In this document: positions 1 through 64,000 of the stretch, one piece after another
How positions within the stretch are numbered: the stretch's first letter is position 1
How the letters are laid out: each line of letters opens with the position of its first letter
IMG/VR virus record: IMGVR_UViG_3300044700_000691
Coordinates: 1 to 64,000 of that record
Length of the DNA stretch: 64,000 nucleotides
Direction: 5' to 3' (one strand)
Source: a virus
Position numbers and translations under genes: made by a program
Notes under the pieces: model-generated
What the model was told of the DNA's origin: nothing
Database searches by the model: none
The model's input: the letters and a program-made list of their open reading frames with translations, nothing else

Positions 1-20
1 GTTACTTGATTTTCTTGCAT
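1..20 (-). CDS. start of a leftward gene cut by the window edge
   Basis: An ATG reading leftward lies at 18-20 and gives M-Q-E-N-Q-V before the window ends. It sits about 30 bases downstream of an early-type promoter box (TATATTTA, 49-56). Too short to identify. Confidence 0.45.
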
Positions 21-48
21 ATTGTATATAGTTTAATTGATTATAAAG

Positions 49-70
49 TAAATATAAGTATTTTATTGAT
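49..70 (-). promoter_or_regulatory. early promoter for the edge gene
   Basis: The reverse strand carries TATATTTAC, the same -7-like box found before most genes in the first 11 kb, with an AT-rich spacer upstream. The hairpin half of the usual cassette is not present here. Confidence 0.55.
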
Positions 71-314
71 AAAATTGTATTTCGTCCACTATAAAAAAAT
101 GCTCCAAAATTAATACGTTTCTCAGATTGTTGAATTCCACAAAATCATCAAGATCATCAACATCCCATCCATCGGCCTCTCCTATTTCAGAAAAGAGTTT
201 TAATGACTTACTGATAATATCACCATATGACTCGGGAGACCAGGTATTTCCTATACATTCAACGACTTTTAACAGTCCAACCTCGTTGCTTTCGTTTTTT
301 ATTTGAAAAATCAT
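63..314 (-). CDS. small acidic early protein, unknown
   Basis: 83 residues, not recognised. The C-terminal half is rich in Asp/Glu (a W-D-V-D-D-L-D-D-F stretch near residues 50-58), with no membrane segment or cysteine motif. It is the only gene behind its own terminator-promoter cassette (341-405), so it is probably transcribed alone, early in infection. Small acidic early proteins of phages often bind host enzymes, but nothing in the sequence shows a partner. Confidence 0.7.
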   Translation of the reverse strand: MIFQIKNESNEVGLLKVVECIGNTWSPESYGDIISKSLKLFSEIGEADGWDVDDLDDFVEFNNLRNVLILEHFFIVDEIQFYQ

Positions 315-340
315 CTTTATTTGTTTTAATTAGTTATAAG

Positions 341-405
341 TAAATATAATACTTTTATTTGACAGTAAAAAACTTTTTGTTACTTATTTTCAAAAAGTTA
401 TTAAC
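341..405 (-). promoter_or_regulatory. early terminator-promoter cassette
   Basis: Read on the minus strand: TTAATAAC, a hairpin AACTTTTTG...CAAAAAGTT followed by TTTT, then CTGTCAAAT (-33-like) and TATATTTAC (-7-like, 341-348). It ends transcription from upstream and restarts it for the 83-residue gene. Near-identical copies recur at 1683 and 6928. Confidence 0.75.
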
Positions 406-423
406 ACTGTAACTAAGTATAAC

Positions 424-936
424 CTATACCCCGATTGGGGTAAAGGTGTCGAAAAAGTCTACTGATGTCATTGCGGCTTTTACTCTCTCCAAACAAACAG
501 GTCCCATTGCAGTATTGATACTTTCTGGATGGGTTAATGGCAAGCCACATTTGCAGCAGGTCCCATTATGAAATAGACCTACTCGGGTTCCCAAAATTGT
601 AGGGTCCTTAATAGCAGCTACCACCCAGCCTAGAGCCTGTGCCAGTCGCGAGCTTGGTGTAACTCCTTTGCCCAATACATAGGTTAAGGGCTCGGCAAAT
701 AGGGTACCTGCAAACTGATGACCGCTACGCCCGTCCGCCAATAGAGAGATATTGACGTAGTAAATAGGCAGCATCTTTTTGCGATCCTCCTTGTCACGTA
801 ACTGCTTGATACGCACGTTCATGTGGGTAAGTTGTTCATTATTGCGGAAGGTGATGTTGGCTCTACCTGCAAGCGCCAAGGTTGGTAGTGACTTTGGATT
901 AAGGTTTGGCCGAGCTGCTCTGATTTGATTTGTCAT
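424..936 (-). CDS. DUF6011-like zinc-binding protein
   Basis: 170 residues. Near residues 125-152 it has C-C-x-C-G-L-P-L-x-H-P-x-S then G-P-x-C, matching the DUF6011 pattern (C-x2-C-G-x-x-L-x-P-x-S ... G-x-G-P-x-C), a small four-ligand zinc module common in phage and actinobacterial proteins. The N-terminal part has no recognised domain. Its first codons (M-T-N-Q-I) and leader closely match those of the gene at 1240-1656, suggesting a copied 5' module. It has its own early cassette at 961. The function of DUF6011 is unknown. Confidence 0.7.
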   Translation of the reverse strand: MTNQIRAARPNLNPKSLPTLALAGRANITFRNNEQLTHMNVRIKQLRDKEDRKKMLPIYYVNISLLADGRSGHQFAGTLFAEPLTYVLGKGVTPSSRLAQALGWVVAAIKDPTILGTRVGLFHNGTCCKCGLPLTHPESINTAMGPVCLERVKAAMTSVDFFDTFTPIGV

Positions 937-960
937 ATGTAGTTAAGTTAATTGGTTAAG

Positions 961-1027
961 TAAATATAAGCAATTAGTTTGACAATAAAAAACTTTTATA
1001 CACTTATTTTCAAAAAGTTATTAACAA
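961..1027 (-). promoter_or_regulatory. early terminator-promoter cassette
   Basis: Minus strand: TTAATAACTTTTTG with an AAAAGTT partner and T run, TTGTCAAAC, then TATATTTAC (961-968), about 25 bases before the ATG of the DUF6011-like gene. The hairpin also serves as the 3' end of the short transcript predicted at 1028-1118. Confidence 0.75.
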
Positions 1028-1118
1028 TTTTCCTGTAATCCTAGCCAAATATAGAGGTAGGTCGGAGTATACCTCCCGCTTCCTTGTTCAGAACCGTCCC
1101 GTCTTATTGATTGATTGA
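1028..1118 (-). ncRNA. candidate small RNA or leader between two cassettes
   Basis: A promoter box (1124-1131) and a terminator hairpin (about 995-1026) bracket roughly 90 bases with no gene. The only ATG gives a five-codon frame (M-S-I-N-Q-stop, about 1102-1119). The RNA would contain mutually exclusive hairpins: GAGGUA...UACCUC, or GGAG-guaua-CUCC. Either a small RNA or a peptide-led attenuator is possible. Confidence 0.4.
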
Positions 1119-1123
1119 CATAG

Positions 1124-1165
1124 TAAATATAAACAAAAAACCCCAAACTAAAAAATCTGGGGTCA
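1124..1165 (-). promoter_or_regulatory. terminator and promoter before the candidate small RNA
   Basis: Minus strand: CCCCAGA-ttttttag-TTTGGGG followed by TTTTTT is a strong intrinsic terminator for the 138-residue gene at 1240. TATATTTAC (1124-1131) follows at once. No gene longer than five codons begins downstream before the next cassette. Confidence 0.65.
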
Positions 1166-1239
1166 ATTATTTTTCAAAAAGTTATTAACAAAAAAAGGGA
1201 GAACTTTCGCTCTCCCAATTCTATCAATTAACTACTAAA

Positions 1240-1656
1240 CTAAAACTCACTTCGTAATACATCGAGTCTGGATTTTTCGTCGACGGTTAGTCCACTTAAA
1301 CCTTTAACTGAAATCAATTCCAATAAGTCATCCATTGTTAAGTGTGATGTGGAACTTGTTGGTGATGAGGTTTCACCTAAACCAAAAACTGATTTACGAA
1401 TTTTTTCTGGAAGATTAATATCGAAATCTTCTAAGGTCGTAACCATAAATGGAACTTCATTTAACTCACTATCGTTTTTAAAACGATCCCGAATTTGAGT
1501 TGGTGTCAACTCACTTTTAAAAACTGAGATAATAATTCCAGGAAGTGGAAGAATTTTTGCGTCAGTTTTGTTTAAAATAATTTCAGACATTAATACTTCT
1601 GAAACTCTTGGGTCTGGTCCCATTCCGAAACGGGCGAACACGATTTGATTTGACAT
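1240..1656 (-). CDS. early protein, unknown
   Basis: 138 residues, not recognised. It starts M-S-N-Q-I, in nearly the same context as the DUF6011-like gene. A Ser/Thr-rich linker lies near residues 95-105, followed by a helical tail whose residues look like the end of a short helical-hairpin module. There is no membrane segment, signal peptide or cysteine cluster. It is monocistronic behind the cassette at 1683 and closed by the hairpin at 1141-1164. Confidence 0.7.
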   Translation of the reverse strand: MSNQIVFARFGMGPDPRVSEVLMSEIILNKTDAKILPLPGIIISVFKSELTPTQIRDRFKNDSELNEVPFMVTTLEDFDINLPEKIRKSVFGLGETSSPTSSTSHLTMDDLLELISVKGLSGLTVDEKSRLDVLRSEF

Positions 1657-1682
1657 ATGTTATTTTTTAATTGGTTATAGAG

Positions 1683-1748
1683 TAAATATAATACTTTTAT
1701 TTGACAGTAAAAAACTTTTTATTAATTATTTTCATAAAGTTATTAACA
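1683..1748 (-). promoter_or_regulatory. early terminator-promoter cassette
   Basis: Minus strand: AACTTTatgaaaataattaatAAAAAGTT plus TTTT, CTGTCAAAT, TATATTTAC (1683-1690). The hairpin loop differs from the copies at 341 and 961 while stem and promoter are kept. Drives the gene at 1240-1656. Confidence 0.75.
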
Positions 1749-1760
1749 ATTTGGGAGAGA

Positions 1761-1979
1761 CTAATCTTCTCTCTCCCATTCTTCAATGATCTCCGCACCA
1801 TAAAGTTCGCCACGACTTCCAAATCCAAATGTTCCTTCAAGAGTTGGACGACATAGGATTACTTTGAAGTTATATTCGTCTTCTTTGCAACACTCATTAA
1901 ACTCCGCTTGGGCTTTGTCTAGGTTTTCAGTTAAGAAATAGGAATCACCATCGTGATTAAGATTAATAATTACATACAT
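1761..1979 (-). CDS. small early protein, unknown
   Basis: 72 residues, not recognised. It begins M-Y-V-I-I-N-L-N and is acidic, with a beta-rich N-terminus, two adjacent cysteines in the middle (C-C-K-E-D) and a charged end. It is monocistronic behind the variant promoter at 2012. Confidence 0.65.
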   Translation of the reverse strand: MYVIINLNHDGDSYFLTENLDKAQAEFNECCKEDEYNFKVILCRPTLEGTFGFGSRGELYGAEIIEEWERED

Positions 1980-2011
1980 ACATTTAAGGGTTTAGTTGAT
2001 TAATATAAAGC

Positions 2012-2065
2012 TAATATAATAAAAATAATTGACAGTAAAAAATATTTGAGCACGTATTTTCAAAA
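2012..2065 (-). promoter_or_regulatory. early terminator-promoter cassette, TATATTAG variant
   Basis: Minus strand: a weak hairpin TTTTTTGA...TCAAATA plus T run, ACTGTCAAT, then TATATTAGC (2012-2019) in place of TATATTTAC. The same variant recurs at 2252. Confidence 0.65.
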
Positions 2066-2067
2066 AA

Positions 2068-2223
2068 TTATGGGACTATAAAATCCCATAGCTCTTCGCC
2101 CGTAGGCTTGCCATCTCGCAGGATCTCGTAATTTGGATCCATGCCGCTGGACATGACATCATCGATAAGTTCTTGTAGAGTTGAGAATTCTTTCTTGTAG
2201 TAGCTGCAATCTAGTGTCCACAT
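2068..2223 (-). CDS. 51-residue acidic early protein, unknown
   Basis: A short reading frame starts M-W-T-L-D-C-S-Y-Y-K and ends L-W-D-F-I-V-P. It fills the space between two cassettes, with its ATG about 30 bases after TATATTAGC, which supports it as a real gene. Acidic, no known motif. Confidence 0.65.
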   Translation of the reverse strand: MWTLDCSYYKKEFSTLQELIDDVMSSGMDPNYEILRDGKPTGEELWDFIVP

Positions 2224-2251
2224 ATCTTCTTTAGTTAATTGGTTATAGAGC

Positions 2252-2318
2252 TAATATAATAAAAAATCCTCAAAGAAAAAAATCTTTGAGGACTTATTTT
2301 AAGAAAAGTTATTAACAA
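2252..2318 (-). promoter_or_regulatory. early terminator-promoter cassette with strong hairpin
   Basis: Minus strand: TTAATAACTTTTC, then TCCTCAAAG-attttttt-CTTTGAGGA plus TTTTTT (terminator for the operon ending at 2322), then TATATTAGC (2252-2259). The hairpin takes the place of the CTGTCAAA element seen in other copies. Confidence 0.7.
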
Positions 2319-2321
2319 TTC

Positions 2322-2549
2322 TTATAGTTCCATAACCAACTGGGCTAGCGTGCTAGCAAGCCAGTCTTGAATCTCCTTAAAAGCAGAGTCTGCTTCTTCT
2401 TGAGTGCCAAACGAAATGGTCTTAATTTGACGAGTAGTTTCCGGAAATGTAATACGGATTACCGCATTATTCAATTGGATTTCTTCGCCACCACCTAGGC
2501 AATATATTACCTTTGTGTCTTCTCTGTGTAGTACTAGTGTCTTTACCAT
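2322..2549 (-). CDS. small early protein, unknown
   Basis: 75 residues, not recognised; a predicted beta-rich first half followed by an amphipathic helix. Its ATG overlaps the stop of the 119-residue gene (TAATG), indicating translational coupling. It is the last gene of an operon running from 4212 down to 2322. Confidence 0.65.
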   Translation of the reverse strand: MVKTLVLHREDTKVIYCLGGGEEIQLNNAVIRITFPETTRQIKTISFGTQEEADSAFKEIQDWLASTLAQLVMEL

Positions 2550-2908
2550 TACTTAGTTGTGTTAGTTGTATTGGACTTAGGTGTAGTCTTTGCAGCTGGC
2601 TTGCCAGCCTTCTGCGCAGGTTTTGTAGAGGGCTTAGACGTCTTTGCAGTTGTCTTAGTTGTCTCTTTAGCAGGCTTCGTTGAATCTTTCTTACGAGAGT
2701 TCTTCTCAGCTTTAGTAGGGGCAGGCTTTACAGTTTCTTCGGCTACGATTGGATAAGGTTTTTTAACCTCTTCAACTTTTGCTTTAGGAATCTCATTAAC
2801 AACAGTTGACCATTTCTCGAATGAATCTACTACTTGCTTGTCCTTAACTACTTCTTGTTCTGCTTTACCTAACAATCCTTTAAACCAGTTTGCGATCGCT
2901 TTAAACAT
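2549..2908 (-). CDS. histone H1-like Lys/Ala/Thr/Pro-rich protein
   Basis: 119 residues. The first 20 form an amphipathic helix (F-K-A-I-A-N-W-F-K-G-L-L-G-K). From about residue 60 to the end it is almost entirely Lys, Ala, Thr, Pro and Ser in K-P-A-K/T-T-K repeats, the composition of histone H1 tails and bacterial H1-like proteins. DNA or RNA binding is inferred from composition only. It is coupled to the next gene by a TAATG overlap. An inverted repeat (2973-3000) lies just upstream. Confidence 0.65.
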   Translation of the reverse strand: MFKAIANWFKGLLGKAEQEVVKDKQVVDSFEKWSTVVNEIPKAKVEEVKKPYPIVAEETVKPAPTKAEKNSRKKDSTKPAKETTKTTAKTSKPSTKPAQKAGKPAAKTTPKSNTTNTTK

Positions 2909-2972
2909 GAATATAAGTATTATTTTGATATCTTTTATTAGAATAAGCCAAAAGGTTTTAATACTAACCCAG

Positions 2973-3000
2973 AACAGGAGGTCGCTGGGACACTCCTGTT
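2973..3000. repeat. inverted repeat, 8-bp stem
   Basis: AACAGGAG (2973-2980) pairs with CTCCTGTT (2993-3000) around a 12-base loop that can pair further (GTC/GAC). It sits in the 124-base gap between the genes at 3033 and 2908 and has no T run, so it looks more like a leader or processing structure than a terminator. Confidence 0.5.
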
Positions 3001-3032
3001 GGATTATATTTCTTGATATAATAGAAACTATA

Positions 3033-3335
3033 TTACTGTGCTAAGAGTGCTGTCAACTCAATGAGAGCTTGCTCTGTAACAATATGGTTGTAACCACCAA
3101 TATGCCATTCAATCATTTCGTCTTTCCCAATTGGTCTATACTCTTTCCAATCATAAATTGTAAATATCTGTCCGTCTTCCAACTCGCACCTCCAGTCGAA
3201 GTTTACTTTATCCTCGCCAGTATTATCGCTATGCTGGGGCTCACCAATTGCTTGGGCTAATTGGTTATAAGAACATGTAATTACAGTGTCGTGGAACGAG
3301 GTTCCTGATCCAGGGTTAAAGCTTAGTTTTGCCAT
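3033..3335 (-). CDS. small early protein, unknown
   Basis: 100 residues. The middle has a run of aromatic and acidic positions (F-D-W-R-C-E-L, I-Y-D-W-K-E-Y) and an I-E-W-H-I-G-G motif before a C-terminal helix. Similar small Trp-rich proteins occur in phages, but I cannot name a family with confidence. Part of the 4212-2322 operon. Confidence 0.65.
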   Translation of the reverse strand: MAKLSFNPGSGTSFHDTVITCSYNQLAQAIGEPQHSDNTGEDKVNFDWRCELEDGQIFTIYDWKEYRPIGKDEMIEWHIGGYNHIVTEQALIELTALLAQ

Positions 3336-3356
3336 AGTTATATTTGATTTAATTGA

Positions 3357-3596
3357 TTACTTTAATTTCTTATACCATTCTAATATACCCACCATTTTTT
3401 GAATCTTTAGCTCTAGACCAAAGTTGCTTCCAACGAGACGACCTACTTTCATAGGATAATATCCCATCCCGTCTTTACCAGTTTCGTCCTTATCGATTTC
3501 TTTAATGGAGTTAGAGTGTTCCTCTAATTGAGTAATAAAGGAATCTATATCCTTCATTAATTCGTCATAGGCTCTCGCCTTTTCGTGTATCTTCAT
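3357..3596 (-). CDS. small helical early protein, unknown
   Basis: 79 residues, mostly predicted helix, with a charged first half (E-K-A-R-A-Y-D-E-L-M-K-D) and a short G-R-L-V-G-S-N-F stretch. No known motif. Lies between two other small genes of the operon that starts at 4212. Confidence 0.65.
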   Translation of the reverse strand: MKIHEKARAYDELMKDIDSFITQLEEHSNSIKEIDKDETGKDGMGYYPMKVGRLVGSNFGLELKIQKMVGILEWYKKLK

Positions 3597-3602
3597 ATCT
3601 TT

Positions 3603-3914
3603 TTATTTTAATAGTTTAGTTGGTATTCCTACATTATAGACTAAGTTTGCAAAGAATTTTAATCCTTTGTATGTTGTATAATCTGCGCGACCAATCGCAC
3701 CCATAAGATCGTTAGCAACAAAGCTCTGTACAAAGCTTCCACCTTCATATCCTACCTTCCACTTAGTGCAGAGAATCGAGGTTCCTATATCAATAATATG
3801 AACTCTTTCACTTTCCGATAGGTCGACGAGTTCTGTCCATTGAGCATTATTATCAAGGTATATTTCTACCTCTGCCCTTACGATGTTAATCTGTTCTTCT
3901 CTTGTCATTTTCAT
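3603..3914 (-). CDS. small early protein, unknown
   Basis: 103 residues, not recognised. Acidic N-terminal helix, central beta-rich part (I-L-C-T-K-W-K-V-G-Y) and a basic C-terminal helix ending K-L-L-K. No membrane segment. Start M-K-M-T; a second possible start two codons later would barely change the product. Confidence 0.65.
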   Translation of the reverse strand: MKMTREEQINIVRAEVEIYLDNNAQWTELVDLSESERVHIIDIGTSILCTKWKVGYEGGSFVQSFVANDLMGAIGRADYTTYKGLKFFANLVYNVGIPTKLLK

Positions 3915-3930
3915 ATTGATTTGTTTATTA

Positions 3931-4212
3931 TTAAATTGCCTCAGTCAAACTAAGTGGAGCGATTATAATGCCTAATTTACCAGCTTCTTTTAAATGTATT
4001 TTGGTGCGGTTGATTTTAACAACTTCGAACGTTTTACCCGCAGCTTTAGGATGGTTAACTCTAACCGACATCCCAATTATTAAAGAACGTTTTACCATAC
4101 GCGCTTCTTGTCTGCGACGTAATTTAATAATGTCAATAAGATCTGCATTTAACTTTGAAAGGTCAGCAGTAGAAAGGGTGTTGATTTGAGAAAGGATTTG
4201 TGAGTAGTTCAT
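3931..4212 (-). CDS. small protein with KOW/SH3-like second half
   Basis: 93 residues: an N-terminal helical hairpin (residues 1-45), then G-M-S-V-R-V-N-H-P-K-A-A-G-K-T-F-E-V-V-K-I-N-R, which has the spacing of a KOW/SH3-like beta barrel (G-x-x-V-x-V ... G-x-x-x-x-V-x-K-I). Small proteins of this layout are common in large phages; nucleic-acid or ribosome binding is a guess from the fold. First gene of the operon behind the cassette at 4240. Confidence 0.65.
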   Translation of the reverse strand: MNYSQILSQINTLSTADLSKLNADLIDIIKLRRRQEARMVKRSLIIGMSVRVNHPKAAGKTFEVVKINRTKIHLKEAGKLGIIIAPLSLTEAI

Positions 4213-4239
4213 ATTATATCTTTGTTAGTTTGTTATATG

Positions 4240-4306
4240 TAAATATAATAAAAAAACCTGAATTAAAAAAATCCAGGTTCATTTATTTTTAAAAAAGTTA
4301 TTAACA
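4240..4306 (-). promoter_or_regulatory. early terminator-promoter cassette with strong hairpin
   Basis: Minus strand: TTAATAACTTTTTT, AACCTGGA...TTCAGGTT plus TTTTTT (terminator of the sigma-factor operon), then TATATTTAC (4240-4247). Starts the operon 4212-2322. Confidence 0.75.
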
Positions 4307-4308
4307 TT

Positions 4309-4452
4309 TTATTCTTCAGGTTTTCCATCTGGTCCCCATCTCTCTTTTTGTTCTTCTTCAAGATTATCAAGTTCTTTATCAAGATCCTTTAACCATTGGT
4401 CTAGCTCTTGTTGCGCAGCTGAGTCTGCCCCTTCTTTTTCTTTTGGATCCAT
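4309..4452 (-). CDS. 47-residue charged protein, unknown
   Basis: A short frame starting M-D-P-K-E-K-E and ending D-G-K-P-E-E. Nearly all residues are Asp, Glu, Lys or Gln, forming one predicted helix. Its stop lies right at the terminator hairpin of the cassette at 4240-4306, which supports it as the last gene of the sigma operon. Confidence 0.6.
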   Translation of the reverse strand: MDPKEKEGADSAAQQELDQWLKDLDKELDNLEEEQKERWGPDGKPEE

Positions 4453-4461
4453 ACATCGAGA

Positions 4462-4626
4462 TTATTTTTTGCTTACTGCCCATATTTGTAAGAATGCCTT
4501 TAGCGGCAGATTCTTACGGTTTGCGAAGTGTTTAGCGGCGGCCAATCTGCCAGTTGTAAAAACTTTATCAACAGCCTCGGTTGATTTATCTAGTTTTGAG
4601 TAATAGTAATAGGTTCCTACTGACAT
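4462..4626 (-). CDS. 54-residue basic protein, unknown
   Basis: Starts M-S-V-G-T-Y-Y-Y-Y-S-K and continues as a Lys/Ala-rich helical part (G-R-L-A-A-A-K-H-F-A-N-R). It lies 9 bases from the next frame and 37 bases after the preceding one, filling an otherwise empty stretch. Not recognised. Confidence 0.6.
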   Translation of the reverse strand: MSVGTYYYYSKLDKSTEAVDKVFTTGRLAAAKHFANRKNLPLKAFLQIWAVSKK

Positions 4627-4663
4627 GATTCCTGGTTATATTATAGTATTATCTATTATTGTA

Positions 4664-4975
4664 CTATCGATTCGACTGCCGGGTTTCGCCTGTGCGACGA
4701 TTATATGCAAACTTTTCTCTTAGGCCAAGGTCTTCGTAAAGTAATATACCATTATTAAAAGAGAGAGGTTCTTGATTGGGTAATCCTAATCTATACATAC
4801 CTCTATTCTCGCCGGTTGCAGTAAAGAAATTAACCTCGCCTGTTTGAGACATGCAGCAGACCTCTTCTGAATCCCAACCTATAAGTTCATAGTTACCTAA
4901 TACAAACTGGGTTCGGGTCCCGTTGTCGTGCACCACGCTTGCAATACTACCCTGTTCTTCGACATAACTTATCAT
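4664..4975 (-). CDS. small beta-rich protein, unknown
   Basis: 103 residues, not recognised. Predicted mostly beta (S-I-A-S-V-V-H-D-N-G-T-R-T-Q-F-V-L-G), with a C-C pair near residue 40 and a C-terminal N-R-R-T-G-E-T-R. Overlaps the upstream gene by four bases (ATGA), so it is translationally coupled in the sigma operon. Confidence 0.7.
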   Translation of the reverse strand: MISYVEEQGSIASVVHDNGTRTQFVLGNYELIGWDSEEVCCMSQTGEVNFFTATGENRGMYRLGLPNQEPLSFNNGILLYEDLGLREKFAYNRRTGETRQSNR

Positions 4976-5373
4976 AGTTTTCCTCCTTTTAATTGTTTAG
5001 TAAAGTCTTCTGGCTTTATGAATCCATCTTGAAGCATGTCTTCGTAGGCTGCGCCTTTTGCAGACTGCTTGTACATTACCTCGCCTGATTCGCTAAGCGC
5101 TGCATCAATTAATCCAGCGTCTACCATTTCAGAAATAGTATTTCTTATTTGGGCTTTCGCTGCAGAGTCTATCACTGCACTGACCTGCTCTTCAGTCAAG
5201 TTAGGATTTACAAAAGGAACTATATCATCCTTCATATTTTCCAGTGCAGCATTAGTTATATCAAGTAAAAGAGTTTCTTGATCTAGATCCCCTGCCTTAT
5301 CATTCTCTATAATTACTTCTGTTACTTCTAGCGCATAGCCTTTAGCTATCCATTGTTTAATTTGATCTGACAT
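4972..5373 (-). CDS. helical acidic protein in the sigma operon, unknown
   Basis: 133 residues, almost all helix and acidic; no cysteine or membrane segment. It starts M-S-D-Q-I-K-Q, echoing the M-S/T-N-Q-I starts at 936 and 1656. It lies 16 bases downstream of the sigma factor gene and overlaps the next gene by four bases. An accessory role to the sigma factor is only a positional guess. Confidence 0.7.
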   Translation of the reverse strand: MSDQIKQWIAKGYALEVTEVIIENDKAGDLDQETLLLDITNAALENMKDDIVPFVNPNLTEEQVSAVIDSAAKAQIRNTISEMVDAGLIDAALSESGEVMYKQSAKGAAYEDMLQDGFIKPEDFTKQLKGGKL

Positions 5374-5389
5374 TTTCTTTAGGATTTAA

Positions 5390-6106
5390 TTAGTTAAAAG
5401 TTTTACGTAATTTGTGACGAGCTAATCGAAGAGTTTGATTTACTTTAGAAACTTCCATTCCTAATTCATCAGCAGTTTCTTTAGCAGAGCGAGCTTCGCC
5501 TCTGTCGATTCCATAGAAAGTCTCGATTACCTTGCGATCATGGTCATTTAATTTGCTTAACACTGCGGCAACTTGTTGCTCAACGCTTTGTTCTTCAAAT
5601 GGATCCACGAATTCTGCACGAAGAATAAGATCGCCTAAGGTATTAGAACCATCTTCGCCGATTGGCTTGTCTAATCTAATATTAGTTAAGTTGATATCTT
5701 CGCCAGCCATTTTGCGCTTGTAGATATCGTATTCCTGATTCATAGGTAATCGTACAGTACGACCATACTCGCCTAGTGCAGTATTTAACTTCTTACGAAT
5801 CCAGAACTGTGCATAGGTAATAAACTTAACATCTTTTTCTGGAGTAAAACGCTTTGCAGCTTCGATAAGACCGCAGTTAGCTTCCATAATAAGATCGTCG
5901 ACAGGCAAGCCTAGTCCAATAAACTTATTCGCTAAGCTGACAGCGAACTTAAGGTTAGCATTTACTAGGGAGTGCATTGCAGCCTCGTCGCCGGCCTGAA
6001 TCCGGATAGCTAATTCTTTTTCCGCAGCCTTGCTTAAAGGCTTCGCCAGTTTGTCAATACTTTTAAAGTATGCTGGTAAGTTGGTTGATGCTTCAAATTT
6101 TGCCAT
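5390..6106 (-). CDS. phage RNA polymerase sigma factor, RpoD-like (sigma-70 family)
   Basis: 238 residues, shorter than host RpoD because the N-terminal extension is missing. Region 1.2/2: an N-L-K-F-A-V-S-L-A-N-K-F core near residue 50, then D-D-L-I-M-E-A-N-C-G-L-I-E-A-A-K-R-F and F-I-T-Y-A-Q-F-W-I-R (region 2.3/2.4, promoter melting and -10 recognition), closely resembling Bacteroidetes RpoD. R-T-V-R-L-P-M-N follows (region 3). The last 30 residues form the region 4.2 helix-turn-helix (A-K-E-T-A-D-E-L-G-M). It would redirect host polymerase. The gene has its own early promoter and heads an operon of five genes. Which class it reads (middle or late) cannot be told from sequence. Confidence 0.95.
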   Translation of the reverse strand: MAKFEASTNLPAYFKSIDKLAKPLSKAAEKELAIRIQAGDEAAMHSLVNANLKFAVSLANKFIGLGLPVDDLIMEANCGLIEAAKRFTPEKDVKFITYAQFWIRKKLNTALGEYGRTVRLPMNQEYDIYKRKMAGEDINLTNIRLDKPIGEDGSNTLGDLILRAEFVDPFEEQSVEQQVAAVLSKLNDHDRKVIETFYGIDRGEARSAKETADELGMEVSKVNQTLRLARHKLRKTFN

Positions 6107-6138
6107 AGTTATTTTTTTAGATTGATTGATTTATAATT

Positions 6139-6195
6139 TAAATATAATACTTTTATTTGACATAGTACAATGTTTTTTAATAAAGTTATTAACAT
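6139..6195 (-). promoter_or_regulatory. early promoter of the sigma operon
   Basis: Minus strand: TTAATAACTTTATT, ACTATGTCAAAT (-33-like), TATATTTAAA (6139-6146). The stem of the usual hairpin is weaker than in other copies. Confidence 0.7.
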
Positions 6196-6225
6196 TGTCT
6201 ACTAGGGAGTGGCCCTAGCCGGGGT

Positions 6226-6618
6226 CTAGCCAAAGATTATATCTTCAAAGAACACGCTTTGTAGTACAACATCCGCAGTGCATGCATCGTCGTTTTCGTT
6301 TATCATATCTAGGAGATGGCTGGCTGGGGTCAAGGCCACGCGTTCATGTACATCCGCTAGGGTTACAGATCTAGTGTATTCGCCTTCACAGCCAATATCT
6401 ACTAGGGTAATCTTGTTACCATCACGTAAGATCTGCATTAAGACATCTTCAAAACAAGGGCTAGCACCGCCTGCTTTTAGTTTTGCAGCTGCGGTTTGGT
6501 ATTCCTTGTCGTCGAAATCCAGTTCTAAATCATAACCGCTAGTTACGTAGCCTAAGCCGTTACACATTGCGTTAAAGAATATTTCTTCCGCTTCATTTTT
6601 TTCTAAGAGTATTTTCAT
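6226..6618 (-). CDS. conserved-looking phage protein, unknown
   Basis: 130 residues, acidic. Distinctive blocks: A-E-E-I-F-F-N-A-M-C-N-G-L-G-Y near the start, C-F-E-D-V-L-M-Q-I-L-R-D-G in the middle, L-A-D-V-H-E-R-V and a final A-D-V-V-L-Q-S-V-F-F-E-D-I-I-F-G. The strong block structure suggests a conserved soluble phage family, but I cannot name it. Monocistronic behind the cassette at 6638. Confidence 0.7.
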   Translation of the reverse strand: MKILLEKNEAEEIFFNAMCNGLGYVTSGYDLELDFDDKEYQTAAAKLKAGGASPCFEDVLMQILRDGNKITLVDIGCEGEYTRSVTLADVHERVALTPASHLLDMINENDDACTADVVLQSVFFEDIIFG

Positions 6619-6637
6619 GTTTGTTTATTTTATAAAG

Positions 6638-6693
6638 TAAATATAACTAAAATTATTGACAGTAAAAAATCTTTTTTCAAAAGTTATTAATAA
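6638..6693 (-). promoter_or_regulatory. early terminator-promoter cassette
   Basis: Minus strand: AACTTTTG-AAAAAAGATT with T run, ACTGTCAAT, TATATTTAC (6638-6645). Drives the 130-residue gene. Confidence 0.7.
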
Positions 6694-6900
6694 TTAGTCT
6701 TGTTCTAATATCTCAGTTACTTCAAATGTAACCATGTCAAAGGTTTCATCAATTGTTTCTTTATCATAGCCGGACTCTACTAAATGTTCGCGCGTACACT
6801 TCTCAGCATCGTCCGTTGTTTCGGCACGGATGTGGAAGATAATTGGACTTTCAAAATTTCCATCAAAGTCTGTAACTGATGTACAAAATAATCTTTTCAT
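6694..6900 (-). CDS. small early protein, unknown
   Basis: 68 residues with an alternating beta-alpha pattern (F-C-T-S-V-T-D-F ... H-I-R-A-E-T-T-D-D-A-E-K) that looks like a single ferredoxin-like or small DUF fold. A-E-T-x-D-D-A-E is a common arrangement in tiny phage proteins of unknown role. Monocistronic. Confidence 0.65.
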   Translation of the reverse strand: MKRLFCTSVTDFDGNFESPIIFHIRAETTDDAEKCTREHLVESGYDKETIDETFDMVTFEVTEILEQD

Positions 6901-6927
6901 AATCTATAGGGTTTAATTGGTTATAAG

Positions 6928-6994
6928 TAAATATAATACTTTTATTTGACAGTAAAAAACTTTTAGGCACTTATTTTCCTAAAAGTTATTAACA
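6928..6994 (-). promoter_or_regulatory. early terminator-promoter cassette
   Basis: Minus strand: AACTTTTAGGAAAATAAGTGCCTAAAAGTT plus TTTT, CTGTCAAAT, TATATTTAC (6928-6935). The stem has changed on both sides compared with the copy at 341 (TTTTAGG/CCTAAAA versus TTTTTG/CAAAAA), so pairing is kept. Confidence 0.8.
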
Positions 6995-6996
6995 AT

Positions 6997-7176
6997 TTAC
7001 AGGATCTGCATCCCTACGTTTAATAATTCGTTTTTTAGGTTTCCATGCATTTTTTCAGTGCCACTAATTGAGAGAATTATCGTTGGCCCCTGTAGGGAAA
7101 CTATGTAATCCTGTTGGGTAAATCCATAAAGCTTTAGGAAAGCCTCTGCCTTTTCAATAATTTGCTTCTTTTTCAT
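6997..7176 (-). CDS. small basic early protein, unknown
   Basis: 59 residues from the ATG that begins M-K-K-K-Q-I. A longer frame to 7212 would need a TTG start and would run through the promoter box at 7200-7207, so the shorter start is preferred. Helix then beta strands; not recognised. Confidence 0.65.
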   Translation of the reverse strand: MKKKQIIEKAEAFLKLYGFTQQDYIVSLQGPTIILSISGTEKMHGNLKNELLNVGMQIL

Positions 7177-7199
7177 GTTATTAGGTTTTAAGTTATAAG

Positions 7200-7245
7200 T
7201 AAATATAACCAATTAAGTTGACACTAAAAAACTTTGTATCACTTT
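7200..7245 (-). promoter_or_regulatory. early promoter
   Basis: Minus strand: AGTGTCAACTTAATTGG then TATATTTAC (7200-7207), 24 bases before the ATG at 7176. The hairpin is reduced (AAAAAAAGTG...). Confidence 0.65.
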
Positions 7246-7427
7246 TTTTCTTTCATTAAATAAATCGAAAGGAATGGGGTGCCAAAGATTATAACATAAA
7301 AACAAATAGCAACTAGGATTGGCGACGAGGGTTTGGCTGGAATTTCCATTGGACCATCAGTTGCGCACATAAGAATAAAGACTAATAACCAGCTAAAGAA
7401 TAAAAGGGTTCCGATAAATTGTTTCAT
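7239..7427 (-). CDS. two-helix small membrane protein
   Basis: 62 residues with two hydrophobic segments (about 4-22 and 36-57) separated by a short Pro/Ser-rich loop, and a basic C-terminal tail (M-K-E-K-K). It would sit in the host inner membrane. Size and layout are compatible with a holin or a superinfection-immunity protein, but its early position argues against a holin. Confidence 0.65.
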   Translation of the reverse strand: MKQFIGTLLFFSWLLVFILMCATDGPMEIPAKPSSPILVAICFYVIIFGTPFLSIYLMKEKK

Positions 7428-7456
7428 AGTAAAAGGTTTAATTATTAATTGATATG

Positions 7457-7505
7457 TAAATATAACTAAAATACTTGAAAGTAAAAAATTTATTTTAGGG
7501 AATCT
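7457..7505 (-). promoter_or_regulatory. early promoter of the small membrane protein
   Basis: Minus strand: TTTACTTTCAAGTATTTTAG then TATATTTAC (7457-7464). The element CTTTCAAGT replaces CTGTCAAAT. Confidence 0.6.
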
Positions 7506-7515
7506 TTCCTAAAAG

Positions 7516-7545
7516 AAAAAGGCCCTATTACTAGGACCCTCTCTC
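7516..7545 (-). terminator. intrinsic terminator after the Hsp20 gene
   Basis: Minus strand: GGTCCTA-gtaa-TAGGGCC followed by TTTTTCTTTT, 25 bases after the Hsp20 stop. Confidence 0.75.
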
Positions 7546-7569
7546 ATTATTAACCAATCAATCAAACTA

Positions 7570-7959
7570 TTATTTCTTCTCTCTACTAATAACTATCTTA
7601 CCAACTTTAGAATCTCTTTTGGCAATAGCGACATCAACAGTTAGGATTCCGTCGATAAGCTTGGCTGTAATAGATTCTCTACGGCTAGGCAGACCAAACT
7701 GGAATTCCTGCGCAGGAATCCAACTGGCTTTCTTAGCCTTAACAACTAGATAATCATTAACAATATCGATATCAATTTCTTCTTCAGTACGGCCAGCAAT
7801 AATCATTCGATACTGTGCAAGTTCGTCTGTAATTTTGACATCATAGTTGTCTGACTGATGTGTAGTTGACATTAGTGTAGACCACATTGGGTCGCGTAAT
7901 CCTTTTAGGATTTCTTGAGTTAGGCTCGGTTCTCCCGAGAAAAAAGTACGTAATAACAT
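7570..7959 (-). CDS. small heat-shock protein, Hsp20 / alpha-crystallin family
   Basis: 129 residues. The alpha-crystallin domain spans about 37-125, starting at D-N-Y-D-V-K-I-T-D and ending with the hallmark A-x-L-x-D-G-I-L-T-V-D-V block. An I-V-I motif near the C-terminus resembles the I-x-I oligomerisation motif. Such proteins hold unfolding proteins without ATP; Hsp20 genes are known in many T4-like and marine phages, where help in virion assembly is suspected. The leader contains a large inverted repeat (8016-8062) right where transcription should start. Confidence 0.92.
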   Translation of the reverse strand: MLLRTFFSGEPSLTQEILKGLRDPMWSTLMSTTHQSDNYDVKITDELAQYRMIIAGRTEEEIDIDIVNDYLVVKAKKASWIPAQEFQFGLPSRRESITAKLIDGILTVDVAIAKRDSKVGKIVISREKK

Positions 7960-8015
7960 GTTACATATAATTATTTTAATATTAATAGATCAAATTTGGT
8001 GCCAAATACTATTTT

Positions 8016-8062
8016 ATGACAAAGTGTCCTACCAACTCAAGGTCAATAGGACAATGTGTCAT
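8016..8062 (-). promoter_or_regulatory. hairpin in the Hsp20 leader
   Basis: ATGACA-aag-TGTCCTA (8016-8031) is the exact inverse of TAGGACA-atg-TGTCAT (8047-8062), giving two stems around a 3x3 internal loop and a 15-base loop. The early box at 8065-8072 places the transcript start at the 5' arm. A second small palindrome, ATTTGG-tg-CCAAAT, lies nearer the ATG. Confidence 0.6.
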
Positions 8063-8064
8063 GT

Positions 8065-8090
8065 TAAATATAGTATTACTTATATTTAGA
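8065..8090 (-). promoter_or_regulatory. early promoter of Hsp20, inside the previous gene's end
   Basis: Minus strand TATATTTAA (8065-8072) with an AT-rich upstream part that overlaps the last codons of the 79-residue gene. No hairpin cassette here. Confidence 0.55.
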
Positions 8091-8315
8091 TAGGATTTCT
8101 CTATGGACATGGTTAGCCCAACTATTAAAATCCGCCTGCTCCTTTGGTTCAACCGTTCGCATAACACGAGGACCATTACCATAGCTAAGATCTAAGGTTT
8201 CGCCAACCGGCTCAGTTATCATGTTCCTACGAATTAACATCTCTATTCCGCTTAGGAATCTTATGATACCTGTTTTTACCTTTTTCACTGCCGATTGTTG
8301 TTTATTATTTGTCAT
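8076..8315 (-). CDS. small basic early protein, unknown
   Basis: 79 residues with a basic N-terminus (K-K-V-K-T-G-I-I-R) followed by an amphipathic helix and a soluble tail. Not recognised. Its ATG is one base from the stop of the preceding 58-residue gene, so the two are coupled. Confidence 0.65.
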   Translation of the reverse strand: MTNNKQQSAVKKVKTGIIRFLSGIEMLIRRNMITEPVGETLDLSYGNGPRVMRTVEPKEQADFNSWANHVHREILSKYK

Positions 8316-8316
8316 A

Positions 8317-8493
8317 TTATTGAACTTTAAGTTTAGTTAATAATTCTTTCTTAATCATTTCTGGCCAGGCTTTCGCAAATAGCGGGGTCTTGCCTTGATC
8401 TTCGATTGCTTGAATCTCCTTTTGGACTCCTTCGACCCATAATTCTAATCCAGCCCTTAGTGCTTCTTTTTCTACGTTAGTTAGTTTTGCCAT
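8317..8493 (-). CDS. 58-residue helical protein, unknown
   Basis: Short frame starting M-A-K-L-T-N-V-E-K-E and ending L-T-K-L-K-V-Q; two predicted helices joined at G-K-T-P-L-F. It fits tightly between its neighbours in the 8645-8076 operon. Confidence 0.65.
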   Translation of the reverse strand: MAKLTNVEKEALRAGLELWVEGVQKEIQAIEDQGKTPLFAKAWPEMIKKELLTKLKVQ

Positions 8494-8498
8494 AACCT

Positions 8499-8645
8499 TT
8501 ATTTTTTATTTACTTCGTAATTATTGACTGCATCAATTACTATTTTACAAATGGTATCAAGTACTTCGTCATCATGTCCATCTAAGTAAGTAATTAGGTT
8601 AAACTGTAAAATTTCTTTTAACTCTCTTGTTGTTTTAATTTCCAT
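8499..8645 (-). CDS. 48-residue acidic protein, unknown
   Basis: Short frame starting M-E-I-K-T-T-R-E-L-K and ending N-Y-E-V-N-K-K. First gene after the cassette at 8674 and five bases from the next gene. Not recognised. Confidence 0.65.
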   Translation of the reverse strand: MEIKTTRELKEILQFNLITYLDGHDDEVLDTICKIVIDAVNNYEVNKK

Positions 8646-8673
8646 ATCCTTTTTGTTTTTATTGATTATACTG

Positions 8674-8722
8674 TAAATATAATACTTTTATTTGACAGTA
8701 AAAAATTTTTAATAGATTATTT
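8674..8722 (-). promoter_or_regulatory. early promoter
   Basis: Minus strand: AAATTTTTTACTGTCAAATAAAAG then TATATTTAC (8674-8681). Starts the operon 8645-8076. Confidence 0.7.
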
Positions 8723-8851
8723 TTAATCCATCCATTTACCATCATGTATCAAATGCCAAAACCTATGCTTTAATACTTCGATTATTAGGGAACCTAAGCT
8801 ATCGCACTTGTAAACTCCAGCACCTTTTACTATAAGTTTGAATTTAGACAT
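8723..8851 (-). CDS. 42-residue protein, unknown
   Basis: Short frame starting M-S-K-F-K-L-I-V-K-G and ending H-D-G-K-W-M-D. Basic, beta-rich, one cysteine. It fills the gap between the 94-residue gene and the next promoter. Confidence 0.6.
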   Translation of the reverse strand: MSKFKLIVKGAGVYKCDSLGSLIIEVLKHRFWHLIHDGKWMD

Positions 8852-8873
8852 TATATTTGTTGTTTAATAATTA

Positions 8874-9158
8874 TTACTTCATTTTAATTAAGGGTACGAT
8901 CGAGACCTGGCAGTGCTGGGCTTCGGGATTGTATAATGCTTCTTCTTCAGTATTCCACTTGCTCCTATCCCATAGGAGAACTGGCCTGCTCGCCGCTTCT
9001 CGACATAGGGTTTTGTATTCAATATTTAGGGTCTTTGCATCCAGTTGGACCTTAGTAAATTGGTGTACCCCTTTCAGTGTGGTTAGCACGCTGCGACCGG
9101 TTAGGATATCTGAATTCCAGATCTCGACTAACCATAGCCTGTCTTTCTTTGTCTTCAT
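8874..9158 (-). CDS. small early protein, unknown
   Basis: 94 residues, beta-rich first third (L-W-L-V-E-I-W-N-S-D), a possible helix with C-R-E-A-A-S-R, and a Val/Ile-rich end. Not recognised. An overlapping plus-strand frame (8857-9198) is the shadow: only the minus frame fits the operon. Confidence 0.65.
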   Translation of the reverse strand: MKTKKDRLWLVEIWNSDILTGRSVLTTLKGVHQFTKVQLDAKTLNIEYKTLCREAASRPVLLWDRSKWNTEEEALYNPEAQHCQVSIVPLIKMK

Positions 9159-9159
9159 A

Positions 9160-9369
9160 TTATCTTATACTCCCTTTAGTATCACTAGATTCTCTTGAGA
9201 ATCCAGCAATCGCGTATAGTATTCCCATTGCTCCGCTTAACATAAAGAATCCCATTTCATTTAATGTTCCTGCAAATGGGATAACCTTTCCGACATGACC
9301 GCTCGCAGTTAAGAACGCAATTGATAAGAATAAGACTGAACCCAATAAAAATTTAATAGATGCTTTCAT
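9160..9369 (-). CDS. two-helix small membrane protein
   Basis: 69 residues with hydrophobic segments at about 5-22 and 39-57 and a charged soluble tail (S-R-E-S-S-D-T-K). First gene behind the cassette at 9399. Function unknown. Confidence 0.65.
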   Translation of the reverse strand: MKASIKFLLGSVLFLSIAFLTASGHVGKVIPFAGTLNEMGFFMLSGAMGILYAIAGFSRESSDTKGSIR

Positions 9370-9398
9370 AATAGATTGTTTAGGTTATTAATGATATG

Positions 9399-9452
9399 TA
9401 AATATAAACAATTAAGTTGACACTAAAAAACTTTTTATTACTTATTTTTCAA
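9399..9452 (-). promoter_or_regulatory. early promoter
   Basis: Minus strand: AAAAAGTTTTTTAGTGTCAACTTAATTGTT then TATATTTAC (9399-9406). Same AGTGTCAACTTAATTG variant as at 7200 and 10493. Confidence 0.7.
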
Positions 9453-9454
9453 AA

Positions 9455-9480
9455 AAAAACCTGCCTTACGGGGCAGGTTC
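9455..9480 (-). terminator. intrinsic terminator
   Basis: Minus strand: AACCTGCC-ccgtaa-GGCAGGTT followed by seven or more T. Ends the operon 10470-9502. Confidence 0.85.
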
Positions 9481-9501
9481 AAGGCTTAAGAGATTCTCTA
9501 C

Positions 9502-9810
9502 TTAGACAAGTTGAGAATTCTTGATACGACCGCGGGTCATATCGAAAGCTTTGTTTACAATCTTTGCATTTTGGTACAAGCCACCGATAACTTCACTTGT
9601 GTAGTTAGGCGAGAATCCAGTACGTGCAGCTACTTTCACTAAGTCGCCTTGACGTAGACGAGAGTTAATAACTGCTAATTTTGCTGTGTAAGGCAATTTG
9701 CGATAGGTCATGCCTATCTTGGTTTGGTTTGCTGTGTTTGACATTGTAGTCGGTTTGGTTTTAAATTTTGCAGTAAATGCTGCAAATGCTTTCTTTATAG
9801 ACATAGACAT
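9502..9810 (-). CDS. basic protein with possible helix-turn-helix
   Basis: 102 residues, strongly basic. Residues 52-80 (Q-G-D-L-V-K-V-A-A-R-T-G-F-S-P-N-Y-T-S) have the spacing of a helix-turn-helix (A-A-x-x-x-G-x-S ... V), preceded by a Lys-rich, disordered-looking N-terminus. DNA binding is inferred. A middle-type box (GTATAATA, about 9828-9835) lies just upstream. Confidence 0.65.
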   Translation of the reverse strand: MSMSIKKAFAAFTAKFKTKPTTMSNTANQTKIGMTYRKLPYTAKLAVINSRLRQGDLVKVAARTGFSPNYTSEVIGGLYQNAKIVNKAFDMTRGRIKNSQLV

Positions 9811-9834
9811 TTTATATTGTTTAGATTATTATAC

Positions 9835-10062
9835 CTACCCCTTTGGCTTATTGGCATCTGCGATAGCACTCCTAATTGCACCAGTTCCCATTACTGTCTT
9901 GCCGATAACCATCCAGCCCATTGCGGAGAGCCAGGTAATTTCGTGTAGACCTTGATCAGGGCCAATGCTATTCCATATTACCTTAAGAAAAAAGGCTTCG
10001 AGCATAAAGCTACAGACACCGACAAATAGTTTGTAAATTGCTTCTTTTGTTTTAGTTGACAT
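9835..10062 (-). CDS. small membrane protein
   Basis: 75 residues, two hydrophobic stretches (about 10-30 and 44-62), short charged tail. Follows the 35-residue membrane protein by one base. Unknown. Confidence 0.65.
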   Translation of the reverse strand: MSTKTKEAIYKLFVGVCSFMLEAFFLKVIWNSIGPDQGLHEITWLSAMGWMVIGKTVMGTGAIRSAIADANKPKG

Positions 10063-10063
10063 A

Positions 10064-10171
10064 TTATATCCAGTTTAAGATTTTAAATAATACTTTCGCG
10101 ACTATAAAGAACACGATTATCTTTAGGGCTAATATACCCAATTTCTCGATAGTTGACAAGAGGCTGGTCAT
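10064..10171 (-). CDS. 35-residue single-pass membrane protein
   Basis: Short frame starting M-T-S-L-L-S-T-I-E-K-L, then a continuous hydrophobic helix (L-A-L-K-I-I-V-F-F-I-V-A). It overlaps the gene upstream by four bases (ATGA) and is one base from the next, so the spacing strongly supports translation. Confidence 0.65.
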   Translation of the reverse strand: MTSLLSTIEKLGILALKIIVFFIVAKVLFKILNWI

Positions 10172-10470
10172 ATGCTGCTGTTGAAAAATAGCTTTACCTC
10201 TTTACGACCTCTAGTATTACCAAGCTTTACCTCGCTCTCGGTAATTTCTATTTCAATTACCCTGACCCCATTTGCAAAATGGTGCTTATCAAATCTGAGT
10301 CTCCCTTCGTTGGTAAATCTCTCGACAACTTCGCCACCTCTTAGCCTGCTAAACTCGGCCTCGCTAAGGGTTAACTCTTGCCCAATACTCCAGTGGACAG
10401 GCTTTACACTACGACCTGACTCTTCGCGAATAGGTTCGGTAACGGTTAATTTAAATTCTTTGTGTATCAT
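10168..10470 (-). CDS. small early protein, unknown
   Basis: 100 residues, charged, predicted beta-rich with an H-W-S-I-G-Q-E-L-T-L-S-E-A-E segment. No recognised domain. First gene of the operon 10470-9502. Confidence 0.65.
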   Translation of the reverse strand: MIHKEFKLTVTEPIREESGRSVKPVHWSIGQELTLSEAEFSRLRGGEVVERFTNEGRLRFDKHHFANGVRVIEIEITESEVKLGNTRGRKEVKLFFNSSI

Positions 10471-10492
10471 CGTATATCATTTAGTTATAGAG

Positions 10493-10540
10493 TAAATATA
10501 ACCAATTAACTTGACACCCAAAAATAAAGTTATTAACAAT
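10493..10540 (-). promoter_or_regulatory. early promoter
   Basis: Minus strand: TTAATAACTTTATT, GGTGTCAAGTTAATTGGT, TATATTTAC (10493-10500). The hairpin is reduced. Confidence 0.65.
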
Positions 10541-10718
10541 TATCCCAGCTAGTCGGGCTATCTTCAGCTGTTACCTGCCAAAACTGGCCAAGGTTATCGC
10601 GCACAGTTAGCACGTCTGGTGCTACTACTTCTACAATACCCGTGATAGGGGCTTCTAGCTCTTCGAATTTCTGTAACCATTGGATAGTATCTCCCGGTTT
10701 AAAGTCTTGTATCTGCAT
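10533..10718 (-). CDS. small beta-barrel-like protein, unknown
   Basis: 61 residues: F-K-P-G-D-T-I-Q-W at the start and V-E-V-V-A-P-D-V-L-T-V-R-D at the centre, the pattern of a small SH3/KOW-like barrel. Lies four bases after the 101-residue gene. Confidence 0.6.
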   Translation of the reverse strand: MQIQDFKPGDTIQWLQKFEELEAPITGIVEVVAPDVLTVRDNLGQFWQVTAEDSPTSWDNC

Positions 10719-10721
10719 ATG

Positions 10722-11027
10722 TTATAGTTTGTTTATAGCTGCTTCGCGTTTAACCCGATAGAATAACTCAGCAGCCCATTCATATTCTTCCCTAGCAACC
10801 GCCACGTCGAGCGCAGTAATACAGGCATGGTATAGAGCATGTAATAAGTATTCAAGATACTCTGCACTCCAATCCTCTTCGCCTGCTGTTTTACCTAGGT
10901 CTTCGACTATCTTGCCTAGACAGTGGCGTATCGCCTGCTGGTCTCGACCTACTCCTTCCAGCCCAGTAAGGATTCGGTCTTTAATTAGTGTAGATAAGTA
11001 TTCAGGCATCTCCTTTTGGTTTAGCAT
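10722..11027 (-). CDS. helical protein, unknown
   Basis: 101 residues, nearly all helical. The C-terminal R-E-E-Y-E-W-A-A-E-L resembles the UvrB/C-like helical hairpin also seen in three small genes at 26176, 37495 and 59006. First leftward gene after the GC-rich island; a GTATAAT box (about 11034-11041) lies just upstream. Confidence 0.65.
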   Translation of the reverse strand: MLNQKEMPEYLSTLIKDRILTGLEGVGRDQQAIRHCLGKIVEDLGKTAGEEDWSAEYLEYLLHALYHACITALDVAVAREEYEWAAELFYRVKREAAINKL

Positions 11028-11033
11028 TATAGT

Positions 11034-11041
11034 TATTATAC
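11034..11041 (-). promoter_or_regulatory. probable middle promoter box
   Basis: Minus strand GTATAATA within TAGTATAATAACTATAATG, just before the 101-residue gene. Confidence 0.4.
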
Positions 11042-11059
11042 TAGGCTAGGGGTATAGGT

Positions 11060-11492
11060 TTACCTGCGCAGAGTAGGTACAGGGCTAGTGCAATACCTCC
11101 TGCTGGACCGGCTGGAGACCTGCCTGGAGCTGCTGGTCAGGCTAGCCCAGGAGGCTATATAATACCTACCCAGGACCGGTCTGGTACTGCTCCTGGCTGC
11201 CCTGGGGACCGTCCTGGCAGCTGTCTCCAGGTGACTCCTGGGGTACACCAGGACAGGTCCAGACTGCTCCTGGGTGACCCTGGGGAGCTGTCCAGGGGCT
11301 GCCCCGGGGCCTATCCCTGGTATAAGTTTTTGTAGCCAGGGGGAAGCAAGCATTTTTACTTTTTTCTCTTGTCTCCCCGGCTTGGCTAGTGGTCCAGACC
11401 TTTTTGCCTAGATTCATTTATCCAGGGGCTTTTCCTCGGGGCATTTCTACTGGTGGCGAATTTCCCCTGGCTTGGGGGCTGTTGTCCAGGTC
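11060..11492. other. GC-rich CCWGG island at the transcription divide
   Basis: The 505 bases between the leftward gene ending at 11027 and the rightward gene starting at 11533 hold no credible gene. From 11123 to 11490 there are 17 CCAGG/CCTGG pentamers, in an otherwise AT-rich genome where fewer than one is expected. GTCCAGAC occurs twice. Two minus-strand frames cross it, but their composition (Pro, Arg, Ser, Trp, Gly runs) reflects the repeats. Origin, packaging or protein-binding roles are all possible. Confidence 0.75.
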
Positions 11493-11501
11493 TTTTGCTA
11501 A

Positions 11502-11509
11502 TAAATATC
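11502..11509 (+). promoter_or_regulatory. late promoter box
   Basis: AATAAATATC, 31 bases before the ATG at 11533; matches the TAAATAA late class. Confidence 0.65.
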
Positions 11510-11532
11510 TTTATAACTATAACAATATTATT

Positions 11533-11958
11533 ATGAACAGGATTAAAAGATTTAGTGAGTATCTAGTAGAGGCAGTAGCCTTAGATCAATTGGCTACTCA
11601 ATTAGGTGGTACCGTGGAACCTATCGAGGGGGTAACAGACTGGTCAGCAGTTAGAGGTTATCTAGATATTAACCGTGAAAAACTTAAGACCAGCTTAGAA
11701 AAGGCAACTGGAGATAAGATAACTGCCATGGTAGTTATTAAGGTTACTGATATCTATGCTGAAGACAAGAGGGACGGGGTAACTCCTGATCCAGACTGGT
11801 TAGGTGCAGATCCAATTGTAGACGATGCAACTCCAGATCTACAAGAAATGGTTAAGGTAGTTATTTCAGCAATACAGCAGAGTCTTGCTAAATCCGATAC
11901 AGCAACCCTAGCTAAGTTTAGTACAGCAGGTAAAGGCATCAAAACAAGTAGATATTAA
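11533..11958 (+). CDS. capsid-targeted protein, unknown
   Basis: 141 residues. N-terminus M-N-R-I-K-R-F-S-E-Y-L-V-E/A fits the capsid-targeting pattern with predicted cleavage after L-V-E (residue 13). The rest is acidic with a conserved-looking D-P-D-W-L-G-A-D-P motif. The start is set by this motif and the late box; an upstream extension into the GC-rich island is rejected. First of three rightward genes with two- to three-base spacing. Confidence 0.75.
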   Translation: MNRIKRFSEYLVEAVALDQLATQLGGTVEPIEGVTDWSAVRGYLDINREKLKTSLEKATGDKITAMVVIKVTDIYAEDKRDGVTPDPDWLGADPIVDDATPDLQEMVKVVISAIQQSLAKSDTATLAKFSTAGKGIKTSRY

Positions 11959-11961
11959 TCT

Positions 11962-12612
11962 ATGAAACATATCAGACTATACAAAGATTTTATTACCGAA
12001 GAGGTCCAGTCTGGTGTTGTGCACTGCAGTGGTAAAAGCTGTAACTGGAGTTGGAATCTAGCGGATGGCTTGGATGGCGGCGAAACCAATCCCTATCTAT
12101 GTCACAAGTGCTGGCATGACAATACCCCTGCTATTACCGAATCTGCGGATCCTTTCTGGACCCAATATGTTAGACTTGTTGATCTAGGTATGATTGATCT
12201 AGAGGATTGGAGCAAGATTAAAGATGATGTAGTATTGCTAGTTAAGGAGCGGTTAGCCAGTCACTACCCTAATTTAGATGTAGAAAAACTGGCATTTGAC
12301 GAAATCAGGATCCACCAGCAGGGTAAAGGCGGGCGCGATCCTTATTATAGTGTCTATATTGATAAGGGCGTTAACTATAGTTATAAGGTATGGAATTGCA
12401 GATTGGTAATTCGTTTTCAAAAGGCAGCCGGTCGACTTGATAGTAGTCAGCTTATTACGGTACCTGACTATTTCTGGGAAAGACCAATTGGTGGGTATCA
12501 ATGGATACCAAGCACGGTTGCACAGAGTAGGTGGATAGCAGACGAAATTATCAAGTGGATGGACAAGGTCTTTGTACCATTTATCGGTGTTGAAATAGAA
12601 GAAACCAACTAA
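11962..12612 (+). CDS. capsid-targeted zinc-ribbon protein
   Basis: 216 residues. N-terminus M-K-H-I-R-L-Y-K-D-F-I-T-E/E (cleavage predicted after I-T-E). Residues about 20-52 form a zinc-ribbon-like unit: H-C-S-G-K-S-C-N-W-S-W then C-H-K-C-W-H-D-N. A short L-V-D-L-G-M-I-D-L-E-D-W hairpin follows (SHOCT-like). The C-terminal half has no recognised domain. Probably carried inside the head; activity unknown. Confidence 0.75.
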   Translation: MKHIRLYKDFITEEVQSGVVHCSGKSCNWSWNLADGLDGGETNPYLCHKCWHDNTPAITESADPFWTQYVRLVDLGMIDLEDWSKIKDDVVLLVKERLASHYPNLDVEKLAFDEIRIHQQGKGGRDPYYSVYIDKGVNYSYKVWNCRLVIRFQKAAGRLDSSQLITVPDYFWERPIGGYQWIPSTVAQSRWIADEIIKWMDKVFVPFIGVEIEETN

Positions 12613-12614
12613 CT

Positions 12615-13187
12615 ATGAAATATTTAAAACCATACCGCCTATTTGAATCCGCTGAAGAGATTGCCGCAGCTAGGCGCATGTTGGCACTAGGCTTAATAGA
12701 ACCCGAGGATTTTAAACAGAAATTACAGGAGCTTGGTTTGGATAAACAGTATCGTAGCGAATTTGTTGCCGCCCTCAAGACCCTATTTGCGGATCTTGGG
12801 CTAGAGTGGCGGGATTGGGCAACAGGCCGCCAGGCGGATAATGGTACAGTCGTGCTTAAAATTAGCCCAGCTGATGCAGCCGAAATTCTCTTTACTGCTG
12901 ACTTGCCTAAGGGCTTAAGCCCTGCTCAAGAGGCACGCTATGCAAAGATAAAAGGGGAGCTGCAGCAGTGGCAGCGTCAAATGGAGATGGAGACCTCATT
13001 GAGCTCTAGGTTTGAATACTGGATTTTCCCAGGTTCTCTACGTAACTCTGGTCGAATTGGCCAACCAACCTCTAACCGTCAGGTTATATTCGATGGCTTA
13101 ACTGAGCCGGGTACAGCCCTGGCCAGATTTATGTACCAAGTTGCACTTGATGCCCATGGTCGTAGTTGGCGCTGGGGTAGGCGCTAG
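12615..13187 (+). CDS. capsid-targeted protein with SHOCT-like hairpin
   Basis: 190 residues. M-K-Y-L-K-P-Y-R-L-F-E/S fits the targeting pattern. Residues 18-45 contain R-M-L-A-L-G-L-I-E-P-E-D-F-K-Q-K-L-Q-E-L, the helical hairpin of SHOCT-type domains shared with other cargo genes. Rich in Arg/Trp at the end. Third gene of the group; the transcript ends at the hairpin at 13254. Confidence 0.75.
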   Translation: MKYLKPYRLFESAEEIAAARRMLALGLIEPEDFKQKLQELGLDKQYRSEFVAALKTLFADLGLEWRDWATGRQADNGTVVLKISPADAAEILFTADLPKGLSPAQEARYAKIKGELQQWQRQMEMETSLSSRFEYWIFPGSLRNSGRIGQPTSNRQVIFDGLTEPGTALARFMYQVALDAHGRSWRWGRR

Positions 13188-13253
13188 GCCTCACCACTCT
13201 TAACCCCAACCCCCTTGCGCGGGCGCACTCGGCGGGGTCCAGGAATACTGCAT

Positions 13254-13280
13254 AAAAAAAGAGGCTAGGCGCCTCTTTAG
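13254..13280. terminator. bidirectional terminator
   Basis: AAAGAGGC-taggc-GCCTCTTT (stems 13258-13265 and 13271-13278) with A tract on one side and T-rich sequence on the other, between convergent genes. Confidence 0.8.
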
Positions 13281-13305
13281 TAATTTAAGATATAGGTGAG
13301 TCTAG

Positions 13306-13941
13306 CTAGGCTAGGTCTCCACCAATAAGATCCGCCTCAACCTGGGCTGGGGTCTTATCAAAATTTTCTCGCCAGTAATCAACTATAGTTTGGCCCTCAG
13401 TTGCCTGTTTATTATAGGTTACTTCACCATGTCCCCAAACTGCATCCTTTTCATAACCAAGATATTTCATTAGTTTAAAAGCTGCAACCACCTGGATAGG
13501 TAAAACATCAGCATCGTCTTTAGCAATAACCTCTACGCCCTGAGCAGTTTGATTCTGCAAGTCATGTGGGGCATCCTTTTGATCACTATGACCAGCATGC
13601 CAGCCAACTACACCATCAGGTAAGGTTTGAAATACTTTACCATCACGATCAATAACCCACTGGACTCCAAGTCCGCGATCATTTAAAACATTAACTACAT
13701 CCTCAGCACGGCCTCGACCTGCAGTATGGTGTACAACAAAATATTTGTCGTCTTTTAGCGGGTCCATTCGTGGCTGGGTCGCTTGGGCTGAAATATCTTC
13801 AATTTCTTGTTTAAACTCCTGTTTAAATTCCGAATCTGAGACTTCGGCAGAGTCTGCTCCCGGTTCGCCAGTAAAGGCAGACTTTACCTTATCTGCGATA
13901 TCGCCTAACCAGCTTTCAAATAATTTAATGTGTTGTGGCAT
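13306..13941 (-). CDS. N-acetylmuramoyl-L-alanine amidase (Amidase_2/PGRP fold) with capsid-targeting-like N-terminus
   Basis: 211 residues. The amidase domain covers about 65-195: F-V-V-H-H-T-A-G (H71/H72), W-H-A-G-H-S (H115/H118), W-G-H-G-E (H171). The usual third ligand position (Cys/Asp near the end) reads A-T-E-G, so the metal site may be altered. It would cut the bond between muramic acid and L-Ala. The N-terminus M-P-Q-H-I-K-L-F-E/S fits the targeting motif, and a TAAATAAC box lies 28 bases upstream, so it may be packaged rather than a plain endolysin. Next to a TM/coiled-coil protein that could be a spanin. Confidence 0.88.
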   Translation of the reverse strand: MPQHIKLFESWLGDIADKVKSAFTGEPGADSAEVSDSEFKQEFKQEIEDISAQATQPRMDPLKDDKYFVVHHTAGRGRAEDVVNVLNDRGLGVQWVIDRDGKVFQTLPDGVVGWHAGHSDQKDAPHDLQNQTAQGVEVIAKDDADVLPIQVVAAFKLMKYLGYEKDAVWGHGEVTYNKQATEGQTIVDYWRENFDKTPAQVEADLIGGDLA

Positions 13942-13961
13942 CCTATAATAGATTTATTTGA

Positions 13962-13969
13962 GTTATTTA
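13962..13969 (-). promoter_or_regulatory. late promoter box
   Basis: Minus strand CAAATAAATAACTC, 28 bases from the amidase ATG. Confidence 0.7.
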
Positions 13970-13976
13970 TTTGCCA

Positions 13977-14255
13977 CTATTCAGTCTGATGATCATAGTA
14001 CTGACTAAACTGAATAAATGCTGGTGGATTGACCTCGTTTAGCCACTCGAGCGTAAATTCAGTACGGGCAATTGTAACATTGGCAATAAATAGTTCGGCA
14101 TGCAGCGAATCAATTAGGGCCTCGCGCTGTTCAATAAATTGCTTTTGTGCGGCGACTTGCCCAGCCAGTTTGCGGTTTGACACAATTGAGCTAACCGCAA
14201 TGGTTAAAAGTACTAACCCAGTTGCAACGGCGGCAACAATACTTGATTTTTTCAT
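13977..14255 (-). CDS. membrane-anchored coiled-coil protein, possible inner-membrane spanin
   Basis: 92 residues: basic start, one hydrophobic helix (about 7-27), then a Gln/Glu-rich coiled coil. This is the layout of Rz-type i-spanins, and the next gene in the same direction is an amidase. A middle-type box (GTATAAG, about 14278) precedes it. Spanin is only a layout-based guess; another pair is at 34427-35237. Confidence 0.55.
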   Translation of the reverse strand: MKKSSIVAAVATGLVLLTIAVSSIVSNRKLAGQVAAQKQFIEQREALIDSLHAELFIANVTIARTEFTLEWLNEVNPPAFIQFSQYYDHQTE

Positions 14256-14318
14256 TATATTAAATTTTGTTCAAGATCTTATACCTAAGTATAATAAACA
14301 AGATCTTTCCTGGAAAGA

Positions 14319-14326
14319 TAAATAAC
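14319..14326 (+). promoter_or_regulatory. late promoter box
   Basis: GATAAATAACTAC, 29 bases before the ATG at 14348. Confidence 0.7.
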
Positions 14327-14347
14327 TACAAATAAACTAAAAAGTTA

Positions 14348-15892
14348 ATGGAAATTAAGAAATACCACGATTGGTTATTTGAAAAACAAAACCCAATTAG
14401 CGAGTGCGGTTGTGCAAGTCACTCATTTATTACCGAAAGTATTAGTATTGACCAGGTAATGGCCAATCACGAAGCAAATGCGATTCAACCAATTGACGAA
14501 GCCGGCGAGACATTTGGCCCGTTTGTTGCAGGCAAAGGCGGAAACTCTAAAGATATTTTATGTCTTTATGGATCAGGTTACTATTCAGTAGACCATACAA
14601 CCAAACCAAAGGTTGGCGAGCCTAAAACATTTAAAAACTCAGACAGATTTAAAGAAACTCTTGATAATATGATAGCTTTCCTTAAAGCGGAACCTGCTAA
14701 AACTTGGGTATCTAAAGTTATTATTAAATCTAGCGAATCAATTATTCCAAACTTTGATATGGAAGGCGGCACTGGCCAAAAGGCAACCGGTTGGTTATCT
14801 GAAAAGCGTAAAGAGAAAATTGCAGCATATGTTAGTGATGTACTTAAACCATTATTTCAGGCTGGAACTATTTCTAAATTACCAGAGGCTAGACTTATTT
14901 TTGAAGAGGCCAAAACCTTAACTGAACCGTCTGGCGGCTGGGATGATTATCGCACATGGATGAGAGAAGCTGACCCTGTAAAAAAGGCAGCAATGGCAAT
15001 TAATCTTGAATATACTAGACTTAAAAAGGGTTATGACGCAGATCAAAAAACAACTGTTCAATTTATAGTAGTTCAAGATGCAGGAATAGGTCAATGCGCA
15101 TTAGGTATGAAAATTTATGTTAACTATGATGATACAACAATTGGTCATTCATGTGACCATGCAAATTTTGAAATAACCGTGAATGGAATTCCTCTAAAAA
15201 CTTCATATGGTGGAAAGACTGAGTCGGGCTATATTCCAGCCGGTCTGCCTTTTGCAAGTATGAGTAATTCAAAAGGGCCAACCGATGAATTATACAAAGT
15301 CTATAGCGGTGCGGTTAACGGCGGTGTTAGACGAAACGTATTTCGTTTAGATGATGCTGCCCTAGTTAAGAAAATTGCATCAGCCGGCGACGGTAAGACA
15401 CTGGTAGTTAGAGCTAGGTGTATAAAAAATGGTGATGGCTATAGTGTACCTAAAGGGTTAGCTTGTCATACAGATGCACCTCACGTATGGATATATGGAT
15501 CTGACGGTAATATTACAAAAGGTTTCCCAACTTATCCTAAAACTGATAATGGCGAACTTGCTAAAACTGACCTATGCGGAAATAACCTAGGAGTTCAAAA
15601 TACAGCGGTTCCAAAAAGTGCAGACGCTAAAGGAGCAGTTACTACTGCAACCGGGCCTACCTTAACTGGAGTTAAAGTAGCATTTGCAGCAAATAAAGTT
15701 GGAACACTTAATTCTGACCAAGCTCTTCAAAATTACCTAACAAACGGCACAGTTGCTAAACAAAAAGATAATACCTATCTAGTAAATAAGGTATTTACAA
15801 TAAATAATGTTCAATACAATAAAGGTGATGTTATTAATAAAATTTTACCTAAGGGAACAGTTATAGCTCAGCCAGCTGTCCCTAACAGTTAA
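14348..15892 (+). CDS. large capsid-targeted protein, unknown, two tandem targeting motifs
   Basis: 514 residues. M-E-I-K-K-Y-H-D-W-L-F-E/K at the start and a second S-H-S-F-I-T-E/S at residues 25-31, both matching the protease consensus. Residues about 110-175 (V-S-K-V-I-I-K-S-S-E ... L-S-E-K-R-K-E-K-I-A-A-Y-V) weakly resemble an OmpA-type peptidoglycan-binding domain, which also has an L-S-E-x-R-A motif; unproven. The centre is beta-rich with scattered cysteines; the C-terminus (about 420-514) looks like a separate small domain. Monocistronic, ended by the hairpin at 15919. Confidence 0.75.
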   Translation: MEIKKYHDWLFEKQNPISECGCASHSFITESISIDQVMANHEANAIQPIDEAGETFGPFVAGKGGNSKDILCLYGSGYYSVDHTTKPKVGEPKTFKNSDRFKETLDNMIAFLKAEPAKTWVSKVIIKSSESIIPNFDMEGGTGQKATGWLSEKRKEKIAAYVSDVLKPLFQAGTISKLPEARLIFEEAKTLTEPSGGWDDYRTWMREADPVKKAAMAINLEYTRLKKGYDADQKTTVQFIVVQDAGIGQCALGMKIYVNYDDTTIGHSCDHANFEITVNGIPLKTSYGGKTESGYIPAGLPFASMSNSKGPTDELYKVYSGAVNGGVRRNVFRLDDAALVKKIASAGDGKTLVVRARCIKNGDGYSVPKGLACHTDAPHVWIYGSDGNITKGFPTYPKTDNGELAKTDLCGNNLGVQNTAVPKSADAKGAVTTATGPTLTGVKVAFAANKVGTLNSDQALQNYLTNGTVAKQKDNTYLVNKVFTINNVQYNKGDVINKILPKGTVIAQPAVPNS

Positions 15893-15918
15893 TAGTATCA
15901 AGCTTAATATAAAACAAC

Positions 15919-15947
15919 AAAAGTCCTGCCAATGGCAGGACTTTTTA
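15919..15947. terminator. bidirectional terminator
   Basis: AAAGTCCTGCC-aat-GGCAGGACTTTTT between convergent genes. Confidence 0.9.
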
Positions 15948-15962
15948 TTTAAATAGAGTCAA

Positions 15963-16364
15963 TTATAATTTAGAACCTGTGTAGTGGATAACACTTTCCA
16001 TATTGGATATGTGCAATACTACGGCAGTCGTGTTATTATCTGTAGTAAAGAATTCAATATTGTAGAATTTACCAGATAAATCGTTGATTACAAAAAGCTT
16101 AATAGTAGTTTCGGTAAATCCAGTTGAAGTAGTTAGGACCCGATAGTTAGTTTCTTTACCAATATCGTCAGTTAATACTACACAGCTGTCAGTGATTAAG
16201 GCCGATGATTTAGTGTTAATTTGATTACTCCATACTAAATATCCATTAACTTTACTAACACTTGCAGTTTCAACTGCACTTAAACTTAAGTTAATTTCGG
16301 TAGTTTGCGAAAATACTGTGATTGACGCTAAACAGGTTAAGATAGTTAAAATTTGCTTTTTCAT
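15963..16364 (-). CDS. secreted protein, unknown
   Basis: 133 residues with a clear signal peptide (M-K-K-Q-I-L-T-I-L-T-C-L-A-S-I-T-V-F-S, cleavage before Q-T) that leaves Gln at +1, the Bacteroidetes Q-rule. The mature part is beta-rich without cysteines after the first. A GTATATTA box lies upstream. Role in the periplasm unknown. Confidence 0.7.
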   Translation of the reverse strand: MKKQILTILTCLASITVFSQTTEINLSLSAVETASVSKVNGYLVWSNQINTKSSALITDSCVVLTDDIGKETNYRVLTTSTGFTETTIKLFVINDLSGKFYNIEFFTTDNNTTAVVLHISNMESVIHYTGSKL

Positions 16365-16399
16365 ATTAAATCTAATTTTGGTTAAATTTAATATACTAA

Positions 16400-16771
16400 C
16401 TACTCTGCGCCTTTGGCAAGTTCATATTGTTTTAGGAATTCCCAAGTAGATTCATGAGAATAGCAAATAGGTTCGCCATTTTCGTCATGTGCTCCCCACC
16501 TGTCCCCTTCGACTTTAACCATTTTGCCATCGACCTTTTTATAACTTGGGGTTTTGCTAAAATCTTTGGTGCCAAAGTCAGCTTCCCACATAAACCAGGT
16601 TAGCCAGTCGACACCCTCGGGAGTCCAGATTTCACCCAATAGGTTATGGATGATTGTACTATAAGGATCAGTAAAATCAATCAGGTCGACCCCTAATTTA
16701 TTGAGGTCTTCTAATTGTCTAGAGGTCTTTTGTAGACCCAGTGTCAGTTTTAAGAAATTTTCGTATGTCAT
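16400..16771 (-). CDS. phage protein, unknown
   Basis: 123 residues. Characteristic W-L-T-W-F-M-W-E-A-D-F-G-T-K-D block and an I-C-Y-S-H-E-S-T-W-E-F-L end. The W-F-x-x-E-x-D-F-G pattern resembles small uncharacterised proteins of other T4-like phages as far as I recall. Overlaps the upstream gene by four bases; last gene of the group 18321-16400. Confidence 0.65.
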   Translation of the reverse strand: MTYENFLKLTLGLQKTSRQLEDLNKLGVDLIDFTDPYSTIIHNLLGEIWTPEGVDWLTWFMWEADFGTKDFSKTPSYKKVDGKMVKVEGDRWGAHDENGEPICYSHESTWEFLKQYELAKGAE

Positions 16772-17007
16772 GATTTATTATAAATTTTTTCTTCTAAAAA
16801 TTTTAAGAGTAGTCTCTTGTCTGCAAATGATAGCCGATCCGCTACTGCTAAATCAAGCTCATCTTCAGTTGCAGTTTCGCATAGTAGATCCAATTCATCT
16901 TCACTAATTCGGCAAGTCTCCTTAATTAGGGAATCAAATAGCCCAAACATGCCGCCTTGTCGGTCTTCACCTAGGTCAACTCCCTTTCTTGATAGTCTAG
17001 TCTTCAT
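16768..17007 (-). CDS. small acidic protein, unknown
   Basis: 79 residues, Leu/Asp/Glu-rich helices (E-D-E-L-D-L-L-C-E-T-A-T-E-D-E-L-D-L-A). Four-base overlaps at both ends show coupling within the operon. Confidence 0.65.
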   Translation of the reverse strand: MKTRLSRKGVDLGEDRQGGMFGLFDSLIKETCRISEDELDLLCETATEDELDLAVADRLSFADKRLLLKFLEEKIYNKS

Positions 17008-17612
17008 GCTGATATGTATAAAATTGTTGGATTATCTTTATGTACATCAACCTCTGGAAATTCTTCCTTAAATTTTTGTAGATTAAATGGTCGACAAATA
17101 ATATGAACTCCGCTGCGAGTCTTAATAAAATCCATTCGTGGTTCTCCACCAATTTCAAGCTGTAGTTCAATAATCTTTTCTCTTAATGCAATCATATCAG
17201 GGCTATGATTAAATCCATCAAGCGAAATATTGTCAATATCAATTATCCAACTTTTGTTAGGTTCATTTGAGTAGGCTCCACAAACTGATTCATAAGCTTT
17301 ACGAACAGACCTAAAATCCCTGTTCATAATTTGATCAGTTATTTTCTTTAGGGTATGAAAAGCCATCCTTTCAAATGATCGACGATTAAGATTAATACAG
17401 GCTCGCGCTCCATGAAAATCGCAAAGTGCAATAATTTCTGGGCCAACTTTGGCTAAGTGGTCATGGGACTTAATATAATATGTCTTGACCACAAGCGAAT
17501 TTGATCCAATTTCTGGATGGTCCTTTTTACGCTTGATAATTTGTAGATGATAGAAATCATCATCACTTCGGAATTGAAGTAGCTTGGAAATTTGGCTAAA
17601 ATTATTAGTCAC
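17004..17612 (-). CDS. conserved-looking phage protein, possibly primase-like fold
   Basis: 202 residues. Blocks: R-A-C-I-N-L-N-R-R-S, S-W-I-I-D-I-D-N (D-x-D), T-R-S-G-V-H-I-I-C-R-P-F-N and a final D-V-H-K-D-N-P-T-I-L-Y-I. The D-x-D plus H-I-I-x-x-P-F-N order recalls the active-site layout of archaeo-eukaryotic primase-like proteins, but I could not confirm the fold. Coupled to its neighbours by end-to-start overlaps. Confidence 0.6.
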   Translation of the reverse strand: MTNNFSQISKLLQFRSDDDFYHLQIIKRKKDHPEIGSNSLVVKTYYIKSHDHLAKVGPEIIALCDFHGARACINLNRRSFERMAFHTLKKITDQIMNRDFRSVRKAYESVCGAYSNEPNKSWIIDIDNISLDGFNHSPDMIALREKIIELQLEIGGEPRMDFIKTRSGVHIICRPFNLQKFKEEFPEVDVHKDNPTILYISA

Positions 17613-17923
17613 TAGTCATCTATTTTAAAGGTTAAGACCTTCCAGTTAAAGTTAAACCAAACTTTAATCCAGATTAGGTCGAATCCAATATACCAACTTG
17701 GCGATAGGTTTGACTTGGCAAACATCGCCTTACCCTTTTTACGGGTGCCGACTGCCATGTCTTTTTTAAACCAAATACCTAACTGATAACGTCGATGCCA
17801 TAGTGTAATGTCATCCATCATTTTGGTTGAGTATTCAGAATTTCGGTAATTTTCCCACTTGTGACGAATTACCATGGTCGCTTTAAAGTGACCTAAATTA
17901 AGTGATTTAACTATGCCAGCCAT
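17612..17923 (-). CDS. basic beta-rich protein, unknown
   Basis: 103 residues, Trp- and Lys-rich (W-F-N-F-N-W-K-V-L), no cysteines. Overlaps genes on both sides. Not recognised. Confidence 0.6.
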   Translation of the reverse strand: MAGIVKSLNLGHFKATMVIRHKWENYRNSEYSTKMMDDITLWHRRYQLGIWFKKDMAVGTRKKGKAMFAKSNLSPSWYIGFDLIWIKVWFNFNWKVLTFKIDD

Positions 17924-18321
17924 TGATTAGTTAGTTGTATTAATAAGTATGAAAGTTTATATCCAGTAAAAGCACCCAGTGCACTAGGAATTGGAAACAC
18001 TACCAATTTACCAAGGTCAGTTACATATTTAGGTCGATTGACAATTCGGCCCATATAAAAATAATAGGTAATATAGCCGATAAAAACGGCAAGGTCTGTT
18101 CGCGTTGCAATAAACACCACTAGGGTAGCACCAATAAATCCAAAGAGAAAATTATCTCTTACCCCTTCCCAAACCTCAGCCGGACTAGCCTCTTGCCAAT
18201 CCCTGACAATTTGCTGTATTTTTGTTTTCTTTTTCATCTTAAATCGTGGATCGAGTTTTGTTACGATCGGTATATTTGCACCTTTAATCCTGTGCCACAG
18301 TTCCCAGTTAATGATCGACAT
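17911..18321 (-). CDS. multi-pass membrane protein
   Basis: 136 residues with a soluble basic N-terminus and three hydrophobic stretches (about 52-70, 72-90, 107-130). The GTATAATA box at 18328 precedes it. First gene of a five-gene minus operon. Function unknown. Confidence 0.6.
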   Translation of the reverse strand: MSIINWELWHRIKGANIPIVTKLDPRFKMKKKTKIQQIVRDWQEASPAEVWEGVRDNFLFGFIGATLVVFIATRTDLAVFIGYITYYFYMGRIVNRPKYVTDLGKLVVFPIPSALGAFTGYKLSYLLIQLTNQWLA

Positions 18322-18327
18322 GTTTTA

Positions 18328-18336
18328 TTATACACA
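18328..18336 (-). promoter_or_regulatory. probable middle promoter box
   Basis: Minus strand TGTGTATAATAAAACATG, close to the ATG at 18321. Confidence 0.4.
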
Positions 18337-18367
18337 AATTAGGCTATTTGATCCTCTATTGCGCAAA

Positions 18368-18375
18368 TAAATATA
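18368..18375 (+). promoter_or_regulatory. late promoter box, unusually close to ATG
   Basis: GCGCAAATAAATATAATTATG: the box is only 11 bases before the start codon, so the transcript may be nearly leaderless. Confidence 0.5.
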
Positions 18376-18378
18376 ATT

Positions 18379-18936
18379 ATGAAAGCACTAAAATTTAAAC
18401 AGTTTCTTAACGAAGGGGTCTTTGATTCTCCAGAAGAAGAAAAGATAAAGGCCAGACTAGGTGAATTAGGCCTGCGCCCTAAGCGTGAAATTGATTTAGA
18501 CGATCCAACTTCTTGGCAAGGTCTACACTCAAATTGTTGTGGAGCTCAATTTAATTTAAACTACGGCGTTTGTTCAGACTGCGGCGATTTTGCAACTCCA
18601 GAAGAAGCTGACGCCGATTATGAAGGAGGCGACGTATATGAAAGTGAAGAGGATTCTGCTAAAATTGAAGACCGCCTTAGAGACCTAGGGCTTGCGCCTA
18701 AGGAAGAATTTGACGAGCGTTGGGATAATATGATAGACGAGTGGGGTAGCGATCCAGAAATTGACCAAGCAATCCAAGCTCTTAGAAGAAAAACTAGCGA
18801 AATTATCAATAAGCATATTGATTTTGGCGATCCGGAGGACGAAGTAGAGTGGGACCAACGCCGTGAATGGATGAACGAACAAGGTGTTGACGATCTTGGC
18901 GAACTAGAATTTATGATTGTACAAGGTAACTACTAA
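18379..18936 (+). CDS. capsid-targeted acidic zinc-finger protein with two SHOCT-like repeats
   Basis: 185 residues. M-K-A-L-K-F-K-Q-F-L-N-E/G targeting motif. Two copies of the L-G-E-L-G-L-R-P-K / L-R-D-L-G-L-A-P-K unit (about 25 and 98) flank a C-C-G-A ... C-S-D-C-G zinc-finger-like segment (about 51-69). The rest is very acidic. Likely head cargo; function unknown. Confidence 0.75.
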   Translation: MKALKFKQFLNEGVFDSPEEEKIKARLGELGLRPKREIDLDDPTSWQGLHSNCCGAQFNLNYGVCSDCGDFATPEEADADYEGGDVYESEEDSAKIEDRLRDLGLAPKEEFDERWDNMIDEWGSDPEIDQAIQALRRKTSEIINKHIDFGDPEDEVEWDQRREWMNEQGVDDLGELEFMIVQGNY

Positions 18937-19151
18937 TTCTTTACTGGCACCTTTCGTGCAACTTGTGGTTTTTCTATCTGTATTCTAATAGTATCGCCAG
19001 CCTGGTGTGCAGTTCTACAATACACAGTTCCTTCAATACAGGTTTCTGCATCATATACACTATATTGGTATGTACCTTGAAAATCTGGTGTACCTGAGCC
19101 AGATGTTACTACTAAAACCAAATACGTAAAAAGTTTTCCTAATTCTATCAT
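18933..19151 (-). CDS. small protein, unknown
   Basis: 72 residues, hydrophobic N-terminus (L-F-T-Y-L-V-L-V-V) that may act as a weak signal or anchor, followed by a beta-rich part with two cysteines. It overlaps the end of the rightward gene by four bases, so its transcript is convergent. Confidence 0.5.
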   Translation of the reverse strand: MIELGKLFTYLVLVVTSGSGTPDFQGTYQYSVYDAETCIEGTVYCRTAHQAGDTIRIQIEKPQVARKVPVKN

Positions 19152-19157
19152 AATTCT

Positions 19158-19166
19158 ATTATACCT
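19158..19166 (-). promoter_or_regulatory. probable middle promoter box
   Basis: Minus strand TTAGGTATAATAGAATTATG, directly before the gene at 19151. Confidence 0.4.
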
Positions 19167-19195
19167 AATGTCAGACTAATAGTACTAGATCTGGA

Positions 19196-19203
19196 TAAAT
19201 AAC
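19196..19203 (+). promoter_or_regulatory. late promoter box
   Basis: GGATAAATAACTACAAATA, 27 bases before the ATG at 19223; nearly the same 17 bases occur before 14348. Confidence 0.75.
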
Positions 19204-19222
19204 TACAAATAGGATAAATTCA

Positions 19223-19852
19223 ATGTCATACTTTAAAAAATTTGGTGCATTTATCAATGAAGACGAATCTTCCGAAGAGAAATTGGCCAAGCTTGCTAGA
19301 TTAAAGGAACTTGGTTTACTTGATACAGATCAATATAGACAAGATTCCAAGAATATCCGAAAGGATGCAATGCTTTCGGCTACGTCTAGAGGCGAACACG
19401 CAGGAACAGCGCTTCCGGAAATTAGAGAAGTTTTAGATTCACCAGAAGCTCAATTACTAAAGGCCAAAGGTCTTGCAGTAGTTTCAAGCCCAACTCAACT
19501 CTTAAATGGTACCCTTGTTTGGGCAAAACCGGGTTATACAAGATCAACTGGTTGGGGTATAGGATTTTTTCCCGGTCCAAGTAAAATTCGCAGAATGACT
19601 CCTAAAGGAATTAATATTGGAGTATGGGGCCGCCGTATAGGTTCAATGGATATCGAAATGAAAGCTATCCCAAAATCAGCGTACTCGAATGAAACTGAAT
19701 TTTATAGAGTTGCAATGAAATGGGCAGCTGAACATATTGATTGGGATCAATTGGAAATGGCTGAAAGAAAGAGTCGTGAAGATTGGAGATATTATGTAAA
19801 AGGAAAAACTAAACAAGGTTATTTTAACGATGAGAATAATAGAATCATTTAA
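19223..19852 (+). CDS. capsid-targeted protein with SHOCT-like hairpin
   Basis: 209 residues. M-S-Y-F-K-K-F-G-A-F-I-N-E/D targeting motif, then A-R-L-K-E-L-G-L-L-D-T-D-Q-Y (SHOCT-like, about 24-38). The remaining part has a Gly-rich beta region (G-W-G-I-G-F-F-P-G-P) and a Trp-rich C-terminus. First of four rightward cargo genes; overlaps the next by 23 bases. Confidence 0.75.
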   Translation: MSYFKKFGAFINEDESSEEKLAKLARLKELGLLDTDQYRQDSKNIRKDAMLSATSRGEHAGTALPEIREVLDSPEAQLLKAKGLAVVSSPTQLLNGTLVWAKPGYTRSTGWGIGFFPGPSKIRRMTPKGINIGVWGRRIGSMDIEMKAIPKSAYSNETEFYRVAMKWAAEHIDWDQLEMAERKSREDWRYYVKGKTKQGYFNDENNRII

Positions 19853-21461
19853 TAGCTGGAAACGTTCGAGCAGACTCTTAACTGAGAATGTTCAGGCAGC
19901 TAAGCAATATATGTTAAAACGTTTTGCACAAGCAAAAGGAATTGAAGTTTCTGAAATTGCGCCAGAGGATCAGGCTAGAGTTTTTGCAAATGAAGATTAT
20001 AAAAAAGTTCTTCAGTTAATTCAGCCACTTCCTGGATATGCTTCAACCTTTGTTAAATTTAAATTTGACCACCGAGTTTCATTTGAACAGTTGCAGCAAT
20101 TGCTTGATAAAATCAAAGCAAATTCCCAATTTCTTGGAGAATTATCAATTCCACTTATTGAGTTTCCAAATCAAGATAAAGTAAATGGAGTTCCTGCATT
20201 TGAAGCCTTAATGGATGAGTTTAGTCAAATTGAAACTCGCCGTAAATCAAAATGGATTCTTAACGAATTGCCAGGAAATTTACGTAGAGCTGCTAGAGAA
20301 TTACCAAAAGAAGACTTACAGAGACTATTTAATGCAGCAACAATCATGAATGATTTAGGTCAAGAAGTTAAAGTGCGTCTCTTAAAGAAAGCAAAAGCTT
20401 TTACTAATCCAATTGATTTTATTGTTTATGCTGAAAGCTATGTTAAAGGTTACCTAAATTCTGATGTTCAAAGTAAAATTGATAAATTAGAAGAATTAGA
20501 ACCAGAAGGTTCTGTAATTTATGCAGATGATCGCTACTTAATGTTAAGTGCCCGAACTGAAAAAGCTCAAAAGGAATTATGTTCAGTTGCAAGTTGGTGT
20601 ATTAACAGAGGAAGTTTTAATAATAGTTCATATGGCGGAGGCGCTGTGCAAATTAATACATTTGATTTTGGTTTACCGCCAACTGATCCACGTCACCTAA
20701 TTGGAACAACTATTTCCTATGATGGTAAAGTTACATATAGTCATGATATTAATGATAAAAGTGTTAAACAAACTGACGATATTACTAAACACTTTAACCA
20801 GTTTGGCTATCCAGAAAAATTAATCAAAACCTTAATTACAGTATTTCCAATTGAAGCAATGATTAAAAAGGTAATTACTGAATTAAACCTTGATAAAAAA
20901 TCTCCAATCCAAGTATTGGAATCAGTTATTAAGGCAAGTTATAAAGTAAATCCAGAAGACGACCAAGAATCTGCTAGAGTAATTCTTAATATCCTAATGG
21001 AAAGAATTGCACCAGCAGTTAAGGAAGAAGAGATTGTTACTCTATATATGAAGTTTGGTGTAATGTCAATTTTCTCTGCTAAACTATTTAATATGTTACT
21101 TCCAAATATTAATCCTCAAACCAAAGCTGAGGTTATTCAAAATGCAAAGGCAATTTTAGATGAGATTAAAGGTTATGCCAGTACTGGATTATTTAAATAT
21201 CCACAATTACTAAATGCCGTTAAGAGTGAACCTAAAATTTTAGAACTACTTGGTGAAAGTATTGTAAATGAGTTCTATGCAGCTGAACCTGCAATTAAAG
21301 AGCCAGTAACTAAACCTAAAGTAACACCAAGACCAGGGCCAATCCCAACTAAAAAACCATCAGTTAAGCCTGAACCAAGCGCAACTGCTGAAGATGTTAT
21401 TAAGAGGTTTGAAATGGAATTAAAAAAATTAGGTACTACACCAAAGGAATTCCTTAAGTAA
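19830..21461 (+). CDS. large capsid-targeted protein with W-C motif, unknown
   Basis: 543 residues. M-R-I-I-E-S-F-N-S-W-K-R-S-S-R-L-L-T-E/N targeting motif (L-T-E). Centre (about 230-310): D-D-R-Y-L-M-L-S-A-R-T-E-K-A, then C-S-V-A-S-W-C-I-N-R-G-S-F and later I-S-Y-D-G-K-V. A W-C-x-x-x-x-x-x-F arrangement after a L/A-x-K-A-x-x-x-L segment is familiar from uncharacterised phage proteins, but no activity is known to me. C-terminal 50 residues are Pro/Lys-rich and disordered-looking, ending in a short helix. Confidence 0.75.
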   Translation: MRIIESFNSWKRSSRLLTENVQAAKQYMLKRFAQAKGIEVSEIAPEDQARVFANEDYKKVLQLIQPLPGYASTFVKFKFDHRVSFEQLQQLLDKIKANSQFLGELSIPLIEFPNQDKVNGVPAFEALMDEFSQIETRRKSKWILNELPGNLRRAARELPKEDLQRLFNAATIMNDLGQEVKVRLLKKAKAFTNPIDFIVYAESYVKGYLNSDVQSKIDKLEELEPEGSVIYADDRYLMLSARTEKAQKELCSVASWCINRGSFNNSSYGGGAVQINTFDFGLPPTDPRHLIGTTISYDGKVTYSHDINDKSVKQTDDITKHFNQFGYPEKLIKTLITVFPIEAMIKKVITELNLDKKSPIQVLESVIKASYKVNPEDDQESARVILNILMERIAPAVKEEEIVTLYMKFGVMSIFSAKLFNMLLPNINPQTKAEVIQNAKAILDEIKGYASTGLFKYPQLLNAVKSEPKILELLGESIVNEFYAAEPAIKEPVTKPKVTPRPGPIPTKKPSVKPEPSATAEDVIKRFEMELKKLGTTPKEFLK

Positions 21462-21462
21462 T

Positions 21463-22752
21463 ATGAAAACAATAAAACAATTTTTACAAGAGGCAAGTTT
21501 ACAGGGAAATCCTGGCACGCCTGGCGAATATTTAAAAGGAGTTGAACGCCGAGCAATGCAAGATGTTCAAGGTACTGAGCAGAGACTGGGCAGAGAAATG
21601 GGTCAGTTTATGCAGTTGGTTGGACAAGTTCAGCAAATGCAAACCCCTCAGGTTAAGGCTCAATTAGAAAAACTTGCAGAATATATTATTTTGCAACAGT
21701 ATGGTTCAATCTTGGGTCAAACTAAATTAATTATTAAATTTCCAAAAGAGGGAGAAATCCAACAAATGATGGAACCAGTTGAAATGGAAACACCAGCTGA
21801 CCAAAAGGAAATTACTGATGCAGGTACAATTGCCGCAATTAATAAACGTAAAATAGGCAATGCAATTATGCAGGGCGAAGCTAAAAATGCAAAACTTATG
21901 TTAGCTTTACCTGAAACTATGGATGGAATGATTAAGATTTTTGGACCAGCTGGTGCTGCAAAAATGATAGATCTTCTTAAGAAAATTACAGATATTGCAT
22001 CTGCACTTGATTGGAGAATTCCAATGGAAGTTCAAAAGCAGATGTGGGAACGAGATAAGAGTGGATTTAGTGGTTCAGTTGATGTTGATTGGAAACCAAT
22101 TAAGAATGACGAGCAAACTGCAGACGAAATCATTAAGTCCTTAGAGAGTGGAGATATCCAAACTCCAGAAATCGAAGATTCGCTTAATGAAATGGAACCT
22201 ACCATTACTGCACTTGGTACAGATTTTGCAATGTTATTACATGAAACAATTAAAGGTATTTACAAATTAATTGGTGCTGCTGCAATTCCCGAAGATGAAG
22301 AAGAGGCAGAAAAGGTGATTGCAAGTACTGGAACACTTAGCGATGAATTAGAAGATTTAAGATATGGGCCATATTTAGCGGCAGATCTTAGAGATTTTAT
22401 AAACAGATTTACAGATAACGTTGAGGTTGAAAATATTAGAGAACATGTATTTGGCAAACTAATGCAAATGGAATCTACGCAATTTTTACAGTTAATGAAA
22501 GAAATCTTTAGTGAAGATGCTGGAGCAACTGCAAAAATAAAAGATATTATTCTAGAAATTCAACAAGAGATAAAGGATTGGGAAAGAGGCCAATTTGATG
22601 AAGAGGTTCCAGATTTTGGAATGGCTCCTACTCAAAACGAACCAGCTGACCTATCACAATTAAGTAAAAGAGAAATTCAGGAATTACTGGATGCTGCTCT
22701 AGATGCAGGCGATTACGCTGAGGTTGGAAAACTTGCAAAATATTTAGATTAA
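21463..22752 (+). CDS. large capsid-targeted helical protein, unknown
   Basis: 429 residues. M-K-T-I-K-Q-F-L-Q-E/A is the closest match in the window to the T4 internal-protein leader (M-K-T-Y-Q-E-F-I-A-E/A). The body is helical and Gln/Met-rich at first (Q-L-V-G-Q-V-Q-Q-M-Q) with an I-N-K-R-K-I-G-N-A-I-M-Q-G-E-A-K-N block near residue 130, and acidic later. It may be an internal head or ejection protein. One base after the previous stop. Confidence 0.75.
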   Translation: MKTIKQFLQEASLQGNPGTPGEYLKGVERRAMQDVQGTEQRLGREMGQFMQLVGQVQQMQTPQVKAQLEKLAEYIILQQYGSILGQTKLIIKFPKEGEIQQMMEPVEMETPADQKEITDAGTIAAINKRKIGNAIMQGEAKNAKLMLALPETMDGMIKIFGPAGAAKMIDLLKKITDIASALDWRIPMEVQKQMWERDKSGFSGSVDVDWKPIKNDEQTADEIIKSLESGDIQTPEIEDSLNEMEPTITALGTDFAMLLHETIKGIYKLIGAAAIPEDEEEAEKVIASTGTLSDELEDLRYGPYLAADLRDFINRFTDNVEVENIREHVFGKLMQMESTQFLQLMKEIFSEDAGATAKIKDIILEIQQEIKDWERGQFDEEVPDFGMAPTQNEPADLSQLSKREIQELLDAALDAGDYAEVGKLAKYLD

Positions 22753-22753
22753 T

Positions 22754-23389
22754 ATGAAAATTAAAAGATTTAATCAATTTATAAATGAAAGCGACGGTTA
22801 TCTAGAAGAACCAGCCGATTCAGCATTTAACGAAATCTTAGAACAAATTGCAGATGGTATGGATAGCTGGAGCGGTTACCGGGCATATCTAGATGAAAAT
22901 AATAGCACGCTACATATTGATCAGGATTGGAATATTGATGACCTAAACTTTCAGGGCGAAGAACCTAGGGTTTATGCAAGTTATGCAGTTAGACTTAGGC
23001 TTGCTTTTCAAGATGATGAATCCGAATTATCACCAGAATTAGTTAGACTTTGGAAATTGGGCTTAGCCCCAGTTACAGATTTAATTAAAGGATTTAACCA
23101 TTCATGGGCATTTCAAATTGATTCAAAGGACGTTTCGCAATTAGACATTGCCGATGGCGATTTAAGTAGTTATGAATTTATATCAATTGAAGATCTTACT
23201 GGCGGTTCCATGAATAATTTAGATGATATTGACTCTTTTTGTAGTGAACTTGTAGAAACTCTTAACGATTGGCGAGATGAAAATACTTGGATGTTACACG
23301 AGAGAGTTCAAGAAGAATTAGACGAAATCTCTGGACCAAATGAAGACGATGAAGAAGACGACGACGAAAAAGATCCTGATAAAGATTAA
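22754..23389 (+). CDS. capsid-targeted acidic protein, unknown
   Basis: 211 residues. M-K-I-K-R-F-N-Q-F-I-N-E/S targeting motif. Strongly acidic, with a V-R-L-W-K-L-G-L-A-P-V-T-D-L hairpin near residue 100 (SHOCT-like variant) and a poly-Asp/Glu tail. Last gene before the terminator at 23440. Confidence 0.75.
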   Translation: MKIKRFNQFINESDGYLEEPADSAFNEILEQIADGMDSWSGYRAYLDENNSTLHIDQDWNIDDLNFQGEEPRVYASYAVRLRLAFQDDESELSPELVRLWKLGLAPVTDLIKGFNHSWAFQIDSKDVSQLDIADGDLSSYEFISIEDLTGGSMNNLDDIDSFCSELVETLNDWRDENTWMLHERVQEELDEISGPNEDDEEDDDEKDPDKD

Positions 23390-23439
23390 GATAGTTGAGG
23401 TTTAATACCTCACTTTAGGACCGGGACTAGTTCACGGGT

Positions 23440-23480
23440 TGGGCAGAGAAAAGTTCGCTACTATCTCTGCCCTTTTTTAT
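23440..23480 (+). terminator. strong intrinsic terminator
   Basis: GGGCAGAGA (23441-23449) pairs with TCTCTGCCC (23464-23472), followed by TTTTTTATTT. A smaller hairpin, TGAGGT-ttaat-ACCTCA (23396-23412), lies just upstream. Confidence 0.85.
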
Positions 23481-23959
23481 TTACGAGGTTCAGTGTTACC
23501 AATAAATTGGTTAAAGACATGTTGGACTAACCATGGTTCAACGTTTGGAATCATTTGTAAAAATTCAAGTTCCCATAAATAGCAGTCTGCCTCTTCTGCA
23601 CTACCGCTACTATAATTAATAGTATTAATAGAGATCCATAGGTGTTTGCTCTCGTGAACAATTACTGCAGCTATATTGTTTATTGAATTTAATTTAAAAT
23701 CATCCCTGGATATTACGATTGTACCCAGTTCACTTCCTTTGCCAGGTTGTGTAGTTGAAGTTTTTCCATTCCACATTGAAATATGATTGCACGATTCTTG
23801 AACCATTTGCCAATGCTTCGGCGAAGTTTTCTTAATTAAAACTAGAGCTGAATCAACTTTAGTCGACCAACTGTCTCCGCCTTTATCGACAACTATTTGA
23901 GCATTTGCCCAATTAGTTATAAAAAACAGGATAATTATAATTAAAAAATGTCTCAACAT
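23477..23959 (-). CDS. secreted zinc metallopeptidase-like protein
   Basis: 160 residues. Signal peptide (M-L-R-H-F-L-I-I-I-I-L-F-F ... N-A, cleavage before Q-I) with Gln at +1. V-H-E-S-K-H at 101-106 is an H-E-x-x-H zinc site; A-E-E-A-D near 121-125 gives a possible third ligand Glu, as in gluzincins. Probably acts in the periplasm on host envelope proteins or peptidoglycan peptides; substrate unknown. Small for a peptidase domain. Confidence 0.7.
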   Translation of the reverse strand: MLRHFLIIIILFFITNWANAQIVVDKGGDSWSTKVDSALVLIKKTSPKHWQMVQESCNHISMWNGKTSTTQPGKGSELGTIVISRDDFKLNSINNIAAVIVHESKHLWISINTINYSSGSAEEADCYLWELEFLQMIPNVEPWLVQHVFNQFIGNTEPRK

Positions 23960-23961
23960 AG

Positions 23962-23993
23962 CTAAAAAAAGCCGAGGTTTTACGCTCGGCTCT
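23962..23993 (-). terminator. intrinsic terminator
   Basis: Minus strand AGAGCCGAG-cgtaaaac-CTCGGCT then TTTTTTT, after the gene at 24004. Confidence 0.85.
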
Positions 23994-24003
23994 AAATTTT
24001 TAA

Positions 24004-24627
24004 TTAAAGATCTTTTGGTTCTTTGCCGGTCGCTTTTCTTATAAAAGCAGCGGCTGCTGCTTCAGGATCCTTCGCCCAACCAAAATATTTTTTAGATTTT
24101 TGTTTAAAATCTTTTGAGCCAGCTTCCTGATCTCTAAGCATTTTTTTCATTTCTGCTTTTTTTAGATTTGGAAATTTCTTATCGGCATCCTTTAAAACTT
24201 CTGCTCTTTTCTTTTCTAAGATAATAAAGTCTGAGCACTTCATAACACGTCTACTTTCAAAACCATTGTAGGAGGGCTCGTCGTCTACTACAGAATCAAT
24301 CCATTGCTGTTTTTTCTGATTCGCTCTTTGCGCTTTTACTTCAGCCTGTTCTCTACGGCTATTATAACCAGTATCTTCGGCTGAAAGTTTTTTATGTAGA
24401 TCTAGTATTTTAATTGCAAGATCTTTTTTCATAGGGTGACCTTTTGGAAGTTCTCTAAGTTTAGCTTGTAGTGATTTTAGCTCAGCTTCATCACCAGATC
24501 CATACTCTGGTTCTTCTTTTTCAATTGGTTCAAACTCATCTGCAAAATCAAAGTTTGCAGCTGGAATTGTGTCAAAGTCGTCTGGGTTGAACTCCAGGTC
24601 GTCTTCTTCATGGAATCTAGGTTTCAT
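24004..24627 (-). CDS. charged protein with internal targeting-like motif, unknown
   Basis: 207 residues: acidic first 50, then a Lys/Gln-rich helical part. About residues 126-143 read E-S-R-R-V-M-K-C-S-D-F-I-I-L-E/K, which looks like an internal copy of the targeting motif (S-D-F-[I/L]-x-x-E). The last 60 residues are Lys-rich. Could be a head-assembly or cargo-adaptor protein; no homology recognised. Confidence 0.65.
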   Translation of the reverse strand: MKPRFHEEDDLEFNPDDFDTIPAANFDFADEFEPIEKEEPEYGSGDEAELKSLQAKLRELPKGHPMKKDLAIKILDLHKKLSAEDTGYNSRREQAEVKAQRANQKKQQWIDSVVDDEPSYNGFESRRVMKCSDFIILEKKRAEVLKDADKKFPNLKKAEMKKMLRDQEAGSKDFKQKSKKYFGWAKDPEAAAAAFIRKATGKEPKDL

Positions 24628-24669
24628 TGGAATAGACTCGTTATTTTAGTTTATCTATCTTAGTGACGA

Positions 24670-24677
24670 TAAATAAT
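24670..24677 (+). promoter_or_regulatory. late promoter box
   Basis: GACGATAAATAATAATG, 34 bases before the ATG at 24704 (43 before the alternative start at 24713). Confidence 0.65.
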
Positions 24678-24703
24678 AATGTAGTACAAGATAATTAAAC
24701 AAT

Positions 24704-25555
24704 ATGCAAAACATGCAAGTTAAACAATTTACTGACTGGATAACCGAAGCAATCGCACCAGCAAAGCCATATACAAAAAAACTGTCTGAGCTGAATCCTC
24801 AACGTAAATACATAGGTGATACTTATAATACAGACCTGTTTTTAAGGTTTAAGCACCTAGCCTCAATTCGTGATAAACACGGAAAAAGAATTGGAGTTGA
24901 GAAATGGTTTGAAATTGCGCAAATCGAAGACAAAGGATTTTATTCAGCCGCGTTAGCCGATCAAATGGGCCAGCCTGATGTTAGAGAATTATGGAGAGAC
25001 ATGATGGGTCGTAATGCAAGCAAAGTCAAGGGCCAAGTTAATTTTAAAGATCCATTTAAGGGAAACGAAGATACTGAAGATGAAGTTAGAGACCTAAGCC
25101 TTAGTGAAAGTATTGAAGAACCTATTACAATGTCAGCTCAACTGGATCCAAGCTGGACTCTAGTTATTACCTATCCAAATGATAGTTTATACAATACTAC
25201 TAAACCATACTTTGAAAAACTTGGAATTGCATTTGCCAATTTAGAAAATCAAACTATCTATTTTGATGGATCAGAGGTAAGCGAATCATATTTTACAAAG
25301 GATCATATGCTTGCGGTTGAGGCTCATGAAATTGGTCACTCAATTGCAAATCATCAAGGCGAACCTTACTATTCAACAAGACAGGAGCAGGAGGCAGATT
25401 GGCTTGGTATTAATCTATTAATTCAGCACAATAAAACAAAGGCTTCTAATCTATTAGCCGAAAGATTTAACCAACAATACAAAATGGATTACACAGAATT
25501 ATCTGATTCCGAGAAGCTTACTGAGTTCCTTGAAGATTACTTATCAGATAAATAA
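24704..25555 (+). CDS. capsid-targeted zinc metalloprotease
   Basis: 283 residues. The targeting motif reads M-Q-V-K-Q-F-T-D-W-I-T-E/A when counted from the second ATG (24713). H-E-I-G-H at 208-212 and E-Q-E-A-D-W-L-G near 228-235 give a three-ligand zinc site of the HExxH...E type seen in ImmA/M48-like peptidases. The first 130 residues are a separate helical region. Inferred: carried in the capsid, released by prohead protease and injected. Followed closely by a membrane protein gene. Confidence 0.8.
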   Translation: MQNMQVKQFTDWITEAIAPAKPYTKKLSELNPQRKYIGDTYNTDLFLRFKHLASIRDKHGKRIGVEKWFEIAQIEDKGFYSAALADQMGQPDVRELWRDMMGRNASKVKGQVNFKDPFKGNEDTEDEVRDLSLSESIEEPITMSAQLDPSWTLVITYPNDSLYNTTKPYFEKLGIAFANLENQTIYFDGSEVSESYFTKDHMLAVEAHEIGHSIANHQGEPYYSTRQEQEADWLGINLLIQHNKTKASNLLAERFNQQYKMDYTELSDSEKLTEFLEDYLSDK

Positions 25556-25572
25556 TAAAAAATCCTTTAATT

Positions 25573-25869
25573 ATGGCAATACCTAAAATCGGAGATATTA
25601 AGAAGTTTTCATTTGGTGAAATGACTTCAAACGATACTGGCAAAACTTCTTCTACCTCAACGGCTGGAGTTTACATTATTTTTATTGGAGGTCTATGTTT
25701 CCTATTAGGTTGCATTGACAAAATGTTTTTAGATAAATCTATTGACATTATCAACCAATCTGTAATGTTTACAACAATCGGAGCAGCTTTGCTTGGTGTT
25801 AAGAATATTGTGGGAGGTAAGAAATCTGAAACTTTAACCGAAGAAACTCCAACTGACGAACCTAAATAA
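25573..25869 (+). CDS. small membrane protein, unknown
   Basis: 98 residues: soluble 30-residue start, hydrophobic segments about 33-50 and 64-83, and a charged Thr/Glu-rich tail. It ends next to a strong terminator. Late, membrane-bound: holin is possible but not shown. Confidence 0.6.
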   Translation: MAIPKIGDIKKFSFGEMTSNDTGKTSSTSTAGVYIIFIGGLCFLLGCIDKMFLDKSIDIINQSVMFTTIGAALLGVKNIVGGKKSETLTEETPTDEPK

Positions 25870-25892
25870 GATTATCCAATATTGATAAACTG

Positions 25893-25921
25893 AAAGAGGA
25901 GACCCAGTCTCCTCTTTTTTA
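25893..25921 (+). terminator. intrinsic terminator
   Basis: AGAGGAGAC-cca-GTCTCCTCT followed by TTTTT, 25 bases after the stop. Confidence 0.9.
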
Positions 25922-26179
25922 TTTTAACATGTTTGTAAGGTAGTGTCCAATAAAGCAGTGTATTCTGGGCCAGCCTAATTTTGCCCTAAATGAATTTTCT
26001 AAATCAGTTAGTGGTTGAGCGCCTCCAGTCCAAATAAAATTTATTAACATAAAGATTACTGGAAATGCAACCCATGCTGGAGAATGTATGAGTAGATGAG
26101 GTAGGTAGCATGCCATACAAAAAAGTAAAAGTCCATGCAGTGTAATTGTTAGGGTTAGGCAGAGTTTGTGTGTTATCAT
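25919..26179 (-). CDS. membrane protein, unknown
   Basis: 86 residues with two to three hydrophobic segments (about 5-26, 32-50) and a Trp-rich loop. It overlaps the upstream gene's stop by four bases. Function unknown. Confidence 0.55.
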   Translation of the reverse strand: MITHKLCLTLTITLHGLLLFCMACYLPHLLIHSPAWVAFPVIFMLINFIWTGGAQPLTDLENSFRAKLGWPRIHCFIGHYLTNMLK

Positions 26180-26364
26180 TTTATGGGGTCTATGTAAAAC
26201 TTTTTATAGTCATAAAGATCCGCACACTTTTCATATTCTTCCCTGGATTCTAACCAGTGGATTACTTCATCTATTCTTGACCAGTATTTGGAATTATATC
26301 CATACTTATCAAGGTCCTTAAAGACCTTTTCCATTTCCTCATCGGACGTATTCTTCTTTACCAT
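26176..26364 (-). CDS. small protein with E-E-Y-E-K-C motif, unknown
   Basis: 62 residues. W-L-E-S-R-E-E-Y-E-K-C-A-D-L near the end is a short helical hairpin also seen in the genes at 37495 and 59006. UvrB/UvrC-type hairpins have similar spacing. Coupled to the HDAC-like gene by a 26-base overlap. Confidence 0.6.
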   Translation of the reverse strand: MVKKNTSDEEMEKVFKDLDKYGYNSKYWSRIDEVIHWLESREEYEKCADLYDYKKFYIDPIK

Positions 26365-27316
26365 GCGAATATGAATATTTTGGCTGTACCTTTATAGTAT
26401 ATTTAACCTCAAGGTTAAGCAAAATATTCATGCACTCAACAAAGTCCGCTGTATGCAAATTCAAGACACTTTGATAATCGTCTTTACGATATCCTCCAAA
26501 TAGAGCGCAACTTACTGGAAGAGGCCTGCCTAACTTTTTATCCATGGATTTAACCCAATTCCAAAAAATTGTAGAGCACTCTAACCATTGTTCAGTTGAA
26601 CACTGAAATCCTAAATCATCCCATTCATGCGAGTCTGCACCATGACACCATACAACATATCCAATTTGGCCAGTTAAGATAGCCTCTTCTAATTTTTGTA
26701 GATTCCATTTAAGATTATTAATATATGAAGTACCTCTGCCAATTGGATTAATATTAAATTCAGAAGGAACAGCTTTATCTAAATCTTTAACAAATGCCCT
26801 AGCATCTTCAACCGAATTTCCAAAGTGTCCGTCTAGATCTAAATAAGCTCCGCTTAATCCAAACTCTTGTAGGATTTTAATTGATGCAATAACTTGACCA
26901 CTAAATGTACAGAAGCCGCTGCCTCCATCTGGTCGAGCATGGTGAAATCCGCTAGTTGGACTAAAATGAACCTGATCTGGTTCTACAATAGAACCCCGTA
27001 TTGCAGCGTGCAGTGATGCATTAGTATAGCGAACTGACTCTGCAAATTGAGTAGACCAGTCGAGTCCATTTGATTCACAGCCTTTTTGTCCACTAAAGAA
27101 TGAATTTACATATCTTTTAGTGTGGGCAATCTTAAAATCTTTATTTGTATATGGTGTAAAATCTTCAACAATATCAAAATGTTCGCCTAATCCCTCTGCC
27201 TCAAAATTTTCAAGTAACCTCTTTGGTTTTAGCGGAGACTTGCTAAAATTACCACCGGAGTCCTTTGCTAGGACCTGTTTAGGTGTGTAGTGTACTTTAA
27301 TTGTATTTTTTCTCAT
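26339..27316 (-). CDS. histone-deacetylase / AcuC-like deacetylase
   Basis: 325 residues, the full length of the arginase/deacetylase fold. F-H-H-A-R-P-D-G-G-S-G-F-C at 124-136 supplies the catalytic His pair (H125/H126). Y-L-D-L-D-G-H-F-G-N at 158-167 gives zinc ligands D162 and H164; G-A-D near 226-228 gives the third ligand. F-G-G-Y (273-276) carries the oxyanion Tyr. Such enzymes remove acetyl or larger acyl groups from Lys, polyamines or related amides. Phage HDAC-like genes are unusual; the target (host protein, polyamine, or an acyl signal) is unknown. Coupled to small genes on both sides. Confidence 0.85.
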   Translation of the reverse strand: MRKNTIKVHYTPKQVLAKDSGGNFSKSPLKPKRLLENFEAEGLGEHFDIVEDFTPYTNKDFKIAHTKRYVNSFFSGQKGCESNGLDWSTQFAESVRYTNASLHAAIRGSIVEPDQVHFSPTSGFHHARPDGGSGFCTFSGQVIASIKILQEFGLSGAYLDLDGHFGNSVEDARAFVKDLDKAVPSEFNINPIGRGTSYINNLKWNLQKLEEAILTGQIGYVVWCHGADSHEWDDLGFQCSTEQWLECSTIFWNWVKSMDKKLGRPLPVSCALFGGYRKDDYQSVLNLHTADFVECMNILLNLEVKYTIKVQPKYSYSHGKEEYVR

Positions 27317-27522
27317 AATCCTTGTAATATAGTGATACCAGAAATGGCCGAGACCAATTGGTCTAGCCTTTCTATATCTAATAATACCAAAAGATCTGTA
27401 AAAATGGCACCTGGGTATTCGTATTCAATTAGACTCTCTAGCTGCTCCAGGGCTACTCTGGTGACTGCCAGGGACTCATTTGGAACCCGAATTAGGTAAC
27501 TAGTTGTCATCGTCCTCATCAT
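27313..27522 (-). CDS. small protein, unknown
   Basis: About 65-69 residues depending on which of three near ATGs is used (M-T-T-S-Y-L is the most likely). Leu-rich helices (L-E-Q-L-E-S-L-I-E-Y). Overlaps both neighbours. Two CCAGG pentamers lie inside. Confidence 0.5.
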   Translation of the reverse strand: MMRTMTTSYLIRVPNESLAVTRVALEQLESLIEYEYPGAIFTDLLVLLDIERLDQLVSAISGITILQGL

Positions 27523-28237
27523 CTAAGAAATCATCTGGTGAGCCGATTTCTATTTCTTTACTAAGCTCTTCAATTTCATCAACATATTCCATTAATTCAG
27601 TAAATGAAAGCTTAGCTTCTTTATTTAGTTCGTCAATCATATATTCTTTTTCTTCTGGCGAACCGTACCTTGCAATTTCAAGCAAAAACCCAGAAATAAT
27701 ATCAAATAGGGTCCATCTGCGTTCAGCTTCAACTGCAATTTCATAAGTTTGATCGTTTGGAATATCTAGAGCAGTCTGTTCGCATATTACAAATTTACAT
27801 AGGTCCCTTAACATAATAAAATCTAGGTCAGTAATAACATCCGAGTCACTGCCTACTATTGTGCTAACTCCAAGTAGATTTGGAACAATATCTAAAATCG
27901 TCATATCCGAAGATGCCGTCATTCTGACTTTCCACGCCAATTCGATATAATCGAGCGCCGGTTGTTTAATTGAGGCCATATACGCCTCTTGTAAAAAAAG
28001 GTCAAAATCTACTTCATTAAGATAACCATTAAAAATTAAGTTAACTTCATCAGCAAAGTCTCCAATTATTAAAAGAAGATTGCTAACTGTAACGTCATTA
28101 TCAAATTCAGCAAAATTACCAAAATAGCTTGATAGTCTTCCAGTTATTCTGGTTTCTTTAATGGGCTGGCCAGTTTCTGGATCCCAATCAACTTGATAGA
28201 ATCCATCGGACTTTATTAAAATGCTCTTGTGTATCAC
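27500..28237 (-). CDS. acidic helical protein, unknown
   Basis: 245 residues, rich in Asp/Glu/Ile/Leu, with a D-D-E-D-D-D-N tail. No domain recognised. It heads the operon leading to the deacetylase-like gene. Confidence 0.6.
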   Translation of the reverse strand: MIHKSILIKSDGFYQVDWDPETGQPIKETRITGRLSSYFGNFAEFDNDVTVSNLLLIIGDFADEVNLIFNGYLNEVDFDLFLQEAYMASIKQPALDYIELAWKVRMTASSDMTILDIVPNLLGVSTIVGSDSDVITDLDFIMLRDLCKFVICEQTALDIPNDQTYEIAVEAERRWTLFDIISGFLLEIARYGSPEEKEYMIDELNKEAKLSFTELMEYVDEIEELSKEIEIGSPDDFLDDEDDDN

Positions 28238-28288
28238 AGGTACCGAATTTTTATTTTTTATACTCTAGAAAAATATTTTGAACCCAAA

Positions 28289-28296
28289 TAAATATC
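28289..28296 (+). promoter_or_regulatory. late promoter box
   Basis: CCCAAATAAATATCTATAG, 29 bases before the ATG at 28318. Confidence 0.7.
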
Positions 28297-28317
28297 TATA
28301 GAAATATTTAATAAACT

Positions 28318-30129
28318 ATGCACAAATCATTCCTGGACCTAGTACTAGAGTCTAATCAAGTCGAAGAAATGGCTCTACAGCCAGAACAGTTTCCAGATAA
28401 TTATCTAAAGAAGGCAAAGGACCGTCAAGCCCTTGCTAGAGAAATTGCGCCATTGGCTAAAAGCTTTCAAGAAGCTTTGGTTAATTTAAATTGGAGAGAA
28501 ATTACCTGGCAAACCAGAGGAAGCTCATTCTATCCACTGCTGCCTGCACCAATTATGGCAATCTATACTGAGGCTAAAGGTAAAATTACTGGAGGCGGCG
28601 ATTCATTTATTAGTAATTATATGAATAGTAATTTTGGTAAATGGGCTGATGCTAATAACCAAAGCGACTGTATTCATATGGAAGTAGACTCAAGCGGTCG
28701 TTCACACTTTCCAGGTGGAGGAATTCCAAGTTCGCTCAGAGGAGCTCGGCTTGGTTATAAATTGTATAGAGCCCTACTTGAACAAAAGAAATGGTTAAAA
28801 TCAAATACGGCTGGAACCCTAGAAAAAGATAATGCATGGGCATCTTTAATTTCTCCAAAATTAAATGCAGACGGATCCCTTAGTGAGGATGACGTACATG
28901 CAATTCTTGGACCAGACTGTGTATTTGCAATGATTAAAACAATCAGTAATGATCAAAAAATTAGATTTGCAACAAGTTTCCTAGATAATAATGTTAGCTA
29001 CAATAATGTAACTCCAAGAAATTTTGGAATTGATGATGAATTAAAAGCTATTTTACCAGCTGATGTAATGGCAAGGTTTGATCCAGCTGAAAGAGAAAGA
29101 TTAGAACGCGAACGTAGAGAAAGAGAAAATCTTGAAGCAGCTGAACGCGCAAGAGCATATGGCACTGAACGAGGAATTCAATGGGAAGCTCAACCAGAAA
29201 TTGGAGATATTGTTTATGTTAGACAATATGCAAACGGCAGAGATACCTCAATTCCAGTTAGGGTATTAGCCGGAGTTCTTAATAATACTGTAATTGCAAT
29301 TACAGTTCCAAATTATATTGATTGGGTTGAAAGAGGTAGCGAGGCAAGCCAACTTTCTTCTTTTGATACTAGAACCTGTAACAATAATCCTGAAGCAATT
29401 AAAGCTCAATTTGTTAAAGTAGATCCTGCACAAATCCCAGGAATCGAGGATGATTCAACTGTGATTAGAAGCAGATATAGTTCAACTGATTGGCGAATAG
29501 TTAAAGATTTTATTATAAACCTAATTGATCCAGAAGTTGCAGCTAGAATAAGAGCTGAACGTGAAGAAAGGGAACGTACTGAAAGAGAAGAGCGCGAAAG
29601 AATTGAAGCTGAACGTCAAATACAGCGTGCACAAAATGAAGAAAGATTTGGGCCAAGCGTAGAAACTTTCTTAGACGATCAATATAAAGCATCACTAGAA
29701 GGTCGTAGTCCAGGTGGAACATACGGTACCAAGCAACTTAAGCGTGGTCAAATGACAGATATTGCACTTTCACCAGATCAAATGGATAGATTTAATAGAA
29801 GAAAATCTACACCAGTATTTGCACCAGTTAGAACCAACTATTTAAATACAATCAATGGATATTCAATCGAAGAACCAATTGATGGATTAGGTCTTACAAG
29901 ATTCCGTTTAGAAAGATTTGATAGCAAGCGTGCAACTACACCAAACGAAATGCTCTATATTGCATCGCATAATACATATTATGGAATTGTTGCACCAGTT
30001 GACTATTATGTAGTTAACCGTGCTAGAAACGAAGAGTATATTTACTTAAGAGTTTTTGATAATACAAGCGGTCGTGCAAGAAAAATTGCAATTAGGGTTG
30101 CTGCACTACGTAAAATCGTTGCCTATTAA
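28318..30129 (+). CDS. large capsid-targeted protein with Arg/Glu coiled coils, unknown
   Basis: 603 residues. M-H-K-S-F-L-D-L-V-L-E/S is a looser match (V-L-E) to the targeting motif but keeps the late box. Two R-E-R-E-R-E-type charged helices (about 255-280 and 415-442) separate three folded-looking parts. The first part (about 20-240) is mixed alpha/beta with an N-N-Q-S-D-C motif; the last is beta-rich. No enzyme motif was recognised. Monocistronic and convergent with the RecB-like gene, overlapping by four bases. Confidence 0.7.
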   Translation: MHKSFLDLVLESNQVEEMALQPEQFPDNYLKKAKDRQALAREIAPLAKSFQEALVNLNWREITWQTRGSSFYPLLPAPIMAIYTEAKGKITGGGDSFISNYMNSNFGKWADANNQSDCIHMEVDSSGRSHFPGGGIPSSLRGARLGYKLYRALLEQKKWLKSNTAGTLEKDNAWASLISPKLNADGSLSEDDVHAILGPDCVFAMIKTISNDQKIRFATSFLDNNVSYNNVTPRNFGIDDELKAILPADVMARFDPAERERLERERRERENLEAAERARAYGTERGIQWEAQPEIGDIVYVRQYANGRDTSIPVRVLAGVLNNTVIAITVPNYIDWVERGSEASQLSSFDTRTCNNNPEAIKAQFVKVDPAQIPGIEDDSTVIRSRYSSTDWRIVKDFIINLIDPEVAARIRAEREERERTEREERERIEAERQIQRAQNEERFGPSVETFLDDQYKASLEGRSPGGTYGTKQLKRGQMTDIALSPDQMDRFNRRKSTPVFAPVRTNYLNTINGYSIEEPIDGLGLTRFRLERFDSKRATTPNEMLYIASHNTYYGIVAPVDYYVVNRARNEEYIYLRVFDNTSGRARKIAIRVAALRKIVAY

Positions 30130-30881
30130 TTAACAGGAAACATTTCGTAGAATTTATCAAGCCTTTCTAAGAATTTATTATAATACAATTTAAGATCCTC
30201 AGTATTCATTTCGAAATATTGAGGATCCATTGTTTGCTCGTTAGAGATCCAAATCTGTGCCTGAGAAATCTTAATTTTATATCTATCCCAAACCGCAACT
30301 GAGTACGCTGCAACTTGAAGTTTATAATCTTCAATCCACTCTTCCCTTTTTGGTTTACGTGAAGTTTTAAAATCAATTACCGCAAACGAACCATCAACTA
30401 ATTCTGAAACATTATCAACAGTTCCAGCATATCCGCCGTTTCTATGAGTCCACAGAAACTGTTCCTGCATTACAGTTTTCTTGATTCGGTCAAACGAACC
30501 TGATCTAATGTAATTATAGAACATCATTCCGCCAACAATCTTAGCACGATTATCCTGTTTGTCAATTTCCTCGTCTAATCGGGTAAGTCCCAATGTTTCC
30601 TCTAATCGAGTTTGAGTAGTCATTGAACCTGGAAGATTAAGATAAATTTCGCAAAGTCTGTGCATAATATTGCCACGGTCTAGTGCATTTTGACTTACTC
30701 GAGTTGCCTCAGCTTCGCCAACCCGTTCTTTCCATTTATCAATACCTGTAGTATCGGCAGTTGATCCTAAAATAGTCGTTACACTTGGAAATGGTCCCAA
30801 TTGACCATGTTCTTCAGAATTTACTTGGTAATATCTTTTATTGTTAAGCGTTACTCGCTTAATTGTGTCGTTAGTTTGCAT
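30126..30881 (-). CDS. PD-(D/E)XK nuclease, RecB/Cas4-like exonuclease
   Basis: 251 residues. Motif I: R-G-N-I-M-H-R-L-C-E (69-78). Core: G-T-V-D (D156), V-I-D-F-K-T-S (D170, K172), then D-Y-K-L-Q-V-A-A-Y (Q189), the RecB-family order. No cysteine cluster, so no Cas4-type iron-sulfur domain. Likely a DNA exonuclease for recombination or host DNA breakdown. Overlaps the phosphoesterase gene by 31 bases. Confidence 0.88.
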   Translation of the reverse strand: MQTNDTIKRVTLNNKRYYQVNSEEHGQLGPFPSVTTILGSTADTTGIDKWKERVGEAEATRVSQNALDRGNIMHRLCEIYLNLPGSMTTQTRLEETLGLTRLDEEIDKQDNRAKIVGGMMFYNYIRSGSFDRIKKTVMQEQFLWTHRNGGYAGTVDNVSELVDGSFAVIDFKTSRKPKREEWIEDYKLQVAAYSVAVWDRYKIKISQAQIWISNEQTMDPQYFEMNTEDLKLYYNKFLERLDKFYEMFPVN

Positions 30882-31480
30882 CGTAGTTCTTCTATCTTGT
30901 CAATCATCCAATCGACGTTGACTGGTTTATAATCTGTTATACACGCACAAGCTGACATGGTTCCCGCTAATGGGTGGATGTGCCTGTGAGAGTGTCCATA
31001 TAGGTGGTATGCTCCACGATATTTGCCATTCCATTCATAAAGAGGATAGTGAAATAGCACAAATCTTTTAAAACCCCAATCGCTATCGTCTTTAATCATA
31101 ATTTCTTTGTAGTTTGTAAATTCTACAATATCCATTACTTCTCTTAAATTATAGAGCCAGGCTTGATCTATGTGAAGATCATGGTTACCAATAATCCAGT
31201 GGACTTTTCCAGGAAGTTTTCCAAATTTTCCTAGGTTTTCACGAATGTGTTTAAATTTAGTTCGCTCCATTGCAAGATCACCTAAGAAAAAAACGTGATC
31301 GTCTTCGCCTACTGTCTCATGCCAGTTTTTGGCAATGGTTTGGTCGTGCTCTTTAATATCAGCAAAGTTGTGTAATCCTTCTTCGAATCGTAAGACATTT
31401 CCATGTCCTATATGTAAATCGCTAATGAACCAAGTGGTGGCTCTGTCAAATGTGTTTTCTGCACTAAATATTTGTTCCAT
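30851..31480 (-). CDS. calcineurin-like metallophosphoesterase
   Basis: 209 residues. Signature blocks: W-F-I-S-D-L-H-I-G-H (D-x-H), F-L-G-D-L-A (G-D-x), I-I-G-N-H-D (G-N-H-D/E), F-H-Y-P (H) and L-Y-G-H-S-H (G-H-x-H). Complete active site. Substrate unclear: phosphodiesterase acting on nucleotides or nucleic-acid ends. Lies between nuclease and nucleotidyltransferase genes. Confidence 0.92.
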   Translation of the reverse strand: MEQIFSAENTFDRATTWFISDLHIGHGNVLRFEEGLHNFADIKEHDQTIAKNWHETVGEDDHVFFLGDLAMERTKFKHIRENLGKFGKLPGKVHWIIGNHDLHIDQAWLYNLREVMDIVEFTNYKEIMIKDDSDWGFKRFVLFHYPLYEWNGKYRGAYHLYGHSHRHIHPLAGTMSACACITDYKPVNVDWMIDKIEELRCKLTTQLSE

Positions 31481-32540
31481 CTAATAGTTTATTACTAACA
31501 TACTCGAATGCAGTTTCAGCGTCTTGCATTACTTTATCTTTCTGTTGGTTAGCTAAATCAGTTAAGGCTTTATCGTATTTAGATGAAGTTCTGTGTTTAT
31601 GTAGTTTTTGTGCATAAATCTTAACAACCTCTTCTAAAAGTTCCTTTGAACTATTATACTTAAAATTTGGTAAATCATACGTGCCAGTTTTTTCAAGAGT
31701 TCTGGCAAATCCTAAGATTCCATTACAAATTTGTTCAAGTGAAAGTTGTGTTACATCAATTCCAGGATGTTCATTTAGGTAATCATCAATTACAAGTTCG
31801 CGTTTAGTTCCAGAGAATTCATCAACAAATTCAGCAAGATGTAAAATAAATTTAGAGAAATCTCTTGTGATAATCTTTTCCTCAACATCTTTACGCATAT
31901 TGGGTCCAACCAATTCTCCATTTTTAATTTTAGCAACAACTCCACGATCAGTAACAGATACGTCTAGCGCATTGCCAAAAGATTGATATAAAAATCCTAC
32001 TACAAAACCTTTAATTCCTCTAATTGGAGTATATCGAGCCTTTGCCCATTCGGCTGAATAGGTAAATGTTGGAATAATATCAACTTGAACTGGGCCTGCG
32101 CTTAGGTTAATTACAAGTTTTAGACTGCCATCTGAAATTGCATCGCTCTCCTCTGCATCAATTTCAGGTTGAGGATTTGCCTGAATCCACTTCAGCATAA
32201 GCTGATTGTATTCTTTCATGGTATCAATTTCAACTCGTCTTGATTGAGGTTCAGTTAATGGATATTCAACTAAAATGTCAACGTCGCCGTATGCTTTGTC
32301 TGGGTTCTCTTCTAAATCCTGTTTAAAATAAACGCCAGATCCACCTGGACCAAGTACTTTTAGCGGAGCCATATCCAATTTTTCTAGATGAGTATTAAAT
32401 TTACCAAAAATAAATTCCAATACTTTAACTGACTCCTGTAGAACAGTTGGTGTAATTTTAGTCCCCTGAGTTTTTGTTGTTGCCCAACCTCCCATTTCCT
32501 GTATTTTTAAAAATCCTGTAAAAGATTCAATGATTCTCAC
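31464..32540 (-). CDS. capsid-targeted nucleotidyltransferase-like protein
   Basis: 358 residues; GTG start (V/M-R-I-I-E-S-F-T-G-F-L-K-I-Q-E/M), a targeting motif almost identical at its beginning to that of the protein at 19830. G-P-G-G-S-G (64-69), G-D-V-D (D86, D88) and V-Q-V-D (D154) form the metal site of the DNA polymerase beta-type nucleotidyltransferase fold. It would move an NMP onto a protein, RNA or small molecule. A TAAATAAC box lies 26 bases upstream. By analogy to T4 Alt, I infer an injected enzyme that modifies host components. Confidence 0.8.
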   Translation of the reverse strand: MRIIESFTGFLKIQEMGGWATTKTQGTKITPTVLQESVKVLEFIFGKFNTHLEKLDMAPLKVLGPGGSGVYFKQDLEENPDKAYGDVDILVEYPLTEPQSRRVEIDTMKEYNQLMLKWIQANPQPEIDAEESDAISDGSLKLVINLSAGPVQVDIIPTFTYSAEWAKARYTPIRGIKGFVVGFLYQSFGNALDVSVTDRGVVAKIKNGELVGPNMRKDVEEKIITRDFSKFILHLAEFVDEFSGTKRELVIDDYLNEHPGIDVTQLSLEQICNGILGFARTLEKTGTYDLPNFKYNSSKELLEEVVKIYAQKLHKHRTSSKYDKALTDLANQQKDKVMQDAETAFEYVSNKLLDGTNI

Positions 32541-32558
32541 TGCGATTAAGTAATTTTA

Positions 32559-32566
32559 GTTATTTA
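32559..32566 (-). promoter_or_regulatory. late promoter box
   Basis: Minus strand CGATAAATAACTAAAAT, 26 bases from the GTG start at 32540. Confidence 0.7.
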
Positions 32567-33117
32567 TCGAAACCTAATTTCTTTAGCTCTGCAATAGTTT
32601 CCTTGGCACTAGTATGTAAAATGCCAGTTCCTCCAGCTGCAATCCATGCATCTAATTTCTTTGGAGTATCATCAATCAAGATATCGCTTGGGCCAGTTGC
32701 AAATTCAAATTTGTTACTATAAAAAATAGTCCTTTCTTTACCGGTCCAGTCCTCTAGTTTTGTAATATATGGAAAGTCCCAGTTTAGATTGCGCTTAAGC
32801 CATTTTGCTTTACCTGTAATTGAATTAGGATCAAGCGATGGTGAAGACAGGATAGTTGGGTTAAACTTTCGAATAAATGTCCAAAGGTCAATACCATCAG
32901 TCATCCATTCCATGCCGGCCCAAAATGGTTCGCCGGCTTTTCCAACCAGTTTCCAACTTGCATTTTTTGAATATTCCTTTTGAAATTCAGCTATTGTCAT
33001 TCCAGCCTCCTTTTCAAACTGAGAATCCCAATCTGAAAGTACTCCATCCATATCGCAAAATATTCGCGCTGTCTGGACACTCTCATTAAATTGTGTGTAT
33101 GGTTTAATGTGTTGCAT
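32560..33117 (-). CDS. capsid-targeted HAD-family nucleotidase-like phosphatase
   Basis: 185 residues. M-Q-H-I-K-P-Y-T-Q-F-N-E/S targeting motif, then F-C-D-M-D-G-V-L-S-D-W (HAD motif I, D-x-D-G), S-S-P-S (motif II region) and I-L-I-D-D-T (motif IV). The layout is that of 5'(3')-deoxyribonucleotidases. A targeting motif on a nucleotidase suggests action on host nucleotides soon after entry. The box TAAATATA is only 10 bases upstream. Confidence 0.8.
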   Translation of the reverse strand: MQHIKPYTQFNESVQTARIFCDMDGVLSDWDSQFEKEAGMTIAEFQKEYSKNASWKLVGKAGEPFWAGMEWMTDGIDLWTFIRKFNPTILSSPSLDPNSITGKAKWLKRNLNWDFPYITKLEDWTGKERTIFYSNKFEFATGPSDILIDDTPKKLDAWIAAGGTGILHTSAKETIAELKKLGFDK

Positions 33118-33119
33118 AT

Positions 33120-33127
33120 TATATTTA
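33120..33127 (-). promoter_or_regulatory. late promoter box, unusually close to ATG
   Basis: Minus strand CAATAAATATAATATG: same short spacing and sequence as at 18368. Confidence 0.45.
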
Positions 33128-33925
33128 TTGTTGTAGGCTTGGTACCCAATGAGTAGTTCTGCCGTCTGCTGTTTTTTCTCTAATTACTGTATTTCCATGA
33201 GGATCTTCCCGTTTGCCATATACTTCAAATTCAAACACAAAGTCGCCAGTTTCGCCTGTCACCTGTTGATAGTTTCTAATACTTGCTCCACCTTGCTTAT
33301 AGGATGACCTACTTATTAGCTTAGCATAATCCCATAATAAAGAAACGTCATTATCAGTAAGGTCTCTAACTAATCTATGTGGGGAGATCTTTGTTCTGTA
33401 TAACATTTCGCATTTAATATAGTTTCCTATTCCTGCAAAAAGGCGCTGATCCATTAGTGCCTCAACTATAGTTTTGTTTGGAACCCGTTCAAACGATCTT
33501 ATTGTATCATACATAGTTGCACTTTGGTCATTGAGTGCATCAACCCCTAGGGTTTTTAATTTTGCATCCAATTCAACCTTAGTTGCAAATTTAAGCGTAC
33601 CAAATCGGCGCTGGTCAACAAAAAATAGCTCTAGGCCATCATCAAATACTAATTTAATATGAGAATGCGGCTTTTCATAGATTGACCAAAAGCCGCTCAT
33701 ACCTAGAGTAATCCAGATAGACATGCCCTCTTCTAATTCCAGCCAGATGAATTTACCCTTAACTCCGCCTCCAACTACCTCCAGGGGCAGCCCCAGGGTC
33801 TCCAGGCCGCTTGGGGGAGTCTTTAGGAAGCGCCCTCCAAGTATTTCTACGTTAACTAATTTTTTATTAATGCAGTGGTTTCTTAAACCTTCATATACTC
33901 GTCTGCACTCAGGTCCTTCTGGCAT
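33125..33925 (-). CDS. Fpg/Nei-family DNA glycosylase with zincless finger
   Basis: 266 residues, standard length. M-P-E-G-P-E start supplies the catalytic Pro and Glu; K58 (G-K-F-I) matches the conserved beta-turn Lys; R-L-F-A-G-I-G-N-Y-I-K-C-E-M-L-Y is the helix-two-turn-helix. The C-terminal finger keeps its shape (V-Y-G-K-R ... G-R-T-T-H-W-V-P) including the catalytic Arg but has none of the four zinc cysteines, as in NEIL1 and mimiviral Nei. Removes oxidised bases and nicks the site. It has a GTATAATA box and no targeting motif. Three CCAGG lie within 26 bases of its 5' region. Confidence 0.92.
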   Translation of the reverse strand: MPEGPECRRVYEGLRNHCINKKLVNVEILGGRFLKTPPSGLETLGLPLEVVGGGVKGKFIWLELEEGMSIWITLGMSGFWSIYEKPHSHIKLVFDDGLELFFVDQRRFGTLKFATKVELDAKLKTLGVDALNDQSATMYDTIRSFERVPNKTIVEALMDQRLFAGIGNYIKCEMLYRTKISPHRLVRDLTDNDVSLLWDYAKLISRSSYKQGGASIRNYQQVTGETGDFVFEFEVYGKREDPHGNTVIREKTADGRTTHWVPSLQQ

Positions 33926-33941
33926 AATTGTTGTTTTTAAT

Positions 33942-33950
33942 ATTATACCT
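33942..33950 (-). promoter_or_regulatory. probable middle promoter box
   Basis: Minus strand AGGTATAATATTAAAAAC, about 20 bases from the glycosylase ATG. Confidence 0.45.
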
Positions 33951-33961
33951 ATTTGCGCAAA

Positions 33962-33969
33962 TAAATAAC
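33962..33969 (+). promoter_or_regulatory. late promoter box
   Basis: GCGCAAATAAATAACTG, 29 bases before the ATG at 33991. Confidence 0.75.
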
Positions 33970-33990
33970 TGTAAAATAGATCTATTTAAA

Positions 33991-34413
33991 ATGATTTACA
34001 ATTTCAAAGATTTCGTTACTAAGGTTGACGAGAACGTAAACTCTAATGAGTTTTTAAACAAATTCGGTTTAACTGAAGAAGAAGATGCGGCAGAAGCTGA
34101 TGCTCCAGTTGAAGAAGAGCCAACTGAAGAAGCTCCTGAAGAAGGTGCTGATTTAGAAGCTTTCAAAAAAGAACACCTTGATGTAATGTTCAATGAACTT
34201 TCATCTGATGATTTCGATTCATTCTATTCTAGCGAATTCAAAGAGTGGAAAGAAATGGAAGATGGTGAAGAAAAGGAAGCTAAAAAAGAAGAGATTCTTA
34301 ATAAAATTAAGGATATGTTCCAATTAGGCGAAGAAGAGAAAGAAGAAGAAGCTCCTGAAGAAGGTGAAGAACCTGCTGAAGAACCAGCTGCTGAGGAAAC
34401 TCCAGAAGCATAA
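33991..34413 (+). CDS. capsid-targeted, very acidic protein
   Basis: 140 residues from the ATG that begins M-I-Y-N-F-K-D-F-V-T-K-V-D-E/N; an upstream extension would cross the late box and is rejected. The body is Glu/Ala/Pro-rich, with only one short folded-looking part (about 45-95). Acidic internal head proteins can act as scaffold or DNA-space fillers. The regular codon use and strong box suggest high expression. Confidence 0.7.
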   Translation: MIYNFKDFVTKVDENVNSNEFLNKFGLTEEEDAAEADAPVEEEPTEEAPEEGADLEAFKKEHLDVMFNELSSDDFDSFYSSEFKEWKEMEDGEEKEAKKEEILNKIKDMFQLGEEEKEEEAPEEGEEPAEEPAAEETPEA

Positions 34414-34426
34414 TTAAATTTTTCCT

Positions 34427-34834
34427 ATGAAATCTCAACAAAAAGCAAAGCTTAAAGAAGAGGGTATCAAAATTGTTGAATTTGCAAAAGCAAATAAAAG
34501 TAAGTGGCGCTATATTCTATATGTAATAGGCGGCCTACTTGTTTTTTATGGATTAGTTTATGTTTTTACTCCAAAGCCACAAATGCCAGTAGAGTATAAA
34601 GCAATTATTGATTCGTTAACTGTTGCAAATAAAGAGTTAGAGGCAAAACAACTAAAAATCGATAGTTCAATTAAGGTTTATGAAACCGAAGTAAAGGCGA
34701 TTGATTTTCAGGTTGATAATATTAAAGAAAAGACTACAATTATTCGTGAATTTTATCATGAAAAAAGCGCAGCCGCTTCTACTTACAATTCAACCCAAAT
34801 TGATTCTTTCTTTAAAGCTAGATACAATTATTAA
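34427..34834 (+). CDS. membrane-anchored coiled-coil protein, spanin-like
   Basis: 135 residues: cytoplasmic basic start, one hydrophobic helix (about 29-47), then a long coiled coil and an I-D-S-F-F-K-A-R-Y end. I recall a similar D-x-F-F-x-x-R-Y ending in putative Bacteroidetes phage spanins, but cannot verify it. The next gene encodes a secreted coiled-coil partner one base away. Confidence 0.6.
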   Translation: MKSQQKAKLKEEGIKIVEFAKANKSKWRYILYVIGGLLVFYGLVYVFTPKPQMPVEYKAIIDSLTVANKELEAKQLKIDSSIKVYETEVKAIDFQVDNIKEKTTIIREFYHEKSAAASTYNSTQIDSFFKARYNY

Positions 34835-34835
34835 T

Positions 34836-35237
34836 ATGAAGAACTTACTTTTTATAATTGCACTATTTCCAGTTTTTGCATTTGCACAAACTGCACCACA
34901 AGATACAGTTAAAATTCCAGCACCTGTTGCAAAACAGATTGTTAAAGATTTAATTAGTGGTGATAGCGCAAAAGCTGAACTTACTCTTGTAAATAAACAA
35001 CTTTTTTTACTTAATCAAAAAATAGTATTAAAGGACAGTATTATTTCTGGACATGTTCAAAAGGGCAGTATGTACGAAGATCGTATTAAAAACGAGCAAT
35101 TGAAATTTGAAACTCAAGGATTATGGGTTAAAGATCTTCAAAAGCAAAATAAGAAACTTAAAACCAAATTAACATTTACTAAAGTTATTAGTGGAATATT
35201 AATTGGTAGCTTAGGATATCTCTACATTATGAAATAG
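34836..35237 (+). CDS. secreted coiled-coil protein with C-terminal membrane helix
   Basis: 133 residues from M-K-N-L-L-F-I. Signal peptide (cleavage F-A-F-A before Q-T, Gln at +1), coiled coil (about 35-110) and a hydrophobic C-terminal helix (about 112-130). Together with the gene before it this resembles a two-part envelope-spanning (spanin or holin-partner) unit. Confidence 0.6.
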   Translation: MKNLLFIIALFPVFAFAQTAPQDTVKIPAPVAKQIVKDLISGDSAKAELTLVNKQLFLLNQKIVLKDSIISGHVQKGSMYEDRIKNEQLKFETQGLWVKDLQKQNKKLKTKLTFTKVISGILIGSLGYLYIMK

Positions 35238-35243
35238 TTTAAC

Positions 35244-35272
35244 TGTAACAAATATTGAATAAATTTGTTACA
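35244..35272 (+). repeat. inverted repeat before the terminator
   Basis: TGTAACAAA (35244-35252) and TTTGTTACA (35264-35272), a 9-bp AT-rich stem directly after the stop, giving tandem hairpins with the one at 35280. Confidence 0.6.
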
Positions 35273-35279
35273 CAATAAA

Positions 35280-35316
35280 AAAGGGACAGCTATTAGCCGT
35301 CCCTTTCTTTTTTACA
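35280..35316. terminator. intrinsic terminator
   Basis: AAAGGGAC...GTCCCTTT then CTTTTTT, between convergent genes. Confidence 0.85.
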
Positions 35317-35328
35317 TGAGGTATAAGA

Positions 35329-35526
35329 TTATTCGATAATTCCAAGAATCTTAGATTCTTGAACTGCTTCAACTGTCATTGCTGAAATTCCATCTCCAAA
35401 TCTAGCTCGGATTTTTGATTCTGCATCAGATACAGAGGTTGCACTTACGACATACAATTCTTTAATGAATTTACGTTTACCGCTTTCGGTTTCGGTCTCA
35501 AATTTGATTCTTACTAAATAATACAT
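35329..35526 (-). CDS. small protein, unknown
   Basis: 65 residues, beta-alpha-beta (Y-Y-L-V-R-I-K-F ... V-S-A-T-S-V-S-D-A-E-S-K-I-R-A-R-F), the look of a small single-domain DUF with a ferredoxin-like fold. Last gene of a minus group. Role unknown. Confidence 0.65.
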   Translation of the reverse strand: MYYLVRIKFETETESGKRKFIKELYVVSATSVSDAESKIRARFGDGISAMTVEAVQESKILGIIE

Positions 35527-35549
35527 AGGTTTTTGATTTATAGGTTATT

Positions 35550-35765
35550 CTACTTTAACATTGATTTAAGTTCTGTTAAAACTTCCTCGTTTGTGCGACC
35601 GGCTCTGACCATTTCATACATTTTATCGAGCATATCTACAGATAGACTATCGCCCATTACTGCATCAATTTTTTTAATTGCAACAAACTCTCTAGGGCCA
35701 GTGCCAGTTTCAAGTCGTTCAATAAAATCAATAGGGTCTGGAATAAAATACTTGTTGAATCCCAT
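35550..35765 (-). CDS. small protein, unknown
   Basis: 71 residues; helical C-terminal half ending L-T-E-L-K-S-M-L-K. Three bases from the KTSC gene. Not recognised. Confidence 0.65.
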   Translation of the reverse strand: MGFNKYFIPDPIDFIERLETGTGPREFVAIKKIDAVMGDSLSVDMLDKMYEMVRAGRTNEEVLTELKSMLK

Positions 35766-35768
35766 GGT

Positions 35769-35984
35769 TTATGATTTAAGGTAATCGTATGTGCCTTTGA
35801 TATTGGCGTTTAGAAATTTACCAAATGATTCAGCTTCACACAACTCAGCATAGACTGATTCGGAAACTCCAACATAGGTATAGGTTGTGCCACTTTTAAA
35901 TTGAACGTAAAGTTCGTTTAGGGACTGGTCATATCCAAATGCATCAACAGTTGATGATGTTACTGAGGTTAATTCTACATTCAT
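35769..35984 (-). CDS. KTSC-domain protein
   Basis: 71 residues, all one KTSC domain: G-Y-D then L-Y-V-Q-F-K-S-G-T-T-Y-T-Y, V-Y-A-E-L and a final A-E-S-F-G-K-F-L-N-A-N-I-K. In this family the name-giving K-T-S-C residues are replaced here (F-L-N-A). KTSC proteins are proposed to bind nucleic acid or partner with lysyl-tRNA synthetase-like proteins; not established. Confidence 0.8.
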   Translation of the reverse strand: MNVELTSVTSSTVDAFGYDQSLNELYVQFKSGTTYTYVGVSESVYAELCEAESFGKFLNANIKGTYDYLKS

Positions 35985-36010
35985 ATTAATAAGTTTATAG
36001 AGATAATATA

Positions 36011-36235
36011 CTAAGATTTCTTTGGTTTTTCCCTAAAGAATAAAAAATAAAGTCCAAAAAAGAATGCCGATAGGCAATAGAAAATAGCGTCCGTAATCCA
36101 GTATGAACCGGTCCATTTCATTACCAGAGCAAAGAGGGCATCGAATCCAAGAGGGTTGAAGAATGTAGCTAGGATCAGGATCCATGTCCCTATCAGGCTC
36201 TTCTGATTGTTTTTTAATTTGGTGAATACTGTCAC
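36011..36235 (-). CDS. two-helix small membrane protein
   Basis: 74 residues, hydrophobic segments about 15-33 and 43-66, basic ends (K-P-K-K-S). A second frame over the same bases is its shadow. Function unknown. Confidence 0.6.
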   Translation of the reverse strand: MTVFTKLKNNQKSLIGTWILILATFFNPLGFDALFALVMKWTGSYWITDAIFYCLSAFFFGLYFLFFREKPKKS

Positions 36236-36317
36236 TTTCCATGGTATTAGATATTTTCTCAGTAGAGAAAAGGATTAATTGAATAAACTGAGGATTTGTA
36301 GAAATCTTAATTATTTA

Positions 36318-36545
36318 TTACCACTTAGGTTCTTCCAATGGACAGGCCTCGCCTTTAGTTGCAGTCTTTGCAAAAATATAGCAGCCGCACTCACCGCACT
36401 GACCACTTGCTCCTAGAAATTTGTCGCACTCATAACAAATAGAGAGCCTTTCATTTCTAATATCGTCGCCAACAAATAAATCATCAAAGATTCCTTTGAT
36501 TTTTGTTCGTACCTCGGTTGAGTTACAGTTCTTGCAATCGCTCAT
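36318..36545 (-). CDS. zinc-ribbon protein, DUF6171-like
   Basis: 75 residues from the ATG reading M-S-D-C-K-N-C. Two zinc units: C-K-N-C near the start with C-Y-E-C, and C-G-E-C-G-C-Y-I-F near 55, then C-P-L-E-E-P-K-W at the end. The C-P-x-x-x-W ending is typical of DUF6171-like phage proteins. It overlaps the UVDE gene by 23 bases. Confidence 0.7.
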   Translation of the reverse strand: MSDCKNCNSTEVRTKIKGIFDDLFVGDDIRNERLSICYECDKFLGASGQCGECGCYIFAKTATKGEACPLEEPKW

Positions 36546-37482
36546 GATCAAGTTGAATATAATTTTCTAATAAAGTATTATACTGCTCACGATATTTTAG
36601 AACAGCTAAGTCTTTGGCTTTTGCCTCGACCTCAATATCTAGAGTTAGGCCATATGGATTAATTTTTTCATAGATATAATCAGCATGGGATCTGGCAATA
36701 ACTGAAGAATCCTCGAATGTTTTCCTTGAACTTGAGTAGTGAGTTAGCGGCGTACATGACCAAGTTGAAGCTGCAAGTTTTAGTGCAGCCTCTTCAGTTA
36801 AGCCACTAGTATTAAATCGGTGATGGTGAAAATCAAAGGTGATTGGTGTACCAATTCTTGCAGTAATTAAGTCAAACAAGTCTTGTACTGAGTATTGAGT
36901 AGCCTTATCATCATTTTCAACCACAAGCCGGCTTTGCGCAGCTTTACTGAGTAACCTAAAATTTTGGCAAAATCTATCAGCTGCGGATTCTTTATCTCCA
37001 TATGTTCCACCTACATGGATATTAATAGGAAATCTATGATCGGTTGGTAAACCCATAAGATCCATAATTTCAGCGTGTTGGTTTAGATCCTTGATTGTTT
37101 TAGTAACAACACTTGGCGTTGGTGATGGTAAAACATCAAACTGACCTGGGTGCATTGATAACCTGATATTATTTGCAAGTACAAATTTGCCAATGGCCTG
37201 CATATCTGGTAAAATTTCTTGGAAATTAGGAAGCTCTTGAATTTCATATTCTGACATCCATGGAAAAACATCGCTAGACATACGATAAACGTAAATGCCA
37301 TTTGCAAGATTCCATTCCAAAATAGTTAAGATATCTTTGATATTTTGATGAGCCAACTCGCTGCAATATTGCACGCCCTTTTGTTGAAAGGTTTTTTTAA
37401 TCATTCCACGATTTGCAGTAACCTTTCTATCTAGTGACAAGTTAATGCAGCAATAGCCAAGGCGAGTTGTTTCGTTTATCAT
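36523..37482 (-). CDS. uvsE: UV damage endonuclease (UVDE/UvsE)
   Basis: 319 residues, full length. Family blocks in order: L-G-Y-C-C-I-N; Y-R-M-S-S-D-V-F-P-W; S-M-H-P-G-Q-F; I-N-I-H-V-G-G; V-V-E-N-D-D; F-D-F-H-H-H; D-I-E-V-E-A-K-A-K. TIM barrel with a three-metal site; nicks 5' of UV photoproducts and other lesions. Preceded by a GTATATTA box. Suggests life in a sunlit habitat. Confidence 0.95.
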   Translation of the reverse strand: MINETTRLGYCCINLSLDRKVTANRGMIKKTFQQKGVQYCSELAHQNIKDILTILEWNLANGIYVYRMSSDVFPWMSEYEIQELPNFQEILPDMQAIGKFVLANNIRLSMHPGQFDVLPSPTPSVVTKTIKDLNQHAEIMDLMGLPTDHRFPINIHVGGTYGDKESAADRFCQNFRLLSKAAQSRLVVENDDKATQYSVQDLFDLITARIGTPITFDFHHHRFNTSGLTEEAALKLAASTWSCTPLTHYSSSRKTFEDSSVIARSHADYIYEKINPYGLTLDIEVEAKAKDLAVLKYREQYNTLLENYIQLDHERLQEL

Positions 37483-37494
37483 AAAACTAATATA

Positions 37495-37713
37495 CTAAAT
37501 ACTATTCATTTTTGTGAGCTCTTCACACTTTTCAAATTCTTCCTTTTCTTCAAAATAGTCAATCATTTCAACTAAAAGGTCTGCTTTTTCTTTTTCATCA
37601 AATGGAATATCAGTTGGCCATGTAAAAGAATTTGCACTTAGGTGTTTGTACATTTCTTCCATCATGTCAAGGTACATGCTTTCTAAAGCTGCACTATAAT
37701 CAATAGTTCGCAT
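37495..37713 (-). CDS. small protein with E-E-F-E-K-C motif
   Basis: 72 residues, acidic. D-Y-F-E-E-K-E-E-F-E-K-C-E-E-L near the end is a helical hairpin shared with genes at 26176 and 59006. Overlaps the exonuclease gene by 14 bases. Confidence 0.6.
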   Translation of the reverse strand: MRTIDYSAALESMYLDMMEEMYKHLSANSFTWPTDIPFDEKEKADLLVEMIDYFEEKEEFEKCEELTKMNSI

Positions 37714-38323
37714 TCTGATAATTATTTGTGGCTTTACGGATTACCTCAACAACATCAATTGCATCATCTAATCCATCGTGCGTAACATGATTTTCAAGAC
37801 CAATGCGTTCTTTGCATTTTCCAAGACCAGGCAAAGCTTGATCGTTTTTCCAATCTGTAACCAATACAGCTGGATCAATAATACGATTTCTAATTTTAAT
37901 CTTAGTATTCCAAGTTGGAATTAGCGTCTCTAACCAAACTTTATCAAATGCTGCAAAGTTTTTACCCGCTGCATTAATAATTACTCTGTCACCATCTACT
38001 TCACAACCATTAAATGCTGCCCAATTTGCAAACGCAGTAGCAACCATTTGTGGAGTTAAGATATTGTGTTTTTTGCGATAATCTCCGCGCTCTTCTCTTG
38101 GAATCTTTTCCATGCCAGCAATTATCTTAATAAGGTTCATGTTCATATTAAAAGCATATGCTGAACCGCTATAGTGTGGATGTTCAATTACACAATTGAA
38201 AGTAGGCAACTCTGAGATTGGCTTAACATCATTTGTATCTTCAATTATTGCGCCAATCTGTAAGACCTGACAAGTCTGTGGATCTAATCCAGTTGTTTCT
38301 AAATCAATTGATATGTATTTCAT
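37700..38323 (-). CDS. 3'-5' exonuclease, DnaQ-like (DEDDh)
   Basis: 207 residues. I-D-L-E-T-T-G-L-D (Exo I, D-x-E) at the start; N-A-A-G-K-N-F-A-A-F-D (Exo II) in the middle; H-D-G-L-D-D-A-I-D (Exo III, H-x4-D) near the end. A standalone proofreading-type exonuclease, on DNA or RNA. GTATAATA box upstream. Confidence 0.88.
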   Translation of the reverse strand: MKYISIDLETTGLDPQTCQVLQIGAIIEDTNDVKPISELPTFNCVIEHPHYSGSAYAFNMNMNLIKIIAGMEKIPREERGDYRKKHNILTPQMVATAFANWAAFNGCEVDGDRVIINAAGKNFAAFDKVWLETLIPTWNTKIKIRNRIIDPAVLVTDWKNDQALPGLGKCKERIGLENHVTHDGLDDAIDVVEVIRKATNNYQNANY

Positions 38324-38341
38324 TTCTTTATATTTTATACT

Positions 38342-38350
38342 ATTATACTA
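38342..38350 (-). promoter_or_regulatory. probable middle promoter box
   Basis: Minus strand TTAGTATAATAGTATAAAATA, about 20 bases from the exonuclease ATG at 38323. Confidence 0.45.
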
Positions 38351-38758
38351 ATCTAAGATATCCCATGGCAAATCTCCGTCTTCAATCGGCGTAGATTTCT
38401 TTGGTGTATTCGGAGATGCTCCAAATAAGTCATTCATGATTTCATCGTCAGTCATGTCTTGCTCATCTAAAATTTGATTAGATTTTGCAATATGAATTTG
38501 AGTTGCTTCAATTGTATTGAAGTATTTGATTTGGCCGCTAGGACTTTCCCATTTACGACCGGCTAATTTATAGCCAACCTGAATTTGATCTCCAGGCTTT
38601 GCTGGATCCAGCATTTCGCATTTTTCTTGGATTGCAACAAAGGTTACATACTGTGGGTACTTATCGTTAGTCCCGACTACAAATTCTCTTTTTTTGAATT
38701 TGGCTGATACAAATTGAGTATCGTCTACGTTAATTAAGGTTCCGCTAAATGTTGACAT
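38348..38758 (-). CDS. SSB-like OB-fold protein (DUF3127-like)
   Basis: 136 residues. F-K-K-R-E-F-V-V ... K-Y-P-Q-Y-V-T-F and G-Y-K-L-A-G-R-K-W match the DUF3127 pattern of Bacteroidetes OB-fold proteins. The tail is acidic and ends G-D-L-P-W-D-I-L-D, like the D-x-P-F tail with which SSB recruits partners. Probably the phage ssDNA-binding protein, in a run of repair and replication genes. Confidence 0.8.
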   Translation of the reverse strand: MSTFSGTLINVDDTQFVSAKFKKREFVVGTNDKYPQYVTFVAIQEKCEMLDPAKPGDQIQVGYKLAGRKWESPSGQIKYFNTIEATQIHIAKSNQILDEQDMTDDEIMNDLFGASPNTPKKSTPIEDGDLPWDILD

Positions 38759-38759
38759 A

Positions 38760-39236
38760 TTAAAAGTTTGGGTTTGTTATTTTTAAATCATAATTATTAA
38801 AGTTTGCAAATAATTCTTTATCTGCTTGTAGTCGAGCATCGACTGTGTGACCTGGCATAACTCTTTCAGTAAGGCGTTGTCTGCGTGGATCTTCTGCGAT
38901 ATCAAAAAATATTACAAATGATTTTGCACGATCCTCTGGCGAAAGATGTGATAGACCACTCGGCGTCATAATAAAAACATCATCACGATAAAACTGTTCG
39001 ATCGTGGTGCCGTACGTCCAACCATTAAAATCAATTACTTCATAAAATTTACCGGAGTCAATCATTTGCTGACACTCAGTTTGACTTAAAAAGAAGTAAT
39101 CCTGGCCGTCTACTTCACCCGGTCTTGGTGGACGTGTTGTATAACTTACAGCATAAGTCATGCCTCTTTCCTCAAGGCGTTTTCTCATATAATCTTTACC
39201 TGATGCGCCAGGTCCCGCTAAAATAATTCTTGGCAT
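38760..39236 (-). CDS. guanylate-kinase-like nucleotide kinase
   Basis: 158 residues. P-loop G-P-G-A-S-G-K-D (8-15); Y-T-T-R-P-P-R-P-G-E-V-D-G-x-D-Y is the guanylate kinase substrate block; a shortened C-terminal half compared with about 190-200 residues in cellular enzymes. Makes GDP/dGDP from (d)GMP with ATP. Its ATG overlaps the ligase stop. Confidence 0.88.
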   Translation of the reverse strand: MPRIILAGPGASGKDYMRKRLEERGMTYAVSYTTRPPRPGEVDGQDYFFLSQTECQQMIDSGKFYEVIDFNGWTYGTTIEQFYRDDVFIMTPSGLSHLSPEDRAKSFVIFFDIAEDPRRQRLTERVMPGHTVDARLQADKELFANFNNYDLKITNPNF

Positions 39237-40531
39237 TATATTGTTCTTGTTTTTTCGTAAATTGCTTTAATAACTGGAAATCTTAAAGAGTGCTGACCAT
39301 GTTGGTCGGTTGTTTCTTCAAAATATTGAACTGTAATTGTTTTACCAATAATTTGACTAGGGTTTTTGTAAAATTGTCGACGCTGTTCAATTGAAAAACC
39401 TGAACCTACTCTAACTTGATTTCCTCTATGCGTAATAAAAATATTACCTAGCATTTCTTCTTCGACTTCGCGACCATCTTCAATAACTCTATGAGTTGAA
39501 TTTTCAACTCCTTCTACAATGTATTCAGCATCCCAGAATTTTTTAACTTTAAGAATTTCATCACTGCGTTTTCCAATATATGGGGTATCTTTTCTTAACA
39601 TTAAGCCTTCCCAACCTTGAGCAGTTGAATTAGTAATTTCAGTTTGCAGGTGCTCCTCTGACTCTATTAGTGTCTGCTTTAGTAGAGTAGTATTTTTTAA
39701 GTCAATTCCACTAAACAGTAGAGCCGCAATTGTAATACGATCCCTAAATTTTCTGTCACTAGTTGAAGTTTGGCTATTAAACTCTTCTAGGGTTAAACAG
39801 TCAAATACTAAATATTTTGGATTTTTTATGGTATGGTTTTTTCGGCCAATTTCTTTAATAATTCCTTGAAAATCTTCTTGACCTGCATCATTCATCATGC
39901 AAACCTCGCCGTCAAGCACAGTATCTACTAAATTTAATTTTTTAATATCTGCCTTTAAGGTAGCTAGAGTTAGGAACTCATTACCACCTCTAGAAAAGAA
40001 CTTAACTTCTCCATCTGCATCAATTATTGCAGCACAGCGAACTCCATCTAATTTACGGCTCATGTACCAGTGATCTTCTAGCCTAACTTTCTTTTTAGTC
40101 CTATCATCATATGGCATGGCTAGTGCAACGTCAAAGGTTGGAATTGTTCCAGGTAAGATTGAATTAATTAAGGTCGTAGTTGCTCTAGTTTTTAGGTTGC
40201 GATCTAAGATACTATAGATCACTTCTGAGAACTCCAAATTCTTAGCTATAAAACCATTAACACAAGCTATTGCAGAGTTGCCAGTGACACGACGTTCATT
40301 CAGGTCGTTTAACAGACTAAATAGATCATCATAATTATCAAAAGAGAGCTCCTGTCTCTTTTTTAAGTTGGCCGGCGTAACATAATACTGCTTGAATGGA
40401 GAGTATGTATACTCTAGGATCTTTCTAAGATATGGGCTATTGAATTGTTGCAGGACTGCCTTTTTATCGTTGGTCGACGAAGTTACATTCATTGCCTCAA
40501 TAAAGTCCTGTATTGATTTGAGATTGTTCAT
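39236..40531 (-). CDS. ATP-dependent DNA ligase
   Basis: About 431 residues from M-N-N-L-K; a TTG-initiated extension of five codons is less likely. Motif I S-R-K-L-D-G-V-R (K160 adenylated), L-D-G-E-V (motif III), E-G-L-M-L-R-K (IV), L-K-V-K-K (V), then an OB domain. Joins nicks in replication and repair. Follows a terminator and a GTATAATA box. Confidence 0.93.
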   Translation of the reverse strand: MNNLKSIQDFIEAMNVTSSTNDKKAVLQQFNSPYLRKILEYTYSPFKQYYVTPANLKKRQELSFDNYDDLFSLLNDLNERRVTGNSAIACVNGFIAKNLEFSEVIYSILDRNLKTRATTTLINSILPGTIPTFDVALAMPYDDRTKKKVRLEDHWYMSRKLDGVRCAAIIDADGEVKFFSRGGNEFLTLATLKADIKKLNLVDTVLDGEVCMMNDAGQEDFQGIIKEIGRKNHTIKNPKYLVFDCLTLEEFNSQTSTSDRKFRDRITIAALLFSGIDLKNTTLLKQTLIESEEHLQTEITNSTAQGWEGLMLRKDTPYIGKRSDEILKVKKFWDAEYIVEGVENSTHRVIEDGREVEEEMLGNIFITHRGNQVRVGSGFSIEQRRQFYKNPSQIIGKTITVQYFEETTDQHGQHSLRFPVIKAIYEKTRTI

Positions 40532-40536
40532 ATACA

Positions 40537-40544
40537 TATTATAC
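40537..40544 (-). promoter_or_regulatory. probable middle promoter box
   Basis: Minus strand TTTGTATAATATG, directly after the terminator at 40548 and just before the ligase ATG. Confidence 0.4.
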
Positions 40545-40547
40545 AAA

Positions 40548-40572
40548 AAAGGAGACCAAATAGGTCTCCTTT
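40548..40572 (-). terminator. intrinsic terminator
   Basis: Minus strand AAAGGAGACC-tattt-GGTCTCCTTT then TTT, between the 171-residue gene and ligase. Confidence 0.88.
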
Positions 40573-40596
40573 AGCTATATAAAAGACGCCAATTAA

Positions 40597-41112
40597 TTAG
40601 GCGGGAGTTTCCTCAGTTTGCGGAGCCTCTACTGGAGTTTCCAAAGTCTTAATTGCCTTGTCTAACTCATGTACTTTAGAGTATGCAGTGTTTAATTGGA
40701 AAGAAACTTTGAATAGAGCCTGTGCATTGTGTAAACCTGTGAATTTTGCACGGTTTAGGAAATACAGACAAGATTCAATACATGCGGCCGGCAATCTAAC
40801 CGAGCTAACCTCAGAGTTTTTACCTTCGCCTTTATGGTTTTCAATTTCTCCCAATAACATATTGTGATTTTGTAGAATAACGAAAGCTTCGTTAGGTCCA
40901 GTAAATTCAACACTATTTTTTAGGAAATTTCTTAACCACTTAAGATCTTCTTGCGTCATTGATGGAACATCAAAATGACCACGTCTTTGTGCTTTAAGTT
41001 TTTCAATTTCGGATAATTCTGGTTGAGGCTCTTCCACCTCTGGAGTTGCATCAGTAATTTGATCAACCTGTTCTAAAATTTGCTCGTCTTGAGTTACAGT
41101 TTCGTTTGACAT
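40597..41112 (-). CDS. acidic-tailed helical protein, unknown
   Basis: 171 residues from M-S-N-E-T-V; a longer frame overlaps the Nudix gene and the promoter box and is rejected. Acidic, Gln/Pro/Glu-rich N- and C-terminal tails around a helical core (about 55-155). The core shows no known motif. Likely soluble; may bind DNA-replication partners, unproven. Confidence 0.65.
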   Translation of the reverse strand: MSNETVTQDEQILEQVDQITDATPEVEEPQPELSEIEKLKAQRRGHFDVPSMTQEDLKWLRNFLKNSVEFTGPNEAFVILQNHNMLLGEIENHKGEGKNSEVSSVRLPAACIESCLYFLNRAKFTGLHNAQALFKVSFQLNTAYSKVHELDKAIKTLETPVEAPQTEETPA

Positions 41113-41135
41113 AAATATCTTTGTTTTTGTTAAGA

Positions 41136-41143
41136 TATTATAC
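41136..41143 (-). promoter_or_regulatory. probable middle promoter box
   Basis: Minus strand TTGGTATAATATCTTAAC, about 25 bases from the ATG at 41112. Confidence 0.45.
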
Positions 41144-41149
41144 CAAACT

Positions 41150-41632
41150 CTATTCGATAGTTTCAATCAATCGTTGAGCAATTATCTGCTGAGAACGCGA
41201 TAATTTAGTAATTGCCTCTTGTATTGGGATAAATCCAGCCCAATCTACCTCCTCGGCCTGTAGTTGTTCTTTAGGTACCTTCGGCGAAGCAAGGCCAATT
41301 TGTTCAAGGCTCTCAATGCGTACGTCAAAATAAGCGCAGCGACTGTGAGGAATACCGCGACGGTAAAATACAAAATATTTCTCATGTTTATCAATTAGTT
41401 CTGGATCTACCGTAATCCCGGTCTCTTCCCTTGTCTCACGAATTGCGCAAGTTAAAAGATCTTCACCATCTTCGATTCCACCTTTAGGAATGCCAAATGG
41501 TTGGTTCTTCCAACTTGCATCAGAAGGATGAATTAATAAAAGTTTTCCTTCCCAGATAATAGCCAAGCCGGCTGCTCGAATTTCAAGCTGCTTTTCGCTC
41601 TCTGCTAAATAATCTGTGAATGTAAAAATCAT
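41150..41632 (-). CDS. capsid-targeted Nudix hydrolase
   Basis: 160 residues. M-I-F-T-F-T-D-Y-L-A-E/S targeting motif, then a Nudix fold with a perfect box (residues 51-73: G-x5-E-x7-R-E-T-R-E-E-T-G-I). Nudix enzymes split nucleoside diphosphates linked to another group (dNTPs, NAD, Ap4A, capped RNA). T4 NudE hydrolyses Ap4A, but a Nudix protein with a capsid leader is new to me. Overlaps the bS21 gene by four bases. Confidence 0.88.
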   Translation of the reverse strand: MIFTFTDYLAESEKQLEIRAAGLAIIWEGKLLLIHPSDASWKNQPFGIPKGGIEDGEDLLTCAIRETREETGITVDPELIDKHEKYFVFYRRGIPHSRCAYFDVRIESLEQIGLASPKVPKEQLQAEEVDWAGFIPIQEAITKLSRSQQIIAQRLIETIE

Positions 41633-41823
41633 TTATTGTCTGCATCGTTCTTTTTTTGAATGTACTTTGCTTTATTAATTTCAGATCTTCTTTTAACACT
41701 AGGTTTTACAAATTCTTTACGATCACGTAAATTTTGTAACTGTTTAGTGTCAATGACCTTTCTTTTTAATTGTTTGAGTGCTCTTTCCAAAGACTCTGAA
41801 TTTCTTATATCAATTATTAACAT
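41629..41823 (-). CDS. rpsU: ribosomal protein bS21 homologue
   Basis: 64 residues. M-L-I-I-D-I-R-N-S-E-S-L-E-R-A-L-K-Q-L-K-R-K and R-D-R-K-E-F-V-K-P-S-V-K-R-R follow the bS21 pattern (basic helices, [R/K]-x-x-[F/Y]-x-K-P-[S/T]). It resembles the flavobacterial form. bS21 sits at the platform near the anti-Shine-Dalgarno; in Flavobacteriia it helps hide that sequence. A phage copy could exchange into host ribosomes and bias initiation. No Shine-Dalgarno is visible upstream. Between a cargo gene and Nudix, in the same operon. Confidence 0.88.
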   Translation of the reverse strand: MLIIDIRNSESLERALKQLKRKVIDTKQLQNLRDRKEFVKPSVKRRSEINKAKYIQKKNDADNK

Positions 41824-41826
41824 AAA

Positions 41827-42432
41827 TTAAAAATCAGTGTCAATTGACTTTGAAACTGGCCCAGTTGAAAAGTTAAGCGTCCATGAAAAGGTGTCTGAGT
41901 CGTTAGCTCCTTCAAAAGTATCGAAAAGACTATCATCAGCTCTGCCAGTCATCCATCCAGAAACTTCAGTTAAATTTAAATTCATTTTCTTTGAAAGAGA
42001 TACCATTGTAGCATCACTTGCATATTTACCATTTGCTGCAACATCCTTGGTTAATTGTGCAAGAGTCGTAGTAAGATCATCCAATGTAGGTTTGCAGTCC
42101 AATTCCCATTGCTGTTCTAGTGCGGCCCAAGCCGTTTTTTCATTATCGTTCCACGTGCTTTTGAATTTATTCCAAAATGGATTTGCTTCAACAAACATAG
42201 CGATTAACCAATCTTGTAGTTTCTTAAAACCTGCGTCTAGCTTAGCGGTTAAAGCCTCTTTTTCTTTGGCAATAGCCTCTGCAGTAGGACCTGCTGGCGT
42301 ATTATTTGCGGGCTCTGCCTTTTTTGAAGCCACGGTACTGCTTTTTTGACCAGATGAGCTTGCGGAAGAAGCTTGTCCAAATCTTCCTGTTTGTTCGACT
42401 AAAAAGTCTGAAAATCTTTTAATATTTTTCAT
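41827..42432 (-). CDS. capsid-targeted protein, unknown
   Basis: 201 residues. M-K-N-I-K-R-F-S-D-F-L-V-E/Q targeting motif, a Ser/Ala/Lys-rich linker (about 18-50), then helices and a Ser/Thr-rich end. TAAATAAT box upstream. First gene of the operon with bS21 and Nudix. Confidence 0.75.
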   Translation of the reverse strand: MKNIKRFSDFLVEQTGRFGQASSASSSGQKSSTVASKKAEPANNTPAGPTAEAIAKEKEALTAKLDAGFKKLQDWLIAMFVEANPFWNKFKSTWNDNEKTAWAALEQQWELDCKPTLDDLTTTLAQLTKDVAANGKYASDATMVSLSKKMNLNLTEVSGWMTGRADDSLFDTFEGANDSDTFSWTLNFSTGPVSKSIDTDF

Positions 42433-42448
42433 TTTTTAATTTATTTTA

Positions 42449-42456
42449 ATTATTTA
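42449..42456 (-). promoter_or_regulatory. late promoter box
   Basis: Minus strand TTAAATAAATAATTAAAAT, 24 bases from the ATG at 42432, in the gap before the 466-residue gene. Confidence 0.65.
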
Positions 42457-43854
42457 TTTAATTGGAGAGGCTGTTATGGCAGATTTAATAATTGTAAGCA
42501 AACCATCATCAAATTTTCCAGCAGCTGTTCCCTTTACTACAGATTCAAAATCTTTAAATCCTTTTGATTCACTATACGTTTGACCGTGTTTAAATCCTGA
42601 GAATTTTTTAATAGCGGCAAACATATTTTCATACGACCCTGCACTATTTTTATTCATATTGGTTTTAAAGTAAGTTTTAACTTTATCTATTGTAGAAACA
42701 TCTGGGGTTCCCCAAGTTGTCTTGTCAGATACAACTACTCCTGCAAAAATCTTTAACACTTGATCTTCAGTTGTTATATTAGTTCCATCAAATCCAGCAG
42801 TGGCGGCTGCTGAGGCTGTAGCAGCAGTTGGATCAACAATTGCGCCGGCTGCTAAATCCGAGATTATGAATGGAGCATAATATTCCGCACTTTCTGGATC
42901 TTTCATAAATTCTAGTGAATTTAACTTAATTTTTCCAGCGTTTAATCCTAATACCACTACGGCATGCGCCATTTTAGAGTAAAGATCTTGTGTTAATTCA
43001 TTAACGTTGACTTTAGAAAAATTTGACTGGTCGAATTTGGCAGCTTTGGCAAACAGATTTATTAAAGCGGCCTGAAGTGGTTCCGAATAAATTAGGTTCT
43101 GCCCAGCAGCGCCTGGCTCAGCTTTAGCCATTCCATCTGGTAGTTTAGAAATAAATTTCCAAAATATTGGAACAATATCACCGCTTGTTGTAACTGCAAC
43201 CCGTGCCTTTCCAATCTTCTTAGTGACTTTCTTTATGTAAGTTGAGTACAGACCAATATCATTATAATACCATTTGTATGCTGGACCGTCTCCATCTAAG
43301 AATGACGCTGCCGTAAATACAGTCGCAGGTTTTGTATCAGCTGCGATTTTCTTATCGTCGGCCGGCTTACCTGTGCCTGGCTCCTTAAAATACTTTTGAA
43401 ATGAACCATCTGCACCCATTAAATAAGTCATTCTGTTATCAATACCAGAGGCTATTTTTTGATTTGCTGGAATAGCTTGAGTATTAATTGTATCAGGATA
43501 AAAAAGATAGATCCATCCTGTAAATTCTCCTAGATCTTTTCCAATTATTCTATTTTTTTGAGTTGATACATTAGCTCTAATAATACCTACTTCATGCGTT
43601 GGGTCAGATCCTTTAATTGCAGTTAGGACCTGCTGAGCATCACCGTCCTTAGCATTATTAATTGTATTAATTAACTCCTTAACATCTCCCAATAATGGAT
43701 TTTTAGCTGGCCAGCTAAATTGGTATTGCCATTTTATTCTAATGCTACCTTCGCCAGCTGGTAAAGTGATAGGCTGCGCAAGCAGCTTAAACTTAGTTTC
43801 AGTTTCAGTAGCAGTTTGCTCAAATAGAGCAGTTATGTTTTTTATGGTTTTCAT
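42454..43854 (-). CDS. large capsid-targeted protein, unknown
   Basis: 466 residues. M-K-T-I-K-N-I-T-A-L-F-E/Q targeting motif (L-F-E). Mixed fold with Ala/Lys-rich parts; no catalytic motif recognised. Four bases after the 855-residue gene and cotranscribed with it. Confidence 0.72.
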   Translation of the reverse strand: MKTIKNITALFEQTATETETKFKLLAQPITLPAGEGSIRIKWQYQFSWPAKNPLLGDVKELINTINNAKDGDAQQVLTAIKGSDPTHEVGIIRANVSTQKNRIIGKDLGEFTGWIYLFYPDTINTQAIPANQKIASGIDNRMTYLMGADGSFQKYFKEPGTGKPADDKKIAADTKPATVFTAASFLDGDGPAYKWYYNDIGLYSTYIKKVTKKIGKARVAVTTSGDIVPIFWKFISKLPDGMAKAEPGAAGQNLIYSEPLQAALINLFAKAAKFDQSNFSKVNVNELTQDLYSKMAHAVVVLGLNAGKIKLNSLEFMKDPESAEYYAPFIISDLAAGAIVDPTAATASAAATAGFDGTNITTEDQVLKIFAGVVVSDKTTWGTPDVSTIDKVKTYFKTNMNKNSAGSYENMFAAIKKFSGFKHGQTYSESKGFKDFESVVKGTAAGKFDDGLLTIIKSAITASPIK

Positions 43855-43858
43855 TATA

Positions 43859-46426
43859 TTAAAACATTTTAAGTAAGTCGCTAGCAGTCACCGAACCTCC
43901 AAAGAAATTTGGTCTATACGATGGATCGGCATCCAGTTTTTCAAATTCAGATTTGATTAATTGTGCTTCTCCAGGAGATGGATAAAAACTAATTGAGCCA
44001 GTTGTTGCTACATTGCCGGCTGTACGTTTATAATTATTTTCATACTCTTTAAGGGCACTCTTAAGTTTAGATTTAATTGATTCATATTCCATGTCCTGTG
44101 TCATTACCGCAGCTAACATATACCATAGTCCGCCGTGTTGCCAGTCGGTTCCGACTCTTTCTGAAATTACTTCTTGAATAGTGGCATCGGCTGGTAATTC
44201 GGTCATCATACCTGCATCTGAAATTGGAGAAGATATTCCCATTTGTTTTAGGGTAGCATCGACTGCTTCTTGATTAGCAATAGTAGCTTCACTACTAACT
44301 CCAGCTGCAACAAAATCTTGTTTTGGGCCGTTTTTAACTAGTGCACTATCCTTAGATGGAACGGTTGCGGCTAGCGCAAGTTCGTCTATTGCTTTATTTA
44401 CGTGACTTTGACAAATATCAACATAGCTAAGAGGACCTACTATTGCATTACCTCTTTTTGCTTTTTCTAATTCTTGTGATATTTCATCTGCTGCCGTAGT
44501 AGGTGTAGCATCTTCTGCCTCTAACAAAAACTGAGATCGACTTAGGATAAATTTAGTAGATTCCTTTTTTAAACCTAACGTACCCAATGCCTCAATACCT
44601 CCCATATCGCCTTGACCTAACTCTGCAATTGGACATCTAAGCGGAGCACCAATTACGTTTTTAGCAATAATTAGTTTATTTCGCATAACTCTACTTTTTC
44701 TAAGAGCTTGTGACCAGGTTCCTCCAACTTTTGCTAAATCGTCAAACCTTTTAATTGCACTAGATCCAGCTTTTGCAATATCAGCATATACCTCTGGATT
44801 TTTTGCAAAAAGTCTATACATTCCAACTACACCTGGGCCAGCTTCTTCTAATTTGGCTAGCGCCGCGGGGTTAGACAAAATTCCATTAAAAAATTTACTT
44901 AATTTGGCTGGATCATCTGAAATCTCTGCAACCAATCTAGCACTAAAGTTTGCACCTTTTTTAGTTGATATTTCAGCTGCATTGCCAGTTAATCTAATTA
45001 AATCATCGGCTGGTAAATCGCTAATACGTTTCATTCCAGCAAATAGCGCCTCAGCTTTACGACCCTCCATCCAAGCAGATTTAAGCTTTTCAATTTGGCT
45101 AAGGTCGCTTGCTGTAAGAGGAACACCGTCAACTTTTTTAATTTCTTTCCATACAGAAATATATTCATCCCAACCTTTTTCTAAGAATTTGTCTAGATCC
45201 TTTCCTCCTGTTTTAAGAAGATCATCACTAATTTTAAGATTTGAATTTATAACGTCAATTAGTCTGCCGCCTTTAACAAAGCGCCCTGCTCCAGGTAATC
45301 CCTTTTCAATACGAGTTTGAAGAATTCCTTCAATACGTTTAACTTCTGCCATATTACCTGCGGCTTTTGCTGCAGTTAATTCAGACATTTTAGTTACTAC
45401 TCCAGCATCATTAACTACATCTGCTCCGATCTTAGTAACAATATCACTTCCAGTATCTGCTACTTTACTGGCATCTCCACTCTTGATTGCAGCTGTAATA
45501 TCATCTGAACCCTTAGTTGTAAGAGCTGCCATATCATCAATTGCAGAATCTAGATTTTTGGTAATTGGCGTAACTGCCGTGTCTAGCCATTTTCCAAGCT
45601 TTTTACCAAGCCCGCCGAATAACATACTTACTGGCCATGATCTCAATAGTGCTTCAATGCCTCGACCTACTCCTTTTGCAAGGTTTATAAAAAATGTAAT
45701 AACTGGCTTTGCTCCAGAAAATATCTGTAAGAATTTAGCAAGTGTTGTAGGATCTTCTTTGGCAAGAGCCTTAACAATGCCTGCGTCAGCTTTACCTGTT
45801 TTAAATGCAACTTCAGCTAAATTGTTTATTTTCTTAAAGCCTTTTGCTAATTTTAATGCTTTGGCTGCATCACCAATTCCCGGTAGAGCTGCTGCAATTA
45901 CACTAATTAATGCTGATCCGTATTGACCTTCTAGTAAGTAAATTACCGCGTTTAGTCCATCTGCAACAATATCAATAGGAAAGCCAAAATATGAAGCTGG
46001 AATAAATCCAATAATATCTAATAATAAGTGTACGATACCTAGCGGCGAACCATTTTCGGTTAGGGCGTTCCAAATTGATCTAAGAGTATCAAAAAAGTCC
46101 TCGTTAACTGAATAGTAATGTTCAATTACTGAATCAAGGTTAAAATTAGATTCTGTAAATAGGGTAACACCAGTCGTTCCCATTGCATATAAAATATGCT
46201 CTAATTTAGAATTTTCAGAAAATCCAGACTGGCTAAGAGCAGCATCGTATCTTTGCGAATTTTCAATAAATTCATCTGATACTGATTCAGGCAAGACTGG
46301 TTTAATTGTGTCCAGCATTTGCATTAGGTCTGGACCAACTTCATTTAAGAAGTCAAATAGTGGATTAGAGTTATCAGATTCGTTAATTACAAATTGATCT
46401 CTACTTAAAATATATTTTGATGCCAT
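43859..46426 (-). CDS. 855-residue capsid-targeted protein with polymorphic-toxin-like region and second internal targeting motif
   Basis: N-terminus M-A-S-K-Y-I-L-S-R-D-Q-F-V-I-N-E/S; a near copy, T-K-F-I-L-S-R-S-Q-F-L-L-E/A, lies at about 622-636. Residues 130-195 (L-L-L-D-I-I-G-F-I-P ... V-I-Y-L-L-E-G-Q-Y-G-S-A-L ... A-L-P-G-I-G-D-A-A-K) follow the hydrophobic pretoxin linker pattern of polymorphic toxins. Ala/Lys-rich helices follow (about 195-600). Cleavage at both motifs would yield two products of about 620 and 220 residues. Late box 29 bases upstream. Possibly a membrane-active ejected protein. Confidence 0.75.
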   Translation of the reverse strand: MASKYILSRDQFVINESDNSNPLFDFLNEVGPDLMQMLDTIKPVLPESVSDEFIENSQRYDAALSQSGFSENSKLEHILYAMGTTGVTLFTESNFNLDSVIEHYYSVNEDFFDTLRSIWNALTENGSPLGIVHLLLDIIGFIPASYFGFPIDIVADGLNAVIYLLEGQYGSALISVIAAALPGIGDAAKALKLAKGFKKINNLAEVAFKTGKADAGIVKALAKEDPTTLAKFLQIFSGAKPVITFFINLAKGVGRGIEALLRSWPVSMLFGGLGKKLGKWLDTAVTPITKNLDSAIDDMAALTTKGSDDITAAIKSGDASKVADTGSDIVTKIGADVVNDAGVVTKMSELTAAKAAGNMAEVKRIEGILQTRIEKGLPGAGRFVKGGRLIDVINSNLKISDDLLKTGGKDLDKFLEKGWDEYISVWKEIKKVDGVPLTASDLSQIEKLKSAWMEGRKAEALFAGMKRISDLPADDLIRLTGNAAEISTKKGANFSARLVAEISDDPAKLSKFFNGILSNPAALAKLEEAGPGVVGMYRLFAKNPEVYADIAKAGSSAIKRFDDLAKVGGTWSQALRKSRVMRNKLIIAKNVIGAPLRCPIAELGQGDMGGIEALGTLGLKKESTKFILSRSQFLLEAEDATPTTAADEISQELEKAKRGNAIVGPLSYVDICQSHVNKAIDELALAATVPSKDSALVKNGPKQDFVAAGVSSEATIANQEAVDATLKQMGISSPISDAGMMTELPADATIQEVISERVGTDWQHGGLWYMLAAVMTQDMEYESIKSKLKSALKEYENNYKRTAGNVATTGSISFYPSPGEAQLIKSEFEKLDADPSYRPNFFGGSVTASDLLKMF

Positions 46427-46447
46427 TTAGTAGTAGGGCCATTTTTC

Positions 46448-46455
46448 TTTATTTA
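46448..46455 (-). promoter_or_regulatory. late promoter box
   Basis: Minus strand AGATAAATAAAGAAAAATG, 29 bases from the ATG at 46426. Confidence 0.7.
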
Positions 46456-47532
46456 TCTACACGGAAACAGGTTTGAAATACATTTAGAATAGATGGCAGC
46501 TCGGTCAGAGGGGCTAGAATCTTTAAAAAATGCTAAAATTTCTTCTAACTTATGTAAATCTGTAAATCCAAGAGCTTCATGGATACGATAGTCCATATAA
46601 GATACCGGTATTGCACCAAAAATAAGGCTTTCGTATACCCTGGCTGGATAAAATCCTCGCTCTAGATATAGATCCTTTGAGATATTTAGACTTATTGCTG
46701 AACCTGCATATTCATTCCAAATATCAGATCGGTCAGTTCTCTTTATTAATTTAATATTCTTTTCTTGAAAATCACTAGTTAGGGCCGGATCAAGTTTACC
46801 AGCAATTGCAACATCGTATTTTTTACCAGTGAATGATTTAAAATCAGCAGACGTCTTTATTGCATCAACCACAATTGGATTTTTAGCATGACCTACTTTA
46901 TAATTACCAAATGAAATATTTCCATAATAAAATACTTTGTCATTTCTTTCAAATCTGTCAGTTTCGTCTAACCATACCTTTTCACAGGCTTTAATAAAAT
47001 CCTTTGATACATTTGGATAGTCTATTGATGGAATTTCAAATGTTATTCCTTGAGATTTACAAAAATCAACAAATTCTGGATCAAGTGAAAGATCTGTATC
47101 TAATATTACAACTTTATTGGCTTGACCAGTTTGAATTGCTGCTTTAATAAGAAGTTCAAACTGTCGCGCATCAGTTAACTGTTTAGTTAAGGTTGAAAGA
47201 TTTCTAAATCTGGCTTTTAGGAAAATTTTATCGTATCTGCCCTTTTCAATATTTTCAGCAACTTTAGCAAATCCTAAATTATAGGACCTGATTCTTTCTT
47301 TAGTAAACTTTTCAAATACTGGAGTAACTGGGCTGGTTGGCCAAATTGGAGACTTTTGAGTTGCGCCAACTTGATCGTGTGATAAGTATGAATAAAAATC
47401 TACCTTATCAATATGGTGATGATTACACAATTGATCTATTAAACCAATTTGGTAAAAAGTATGTCCTGGTATATCAGTTGAAAAATCTCCAAGATATCCA
47501 AAATATGCATATAGTGCAGCTGGCGTGTTCAT
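46453..47532 (-). CDS. glycosyltransferase-like protein (GT-B type, T4 BGT-like?)
   Basis: 359 residues from M-N-T-P-A-A-L-Y; nine upstream codons belong to a longer frame. Two Rossmann-like halves: V-V-I-L-D-T-D-L-S-L-D-P in the first; Y-D-V-A-I-A-G-K-L and R-V-Y-E-S-L-I-F-G-A-I-P-V-S in the second. The last block resembles the sugar-nucleotide site of GT-B enzymes and, loosely, the R-V-W-E-T-M of T4 beta-glucosyltransferase. Target may be DNA bases or virion/host glycan. Adjacent to an FkbM methyltransferase. Confidence 0.6.
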   Translation of the reverse strand: MNTPAALYAYFGYLGDFSTDIPGHTFYQIGLIDQLCNHHHIDKVDFYSYLSHDQVGATQKSPIWPTSPVTPVFEKFTKERIRSYNLGFAKVAENIEKGRYDKIFLKARFRNLSTLTKQLTDARQFELLIKAAIQTGQANKVVILDTDLSLDPEFVDFCKSQGITFEIPSIDYPNVSKDFIKACEKVWLDETDRFERNDKVFYYGNISFGNYKVGHAKNPIVVDAIKTSADFKSFTGKKYDVAIAGKLDPALTSDFQEKNIKLIKRTDRSDIWNEYAGSAISLNISKDLYLERGFYPARVYESLIFGAIPVSYMDYRIHEALGFTDLHKLEEILAFFKDSSPSDRAAIYSKCISNLFPCR

Positions 47533-47538
47533 ATCTTT

Positions 47539-47545
47539 ATTATAC
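47539..47545 (-). promoter_or_regulatory. probable middle promoter box
   Basis: Minus strand TTGTATAATAAAGATATG, next to the ATG at 47532. Confidence 0.4.
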
Positions 47546-47566
47546 AATAGTTTCATCATAAGATTA

Positions 47567-47595
47567 CAAAAAAAGCCGAGTATTACTCGGCTTTA
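47567..47595 (-). terminator. intrinsic terminator
   Basis: Minus strand AAAGCCGAG-taata-CTCGGCTTT then TTTTG, between the methyltransferase and the glycosyltransferase genes. Confidence 0.88.
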
Positions 47596-47613
47596 ATAAA
47601 AAGTTAATTTAGA

Positions 47614-48432
47614 TTAGCCTCTCTTTACTGCAGCAAAGTGAGTAATCCAGGTTTTAGTGTTTTCAACATTTGGACATACATAAATGTCATCAAAGTTGGC
47701 TTTAAAAATATCTAAGATTTCATTAAATTTTTCAACTCGGCCTTTAGATAAGTTACGATAGTGGAAGTGGTATTCAATAATTGCGATTCTGATATTTGAC
47801 CAATCCTCTACAGATTTAATCAAGTCATATTCTAAGCCTTCAACATCCATTTTTAGGCAAGTTGCCTCTTTAAGAGCATCTTTAAAGTTTTTAGCTGGAA
47901 CTGTTACTTGAGTACGGCCTCTAACTGGAAGCAGTGAGTGTTTGCCTGAATCCCATGCTAAAAAGAAATCTACATTTTTTGTATCATCATCTGATACAAG
48001 TGCAGCTTCAATCATTTCGCATCGATCAGCTACGCCATTTTCTCCAAGATTAAGTTCAGCAAACTCAATATTATTATGGAAAGGCTCATATGACAAAACC
48101 TTCTTGATACGAGGAAACTGTGTTAAGAGTCTAGTTGCAAAAATGCCGATATGCCCGCCTGCATCTAACCAAACGTCTTCCTGATCTAAATTTTCTAGTT
48201 GAAATTGATGACCATTAGTATTCCAATCGGTTCTAAATAGTGGACTAAAGTATTCCCCGCCTGTAGCAGTTTTACTGATGTTTTGATTAATATTGTATTT
48301 AACTTCATCTTCTGATCTTACGAATAAACTGTAATTGAAATAGGGTGTGTCTTTTTTAGTATGGATTAAGAGTCCGCGTTCTCTAGCTTCTTCTAAACTA
48401 ATCAATACATCTGCTGTTTTCTGTTTTGCCAT
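47614..48432 (-). CDS. FkbM-family methyltransferase
   Basis: 272 residues. S-adenosylmethionine site D-A-G-G-H-I-G-I-F-A near 93-102, then S-Y-E-P-F-H-N-N and L-K-M-D-V-E-G-L-E-Y, the FkbM signature. FkbM enzymes O-methylate sugars and other hydroxyls. Next to a glycosyltransferase-like gene: the pair may decorate a sugar. GTATAATA box upstream. Confidence 0.85.
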   Translation of the reverse strand: MAKQKTADVLISLEEARERGLLIHTKKDTPYFNYSLFVRSEDEVKYNINQNISKTATGGEYFSPLFRTDWNTNGHQFQLENLDQEDVWLDAGGHIGIFATRLLTQFPRIKKVLSYEPFHNNIEFAELNLGENGVADRCEMIEAALVSDDDTKNVDFFLAWDSGKHSLLPVRGRTQVTVPAKNFKDALKEATCLKMDVEGLEYDLIKSVEDWSNIRIAIIEYHFHYRNLSKGRVEKFNEILDIFKANFDDIYVCPNVENTKTWITHFAAVKRG

Positions 48433-48458
48433 GTTACTACTTTAAGTATGTTTAGAAT

Positions 48459-48465
48459 ATTATAC
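48459..48465 (-). promoter_or_regulatory. probable middle promoter box
   Basis: Minus strand TTAGTATAATATTCTAAAC, about 27 bases from the ATG at 48432. Confidence 0.45.
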
Positions 48466-48472
48466 TAATAAA

Positions 48473-48496
48473 AAAGCCCGAGTTACCTCAGGCTTT
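48473..48496 (-). terminator. intrinsic terminator
   Basis: Minus strand AAAGCCTGAG-gtaa-CTCGGGCTTT then TTT, closing the 555-residue gene's transcript. Confidence 0.85.
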
Positions 48497-48522
48497 AAAA
48501 AAATATTTAGGTATTCTAAAAA

Positions 48523-50190
48523 TTACATAGTTTCAACTTCTGGCGTAATCTCCTTTTCTGGAGCAGTTTTACCATTACTTAGTTGATATTCTTTAGACGC
48601 AGTGTCTACTCCAGAGATTTCAACTGGTTCGCCTTCATGCATTACTTTATCACCAATCGAAAATGCTGTACCAGCTTCTCCAATAATTGGGTCAGTCTCT
48701 AAACTATCATCTAGTGTAAGATATTCGTCTTTAAGACCTACTATACTTGAGTTAATTGTATGCTTAAGAGTTTCAAGTTGATCTTGAGTTTCTTCGTCAG
48801 CTTCAGCAATTACTGAATCTAATTGTTCAATAGACTCTTCTAATTTAGCAATATCAGATTTAATTACTAATTTTCTTTCATTAACACTTTTAATAAATTC
48901 TTGTCTTTCAGAAAGTTGGATTGCAAAAAGATCGCTTACGTCATAGTTAAAAGTTTCAGCAACATATTTGTGGAAACCTAGCGTATCGTATTTTCTAAGA
49001 CCTTGTCTGTCTAAAACAAAGATACCAGATTTTTCAGTATTGATTGCATAGCTTTGTGCACCTTCAGTAACAAATCTTTGAACGAATTCAAATTGAGCAA
49101 CCATATTTGCATTTTCTAAAATCTTTGCAACATTTTGCTTAAACGCAATTGTTTCAACAACTAGAGTTTTATAAATTTCTGAGCTATTTAAGTCTTCTGC
49201 GATATTACCATTGATTTCAAATGAAACTTCGCCTTCTGGAGAAACTTTAAATGCAATAGTATTTGCTTTACCTTTAGCTTCAACTCCATGTTCAGTTGGT
49301 TTAAAACCTAATTCTGTGTAAGCCTTTGCAGTTTGAGCAAATTCATCTTCTTGAGGAATTGATGCGAATGGAACCATTTCAGCTTCTTCTTCATCATTCA
49401 TATCAATAATATGGTTTTCAATTAACACTCTAACTCCCTTAGCAGTTTTAGTATAAATTCCAATTACTGGGTTAATTTTAGTAGAACCGTTACCTGAACC
49501 TAAACTAAATCCTCCATTTTGAGAAGATTCAAATTGAGCAAGTCTATTTAATAGGTTTTTAATAACTGGCTGTGCAGTAGCTTCAGCAAGAATCATAGTT
49601 AAGGCATCAACTGAAGTTCTACCTTCAAGTATAGCGGTTTCTAATTTTTCAGAAACTTTAGCATAGTATGCATTTGGAGCTTTCTTTAAATCTGCAATAG
49701 TATTAAAGATTGCAAGAGTTGCTCTATTTTCGGCAACATATTTAGTTAAGTCTGCAACTACAGCTTTAACGGTTGAATCAAATGAAAACGGAGAAAGTTT
49801 TGCAATAACTGATTCTATTACAATTGGCTCTGAATTTACAGAAGCATATTTCTCAATACCAGAAATAATAGTCTTAAGGATAGGATCAGCGTATGCGGCA
49901 GATTCTTTGATTTGAGCAATCTTAGGAAGAATTGCTGCACCATTTTCAATCATTTTTAACTTTTTGGCCGGTGTGTTTGACAATTCGTTAAATTTCTTAA
50001 CGATTGCATCAAGCTCACTATTTTGTAATTTTTCACTAACTTCAGCTAGATCGGCTAGTGCCTGCTCGATGTCGCCAGAAGCAGTAACGTTGGCTTCAAT
50101 GCCAGCGACGAACATCTGTAGCATTCTGCTCTCAGATACAGCGGTAGCTGTTTTTAATTCTTTGATTAAGTTTTTTGTTAAGTCGTTCAT
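48523..50190 (-). CDS. large helical late protein, probable virion protein, unknown
   Basis: 555 residues, acidic, mostly helical with a Gly/Ser-rich hinge near 228-236 and a long coiled coil (about 430-480). The start M-N-D-L-T-K-N-L-I-K-E only loosely fits the targeting pattern. TAAATAAT box 28 bases upstream and its own terminator indicate strong late expression. Not recognised as the major capsid protein. Confidence 0.65.
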   Translation of the reverse strand: MNDLTKNLIKELKTATAVSESRMLQMFVAGIEANVTASGDIEQALADLAEVSEKLQNSELDAIVKKFNELSNTPAKKLKMIENGAAILPKIAQIKESAAYADPILKTIISGIEKYASVNSEPIVIESVIAKLSPFSFDSTVKAVVADLTKYVAENRATLAIFNTIADLKKAPNAYYAKVSEKLETAILEGRTSVDALTMILAEATAQPVIKNLLNRLAQFESSQNGGFSLGSGNGSTKINPVIGIYTKTAKGVRVLIENHIIDMNDEEEAEMVPFASIPQEDEFAQTAKAYTELGFKPTEHGVEAKGKANTIAFKVSPEGEVSFEINGNIAEDLNSSEIYKTLVVETIAFKQNVAKILENANMVAQFEFVQRFVTEGAQSYAINTEKSGIFVLDRQGLRKYDTLGFHKYVAETFNYDVSDLFAIQLSERQEFIKSVNERKLVIKSDIAKLEESIEQLDSVIAEADEETQDQLETLKHTINSSIVGLKDEYLTLDDSLETDPIIGEAGTAFSIGDKVMHEGEPVEISGVDTASKEYQLSNGKTAPEKEITPEVETM

Positions 50191-50210
50191 TATTCGACGA
50201 TCTATTTTTT

Positions 50211-50218
50211 ATTATTTA
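50211..50218 (-). promoter_or_regulatory. late promoter box
   Basis: Minus strand CAGATAAATAATAAAAAAT, 28 bases from the ATG at 50190. Confidence 0.7.
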
Positions 50219-50253
50219 TCTGTGTAGTTTAATACGAATACACCAAATTAAAA

Positions 50254-52287
50254 CTATTGAAGAAGTTCACTTGACCCATACTGTTCACCGCTGTCAAACC
50301 GTGGTTTTCTTGGATATCGTACTGGTGAAGATTGTCTAATAGGATTAGTATTTGTTCTTGGAATATCTTCAACATTACCAGCTGGCTGCGATACTATGTC
50401 TTTAACCGAAGATGTTTTAAGTTTGGCATTTTCTGACTCAAGCTCAGTTATTCTAACCTTTAGCGATTCTACAGTATCTGTCAAATCTGATTCAGCTCTG
50501 GCTTTACTTAGTTGCTGAGCATTTTCTGTGTCTGCTGTTGAAATCTCATCTGATTTATACCACTTTCCAGTATATAGGGCAGAACGGCTGCCGTCTTTAC
50601 CTACGGTAACTATATAGAATTTAGCATCATCTAGGTTTTGAATTTTAGCCGTGATTGCAGAATCTACCTTAAATAATATTTCACCAAGATCAATATTTGC
50701 TTGAGCAGGGTCAGTAACATTGGCAACCGTTACCTTCGATGCAGCTGAGCCAAATACTAGTTCAAATCTACTAAATTGAGTTAAATCCATATTGTTTAAT
50801 CTAACCGCGCCTTGATTAGTAGTCGATTCAGTTTTTACCTGAAACATAAATGTGTTATCGAACGGCGTTACTGCAATTGATAGTAAACCTTGACCGTATG
50901 AAAGATTTGATACTTTGCCAGATCTTACTAGGTGATTTTTTTGAGATATTGCAATTGAATTTCTAACATAGAAAACTGGCACATATTGAGTAACTGTGTT
51001 TGTTATTACAGTAGGTTGAACTGCGGCGACAGCCGGTTGTTGAATTGCAGCAGGTTTAACCATTGATGGATCATTAAACACTTGAACTGAATCTGTTAAT
51101 TTTTTAACAATCACATTTGATATTTTATATGAATTTGGTTTATCTGCAAGATCCAATTTAAGTAGAGATTTTCCGTATTTGTTTGGATTAACTACAGTTA
51201 GGGATGCTGTTCTGATAATTTGTTCGTTAGTTACTCTATTTACAAGTCTAACTGAATAGTCTACGACCATTGTCACAGCTTCATTTGCATTCTTAAGAAT
51301 TGGTCTAAATATTAAAGGCTCATCAAAGTTAGTTTCTTGAAAAAACGTTGCATCACCGCTTTTAATAAAAGAGGATCCAATTTGTTCAAAGATAGTTAAT
51401 TGGTGAAAAATTATCCAGTCTTGACCAGTTCTTTTTTCAAGAATTCCGATAAACTCTTCTGGAAAACCCTGATCCCAAGTTGCAAAAAATTCTAAATAGT
51501 CGCCGTCTATAGCTTCTCTAACCTTTGCTCCAACCAGATCAAAGTCGTTTCCTTGTGAAATTTGTGCATTATACGCTTGTGTAATATCAATTGTAGTATA
51601 AATTTCATCTTGAGTCGCTAGGTCTGGCCCAAATGCACACTCAAATAAATTTACAGTAATTGGATTATCTTTAACTAAACCTATACCATTTGTAATTTGG
51701 TAAGCAAACGTATTTGCCTGGTTTGGCGAAGTATAGAAAGCCTCATCCATATTTTTTATAGATGGGACAATTATATCAATATATCGATCATATAGGGTAT
51801 TTCCAATAATAAGCGGCCGTGTAGTGTAGAGAAGAACATCGCCGAGGGTTGTTGCATTTAATAAAATATTTGCTAAAATCAGTGAATTACCATTGTTCAT
51901 GTCCTGTCTAATTGATAGGACCATATTGGTAAACTCTGTGAATTGAAAGCCGGTTGCAATATAAAATCTAACTCTATCTGCTATAATTGATCCACCTGGA
52001 ACAACAGTTTCGGTTAATGTTGTATCGTATTCAGTATAGTTTGGACTGTTTTCTGAATCAAGATATACAAAGCGGCCTCCATTAGTTGCCTGAGGAATGA
52101 CAGTTAAGTCTTTAATGTTTCCAGTTTCATATAGTGCAGAATCTGGATTATACATGAATATTTCGTTATCACCATTCTTTAATGTATAAAATGGTGAAGT
52201 TATTATGATTGGATTAGATGGTGATAGAGACTCGTATTGATACTCTAGCAAACAATATTCCGTTAACTTAATAAATCTAGATTGCAT
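50254..52287 (-). CDS. large structural protein, probably tail or baseplate
   Basis: 677 residues, beta-rich for the first 560, then a coiled coil (about 585-630) and a Pro/Arg-rich tail. Composition and its location in the baseplate cluster suggest a tail, baseplate or fibre protein. Family not recognised. No late box immediately upstream; probably transcribed with 52315-53593. Confidence 0.6.
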   Translation of the reverse strand: MQSRFIKLTEYCLLEYQYESLSPSNPIIITSPFYTLKNGDNEIFMYNPDSALYETGNIKDLTVIPQATNGGRFVYLDSENSPNYTEYDTTLTETVVPGGSIIADRVRFYIATGFQFTEFTNMVLSIRQDMNNGNSLILANILLNATTLGDVLLYTTRPLIIGNTLYDRYIDIIVPSIKNMDEAFYTSPNQANTFAYQITNGIGLVKDNPITVNLFECAFGPDLATQDEIYTTIDITQAYNAQISQGNDFDLVGAKVREAIDGDYLEFFATWDQGFPEEFIGILEKRTGQDWIIFHQLTIFEQIGSSFIKSGDATFFQETNFDEPLIFRPILKNANEAVTMVVDYSVRLVNRVTNEQIIRTASLTVVNPNKYGKSLLKLDLADKPNSYKISNVIVKKLTDSVQVFNDPSMVKPAAIQQPAVAAVQPTVITNTVTQYVPVFYVRNSIAISQKNHLVRSGKVSNLSYGQGLLSIAVTPFDNTFMFQVKTESTTNQGAVRLNNMDLTQFSRFELVFGSAASKVTVANVTDPAQANIDLGEILFKVDSAITAKIQNLDDAKFYIVTVGKDGSRSALYTGKWYKSDEISTADTENAQQLSKARAESDLTDTVESLKVRITELESENAKLKTSSVKDIVSQPAGNVEDIPRTNTNPIRQSSPVRYPRKPRFDSGEQYGSSELLQ

Positions 52288-52314
52288 TTTTGCTCTATAC
52301 TAATTTTTATGGAC

Positions 52315-52539
52315 TTACGATAAAAGTTCGTTTAACGTAATTTTTTTATCGACTATTCCTATATTATCTATTAGCATGTGTTCGCGATCTCTTAGCGACT
52401 CTAGTCTGCTCAATAATAAATCTTTTTGTAATTCTAGGTTAGAAGCCATCATTTCAAGCCTTTCTAATTCTTCAAATATTTGAGAATATTCAAGGACGAT
52501 ACCCTTTGCTTCAATTTTGATATTTGTTGGTATTTCCAT
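52315..52539 (-). CDS. small coiled-coil protein
   Basis: 74 residues forming one coiled coil (E-R-L-E-M-M-A-S-N-L-E-L-Q-K-D-L-L-L). Tail assembly or chaperone role is possible from position only. Four bases after the 349-residue gene. Confidence 0.62.
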   Translation of the reverse strand: MEIPTNIKIEAKGIVLEYSQIFEELERLEMMASNLELQKDLLLSRLESLRDREHMLIDNIGIVDKKITLNELLS

Positions 52540-52543
52540 ATTA

Positions 52544-53593
52544 TTATAATTTAACTCTAAGTTGGCCAGACTTCATTAAGTTTAGCATTTGCATAAGATA
52601 TACTGCTGAATTATCCGACTGTCCGCCTGGCATAACCACAGTATTTCCGCCGCCGGCTGTTGGCATTTCCATATTAGGTTGAGCTTGGCCTTGATTAACT
52701 GTATTAGTATTATACTGAGAATTTTCGCTTGTTACAAAATTTGATGAATTAGTTAAAGTTTGGGTATTTTCTGCCATTTGCTTAAGTGCAGATAACGAGG
52801 CAGCTCCAAAATCGGGTTTAACAATATCCTTTGTAATTTGAAGCGTACTTTTATTTGGTTCGCTAAATGTCATATTTTTACTAACTTCGCCTGGGGCTGA
52901 GGTGGCTCCGCCTACCCCGCCGTTAAGTATATTTGTTGCAAAGTTAGAAATAGTTTCAGATAGATTTGAAACATTCTGTGAAGTTTGGTCAAATCTAGTC
53001 TCTTGTGAATTTATTAAGTTAGTTGATGCAACTGCAGCAATATTTTCAGGCTGAGTCAGTTTAGGTTTTTCAGTTAACTCTGTAACCAGTGCGCCTATTG
53101 TATTTGAGATTGAACTTATTGAACTTTCTTTTTCAAGTTCAGCTGTTTGGGTAAGTTGATTAGTTATAATAGATTGAATATCAGAAAATCTGTTATCGGA
53201 TTGTCCCTGAATTAATTGTCGAATCTCTTCTTTATCACTAGTAATAGTTTCGATTTTATTAAATCTTTGCTCAAAATAGGATGCAAGTGGATCAAGCGCA
53301 GCATTTGAATTTTGCTGAACTGCCTGAAAGGTTTTAACATCATCTTTAATAGAAACTGACTCCTGTGCCGATTTAATTTTAGCAAATTCAGCTTGGATTT
53401 GAGCAAAATACTCTAGCGGATTAAAATTAGGTATAGTTAGCTCGGTTTCAGTTTTTAACTGACCTTGTGCAACATTAGGAGACTCTTCTGGCTTGTTAAA
53501 ATTAACGAGTCCAGATAGATTTAAATTTATCCCAGGCAGAATAGGTTCTGGCTGACCCTCGGCAATCTTAGCAAGATCAATAAAAAGTTCCAT
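52544..53593 (-). CDS. coiled-coil structural protein, unknown
   Basis: 349 residues. Gln/Ser/Asn-rich coiled coils (about 65-215), then a Gly-rich part (G-G-V-G-G-A-T) and a low-complexity stretch before a short helix at the end. Typical of tail-associated or fibre-linking proteins. TAAATAAC box 22 bases upstream. Confidence 0.6.
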   Translation of the reverse strand: MELFIDLAKIAEGQPEPILPGINLNLSGLVNFNKPEESPNVAQGQLKTETELTIPNFNPLEYFAQIQAEFAKIKSAQESVSIKDDVKTFQAVQQNSNAALDPLASYFEQRFNKIETITSDKEEIRQLIQGQSDNRFSDIQSIITNQLTQTAELEKESSISSISNTIGALVTELTEKPKLTQPENIAAVASTNLINSQETRFDQTSQNVSNLSETISNFATNILNGGVGGATSAPGEVSKNMTFSEPNKSTLQITKDIVKPDFGAASLSALKQMAENTQTLTNSSNFVTSENSQYNTNTVNQGQAQPNMEMPTAGGGNTVVMPGGQSDNSAVYLMQMLNLMKSGQLRVKL

Positions 53594-53607
53594 CTATACT
53601 TCTTTTT

Positions 53608-53615
53608 GTTATTTA
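53608..53615 (-). promoter_or_regulatory. late promoter box
   Basis: Minus strand CAATAAATAACAAAAAG, 22 bases from the ATG at 53593, between two structural genes. Confidence 0.65.
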
Positions 53616-53637
53616 TTGAAATTTTTTCGAAAATTGA

Positions 53638-53829
53638 TTACGCCAACTTTCCTGGTAAATTTGGAAGACCAGCGTCTAGCTCAGATTCAATTCGAGCATT
53701 GTTATCAGAAATCTGTTTATTTGTGATAGTTAAGTAGATTGAATATTCATAAAATGGTAGGCTGTACAATACATCTAGCGATTGATTCAGCTTCACGGCT
53801 AAGAACTTGTTAGTTTCAAACAAGTTCAC
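53638..53829 (-). CDS. small baseplate-assembly-like protein
   Basis: 63 residues. The centre reads L-P-F-Y-E-Y-S-I-Y, a pattern common in short proteins encoded beside gp26-like or tail-chaperone genes of myophages. It overlaps the gp26-like gene by 14 bases, so translation is coupled. Assembly role inferred from context. Confidence 0.6.
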   Translation of the reverse strand: MNLFETNKFLAVKLNQSLDVLYSLPFYEYSIYLTITNKQISDNNARIESELDAGLPNLPGKLA

Positions 53830-54769
53830 TAAATCCAGTTGAAATAAGGAAAAGATCTTTAACAGTGAAGCTGGAGTCCAAAAAAATTCGTGAGTCTATT
53901 TTAGATCCACACAGAGGGCAGTCTGCTTTAAGCAACTGTCTTTTGGCCTTTTGTATTTCATCCGCAAATTTTGAAATAAAGGTAAATTTCGGAATATTCC
54001 AGGTTAAACTTTCATGATTTAGAGCAGAATATGCTGAAATATCTAAAGATTCCCAATTTCCAACTAGATAAGGTACAATCTTTATAAAGGCTTTGTCTAT
54101 TTCTTGGCCAGTCGCAGTTAATTCAATTATGATTTCTCTAAGTCTATTCATAGTACCTAGAGTTGGCATATAGATATTAAATTCTGCATTCATTTTTTCA
54201 GATTTAACTGAATAGGCTCTATCTTCGCTTGAATAAAACTGTGTTAATTCATCTGGAAAATCAAATATTCTAAGCATTGAACTTTCAATTGGAAGCCTTT
54301 CAGAATATTTAGTCTCGCTACAGTTACACTCAAATCGGTGTGGCAGGTGGTTTTCACCATTTGGAAAAGTTAATTCTTGTATTTTGAAGATAATAAAGAA
54401 TCTGTCAATTTCTAAGATTTCTTTCCATGAAACAATTTCATCATCTATTCTAACCTCAGAACAGCGTTCTAAGATATAGTTTAATTGATCATCGATTGAT
54501 AACATATCAGTTTCATCGATGGTTGACCAGTGTCTAATTTCAGCAACAGTTGCTGATTTAATAGCTAGACTAAAACCGTCTACGTAAAATTTGCCTTTAC
54601 TTGGAAGATTTTCAAGTGGAATATTCTTTAACCCAAGTTCGTTAGGTTGAGAAAGTTTCGCCTTTGTTTTAGATTTTTCTTTAGTTGCAGCTTTGCCAGT
54701 ATTTACGCCTGACTTTTTATCTAGTTGGTCTAGATATTCTTGAGCCGCATTTGGATCGATTTCTTGCAT
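53816..54769 (-). CDS. T4 gp26-like baseplate hub protein
   Basis: 317 residues. A charged, Lys-rich first 45, then L-P-S-K-G-K-F-Y and T-V-A-E-I-R-H-W-S, the beginning of T4_baseplate (gp26) family proteins. Two C-x-C / C-x-x-C pairs (E-C-N-C near 155; C-P-L-C near 285) suggest a zinc site. Ends F-T-V-K-D-L-F-L-I-S. Longer than T4 gp26 (208 residues). Hub assembly is inferred from the family. Confidence 0.7.
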   Translation of the reverse strand: MQEIDPNAAQEYLDQLDKKSGVNTGKAATKEKSKTKAKLSQPNELGLKNIPLENLPSKGKFYVDGFSLAIKSATVAEIRHWSTIDETDMLSIDDQLNYILERCSEVRIDDEIVSWKEILEIDRFFIIFKIQELTFPNGENHLPHRFECNCSETKYSERLPIESSMLRIFDFPDELTQFYSSEDRAYSVKSEKMNAEFNIYMPTLGTMNRLREIIIELTATGQEIDKAFIKIVPYLVGNWESLDISAYSALNHESLTWNIPKFTFISKFADEIQKAKRQLLKADCPLCGSKIDSRIFLDSSFTVKDLFLISTGFSELV

Positions 54770-54789
54770 TGTATTAATACAGACCTTTT

Positions 54790-55248
54790 CTAGTCTTGTA
54801 TTAAAAACTGAATAAAGGTTTTTGTATGACTAGATGAACCTTCGTTAACTGTCATAAGGGAAGATGCGTATACTTCAACCTTTTTATTAGATTGAGAGTC
54901 TCTAATAAAAGCTCTAATTACCTGGTGTTTTCTGTCTAGTTCAAATCCCATGAAACGACCAAATACTTTAGCTGAACCGCCTTTTTGGTGTTGAGAATTT
55001 ACTTCAACTCCGCTTAGTCTTTTACCTGGTCTAAATTGATCATTGAGTTCCTGTACAAGTGCATCAAATTCAGAAGTTTCAACTTCCTGTGGAATCGATA
55101 AGTCCGCTAGTGGTAAAAGCTTAATTGTAATTCCAGGACTAAATGACGAGGTTGATGCAGAAAAGCCATAGTCACCACGGCCTTGAAATGGAATACTGCT
55201 TATAAAGCTATTCTTTTGTCCAAATGACATTACTGGTCTCATTAACAA
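54790..55248 (-). CDS. baseplate or tail protein, unknown
   Basis: 152 residues, Ser/Gly-rich start, then a beta-rich domain (F-G-R-F-M-G-F-E-L-D, A-F-I-R-D-S). Lies in the baseplate cluster and overlaps the previous gene by seven bases. Confidence 0.6.
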   Translation of the reverse strand: MLMRPVMSFGQKNSFISSIPFQGRGDYGFSASTSSFSPGITIKLLPLADLSIPQEVETSEFDALVQELNDQFRPGKRLSGVEVNSQHQKGGSAKVFGRFMGFELDRKHQVIRAFIRDSQSNKKVEVYASSLMTVNEGSSSHTKTFIQFLIQD

Positions 55249-56030
55249 TCACAATTATTTGGGTCAGCGTCAGTTTTTGTTTTAATTAATAAAACACTAA
55301 CATTAACACTAAATGCTGAGCTTGGGTTAGCCAGCGTTAAGCTATTTAAAATTTTAGTAGGATCCGCCGTATCTTCTGGTGCAAAGTACATATAGGCAGG
55401 TCCAACACTAAAGTTAGATGCGCTTGTTCCGCCATTTGCAAGAACTGAAGATATTCCACAGGTTAAGTGGTATTGATCTGGAGAAATTTCTGCGCCATCT
55501 TCATCAAGGGTAGGATAGTTTACATATACAATAATACCCTTTACATAAGCTTTATTTAGATTTAATACTTCAGTAAAAGTTAATACAGAAGCAGCTGCGG
55601 TTGCAGTCGCCTGTGCAGATAAAGTTAAGGCTGTTCCAGCAATTGCTAAAACCGTTGTTCCTGCTAAAATACCGCTTCCTGAAACTTTAGTACCAACTTT
55701 AATTAGTGGATTGGCTGCGGCTAGGGTTACTGCTGCACTATTAAGTGTAGTAGCAGCGGTTGAGGTTGTTCCTCCAAATAAACTATTTGTAAATATTGTT
55801 GCTGTTTCGCCTTGACAAATTTCCAACTCTTGTTTAGCATATGAATCGGTTGGATAAGCTAATTTGCCGAAATCACATAAATCAACTTGGCTAACATTTT
55901 TGTCTACTATTGAAAAGCAGTTATCAATAAGTCTAAGTGACTTTTTGACAGGCACTGGATCGCATAACCTAGCCATGCCAGCGTTAACTCGCTTATAGCT
56001 CGGATCACCTTTAAATTTAACGTAAGACAT
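55242..56030 (-). CDS. structural protein with inserted small beta domain
   Basis: 262 residues. About 90-150 is a Thr/Ala/Gly-rich unit (V-G-T-K-V-S-G-S-G-I-L-A-G-T-T-V ... A-T-A-T-A), a short beta module common as an insert or repeat in virion surface proteins of marine phages. The flanking parts look like one domain split by it. Ends N-N-C-D-C. Late box upstream. Confidence 0.68.
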   Translation of the reverse strand: MSYVKFKGDPSYKRVNAGMARLCDPVPVKKSLRLIDNCFSIVDKNVSQVDLCDFGKLAYPTDSYAKQELEICQGETATIFTNSLFGGTTSTAATTLNSAAVTLAAANPLIKVGTKVSGSGILAGTTVLAIAGTALTLSAQATATAAASVLTFTEVLNLNKAYVKGIIVYVNYPTLDEDGAEISPDQYHLTCGISSVLANGGTSASNFSVGPAYMYFAPEDTADPTKILNSLTLANPSSAFSVNVSVLLIKTKTDADPNNCDC

Positions 56031-56047
56031 TAGCAGTCGTTCTTTTT

Positions 56048-56055
56048 ATTATTTA
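56048..56055 (-). promoter_or_regulatory. late promoter box
   Basis: Minus strand GAGGTAAATAATAAAAAG, 25 bases from the ATG at 56030. Confidence 0.6.
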
Positions 56056-56063
56056 CCTCCAAA

Positions 56064-56819
56064 TTATTGGGTAATTCCTCTAGAGAGTCTTTCATCTGCG
56101 GAGAGTCTTCGGGTATCTCTATCTGGAATTTCCAGTAAATCAATATGCCTAGGTTTAGTTAAGTCAACTTCAATTGGTCCAGTAGATTTCACTGATTCTG
56201 GCTGAGTCTCCTTTTTAACCTTAGGCGTTTTAATTGGTTTCGGTGATTCTATTTTAGGTTCATCTGTGTGTTCGTATGCACCGCTGTTTCCAATTTGAAA
56301 ATCATCACTAACTTGAGGAATGACAGATTCAGGTAAATCTGATATTTTAGGTTCTTCTGCCAAAATTTCTGGTTCAGCCTTAGGCTCTTCTGGTTTAATA
56401 TAGTCAACCAGAGATTTAATAAAACCTAACGCGACAATTGGTAAAACTGCGCCTGAAATAATCGCAAGGATACGCTTTTGATAAATTAGGTCCTCTTCTT
56501 GAAGGCCAAACAGTTCAACCCAACCTGTAAAATTTTCTAGGTGTGAAAATGCATAATAGGTATTTCCCATTGCCTGCATAGCAGTTAAAAGTATAAAAAG
56601 TCCCCAAACAATACCCTTATTCATTTTATCTAAAACAATAATAGATGCTAAGGAAGCTGCTGCTCCGACTTCAAATCCAATTGCTAGAGAAATGGCTAGC
56701 CACGTTGGATTAGACAATTTAAAAAAGTCTACTACGTGGATTGTTGAAATAATTGATACTAGGAGATATAGAGTAACAAAAGAACCAATTATAAAGTAAT
56801 GGGCTGCTCTAGATTTCAT
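56064..56819 (-). CDS. four-helix membrane protein with long acidic/Pro-rich tail
   Basis: 251 residues. Hydrophobic segments about 8-28, 38-60, 67-87 and 112-135, then a 110-residue soluble tail with repeated K-P-E-E-P and P-K-I motifs and a final R-H-I-D-L-L-E-I-P-D-R-D-T. The tail could bind cytoplasmic partners. Its ATG overlaps the preceding stop. Role unknown. Confidence 0.62.
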   Translation of the reverse strand: MKSRAAHYFIIGSFVTLYLLVSIISTIHVVDFFKLSNPTWLAISLAIGFEVGAAASLASIIVLDKMNKGIVWGLFILLTAMQAMGNTYYAFSHLENFTGWVELFGLQEEDLIYQKRILAIISGAVLPIVALGFIKSLVDYIKPEEPKAEPEILAEEPKISDLPESVIPQVSDDFQIGNSGAYEHTDEPKIESPKPIKTPKVKKETQPESVKSTGPIEVDLTKPRHIDLLEIPDRDTRRLSADERLSRGITQ

Positions 56820-57094
56820 TATTGTGCTCCAAGTTTTTTTAATTCAACATCAATTTCAGATTGACGCTGAACATCTAGCATTTTACGATCGGTTGCTTGA
56901 ATCATTCGTTTTTCTGCTTTAAGACCCTCTATTTCAAGGTCCTTTTTTGTTGCTATCGAATCTAGAGTTGTTAATTGTTTCTTTATTTTAACAACCTCGC
57001 GATCTACACCGCAAGATTTCATATAGGTTAAAATTAATAAGAATATTACTACCTTTAATCCGTGTTTCTGTAAAAATTGTTCTACTTTGTTCAT
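56819..57094 (-). CDS. small membrane-anchored coiled-coil protein
   Basis: 91 residues: hydrophobic helix about 13-30 followed by a coiled coil with charged heptads. Topology like an i-spanin or envelope anchor. TAAATAAC box 29 bases upstream. Coupled to the four-helix membrane protein. Confidence 0.6.
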   Translation of the reverse strand: MNKVEQFLQKHGLKVVIFLLILTYMKSCGVDREVVKIKKQLTTLDSIATKKDLEIEGLKAEKRMIQATDRKMLDVQRQSEIDVELKKLGAQ

Positions 57095-57115
57095 AATTTA
57101 ATATTATTTGATACT

Positions 57116-57123
57116 GTTATTTA
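57116..57123 (-). promoter_or_regulatory. late promoter box
   Basis: Minus strand CCAAATAAATAACAG, 29 bases from the ATG at 57094, overlapping the end of the next gene upstream. Confidence 0.7.
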
Positions 57124-57618
57124 TTTGGCATTTAACATGTTCCAAACATATGCCCAATCCACTAGACTACCTGCTGGCAGTACAAACTGCATAATTATAA
57201 ATGCGGCAATTAGCGGATACGCTATTACATAAAAAAATCTTTCAAGATTAATTTCCTTAAACTCAAAATCCATCCATATTAAATATGCATAGACCTCTGG
57301 CGTTTTAATTCTCCTAAAGCCGGTTTTAACAAAATCGATAATTCCCAATTTTGTAATTGGGTCATTATAATCGGCAAGCGATTCTTTAACCTGGTTTATT
57401 TCAAATCCAAGCAAATCATCCGTATTCAATAAGACCTCAGGTTGAAGATTTTTAACATAGTATAGTCGACCAAAGCTAGTTCGTCTTAAGTTAAGCTTTT
57501 GAAGGTCGCCGGCTGCTTCTAATTCGGTAATTATCCCAAGATATTTTCTAAATAGGGCTAATTCTTTGATTAGCGCAACTAGTTTCTTAATAAAGACTAT
57601 TGGATTTACGTATTTCAT
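57121..57618 (-). CDS. membrane-associated protein, unknown
   Basis: 165 residues: a helical N-terminus (Y-V-N-P-I-V-F-I-K-K-L), soluble middle, and one strong hydrophobic stretch (about 130-155). It starts on the last base of the ECF-like sigma gene, so the two are coupled; an anti-sigma role is possible but not shown. Confidence 0.6.
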   Translation of the reverse strand: MKYVNPIVFIKKLVALIKELALFRKYLGIITELEAAGDLQKLNLRRTSFGRLYYVKNLQPEVLLNTDDLLGFEINQVKESLADYNDPITKLGIIDFVKTGFRRIKTPEVYAYLIWMDFEFKEINLERFFYVIAYPLIAAFIIMQFVLPAGSLVDWAYVWNMLNAK

Positions 57619-58262
57619 TAAAAAAGATCCTTTATTTTTTCGACTAGTTCCGGATTAGTTTCCAAAACCGAGTCTTTTAGTATTTTACGAGCTTTTCGTA
57701 TTTTAGTTTTAACTGTATTAAGGTTCATATCGTATTTGTTTGCGATATCAGCGCCTTTCATTTTATTTAGTTCCTTATCAATTAGGATAGATTTTTCCAA
57801 AGACTCTGGCATTTCTTCAATTGCAAGCATAGTTGCAGTGTATAAGTTTTCCAAAGAATACTCCTTTTCTAAATTATCTCGACTATCATCAACTAAAAAC
57901 AGAGAATTTCCAATTAAATCAATATCAGTAGTCGTGTGCTGCTTAAGTTTATGCAAATGTAATAGTGATTCATTTCGCGCAATAGTATAGATCCAAGTAG
58001 TAAATCTGTATTTTGGATTGTAACTATCAAGCGACTTAAATATCTTAAAGAACGTATTGTGTAGAGCCTCTTCAGTTTCGTCCTTATCTTTAAAGAACTT
58101 CCAAATAAAGTATTTAAGTTTCGGTTCCATAATACGAACCAATCGGTTCCGGTCCCTTTCGGAGAAAGTTTTTGCTAAAATTGCCTCAGCTAACTGTTGC
58201 ATTTCATCGTTAAGTCGACGGTTTAAATCTTCGTAACCCGTTAGCTTTTTGTTTATTGCCAT
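57618..58262 (-). CDS. ECF-like sigma factor
   Basis: 214 residues. Region 2: Y-F-I-W-K-F-F-K-D-K-D-E-T-E-E-A-L-H-N-T-F-F-K-I-F (about 51-75) and Y-R-F-T-T-W-I-Y-T-I-A-R-N-E (about 84-98), the ECF core. Region 4: M-K-G-A-D-I-A-N-K-Y-D-M-N-L-N-T-V-K-T-K-I-R-K-A-R (about 168-192), a helix-turn-helix. An N-terminal 45-residue extension precedes region 2. Located in the late cluster, it is the natural candidate to read the TAAATAA boxes, as gp55 does in T4; this is inference. Confidence 0.9.
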   Translation of the reverse strand: MAINKKLTGYEDLNRRLNDEMQQLAEAILAKTFSERDRNRLVRIMEPKLKYFIWKFFKDKDETEEALHNTFFKIFKSLDSYNPKYRFTTWIYTIARNESLLHLHKLKQHTTTDIDLIGNSLFLVDDSRDNLEKEYSLENLYTATMLAIEEMPESLEKSILIDKELNKMKGADIANKYDMNLNTVKTKIRKARKILKDSVLETNPELVEKIKDLF

Positions 58263-58304
58263 AAAAGTGTTTTTCTAGATAGTGTTATTGTGTACTAGGT
58301 TAAT

Positions 58305-59006
58305 TTACCAATTAATTTTATTTGTGGTCTTCCATTTCTCATATCTTTCTGTAATTTCTATTAAAATTTTATTACGAACGATATCTGAGTCTCCAAATGT
58401 GTGAATTCCCATTCCTTTAATACCATTCATCATTTCAATAAATTTAGGAAGTGCCACTTTGTCTCTTGATATGTCATATTGACTTACATCTCCGCAAATT
58501 AATACCTTTGAATTTTTTCCCATTCTGGTAATAAACAGCATCAACTGTCTAAAATCTGCATTTTGTGCTTCATCTAATACCATTAGACAATTGTCAAATG
58601 TTGCTCCTCGCATATATGCCATTGGTCTAAATTCAATAAGACCATCACCTTCTAATTTAACTAAGTTATCCCAGCCAATAATTTTTTCAAAGTTAGTTCG
58701 ATAACTTTCCATAAATGGATCGATTTTCTCTTTAATATCTCCTGGCAAAAATCCAAGCTTTTCTCCAGATTCCTGAATTGGTTTGGATAAAATTATTTTC
58801 TGTATTTTGTCTTCTGTGTGTAATTTCATAGAAGCATAACATGCTACAAACGTTTTACTTGTTCCAGCTGGTCCATAACATAAAGTTATATCATTATTTA
58901 GAATAGTATCAAGATAGTCTTTTTGTGAAGGCTTTAATGAAACCTGTTTTAGCAAGTCTGGAATCGACTGTGCAGCAGTACCTCTTCTTTTTGTGGATCT
59001 TTGCAT
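58305..59006 (-). CDS. phoH: PhoH-like ATPase
   Basis: 233 residues. Walker A G-P-A-G-T-S-K-T (45-52), L-S-K-P-I-Q-E-S-G-E-K-L-G-F-L-P-G-D, Walker B M-V-L-D-E-A-Q-N, and G-D-V-S-Q-Y-D: the PhoH family order. Frequent in marine and T4-like phages; RNA or nucleotide-related ATPase of unsettled role. Confidence 0.92.
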   Translation of the reverse strand: MQRSTKRRGTAAQSIPDLLKQVSLKPSQKDYLDTILNNDITLCYGPAGTSKTFVACYASMKLHTEDKIQKIILSKPIQESGEKLGFLPGDIKEKIDPFMESYRTNFEKIIGWDNLVKLEGDGLIEFRPMAYMRGATFDNCLMVLDEAQNADFRQLMLFITRMGKNSKVLICGDVSQYDISRDKVALPKFIEMMNGIKGMGIHTFGDSDIVRNKILIEITERYEKWKTTNKINW

Positions 59007-59272
59007 TAGTTAATGTTATTTTTAATTTGCTCAATTAGTGACATACAAGTATGACACATTTCGTAATCTTCGAGTTCTTCGAAGTGTTTTTTTGCTTTTT
59101 CAATTGCATCTTCCCATCCATCTCTTAACACAAATGCATCAATTTCGGATTCGGCAACTTTAACATTTGGCAATTCAGCAACATCAGTATTCTTCTCTAT
59201 TGCTAGTTGAATTGCTGAGACAGTTCTTCTAAAAATAACATCTCTATCTCGAGTTAAGTCAAAATTAATCAT
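59006..59272 (-). CDS. small protein with E-D-Y-E-M-C motif
   Basis: 88 residues, helical, acidic. K-H-F-E-E-L-E-D-Y-E-M-C-H-T-C repeats the hairpin seen at 26176 and 37495. It overlaps the PhoH start by one base and follows terminase by six bases. Function unknown. Confidence 0.62.
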   Translation of the reverse strand: MINFDLTRDRDVIFRRTVSAIQLAIEKNTDVAELPNVKVAESEIDAFVLRDGWEDAIEKAKKHFEELEDYEMCHTCMSLIEQIKNNIN

Positions 59273-59278
59273 TCTCCA

Positions 59279-61237
59279 CTAGTTTTTTTGATCTCCATAA
59301 AATCCAGACAAAGTCTGCTTATATGAATCTAAGTAATTTGCATCGAACACTTGTCTTTGTCCTGGTTTTTTCATTTGTGGCGTATCGTTTAGATAACCTA
59401 CTAAATCTGATGTAATCTTGGATGAGCCGTCTCCCTGAATTGAATTTAAAATTGTTTCAGTTACGGCCTTTTTATATTCTTCACTAGTTCTATCCCAAAC
59501 CTCTGTACCTAACTCTAAAAAGCTTGGAGAGTCAAAAAACGCCGCCGAGTTGACGCAAGTCATTGCTAAGTCGTCATTACCGCTTTGGCTTCGGTATGTA
59601 CCATTGGTTGATCTACCAAATGAACCAAGTTCCATTACGGTTTTACTTTCGTTTGGCAAAATCTTATTTACGTTAACATGATACTTAAATCTTTCGCAGA
59701 ATTTAATTTTATTAGTAACACTTAATTTAAGACCTGGTTTAAGTAGTTTAGTTGCTTCAGTATGTTTAGAGTGGATTAACTGGCCCGGCCAATACTGTTC
59801 GTTGCTTGAGATCTTATCCAAAATAAAGTCCCCCTTGTGGTTTAATTCTATTAGGACTTTAATATTTTCAAAATTAAATAGTCTGTAAACTAAATATTCT
59901 AATACTTGAGCATATTCATTAATTGTTTGTCGATTACTTCTCCAAGTTGCAACCTGTACAAGAGAAATACAGTCTAATTCAGATTTAATTAGATTTTTAA
60001 TTGGCTCTAGCGTTTTTATTGGAAGGGCTACTGCTTTAAAAATATTAATAACTGAAAAGTCTTTGCCTGTTCCATCTGCAGTATCGACTGAAAATACATA
60101 TTGATCTGGAGAATTTCTAAAGTCCTGTTCGTCCCAATCCTTTAGGTTAGGGTGAACTGTAAAATTACCTTCCATTAAGGCAAGTACTTCTGGATCCCAA
60201 TTGATTTTAAGAGGTTCTTCGTATTTGGTTGCAATACTAAATATTTTCTTAAGATCCTTTGACGATAATAGTAATCTATCTGAAGAAAAGAATTGCAATC
60301 CATATTCCTGGTTAAAATCTTCTTCTGATCCCATGTTTGCAATAGTTTCAGCTTTCCATTTATCATCTCTGCCTGGAACTTGCCACCAGTCAACTCTAAG
60401 TGGAGCATAGGTATTTAGTCCATTTAGTGCATCCATATAGATTTCATAGAATCTGTTCATTCCATTTGGAGTTGATGTAATAATAATCTTGGATGTAGTT
60501 GATGCAGAAATAGTAGGGTAAATTGCTCGATAAAAGAAATCTAGGTAAGCTGGCGAAATATGCGCAAACTCATCAATGTATAGTAGGTGAATGGTAAAAC
60601 CAATACCTGTATTTTTAGTGGTGGTACGTCCAATTAATCTACAGCCATTATCGAACTTCATCGACATAACGTTATTTGAAATACAGCCGGGTTTTAGGAA
60701 AAATGGCAGATTTTCAAAAATAGATTTGATTTTATCAACAACCTCTTTGGTGGTTGACGCAATATTGGCAACAGCTAATACGTTTTTATCAGTATGGAAA
60801 ATAAGATACCATGCAACAAACACGCCAGACATTACAGTTTTACCAATTTGGCGGCTTGCCATTAAGATATTAAATCGACTTGCGCCAAATCCTCTAATAA
60901 TTTCCTCTTGGTAATCACGTAAGATAATTTGTTCAACACCATATTCAGTTAAAACCTGAGCATACTTATTTGCAAAGTAGACAACGTCAGATTTACACTT
61001 TTTTATCTCTTCGAGTTCTTCTGGAGAATATTCAAATACTAAGTTTGGTTTTTTCCAAGCGGGATCATTGTCTTTAAATGGCGAGTTTTTGATAGTTTTA
61101 ATATCAATTAAACCATTTTCAAAATCAGCTAGTAACTGATCAATCTTTTTAGTAGTCCAAACTGAACTATTTTCAGTGTCATCTAGTTTAGATAGTTGTA
61201 CGCTGGTTCGACCGCCCGATGCTATAAAGTCTTTCAT
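59279..61237 (-). CDS. terL: terminase large subunit, T4 gp17-like
   Basis: 652 residues. Walker A A-S-R-Q-I-G-K-T (127-134), Walker B L-L-Y-I-D-E-F (D222/E223), a C-motif T-S-T-P-N (255-259), then the nuclease: F-S-V-D-T-A-D-G (D385), L-I-E-L-N, and G-N-D-D-L-A-M. ATP-driven DNA packaging motor and headful nuclease. Preceded by a terminase-small-like gene two bases upstream. Confidence 0.95.
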   Translation of the reverse strand: MKDFIASGGRTSVQLSKLDDTENSSVWTTKKIDQLLADFENGLIDIKTIKNSPFKDNDPAWKKPNLVFEYSPEELEEIKKCKSDVVYFANKYAQVLTEYGVEQIILRDYQEEIIRGFGASRFNILMASRQIGKTVMSGVFVAWYLIFHTDKNVLAVANIASTTKEVVDKIKSIFENLPFFLKPGCISNNVMSMKFDNGCRLIGRTTTKNTGIGFTIHLLYIDEFAHISPAYLDFFYRAIYPTISASTTSKIIITSTPNGMNRFYEIYMDALNGLNTYAPLRVDWWQVPGRDDKWKAETIANMGSEEDFNQEYGLQFFSSDRLLLSSKDLKKIFSIATKYEEPLKINWDPEVLALMEGNFTVHPNLKDWDEQDFRNSPDQYVFSVDTADGTGKDFSVINIFKAVALPIKTLEPIKNLIKSELDCISLVQVATWRSNRQTINEYAQVLEYLVYRLFNFENIKVLIELNHKGDFILDKISSNEQYWPGQLIHSKHTEATKLLKPGLKLSVTNKIKFCERFKYHVNVNKILPNESKTVMELGSFGRSTNGTYRSQSGNDDLAMTCVNSAAFFDSPSFLELGTEVWDRTSEEYKKAVTETILNSIQGDGSSKITSDLVGYLNDTPQMKKPGQRQVFDANYLDSYKQTLSGFYGDQKN

Positions 61238-61239
61238 AC

Positions 61240-61965
61240 TTAAATAATTTCAAAAATGGTTGAGTTTAGATCTTCATCATCTTCATCACGTTGAATTAAA
61301 TGTTCCAATCCGCGCTCAGTCATTAGCGAATTTTTTTCGTTTGGATTAGTTAACCTATTATCAAACTCTTGATCACTCCTTTCTCCTTGAATTTCTTTCA
61401 TAATATTCTTGGTTCCAGCTGTGACATAATATTCGCCAGCTTTAATTGCATTTACTGAAGAGGCTGGAAGACCTGCTTGGTCTCCTCTTGAATCAACTTC
61501 GCTACGCATTTTCCTGTACGTATCCTCTAGGAAAAGCATATAGTTGGCTTGAGTTTTAGTAACCATAGTAAGACGATCCTGTAATTGAGACATTACTTCA
61601 AATAAACGCGGATGTGCTGCACCCTGGTTTATTTCTTCCATAATTCTTTCAATTGCCATCTTAATAGTTTTATGCTGAAAGAACATAGTCTCGATATTCA
61701 TATTATCGAGGTCTTTCTTTTGTTTTAGGTAATCATGTTGAGTAATTAAACCTAAGTCTACATAAAATTTAAATAGGGAATCTGTGATCTCAAGAGCTTT
61801 AGTCTTGAAGCCTGAACTCATTTCTTCAAAATCAATTGGTGGATTTTGTTCAAGTTCGTTAAAACGATCGTCGACTATATCATTTTCTGAAGTATCTCCA
61901 GAATATGAGCTCAAAAAGCTTTCGAGTTCGTTTTTTATTTGTGTTTTCTTCTCTTTGCTGATCAC
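61240..61965 (-). CDS. terminase-small-like coiled-coil protein
   Basis: 241 residues, helical, with a central coiled coil (about 110-150: L-Q-D-R-L-T-M-V-T-K-T-Q-A-N) and acidic ends. Position directly before terL and this helical layout match T4 gp16-type small terminases, which form rings that gate TerL. No helix-turn-helix was recognised, so the call rests largely on position. Confidence 0.62.
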   Translation of the reverse strand: MISKEKKTQIKNELESFLSSYSGDTSENDIVDDRFNELEQNPPIDFEEMSSGFKTKALEITDSLFKFYVDLGLITQHDYLKQKKDLDNMNIETMFFQHKTIKMAIERIMEEINQGAAHPRLFEVMSQLQDRLTMVTKTQANYMLFLEDTYRKMRSEVDSRGDQAGLPASSVNAIKAGEYYVTAGTKNIMKEIQGERSDQEFDNRLTNPNEKNSLMTERGLEHLIQRDEDDEDLNSTIFEII

Positions 61966-61972
61966 TGGACTT

Positions 61973-62218
61973 TTAGTTTAGTTTTGTCGTGTTCTTATCC
62001 AGGGCTGGGTTAGCAAATATTTTTATTTTTTTGACCGCTTCAATATTGTTAAAAACTATTGCATCTAGTTTTAATAAAAATCTATCCATAAAGGCAGACA
62101 CTCCAAGCATATATGGAGATACTGTTTTTTCAATAATCTTATCTTTATATGAAAACCCTAAATATAGGCGATTTTCTTTTCTCTCAATGGATTTTCTAAA
62201 AATTGAATCTCTATGCAT
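61973..62218 (-). CDS. small structural-cluster protein, unknown
   Basis: 81 residues, basic, beta-rich first half, helical second half. Lies between the baseplate wedge and terminase genes with gaps of 2-7 bases. Not recognised; perhaps a baseplate or tail-completion part. Confidence 0.62.
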   Translation of the reverse strand: MHRDSIFRKSIERKENRLYLGFSYKDKIIEKTVSPYMLGVSAFMDRFLLKLDAIVFNNIEAVKKIKIFANPALDKNTTKLN

Positions 62219-62220
62219 AG

Positions 62221-63888
62221 TTAGTTTAATCTTGTTTCATCTCTAAAGAAGATGTTAATTGCACAAAGTTTATCATCTGACATTCCAGATTCATAAACGT
62301 TGCCAGTTTTATCCCTAAAACCGCCTCTAATAATTGCAAACTCATTTGGCTTAATAATAATATCATTAAATGAATCTAGTCCATCCAGTGGCGCATTTAC
62401 CATATTTGGATTGTTAATTGCAGATGCCTCATTAGCTTCACCGATAATTTGAATACTAACTGAATCGACTCCGCTAATTCCCTCTACTAGTTTAATTAAA
62501 TCACTTTTTGGAATACGATCTTTACGCGTGTTATTAACAAAATAGGATCCTATTTGTTCAACGATTTGACCTTTAATTGAATCTTTATCGTAATCCGCAA
62601 ATGTAACCAAGCTAATATTTAAAGCATATTTCTTTGGAATTGGATCTAGTAGTCTAACTGTGGTTGATATAAGTTCGGTTCCAGATTTTTTAATATATTT
62701 TAATAATTCTGTTTTTTGGAATGCAGTTAACTTAAATCGATCCTCGATTAGGTTAAAGTAGTCAACTCCACGTGCAAATATTTTAGTAATATCTGGTACT
62801 AAGAATATATTAATTACCCGATTGTCATCAGGATCTAGCGTAACCCTAACCGAAGAAAACATTTGTAGTTTTCTCATTAGGACTTCATAATTATCAACAT
62901 TAACCAGTGCAAAGTTTTTACTTGCCTTTGGCGCAAGCAGTCTAGTTAAAGCTAGTGACTCTGGATCTGTTCCAAAATTTGGCGAATTTACACAGCTTAC
63001 TGTTACCATATCAGTAAGAGTTACCTCTTCACCTATTGTGTTTAGTGCAGTATCAGTAAATGTAAAAATTAATTCAGATAAGGCATCTGTAACAATATTA
63101 CCAACTGCACCTTCTGTTATTAAATATTCAACAATAATTTCAGCTCCAGTTGGTGGAATTTTTCCAAATGAACCATTTCCAAAATAGATATCAAGACCAT
63201 TAGTAATACCAGTTTTGCAAACATAACAGTTACCATTTCTTGGAATATCTAGCATTGATTGGTAATTTTCCCAGCGCTCTCCATTAACATAGACGTTAAC
63301 TAGGAACTGGTCAATTAAAAAGTTATTTGGATATCCTAACTGTAAACTTTGAAAAGCTTCTCCAGTACTACCAAAGGTTTGTTGCTGAAGTCTACCCTGT
63401 CTAATTGTAAAGTTTAAGCCAGTCGTACCTTTCATATCTAATCGAGCTTCGTCTCCTGGCATTTCCACTACATAATTTAATCCATTGTTTTCACAATTAA
63501 GATTCATGTATTTTGTAAAAATTAATCTATTGCCTGGAATTTTAGTAAAGTCTACTTTTAAACTTGGCTTAACCTGAATCGTGCCGACTGCTGATAGAGC
63601 TCGGCTGGGATTGTGTCCAGATAGTGAAGCTAGTGAATAGACTGAAGATGGGCGGTTTGCCTCATAAATATTAAGTTCAGTAATCGAGTCTTCTATATAG
63701 AATAAAATCAGCTCAGTTAAGTTATGTAAAACTATCAAAAGCTGACCAAACGGGGAAGCTAACGTAAAAATGTCGCCGCTCGTTTTAAATTTCTGTTGTA
63801 GAAACTGCACAGACTCCCTGTATAGTTCGGTAGCATTTGTGCTTAGCCCTTTAAAAAGCTTGTATGTTGGTGAAAGTGTTTCAGCCAT
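62221..63888 (-). CDS. baseplate wedge protein, gp6 / Baseplate_J-like
   Basis: 555 residues. Middle and end show the Baseplate_J order: Y-F-G-N-G-S-F-G-K-I-P-P-x-G-A-E-I-I-V-E-Y (about 235-255), a helical part with A-L-T-R-L-L-A-P and the V-N-V-D-N-Y-E region, then a C-terminal ferredoxin-like domain (S-G-V-D-S-V-S-I-Q-I). Forms the wedge ring around the hub. TAAATAAT box 26 bases upstream. First gene of the long late operon 63888-57121. Confidence 0.82.
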   Translation of the reverse strand: MAETLSPTYKLFKGLSTNATELYRESVQFLQQKFKTSGDIFTLASPFGQLLIVLHNLTELILFYIEDSITELNIYEANRPSSVYSLASLSGHNPSRALSAVGTIQVKPSLKVDFTKIPGNRLIFTKYMNLNCENNGLNYVVEMPGDEARLDMKGTTGLNFTIRQGRLQQQTFGSTGEAFQSLQLGYPNNFLIDQFLVNVYVNGERWENYQSMLDIPRNGNCYVCKTGITNGLDIYFGNGSFGKIPPTGAEIIVEYLITEGAVGNIVTDALSELIFTFTDTALNTIGEEVTLTDMVTVSCVNSPNFGTDPESLALTRLLAPKASKNFALVNVDNYEVLMRKLQMFSSVRVTLDPDDNRVINIFLVPDITKIFARGVDYFNLIEDRFKLTAFQKTELLKYIKKSGTELISTTVRLLDPIPKKYALNISLVTFADYDKDSIKGQIVEQIGSYFVNNTRKDRIPKSDLIKLVEGISGVDSVSIQIIGEANEASAINNPNMVNAPLDGLDSFNDIIIKPNEFAIIRGGFRDKTGNVYESGMSDDKLCAINIFFRDETRLN

Positions 63889-63906
63889 CTTGGCGAATTC
63901 TTTTTT

Positions 63907-63914
63907 ATTATTTA
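63907..63914 (-). promoter_or_regulatory. late promoter box
   Basis: Minus strand CTAATAAATAATAAAAAAG, 26 bases from the ATG at 63888. The last ~85 bases of the window beyond it hold only an outlying GTATAAT-like box near 63981. Confidence 0.7.
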
Positions 63915-64000
63915 TTAGGGATAATTGAACTTTGGAAAAGATTTTACGTCGCTCAAGACTAAATAGATAATTCTTTAGTATTATACTAAGAAATATGGGG

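Follow-up and report, generated by a model that had tools for sequence, protein, structure and literature searches.

Repeated putative promoter cassettes with a phased upstream site in a small-gene block of a giant phage of Bacteroidota-type bacteria

In the first 10 kb of this virus genome, small genes are separated by spacers that resemble one another, and the locus raises the question of whether each spacer combines a terminator with a promoter behind it, as originally predicted, or whether the repeated element is something more specific. The window analysed here is a stretch of 64,000 nucleotides (positions 1 to 64,000 of IMG/VR record IMGVR_UViG_3300044700_000691). The virus is a giant phage of Bacteroidota-type bacteria with a 216.8-kb genome; a relative bearing the same array sits in a contig binned as Bacteroidetes, and the best NCBIfam match of a second sigma factor is Sig70_bacteroi1.

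A core in fixed register

Using a position matrix for the core, we located fifteen cassette copies between positions 340 and 10537, all on the minus strand, which are named below by the first base of their -7 box. They share an ungapped core made of a T-run, TGTCAA, N10 and the -7 box TATATTTAC. Counted from the first base of that box, the T-run occupies -24 to -19 and T.TCAA -16 to -11, followed after 10 bp by TATATTT[AG]; a box of the form TATATT[TA][AG] is found in 15/15 window copies.

340..405, minus: cassette 348; upstream box at offset 56, weak AT-rich hairpin (z -0.9), T-run, TGTCAA, -7 box; then ORF 63-314
960..1025, minus: cassette 968; box 56, no stable hairpin; then ORF 424-936 (DUF6011)
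1123..1189, minus: cassette 1131; box 57, GC hairpin 1139-1164 fused into the putative promoter; then a conserved non-coding stretch
1197-1216: separate putative terminator directly upstream of cassette 1131
1682..1747, minus: cassette 1690; box 56, no stable hairpin; then ORF 1240-1656
2010..2046, minus: cassette 2018; core alone, no box, terminator-like hairpin upstream (2069-2090); then ORF 1761-1979
2250..2316, minus: cassette 2258; box 57, GC hairpin 2264-2295 fused into the putative promoter; then ORF 2068-2223
4239..4305, minus: cassette 4247; box 57, GC hairpin 4254-4280 fused into the putative promoter; then ORF 3931-4212
6138..6193, minus: cassette 6146; box 46, T-run broken (TTGTAC), TGTCAA and -7 box intact; then the sigma gene
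6637..6691, minus: cassette 6645; box 45 in a variant form, ATTAATAAC; hairpin absent; then ORF 6226-6618
6927..6993, minus: cassette 6935; box 57, the sole convincing AT-rich hairpin (10 bp, z -2.3); then ORF 6694-6900
7199..7235, minus: cassette 7207; core alone; then ORF 6997-7176
7456..7492, minus: cassette 7464; core alone, separate hairpin with T-rich tail at ~7550-7520; then ORF 7239-7427
8673..8709, minus: cassette 8681; core alone; then ORF 8499-8645
9398..9434, minus: cassette 9406; core alone, strong separate putative terminator at 9457-9480; then ORF 9160-9369
10492..10537, minus: cassette 10500; short form, box 36, no hairpin; then ORF 10168-10470
48..84, minus: weaker -7 box (TATATTTAC at 56) without full core; the gene continues past the contig end
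5390..6106, minus: 238-aa protein of the sigma-70 family, preceded by cassette 6146; may use the cassette promoters
9502..9810, minus: 102-aa protein; predicted helix-turn-helix, Cro/XRE-like arrangement

On both strands of the 216,815 bp, the matrix gave no further site above 6 bits beyond the 15 copies, and none in a reversed-sequence control; as it was built from the same copies that it retrieves, what carries information is the lack of sites in the rest of the genome. A loose core pattern agreed with it (14 genome-wide matches on the minus strand, 0 on the plus strand and 0 in the control). The repeated cassette is thus real at the place and on the strand where it had been predicted.

An ATG lies 27-40 nt downstream of the cassette in 14/15 window copies, the exception being 1131, ahead of the non-coding stretch. 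The relatives are phage contigs of 250-270 kb with the same array, which forms one ~8-kb cluster on one strand, and the core stands directly upstream of start codons in 86% of their 183 non-redundant copies (median distance 35 nt). TTTT at -24 to -21 is almost invariant among copies. A-rich tracts upstream of the core (GAAAATAA, CAAAAAG) were also seen by eye. Core matches in L085 and L086 look like chance or weak sites.

A near-identity search of the phage collection returned no match, and no Rfam family reached its gathering score within the window, the sub-threshold matches at 900-1300 being AT-rich noise. No description of this cassette was found in the literature searched.

The upstream box and its distances

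The upstream box predicted to be shared is a 12-13-bp site, TTGTTAATAACTT, present in most window copies; GTTnnnAAC/TTAATAAC is absent from 2018, 7207, 7464, 8681 and 9406. GTTnnnAAC was observed 105 times against 3.7 expected, and TTAATAACTTT occurs ten times on the minus strand between 394 and 10536, with two further occurrences in the rest of the genome. With the box in 90/183 non-redundant copies, about half of them lack it, and it is therefore not essential. Where present, it lies on one strand and always upstream of the promoter.

Its offsets fall at 36 (14 copies), 46 (26), 55-58 (45) and 67-69 (5), with none between. The slope is 10.507 bp per step, and the pattern persists at 70% redundancy (54 copies). 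GC and AT forms of the cassette, of unrelated inner sequence, share the same box distances, and ten sets of promoters ahead of homologous genes switch distance class. Sitting at discrete steps of about 10.5 bp, the box is therefore probably recognized as DNA, from a single face of the helix. Because the copies are related by descent, probably with recombination, the spacing classes may represent about four founder lengths; a crude uniform simulation of that case gave a p of about 0.0004 for the phase match, the 10.5-bp step having been chosen after seeing the data. The 102-aa helix-turn-helix protein, conserved in all main relatives, is a speculative candidate for the box binder. Structure comparison of its model gave low Z values (up to 4.3), mostly to helix-turn-helix proteins.

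Hairpins, sigma factors and the readings they allow

The three GC-rich hairpins at 1139-1164, 2264-2295 and 4254-4280 fold better than shuffles (z -2.8, -5.3 and -3.0) and, as predicted, replace TGTCAA. This GC form accounts for 27/183 non-redundant copies (about 15%). In it the T-run becomes the loop, the 3' arm takes the TGTCAA slot, the T-tract ends at the -7 box and the promoter bases are kept; T at -14, for example, is found in 26/27 GC forms and 155/156 other copies. Since MAFFT aligned the GC hairpins with their paired positions out of register from one sequence to the next, covariation was assessed by arm swapping. For 25 hairpins with 23 distinct stems, own arms gave -15.2 vs -7.7 kcal/mol for swapped arms, which were as good as own in 3%, and compensatory changes were many. 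A GC stem, a short loop, a T-tract and compensatory changes are the sequence features of an intrinsic terminator, and they support the view that the GC-hairpin copies act as one superimposed on a promoter. Four separate terminator-like hairpins lie upstream of cassettes (near 1216-1197, 2090-2069, 7550-7520 and 9480-9457); the hairpin of copy 6146 (z -2.7) is of another kind and lacks a T-tract. At about six window copies (968, 1690, 6645, 7207, 8681 and 10500) no credible terminator was found.

The original prediction had every spacer end one transcript and begin another, with an AT-rich hairpin of covarying stem as the general terminator. The GC and separate hairpins are indeed terminator-like, and 6935 and 348 form AT-rich stems of 9-10 bp with compensatory differences, followed by T4-T6. 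However, among copies of the AT-rich design, folding beat shuffles only at 6935, was weak at 348, and gave nothing at 968, 1690, 2018, 6645, 8681 and 10500. Among the relatives, own arms were no better than swapped ones in length class 46 (p 0.99) and barely better in class 56-58 (p 0.03), half of whose members fold at 0 kcal/mol; -4 kcal/mol was reached by only 22/156 non-GC copies. On the strength of these arm swaps, a conserved RNA hairpin of the AT-rich kind is rejected; the predicted covariation holds, strongly, for the GC hairpin and fails for the AT-rich one. Given this failure and the terminators absent from about six copies, the insulation proposed for every small operon applies to only some of the spacers, and a terminator in every spacer appears quite improbable.

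The box might also serve recombination, replication (in the manner of a DnaA box) or a nuclease, and its distances would then be inherited founder lengths that recombination has spread. To the eye, TGTTAATAA looks like a DnaA box, an identical 33-nt core occurs four times in G000, and gene order around the cassettes differs among relatives, with no junction traced to a cassette. The close fit of four distance classes to 10.5-bp steps, the same distances in GC and AT forms and the one-stranded placement upstream of the promoter argue against such a site, which we consider unlikely. A stronger contender, though not the favored one, is that the phage 238-aa sigma (Pfam regions 2 and 4 above cut-off, 1.2 slightly below) and not host sigma-A reads the promoters; the array would then form a delayed-early or middle regulon in which the sigma feeds back positively on its own gene. 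In G000 and in relatives, that gene is located within the array and has a cassette ahead of it, and the core is unlike the plain host form, with a T-run for TTG, TATATTTA for TAnnTTTG and an added T.TCAA. Yet this sigma was found in only 10/31 cassette-bearing or sigma-bearing records, and many cassette-bearing records, most of them fragments, show none; the distant sigma-bearing records G007 and G031 have no core match; and the weakest core is that of the sigma's own cassette, which is odd for autoactivation alone.

The reading that we favor, with some confidence, is that strong promoters of a single class drive the small-gene block, probably early; their upstream site would be phased to the helix, and some would carry a terminator of their own. 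Either a host sigma-A-type holoenzyme or the phage 238-aa sigma would read the core, the T-run standing in for the -33 TTG. The upstream site would be bound by an activator from the phage or by a factor next to the alpha C-terminal domains, and this protein would have to face the polymerase, hence the whole helical turns. At hairpin-bearing cassettes, transcripts of the upstream gene would end just before the new start, so that units would be insulated there and only there. The near-identical repeated cores may provide short homologies for gene shuffling. Early expression is plausible from promoter segregation: ATAAATA stands ahead of 28/84 other spaced genes (1.3 expected) and the cassette -7 box ahead of only 2 of them; a gp55-sized sigma-like protein is encoded at 119641-120060. 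A bolder version, which we advance only tentatively, is a phage-wide promoter code in which the box is accepted at whole turns only (36, 46, 57 and 67 bp) by a phage activator, e.g. the 102-aa protein, and a superimposed terminator lets ~45 bp end one transcript and start the next.

Comparison with known promoter systems

To our knowledge, the transcription programmes of large Bacteroidota-infecting phages are almost unmapped. The cassettes define by sequence a putative promoter class present in many uncultivated phage genomes, and they allow a commonly controlled gene block to be called, separable from genes with the T4-like late motif. The fused terminator-promoter would be a compact part, and the spacing series a natural experiment on helical phasing.

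The promoter half of the original prediction is well supported by sequence. The core precedes start codons in fixed register, and its TATATTT[AG] fits the TAnnTTT of the Bacteroidota sigma-A promoter, whose flavobacterial box is TAnnTTTG at -12 to -5 (PMC9723704). Some copies have TTG at the -33 position. The core differs in having mostly TTTA(C) and not TTTG, a T-run and not TTG, the added T.TCAA and fixed spacing. The last base of the -7 box is G in ~1/3 of copies across relatives (TATATTTG occurs 0 times in the window), and TTG replaces TTT at -24 to -22 in 12/183 copies.

Early and middle promoters of T4 have an UP element contacted by alpha-CTD at -40 to -60 and a MotA box 12 +/- 1 bp from -10 (PMC2988021). 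The A/T-rich tracts upstream of the cassette core recall the former, and T.TCAA, 10 bp from the -7 box, lies roughly at the place of the latter; however, the sequence is unrelated, the rest of the core is of Bacteroidota type, and no relative of MotA or AsiA was identified.

We know of no whole-helical-turn upstream site from work on PeSL, the promoter-early stem-loop cassettes of T4-type phages. As outlined in PMC4503421, which cites Arbiol et al. 2010 and Comeau et al. 2014, those cassettes, to which the present ones are comparable, combine a repeated intergenic early-type promoter with a stem-loop terminator among small, poorly conserved genes in variable order. Here too, many copies (15 in 10 kb) lie between small, variable genes, 16/32 ORFs of the cassette region having no homolog in the relatives' loci. 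The cassette sequence is host-like. Compared with PeSL, our cassette differs in host group and promoter type, and its stem-loop lies inside the promoter spacer of a minority of copies, whereas that of PeSL lies beside the promoter.

A repeated promoter cassette in one block of the genome

The virus record comprises 216,815 bp and carries T4-type genes (terminase, baseplate wedge); the window covers its initial 64 kb. Fifteen spacers between 340 and 10537, on the minus strand only, share one ungapped core. With the first base of the -7 box (TATATTTAC) counted as 0, a T-run occupies -24 to -19 and TGTCAA -16 to -11, followed by 10 bp. A search of both strands did not find the core in the other 206 kb of the record. 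Within the block, 16 spacers between neighbouring minus-strand ORFs exceed 40 bp, and 13 of them hold the core, one of them twice; the remaining listed gaps contain one further core each, and three gaps of >40 bp size contain none. The -7 box stands 27-40 nt from the ATG except in copy 1131 (copies are named by the first base of their -7 box), which is upstream of a non-coding stretch. Features of the block discussed here are:

5390..6106, minus strand: array sigma, a 238-aa protein
1027-1119, minus strand: conserved non-coding stretch between cassettes 1131 and 968
7570-7959, minus strand: small heat-shock (HSP20-like) protein within the array, a weak match near the Pfam cut-off
9502-9810: 102-aa protein

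Using the array sigma as query, we obtained 22 loci in public viral contigs; the core pattern gave 45 stretches, and 183 non-redundant cassette copies were gathered in total. Contigs of near-genome length each carry a single cluster of copies, all on the same strand (9 sites in ~8 kb of 253 kb, 12 in 8 kb of 271 kb, and 12 in 8 kb of 252 kb), and a reversed control pattern had 0 matches in the same contigs. The median distance to the downstream start codon in relatives is 35 nt. The repeated cassette of the original prediction is real and well conserved. Locus L087 (contig CAIWBA010000291.1, 254 kb) is binned as an uncultured Bacteroidetes genome, but the gene content of the stretch that was read, which includes the same sigma, identifies it there as a jumbo phage of the group. 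A second, larger sigma-70 gene adjoins the array in some relatives (L087:764-1714, ~316 aa; G002:71922-72740; G004:129352-129714).

The non-coding stretch, ~70-100 nt (GACGGGACGGTTC...GAACAAGGAAGCGGGAGGTATACTCCGACCT), follows one cassette and precedes the next in many relatives (L013, L022, L023, L024, L078, L010, L012, L017, L087). Its core is predicted to be able to form the hairpin AGGU-AKACUCCG-ACCU, and no Rfam family reached the gathering score for 1027-1119. It is possibly a phage small RNA.

Hairpins fused to the promoter

An AT-rich hairpin with compensatory stems had been proposed as the terminator of each spacer. Copy 6935 does form such a stem and copy 348 a weak one, with compensatory differences between the two; the other copies of this design fold no better than shuffles. 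In relatives, own arms were compared with arms swapped between copies; p was 0.03 in the 56-58 class and 0.99 in the 46 class, so we rejected the AT-rich hairpin as the conserved element.

The GC hairpin, present in the window at 1131, 2258 and 4247, is conserved: 25 hairpins have 23 distinct stems, with a mean energy of -15.2 kcal/mol for own arms versus -7.7 for swapped ones, and only 3% of swaps are equally good. Its geometry is fixed, the loop being the T-run, the 3' arm filling the TGTCAA slot and a T-tract running up to the -7 box. T at -14 is retained in 26 of 27 GC forms (its partner is A in 21 and G in 5) and in 155 of 156 others; T at -16 occurs in 21/27 GC forms. Since the sequence meets both constraints at once, the most plausible reading of the GC form is a functional promoter with a terminator superimposed on it. 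In four other window copies a separate hairpin lies upstream. About six have no terminator, and insulation of each small operon, also part of the original prediction, is therefore unsupported as a general property.

An upstream box at discrete distances

Upstream of the core lies a box with the consensus TTGTTAATAACTT, replaced by GTTCGTAAC or GTTCGCAAC in two related contigs. The upstream parts of the 183 copies contain GTTnnnAAC 105 times, versus 3.7 in shuffles. Distances from this motif to the -7 box are only 36, 46, 55-58 and 67-69 (class means 36.0, 46.0, 56.9 and 67.4; slope 10.507 bp per step). The discrete spacing persists after thinning to 54 copies <70% alike, and class switching is seen in ten sets of promoters before homologous genes. 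Related copies are not independent, and the four classes were treated as four founder events; random offsets then fit a 10.5-bp period, itself prompted by the same data, equally well with probability ~0.0004. Because of this relatedness and the origin of the period, helical phasing of the box is a strong suggestion rather than proof.

Two observations point to a DNA site rather than an RNA element: the distances are identical in GC and non-GC forms despite unrelated inner sequence, and at copy 1131 a separate terminator sits immediately upstream of the box. From the placement of TAnnTTTG at -12 to -5 relative to the start site (PMC9723704), box centres are predicted near -45, -55, -66 and -76, positions used in other bacteria by activators and alpha C-terminal domains (PMC2988021).

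Most likely, the cassettes are strong promoters of one class, driving small takeover-type genes; a protein at the box, on the same helix face, would assist the promoter, and the optional terminator would end the previous transcript within the same 45 bp. The 102-aa protein, conserved in all main relatives, is a speculative candidate for the box protein. Its residues 41-92 are predicted with high confidence to form four helices, with weak profile resemblance to Cro/XRE-type domains; structure comparison gives the same resemblance (Z up to 4.3), which in so small a domain indicates a common arrangement only.

Promoter vocabularies and known cassettes

Elsewhere in the genome (G000, the whole record; here everything after position 11000, including window 11-64 kb), 28 of the 84 genes that have a spacer are preceded by the T4-late-like motif ATAAATA[AT] (1.3 expected; antisense count 10, partly divergent spacers). 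TTAGTATA precedes 6 of the same genes (0.4 expected) and the cassette -7 box only 2. The array and the rest of the genome thus have segregated promoter vocabularies, which is the main reason for regarding the block as probably early. Three sigma-like genes are present, encoding the array sigma, a 214-aa protein (best match Sig70_bacteroi1) and a 139-aa protein the size of T4 gp55. The string CTCCCTAGTA occurs in the genome only twice, at window 6209 and 5972 (minus strand): one occurrence lies in the spacer that precedes the cassette of the sigma gene, the other within that gene. Relatives carry the string immediately upstream of several cassettes.

Among known systems, the PeSL cassette of T4-type phages, as cited in PMC4503421, comes closest. 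Like it, the array consists of a promoter repeated among small, variable genes and accompanied by a stem-loop. We do not file the array as PeSL, as most of its copies lack the stem-loop and recombination at its cassettes is conjectural.

Follow-up and report, generated by a model that had tools for sequence, protein, structure and literature searches.

No other ribosomal protein is found in phages as often as bS21. The closest described systems are the Bacteroidetes phages of Chen et al. 2022 (clades a to e), for which a bS21 with an aromatic residue 54 hiding the anti-Shine-Dalgarno (anti-SD) was reported and substitution in the ribosome was proposed (PMC9723584). In those clades, which are other than the one described here, phage bS21 diverged at positions 21, 23, 25, and 28, with the aromatic residue 54 conserved (PMC9723584). 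The bS21 of the Pelagibacter phage HTVC008M was shown to enter Escherichia coli ribosomes (Mizuno et al. 2019, PMC6375957). On the host side, rpsU of Flavobacterium johnsoniae has an extended Shine-Dalgarno (SD), and bS21-lacking ribosomes mediate its autoregulation, a control that McNutt et al. suggested to be a host counter-defense (PMC9976891). The C-terminal portion of F. johnsoniae bS21 contacts the 16S 3' tail (PMC9976891), with Tyr54 stacking on A1534 (residue contacts after PMC9976891 and PMC9723584), and truncation of the bS21 C-terminus makes ribosomes poor at initiation on mRNAs without an SD and improves their initiation on rpsU (PMC9976891).

The locus described here lies in a window (the whole stretch of DNA analyzed, 64,000 nucleotides) that is part of a 216.8-kb (216,815-bp) phage record encoding a single bS21 (Table 1). 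With the phages of Chen et al., it shares a Bacteroidia-type bS21, the aromatic residue 54, a probable Bacteroidota host, and a large myovirus-type genome; with HTVC008M, it shares a phage-encoded bS21 in a large myovirus, but the host of the latter is alphaproteobacterial. An earlier note, made from the DNA letters, had recognized a 64-residue bS21 homologue, and this was confirmed by matches to Pfam Ribosomal_S21 (PF01165; E 2.3e-12, 46.9 bits, the cut-off being 27), in an alignment of residues 4 to 54 with positions 2 to 52 of the 55 in the model, i.e., the full domain, to the PHROG family "ribosomal protein S21" (E 9e-6), and to the F. johnsoniae ribosome bS21 (7JIL), its best PDB match (E 1.5e-12). 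Homologues with 81 to 100% identity were present in 16 other viral contigs and, together with the shared downstream gene order and pairwise dN/dS values of ca. 0.05 to 0.14 within the phage bS21 clade, they indicate that the ORF is not due to chance; judged by these ratios, the clade is under purifying selection. Among bacterial genomes, no near copy was confirmed (144 pattern hits, 0 confirmed).

Table 1. Coordinates of the bS21 gene, its parts, and its neighbors (window positions)
Feature	Position	Strand	Basis or remark
bS21 leader, AATTGACACTGATTTTTAATTT, without SD, -0.7 kcal/mol to anti-SD	41824..41845	-	Anti-SD pairing energy
Phage bS21 (rpsU-like) gene, ATG start, 64 aa, product MLIIDIRNSESLERALKQLKRKVIDTKQLQNLRDRKEFVKPSVKRRSEINKAKYIQKKNDADNK	41629..41823	-	PF01165, 7JIL match, dN/dS
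Codons 40-56, KPSVKRRSEINKAKYIQ, conserved C-terminal half	41656..41706	-	Alignment; contacts 16S 3' tail in F. johnsoniae
Codon 54 (TAC, Tyr), equivalent of F. johnsoniae Tyr54	41662..41664	-	Alignment
Cargo-like gene directly upstream of bS21, N-terminus MKNIKRFSDFLVE/Q, T4-CTS-like	41827..42432	-	ORF and leader pattern
NUDIX hydrolase gene, N-terminus MIFTFTDYLAE/S, CTS-like	41150..41632	-	Pfam NUDIX, E 7.9e-15
Downstream block: unknown gene, DNA ligase, guanylate kinase-like, SSB, exonuclease subunit, endonuclease	36523..41166	-	Order fixed in clade
Upstream genes 42454-43854 and 43859-46426, CTS-like N-termini	42454..46426	-	Diverging or replaced in relatives

The best annotated or host-named matches of the terminase (TerL, 59279-61237) and the major capsid protein (MCP, L006:10677-12266) were phage PAU, which is filed under Sphingomonas, the Prevotella Lak phages, Flavobacterium phage MaF61, and Tenacibaculum PTm1/PTm5; both proteins also matched unannotated huge-phage records. 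A Bacteroidota host is well, if indirectly, supported, and no CRISPR match was found. Leaders of Bacteroidia are known to be SD-poor and A-rich at set positions (PMC9976891). The genes of the phage had fewer SDs than a mock region taken farther from the start and were enriched in A at -3, -6, -12, and -13; because they are SD-poor with A-rich leaders, and given the Bacteroidota-phage relatives of TerL and MCP, the view that the host does not rely on Shine-Dalgarno initiation holds. The strongest SD leader in this otherwise SD-poor phage (AAAAGGAGGAAAACT, -12.2 kcal/mol) precedes gene 4664-4975 (-), which codes for a 103-aa uncharacterized protein. Neither an Rfam match nor a tRNA was found in the window, six tRNAs being located in the record outside it. 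Genes for bS18, bS6, and HPF were not found in the phage, and without them a phage supplying the whole anti-SD pocket was ruled out.

The phage protein and F. johnsoniae bS21 have the same length, MLII N-terminus, KPSV..R..I.KA.YIQ motif, and Tyr54, and differ at the N-terminal residues 18, 23, 24, and 28. In the alignment, columns 40 to 56, including Tyr54, were nearly unchanged between the phage and the Y54-type host sets. Residue 54 was aromatic in all 78 distinct phage bS21s among the matches listed, a figure that is biased upwards because the sequences were collected for their similarity to the window bS21. Having both Tyr54 and a conserved C-terminal half, the protein is, on alignment grounds, of the Bacteroidia (anti-SD-hiding) type. 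The eight columns diverging most between phage and Y54-type host (8, 10, 18, 21, 23, 24, 28, and 37, in a ranking that left out the ragged C-terminus) all lie N-terminal to 40, and the phage-specific residues there are V for host F23, I for D/E24, Q for T/V/I28, and Q/T for R/K18.

The earlier note had further supposed that phage bS21 could replace that of the host and retune start selection in favor of A-rich phage leaders, and had suggested an alignment at the residues contacting the 16S 3' end as a check. This part of the protein turned out to be conserved with respect to the host rather than altered. The A content of the phage leaders was 0.498 over positions -20 to -1 (0.57 at -3 and 0.56 at -12), and two Flavobacteriales-type bacterial samples gave 0.488 and 0.457 (0.63 and 0.53 at -3; 0.58 and 0.57 at -12), so that A-richness offers no handle for discrimination. 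In SD poverty, too, phage and host genes were on a par. With leaders indistinguishable in composition from those of Flavobacteriales and the anti-SD-contacting half conserved, retuning in the form stated was rejected. The lack of an SD ahead of the phage gene is more informative. The replacement of host bS21 seems plausible, since a Bacteroidia-type bS21 (Tyr54, conserved C-terminal half) is found in a phage of SD-less Bacteroidota. A specialized ribosome might still arise if the altered N-terminal helix of phage bS21 conferred a preference for phage mRNAs that depended on neither their A-richness nor an SD but on some other trait. The phage-specific residues at 18, 23, 24, and 28 are consistent, and the N-terminal half of bS21 is near the mRNA path (PMC9723584), but the leaders of phage and host do not differ in composition, those of the phage showed nothing that would set them apart, and the N-terminal divergence may only reflect long separate evolution, which leads us to consider this explanation unlikely.

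SD strength was expressed as the pairing energy with a 13-nt anti-SD, and leaders were divided at -9 kcal/mol. At -0.7 kcal/mol, the window gene does not have the extended SD (stronger than -13 kcal/mol) of autoregulated Bacteroidota rpsU, and it differs in this from the F. johnsoniae gene. Of the 78 distinct phage bS21 genes among the matches listed, 75 were weaker than -9 kcal/mol; clustering at 70% identity left 30, of which 27 were so, in a set of viral leaders that is query-biased, having been collected by similarity to the window bS21. All Flavobacterium-type rpsU leaders (80/80) ranged from -18.4 to -21.6 kcal/mol, and in a wider sample of the phylum 14 of 21 Y54-type bS21 genes were at or below -9 kcal/mol, some bacterial ones having no SD. 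A rank test of phage versus host SD strength gave a p value of 2e-21, which ignores relatedness. An SD recognized by an alternative anti-SD (UCUCA) was rejected, with TGAGA in only 1 of 78 leaders.

The SD-bearing phage bS21s comprised three sequence types (L042, L094, and L117), at ca. -10 to -12 kcal/mol. Their loci are L042 (the 735-kb phage) and L093 (a contig whose bS21 is the same), L094, and L117/L120/L123, and they are possible cases of retained anti-SD control. The 735-kb phage LR756501 and its relatives have, like the window, a Y54-type phage bS21 (53% identical), but with an SD (AAAGGAGG, -12.1 kcal/mol). In the tree, 55 phage bS21s formed one supported group (98/87), which suggests that the SD may have been lost once or a few times and not 75 times independently. 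Furthermore, being SD-less is the default for genes of Bacteroidota phages, and the missing SD need not be selected; the observation that phage bS21 genes lack an SD stands, with no claim of selection. This default is also in keeping with a simple matter of dosage, in which an exchangeable, late-assembly bS21 would run short during infection and the missing SD would have no regulatory meaning. The conserved bS21 under purifying selection and the tendency of viruses to encode exchangeable ribosomal proteins (PMC6375957) fit such a supply, and no observation speaks against it. It amounts to our main model in weaker form, with escape from feedback as a side effect, and we judge it quite unlikely.

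A second bS21 gene is present in two Bacteroidota chromosomes (L241/L242 in genome G121 and L243/L244 in G106; also L299). The SD of these second copies is weaker or absent (-9.8 and -1.5 kcal/mol, versus -17.6 for the main copy), and they group near the phage bS21s (fork 92/97). The one in G121 adjoins a sigma-factor gene, with no evident prophage.

The gene context sets this phage apart from those of Chen et al., in which bS21 is on the strand opposite to the terminase, capsid, and protease genes within a TerL/portal/protease/capsid block. Here, bS21 (at 41.6 kb) is co-directional with its surroundings, between a cargo-like gene and an ATGA-overlapping NUDIX, and far from the prohead protease; the head-maturation-protease (L006:12284-14314) and capsid genes are at ca. 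154 to 158 kb of the record, and TerL, at 59.3 to 61.2 kb, is on the same strand as bS21. bS21 is part of a single block of genes on this strand. The cargo-like gene stops 3 nt before the bS21 ATG and the NUDIX ATG overlaps the bS21 stop, a junction kept in all relatives checked, while the order NUDIX, ligase, guanylate kinase-like, SSB, and exonuclease was constant downstream of bS21 in the relatives examined. No DNA-level relatives of this downstream block were found among deposited phages. In most relatives, the upstream neighbor has a different body with a similar leader and ends 1 to 12 nt before bS21; as regards the leader, L024, a contig with only a partial upstream region, is the exception. 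In five contigs (L031, L035, L036, L050, and L087), a third context was observed, between a homologue of L006:14385-15239 and PhoH; bS21 therefore occupies several unrelated places in related phages.

In T4, the capsid-targeting sequence (CTS) is cut by the prohead protease. The direct upstream neighbor of bS21, in the window as in nearly every relative examined, is a cargo-like gene with a leader resembling this sequence, which in this sense bears out the proximity to cargo genes described in the earlier note; the pattern alone represents a modest excess (16 of 215 ORFs, versus 3.2% of internal segments, or ca. 7 expected). The N-terminus of the NUDIX hydrolase is identical in all relatives checked and, being CTS-like, suggests that this enzyme is possibly packaged and injected. 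Other candidate packaged proteins, with K-F-x-x-F-[LI]-x-E-like N-termini, start at window positions 11962, 18379, 19223, 21463, and 22754 (+) and at L006:10089, L007:9574, L008:16585, and L009:895. No CTS-like leader was found on bS21 itself, and its role as a packaged cargo protein was rejected. A function outside the ribosome, whether in regulation through RNA binding or as a protein of the virion or one that is injected, for which the location among cargo-like genes and the possibility of packaging raised previously (PMC9723584) could be invoked, appears highly improbable, given that bS21 is devoid of the leader of its neighbors and that its ribosome-contacting half is conserved.

The model that we favor, with some reserve, is that of a ribosome-entering, anti-SD-hiding phage bS21 made outside host control. 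The gene would provide a functional bS21 of the Bacteroidia type that most likely enters host 30S subunits, where the conserved C-terminal half and Tyr54 would keep the 16S 3' tail hidden and the ribosomes efficient on the SD-less, A-rich mRNAs common to host and phage. Host supply would be held by feedback, because rpsU is best translated, via its extended SD, by bS21-lacking ribosomes. Phage bS21, with no SD and with stop/start couplings to both neighbors, would be made by ordinary ribosomes along with the cargo-like gene and NUDIX, and the lack of an SD in the phage copies would separate their supply from the autoregulatory loop. As ribosomes fill with phage bS21, the SD-dependent host rpsU would be turned down and the anti-SD kept hidden late in infection; the divergent N-terminal half may contribute an added preference. 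Since loss of the bS21 C-terminus costs SD-less initiation and raises rpsU, an SD-independent bS21 would favor phage translation and depress rpsU. The late transcription of bS21 in other Bacteroidetes phages (PMC9723584) speaks for the model. Against it count the near inactivity in vitro of ribosomes with phage bS21, in the foreign host E. coli (PMC6375957), the three SD-bearing phage types, and the SD-less bacterial Y54-type genes. A complete takeover, in which the SD-free bS21 fills the 30S subunits, hides the anti-SD, and shuts off host rpsU until ribosomes depend on phage bS21, is conceivable but somewhat doubtful.

It is already published that Bacteroidota phages carry bS21 and that its residue 54 is aromatic, as is the idea of substitution (PMC9723584, PMC6375957). 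What is new is the gene context, a cargo-like operon with a NUDIX overlap, and the comparison of SDs between phage and host bS21; no mention of the SD of phage bS21 genes was found in the literature searched, outside which most subscription journals fall, and it is absent from the main text of PMC9723584. Phage copies without the strong host SD signal may allow the protein to be made free of host control. In Bacteroidia, host bS21 is under a known and unusual anti-SD feedback, and with the anti-SD-hiding residues kept and the control signal absent, the idea of a ribosome hijack becomes a definite prediction, testable in F. johnsoniae.
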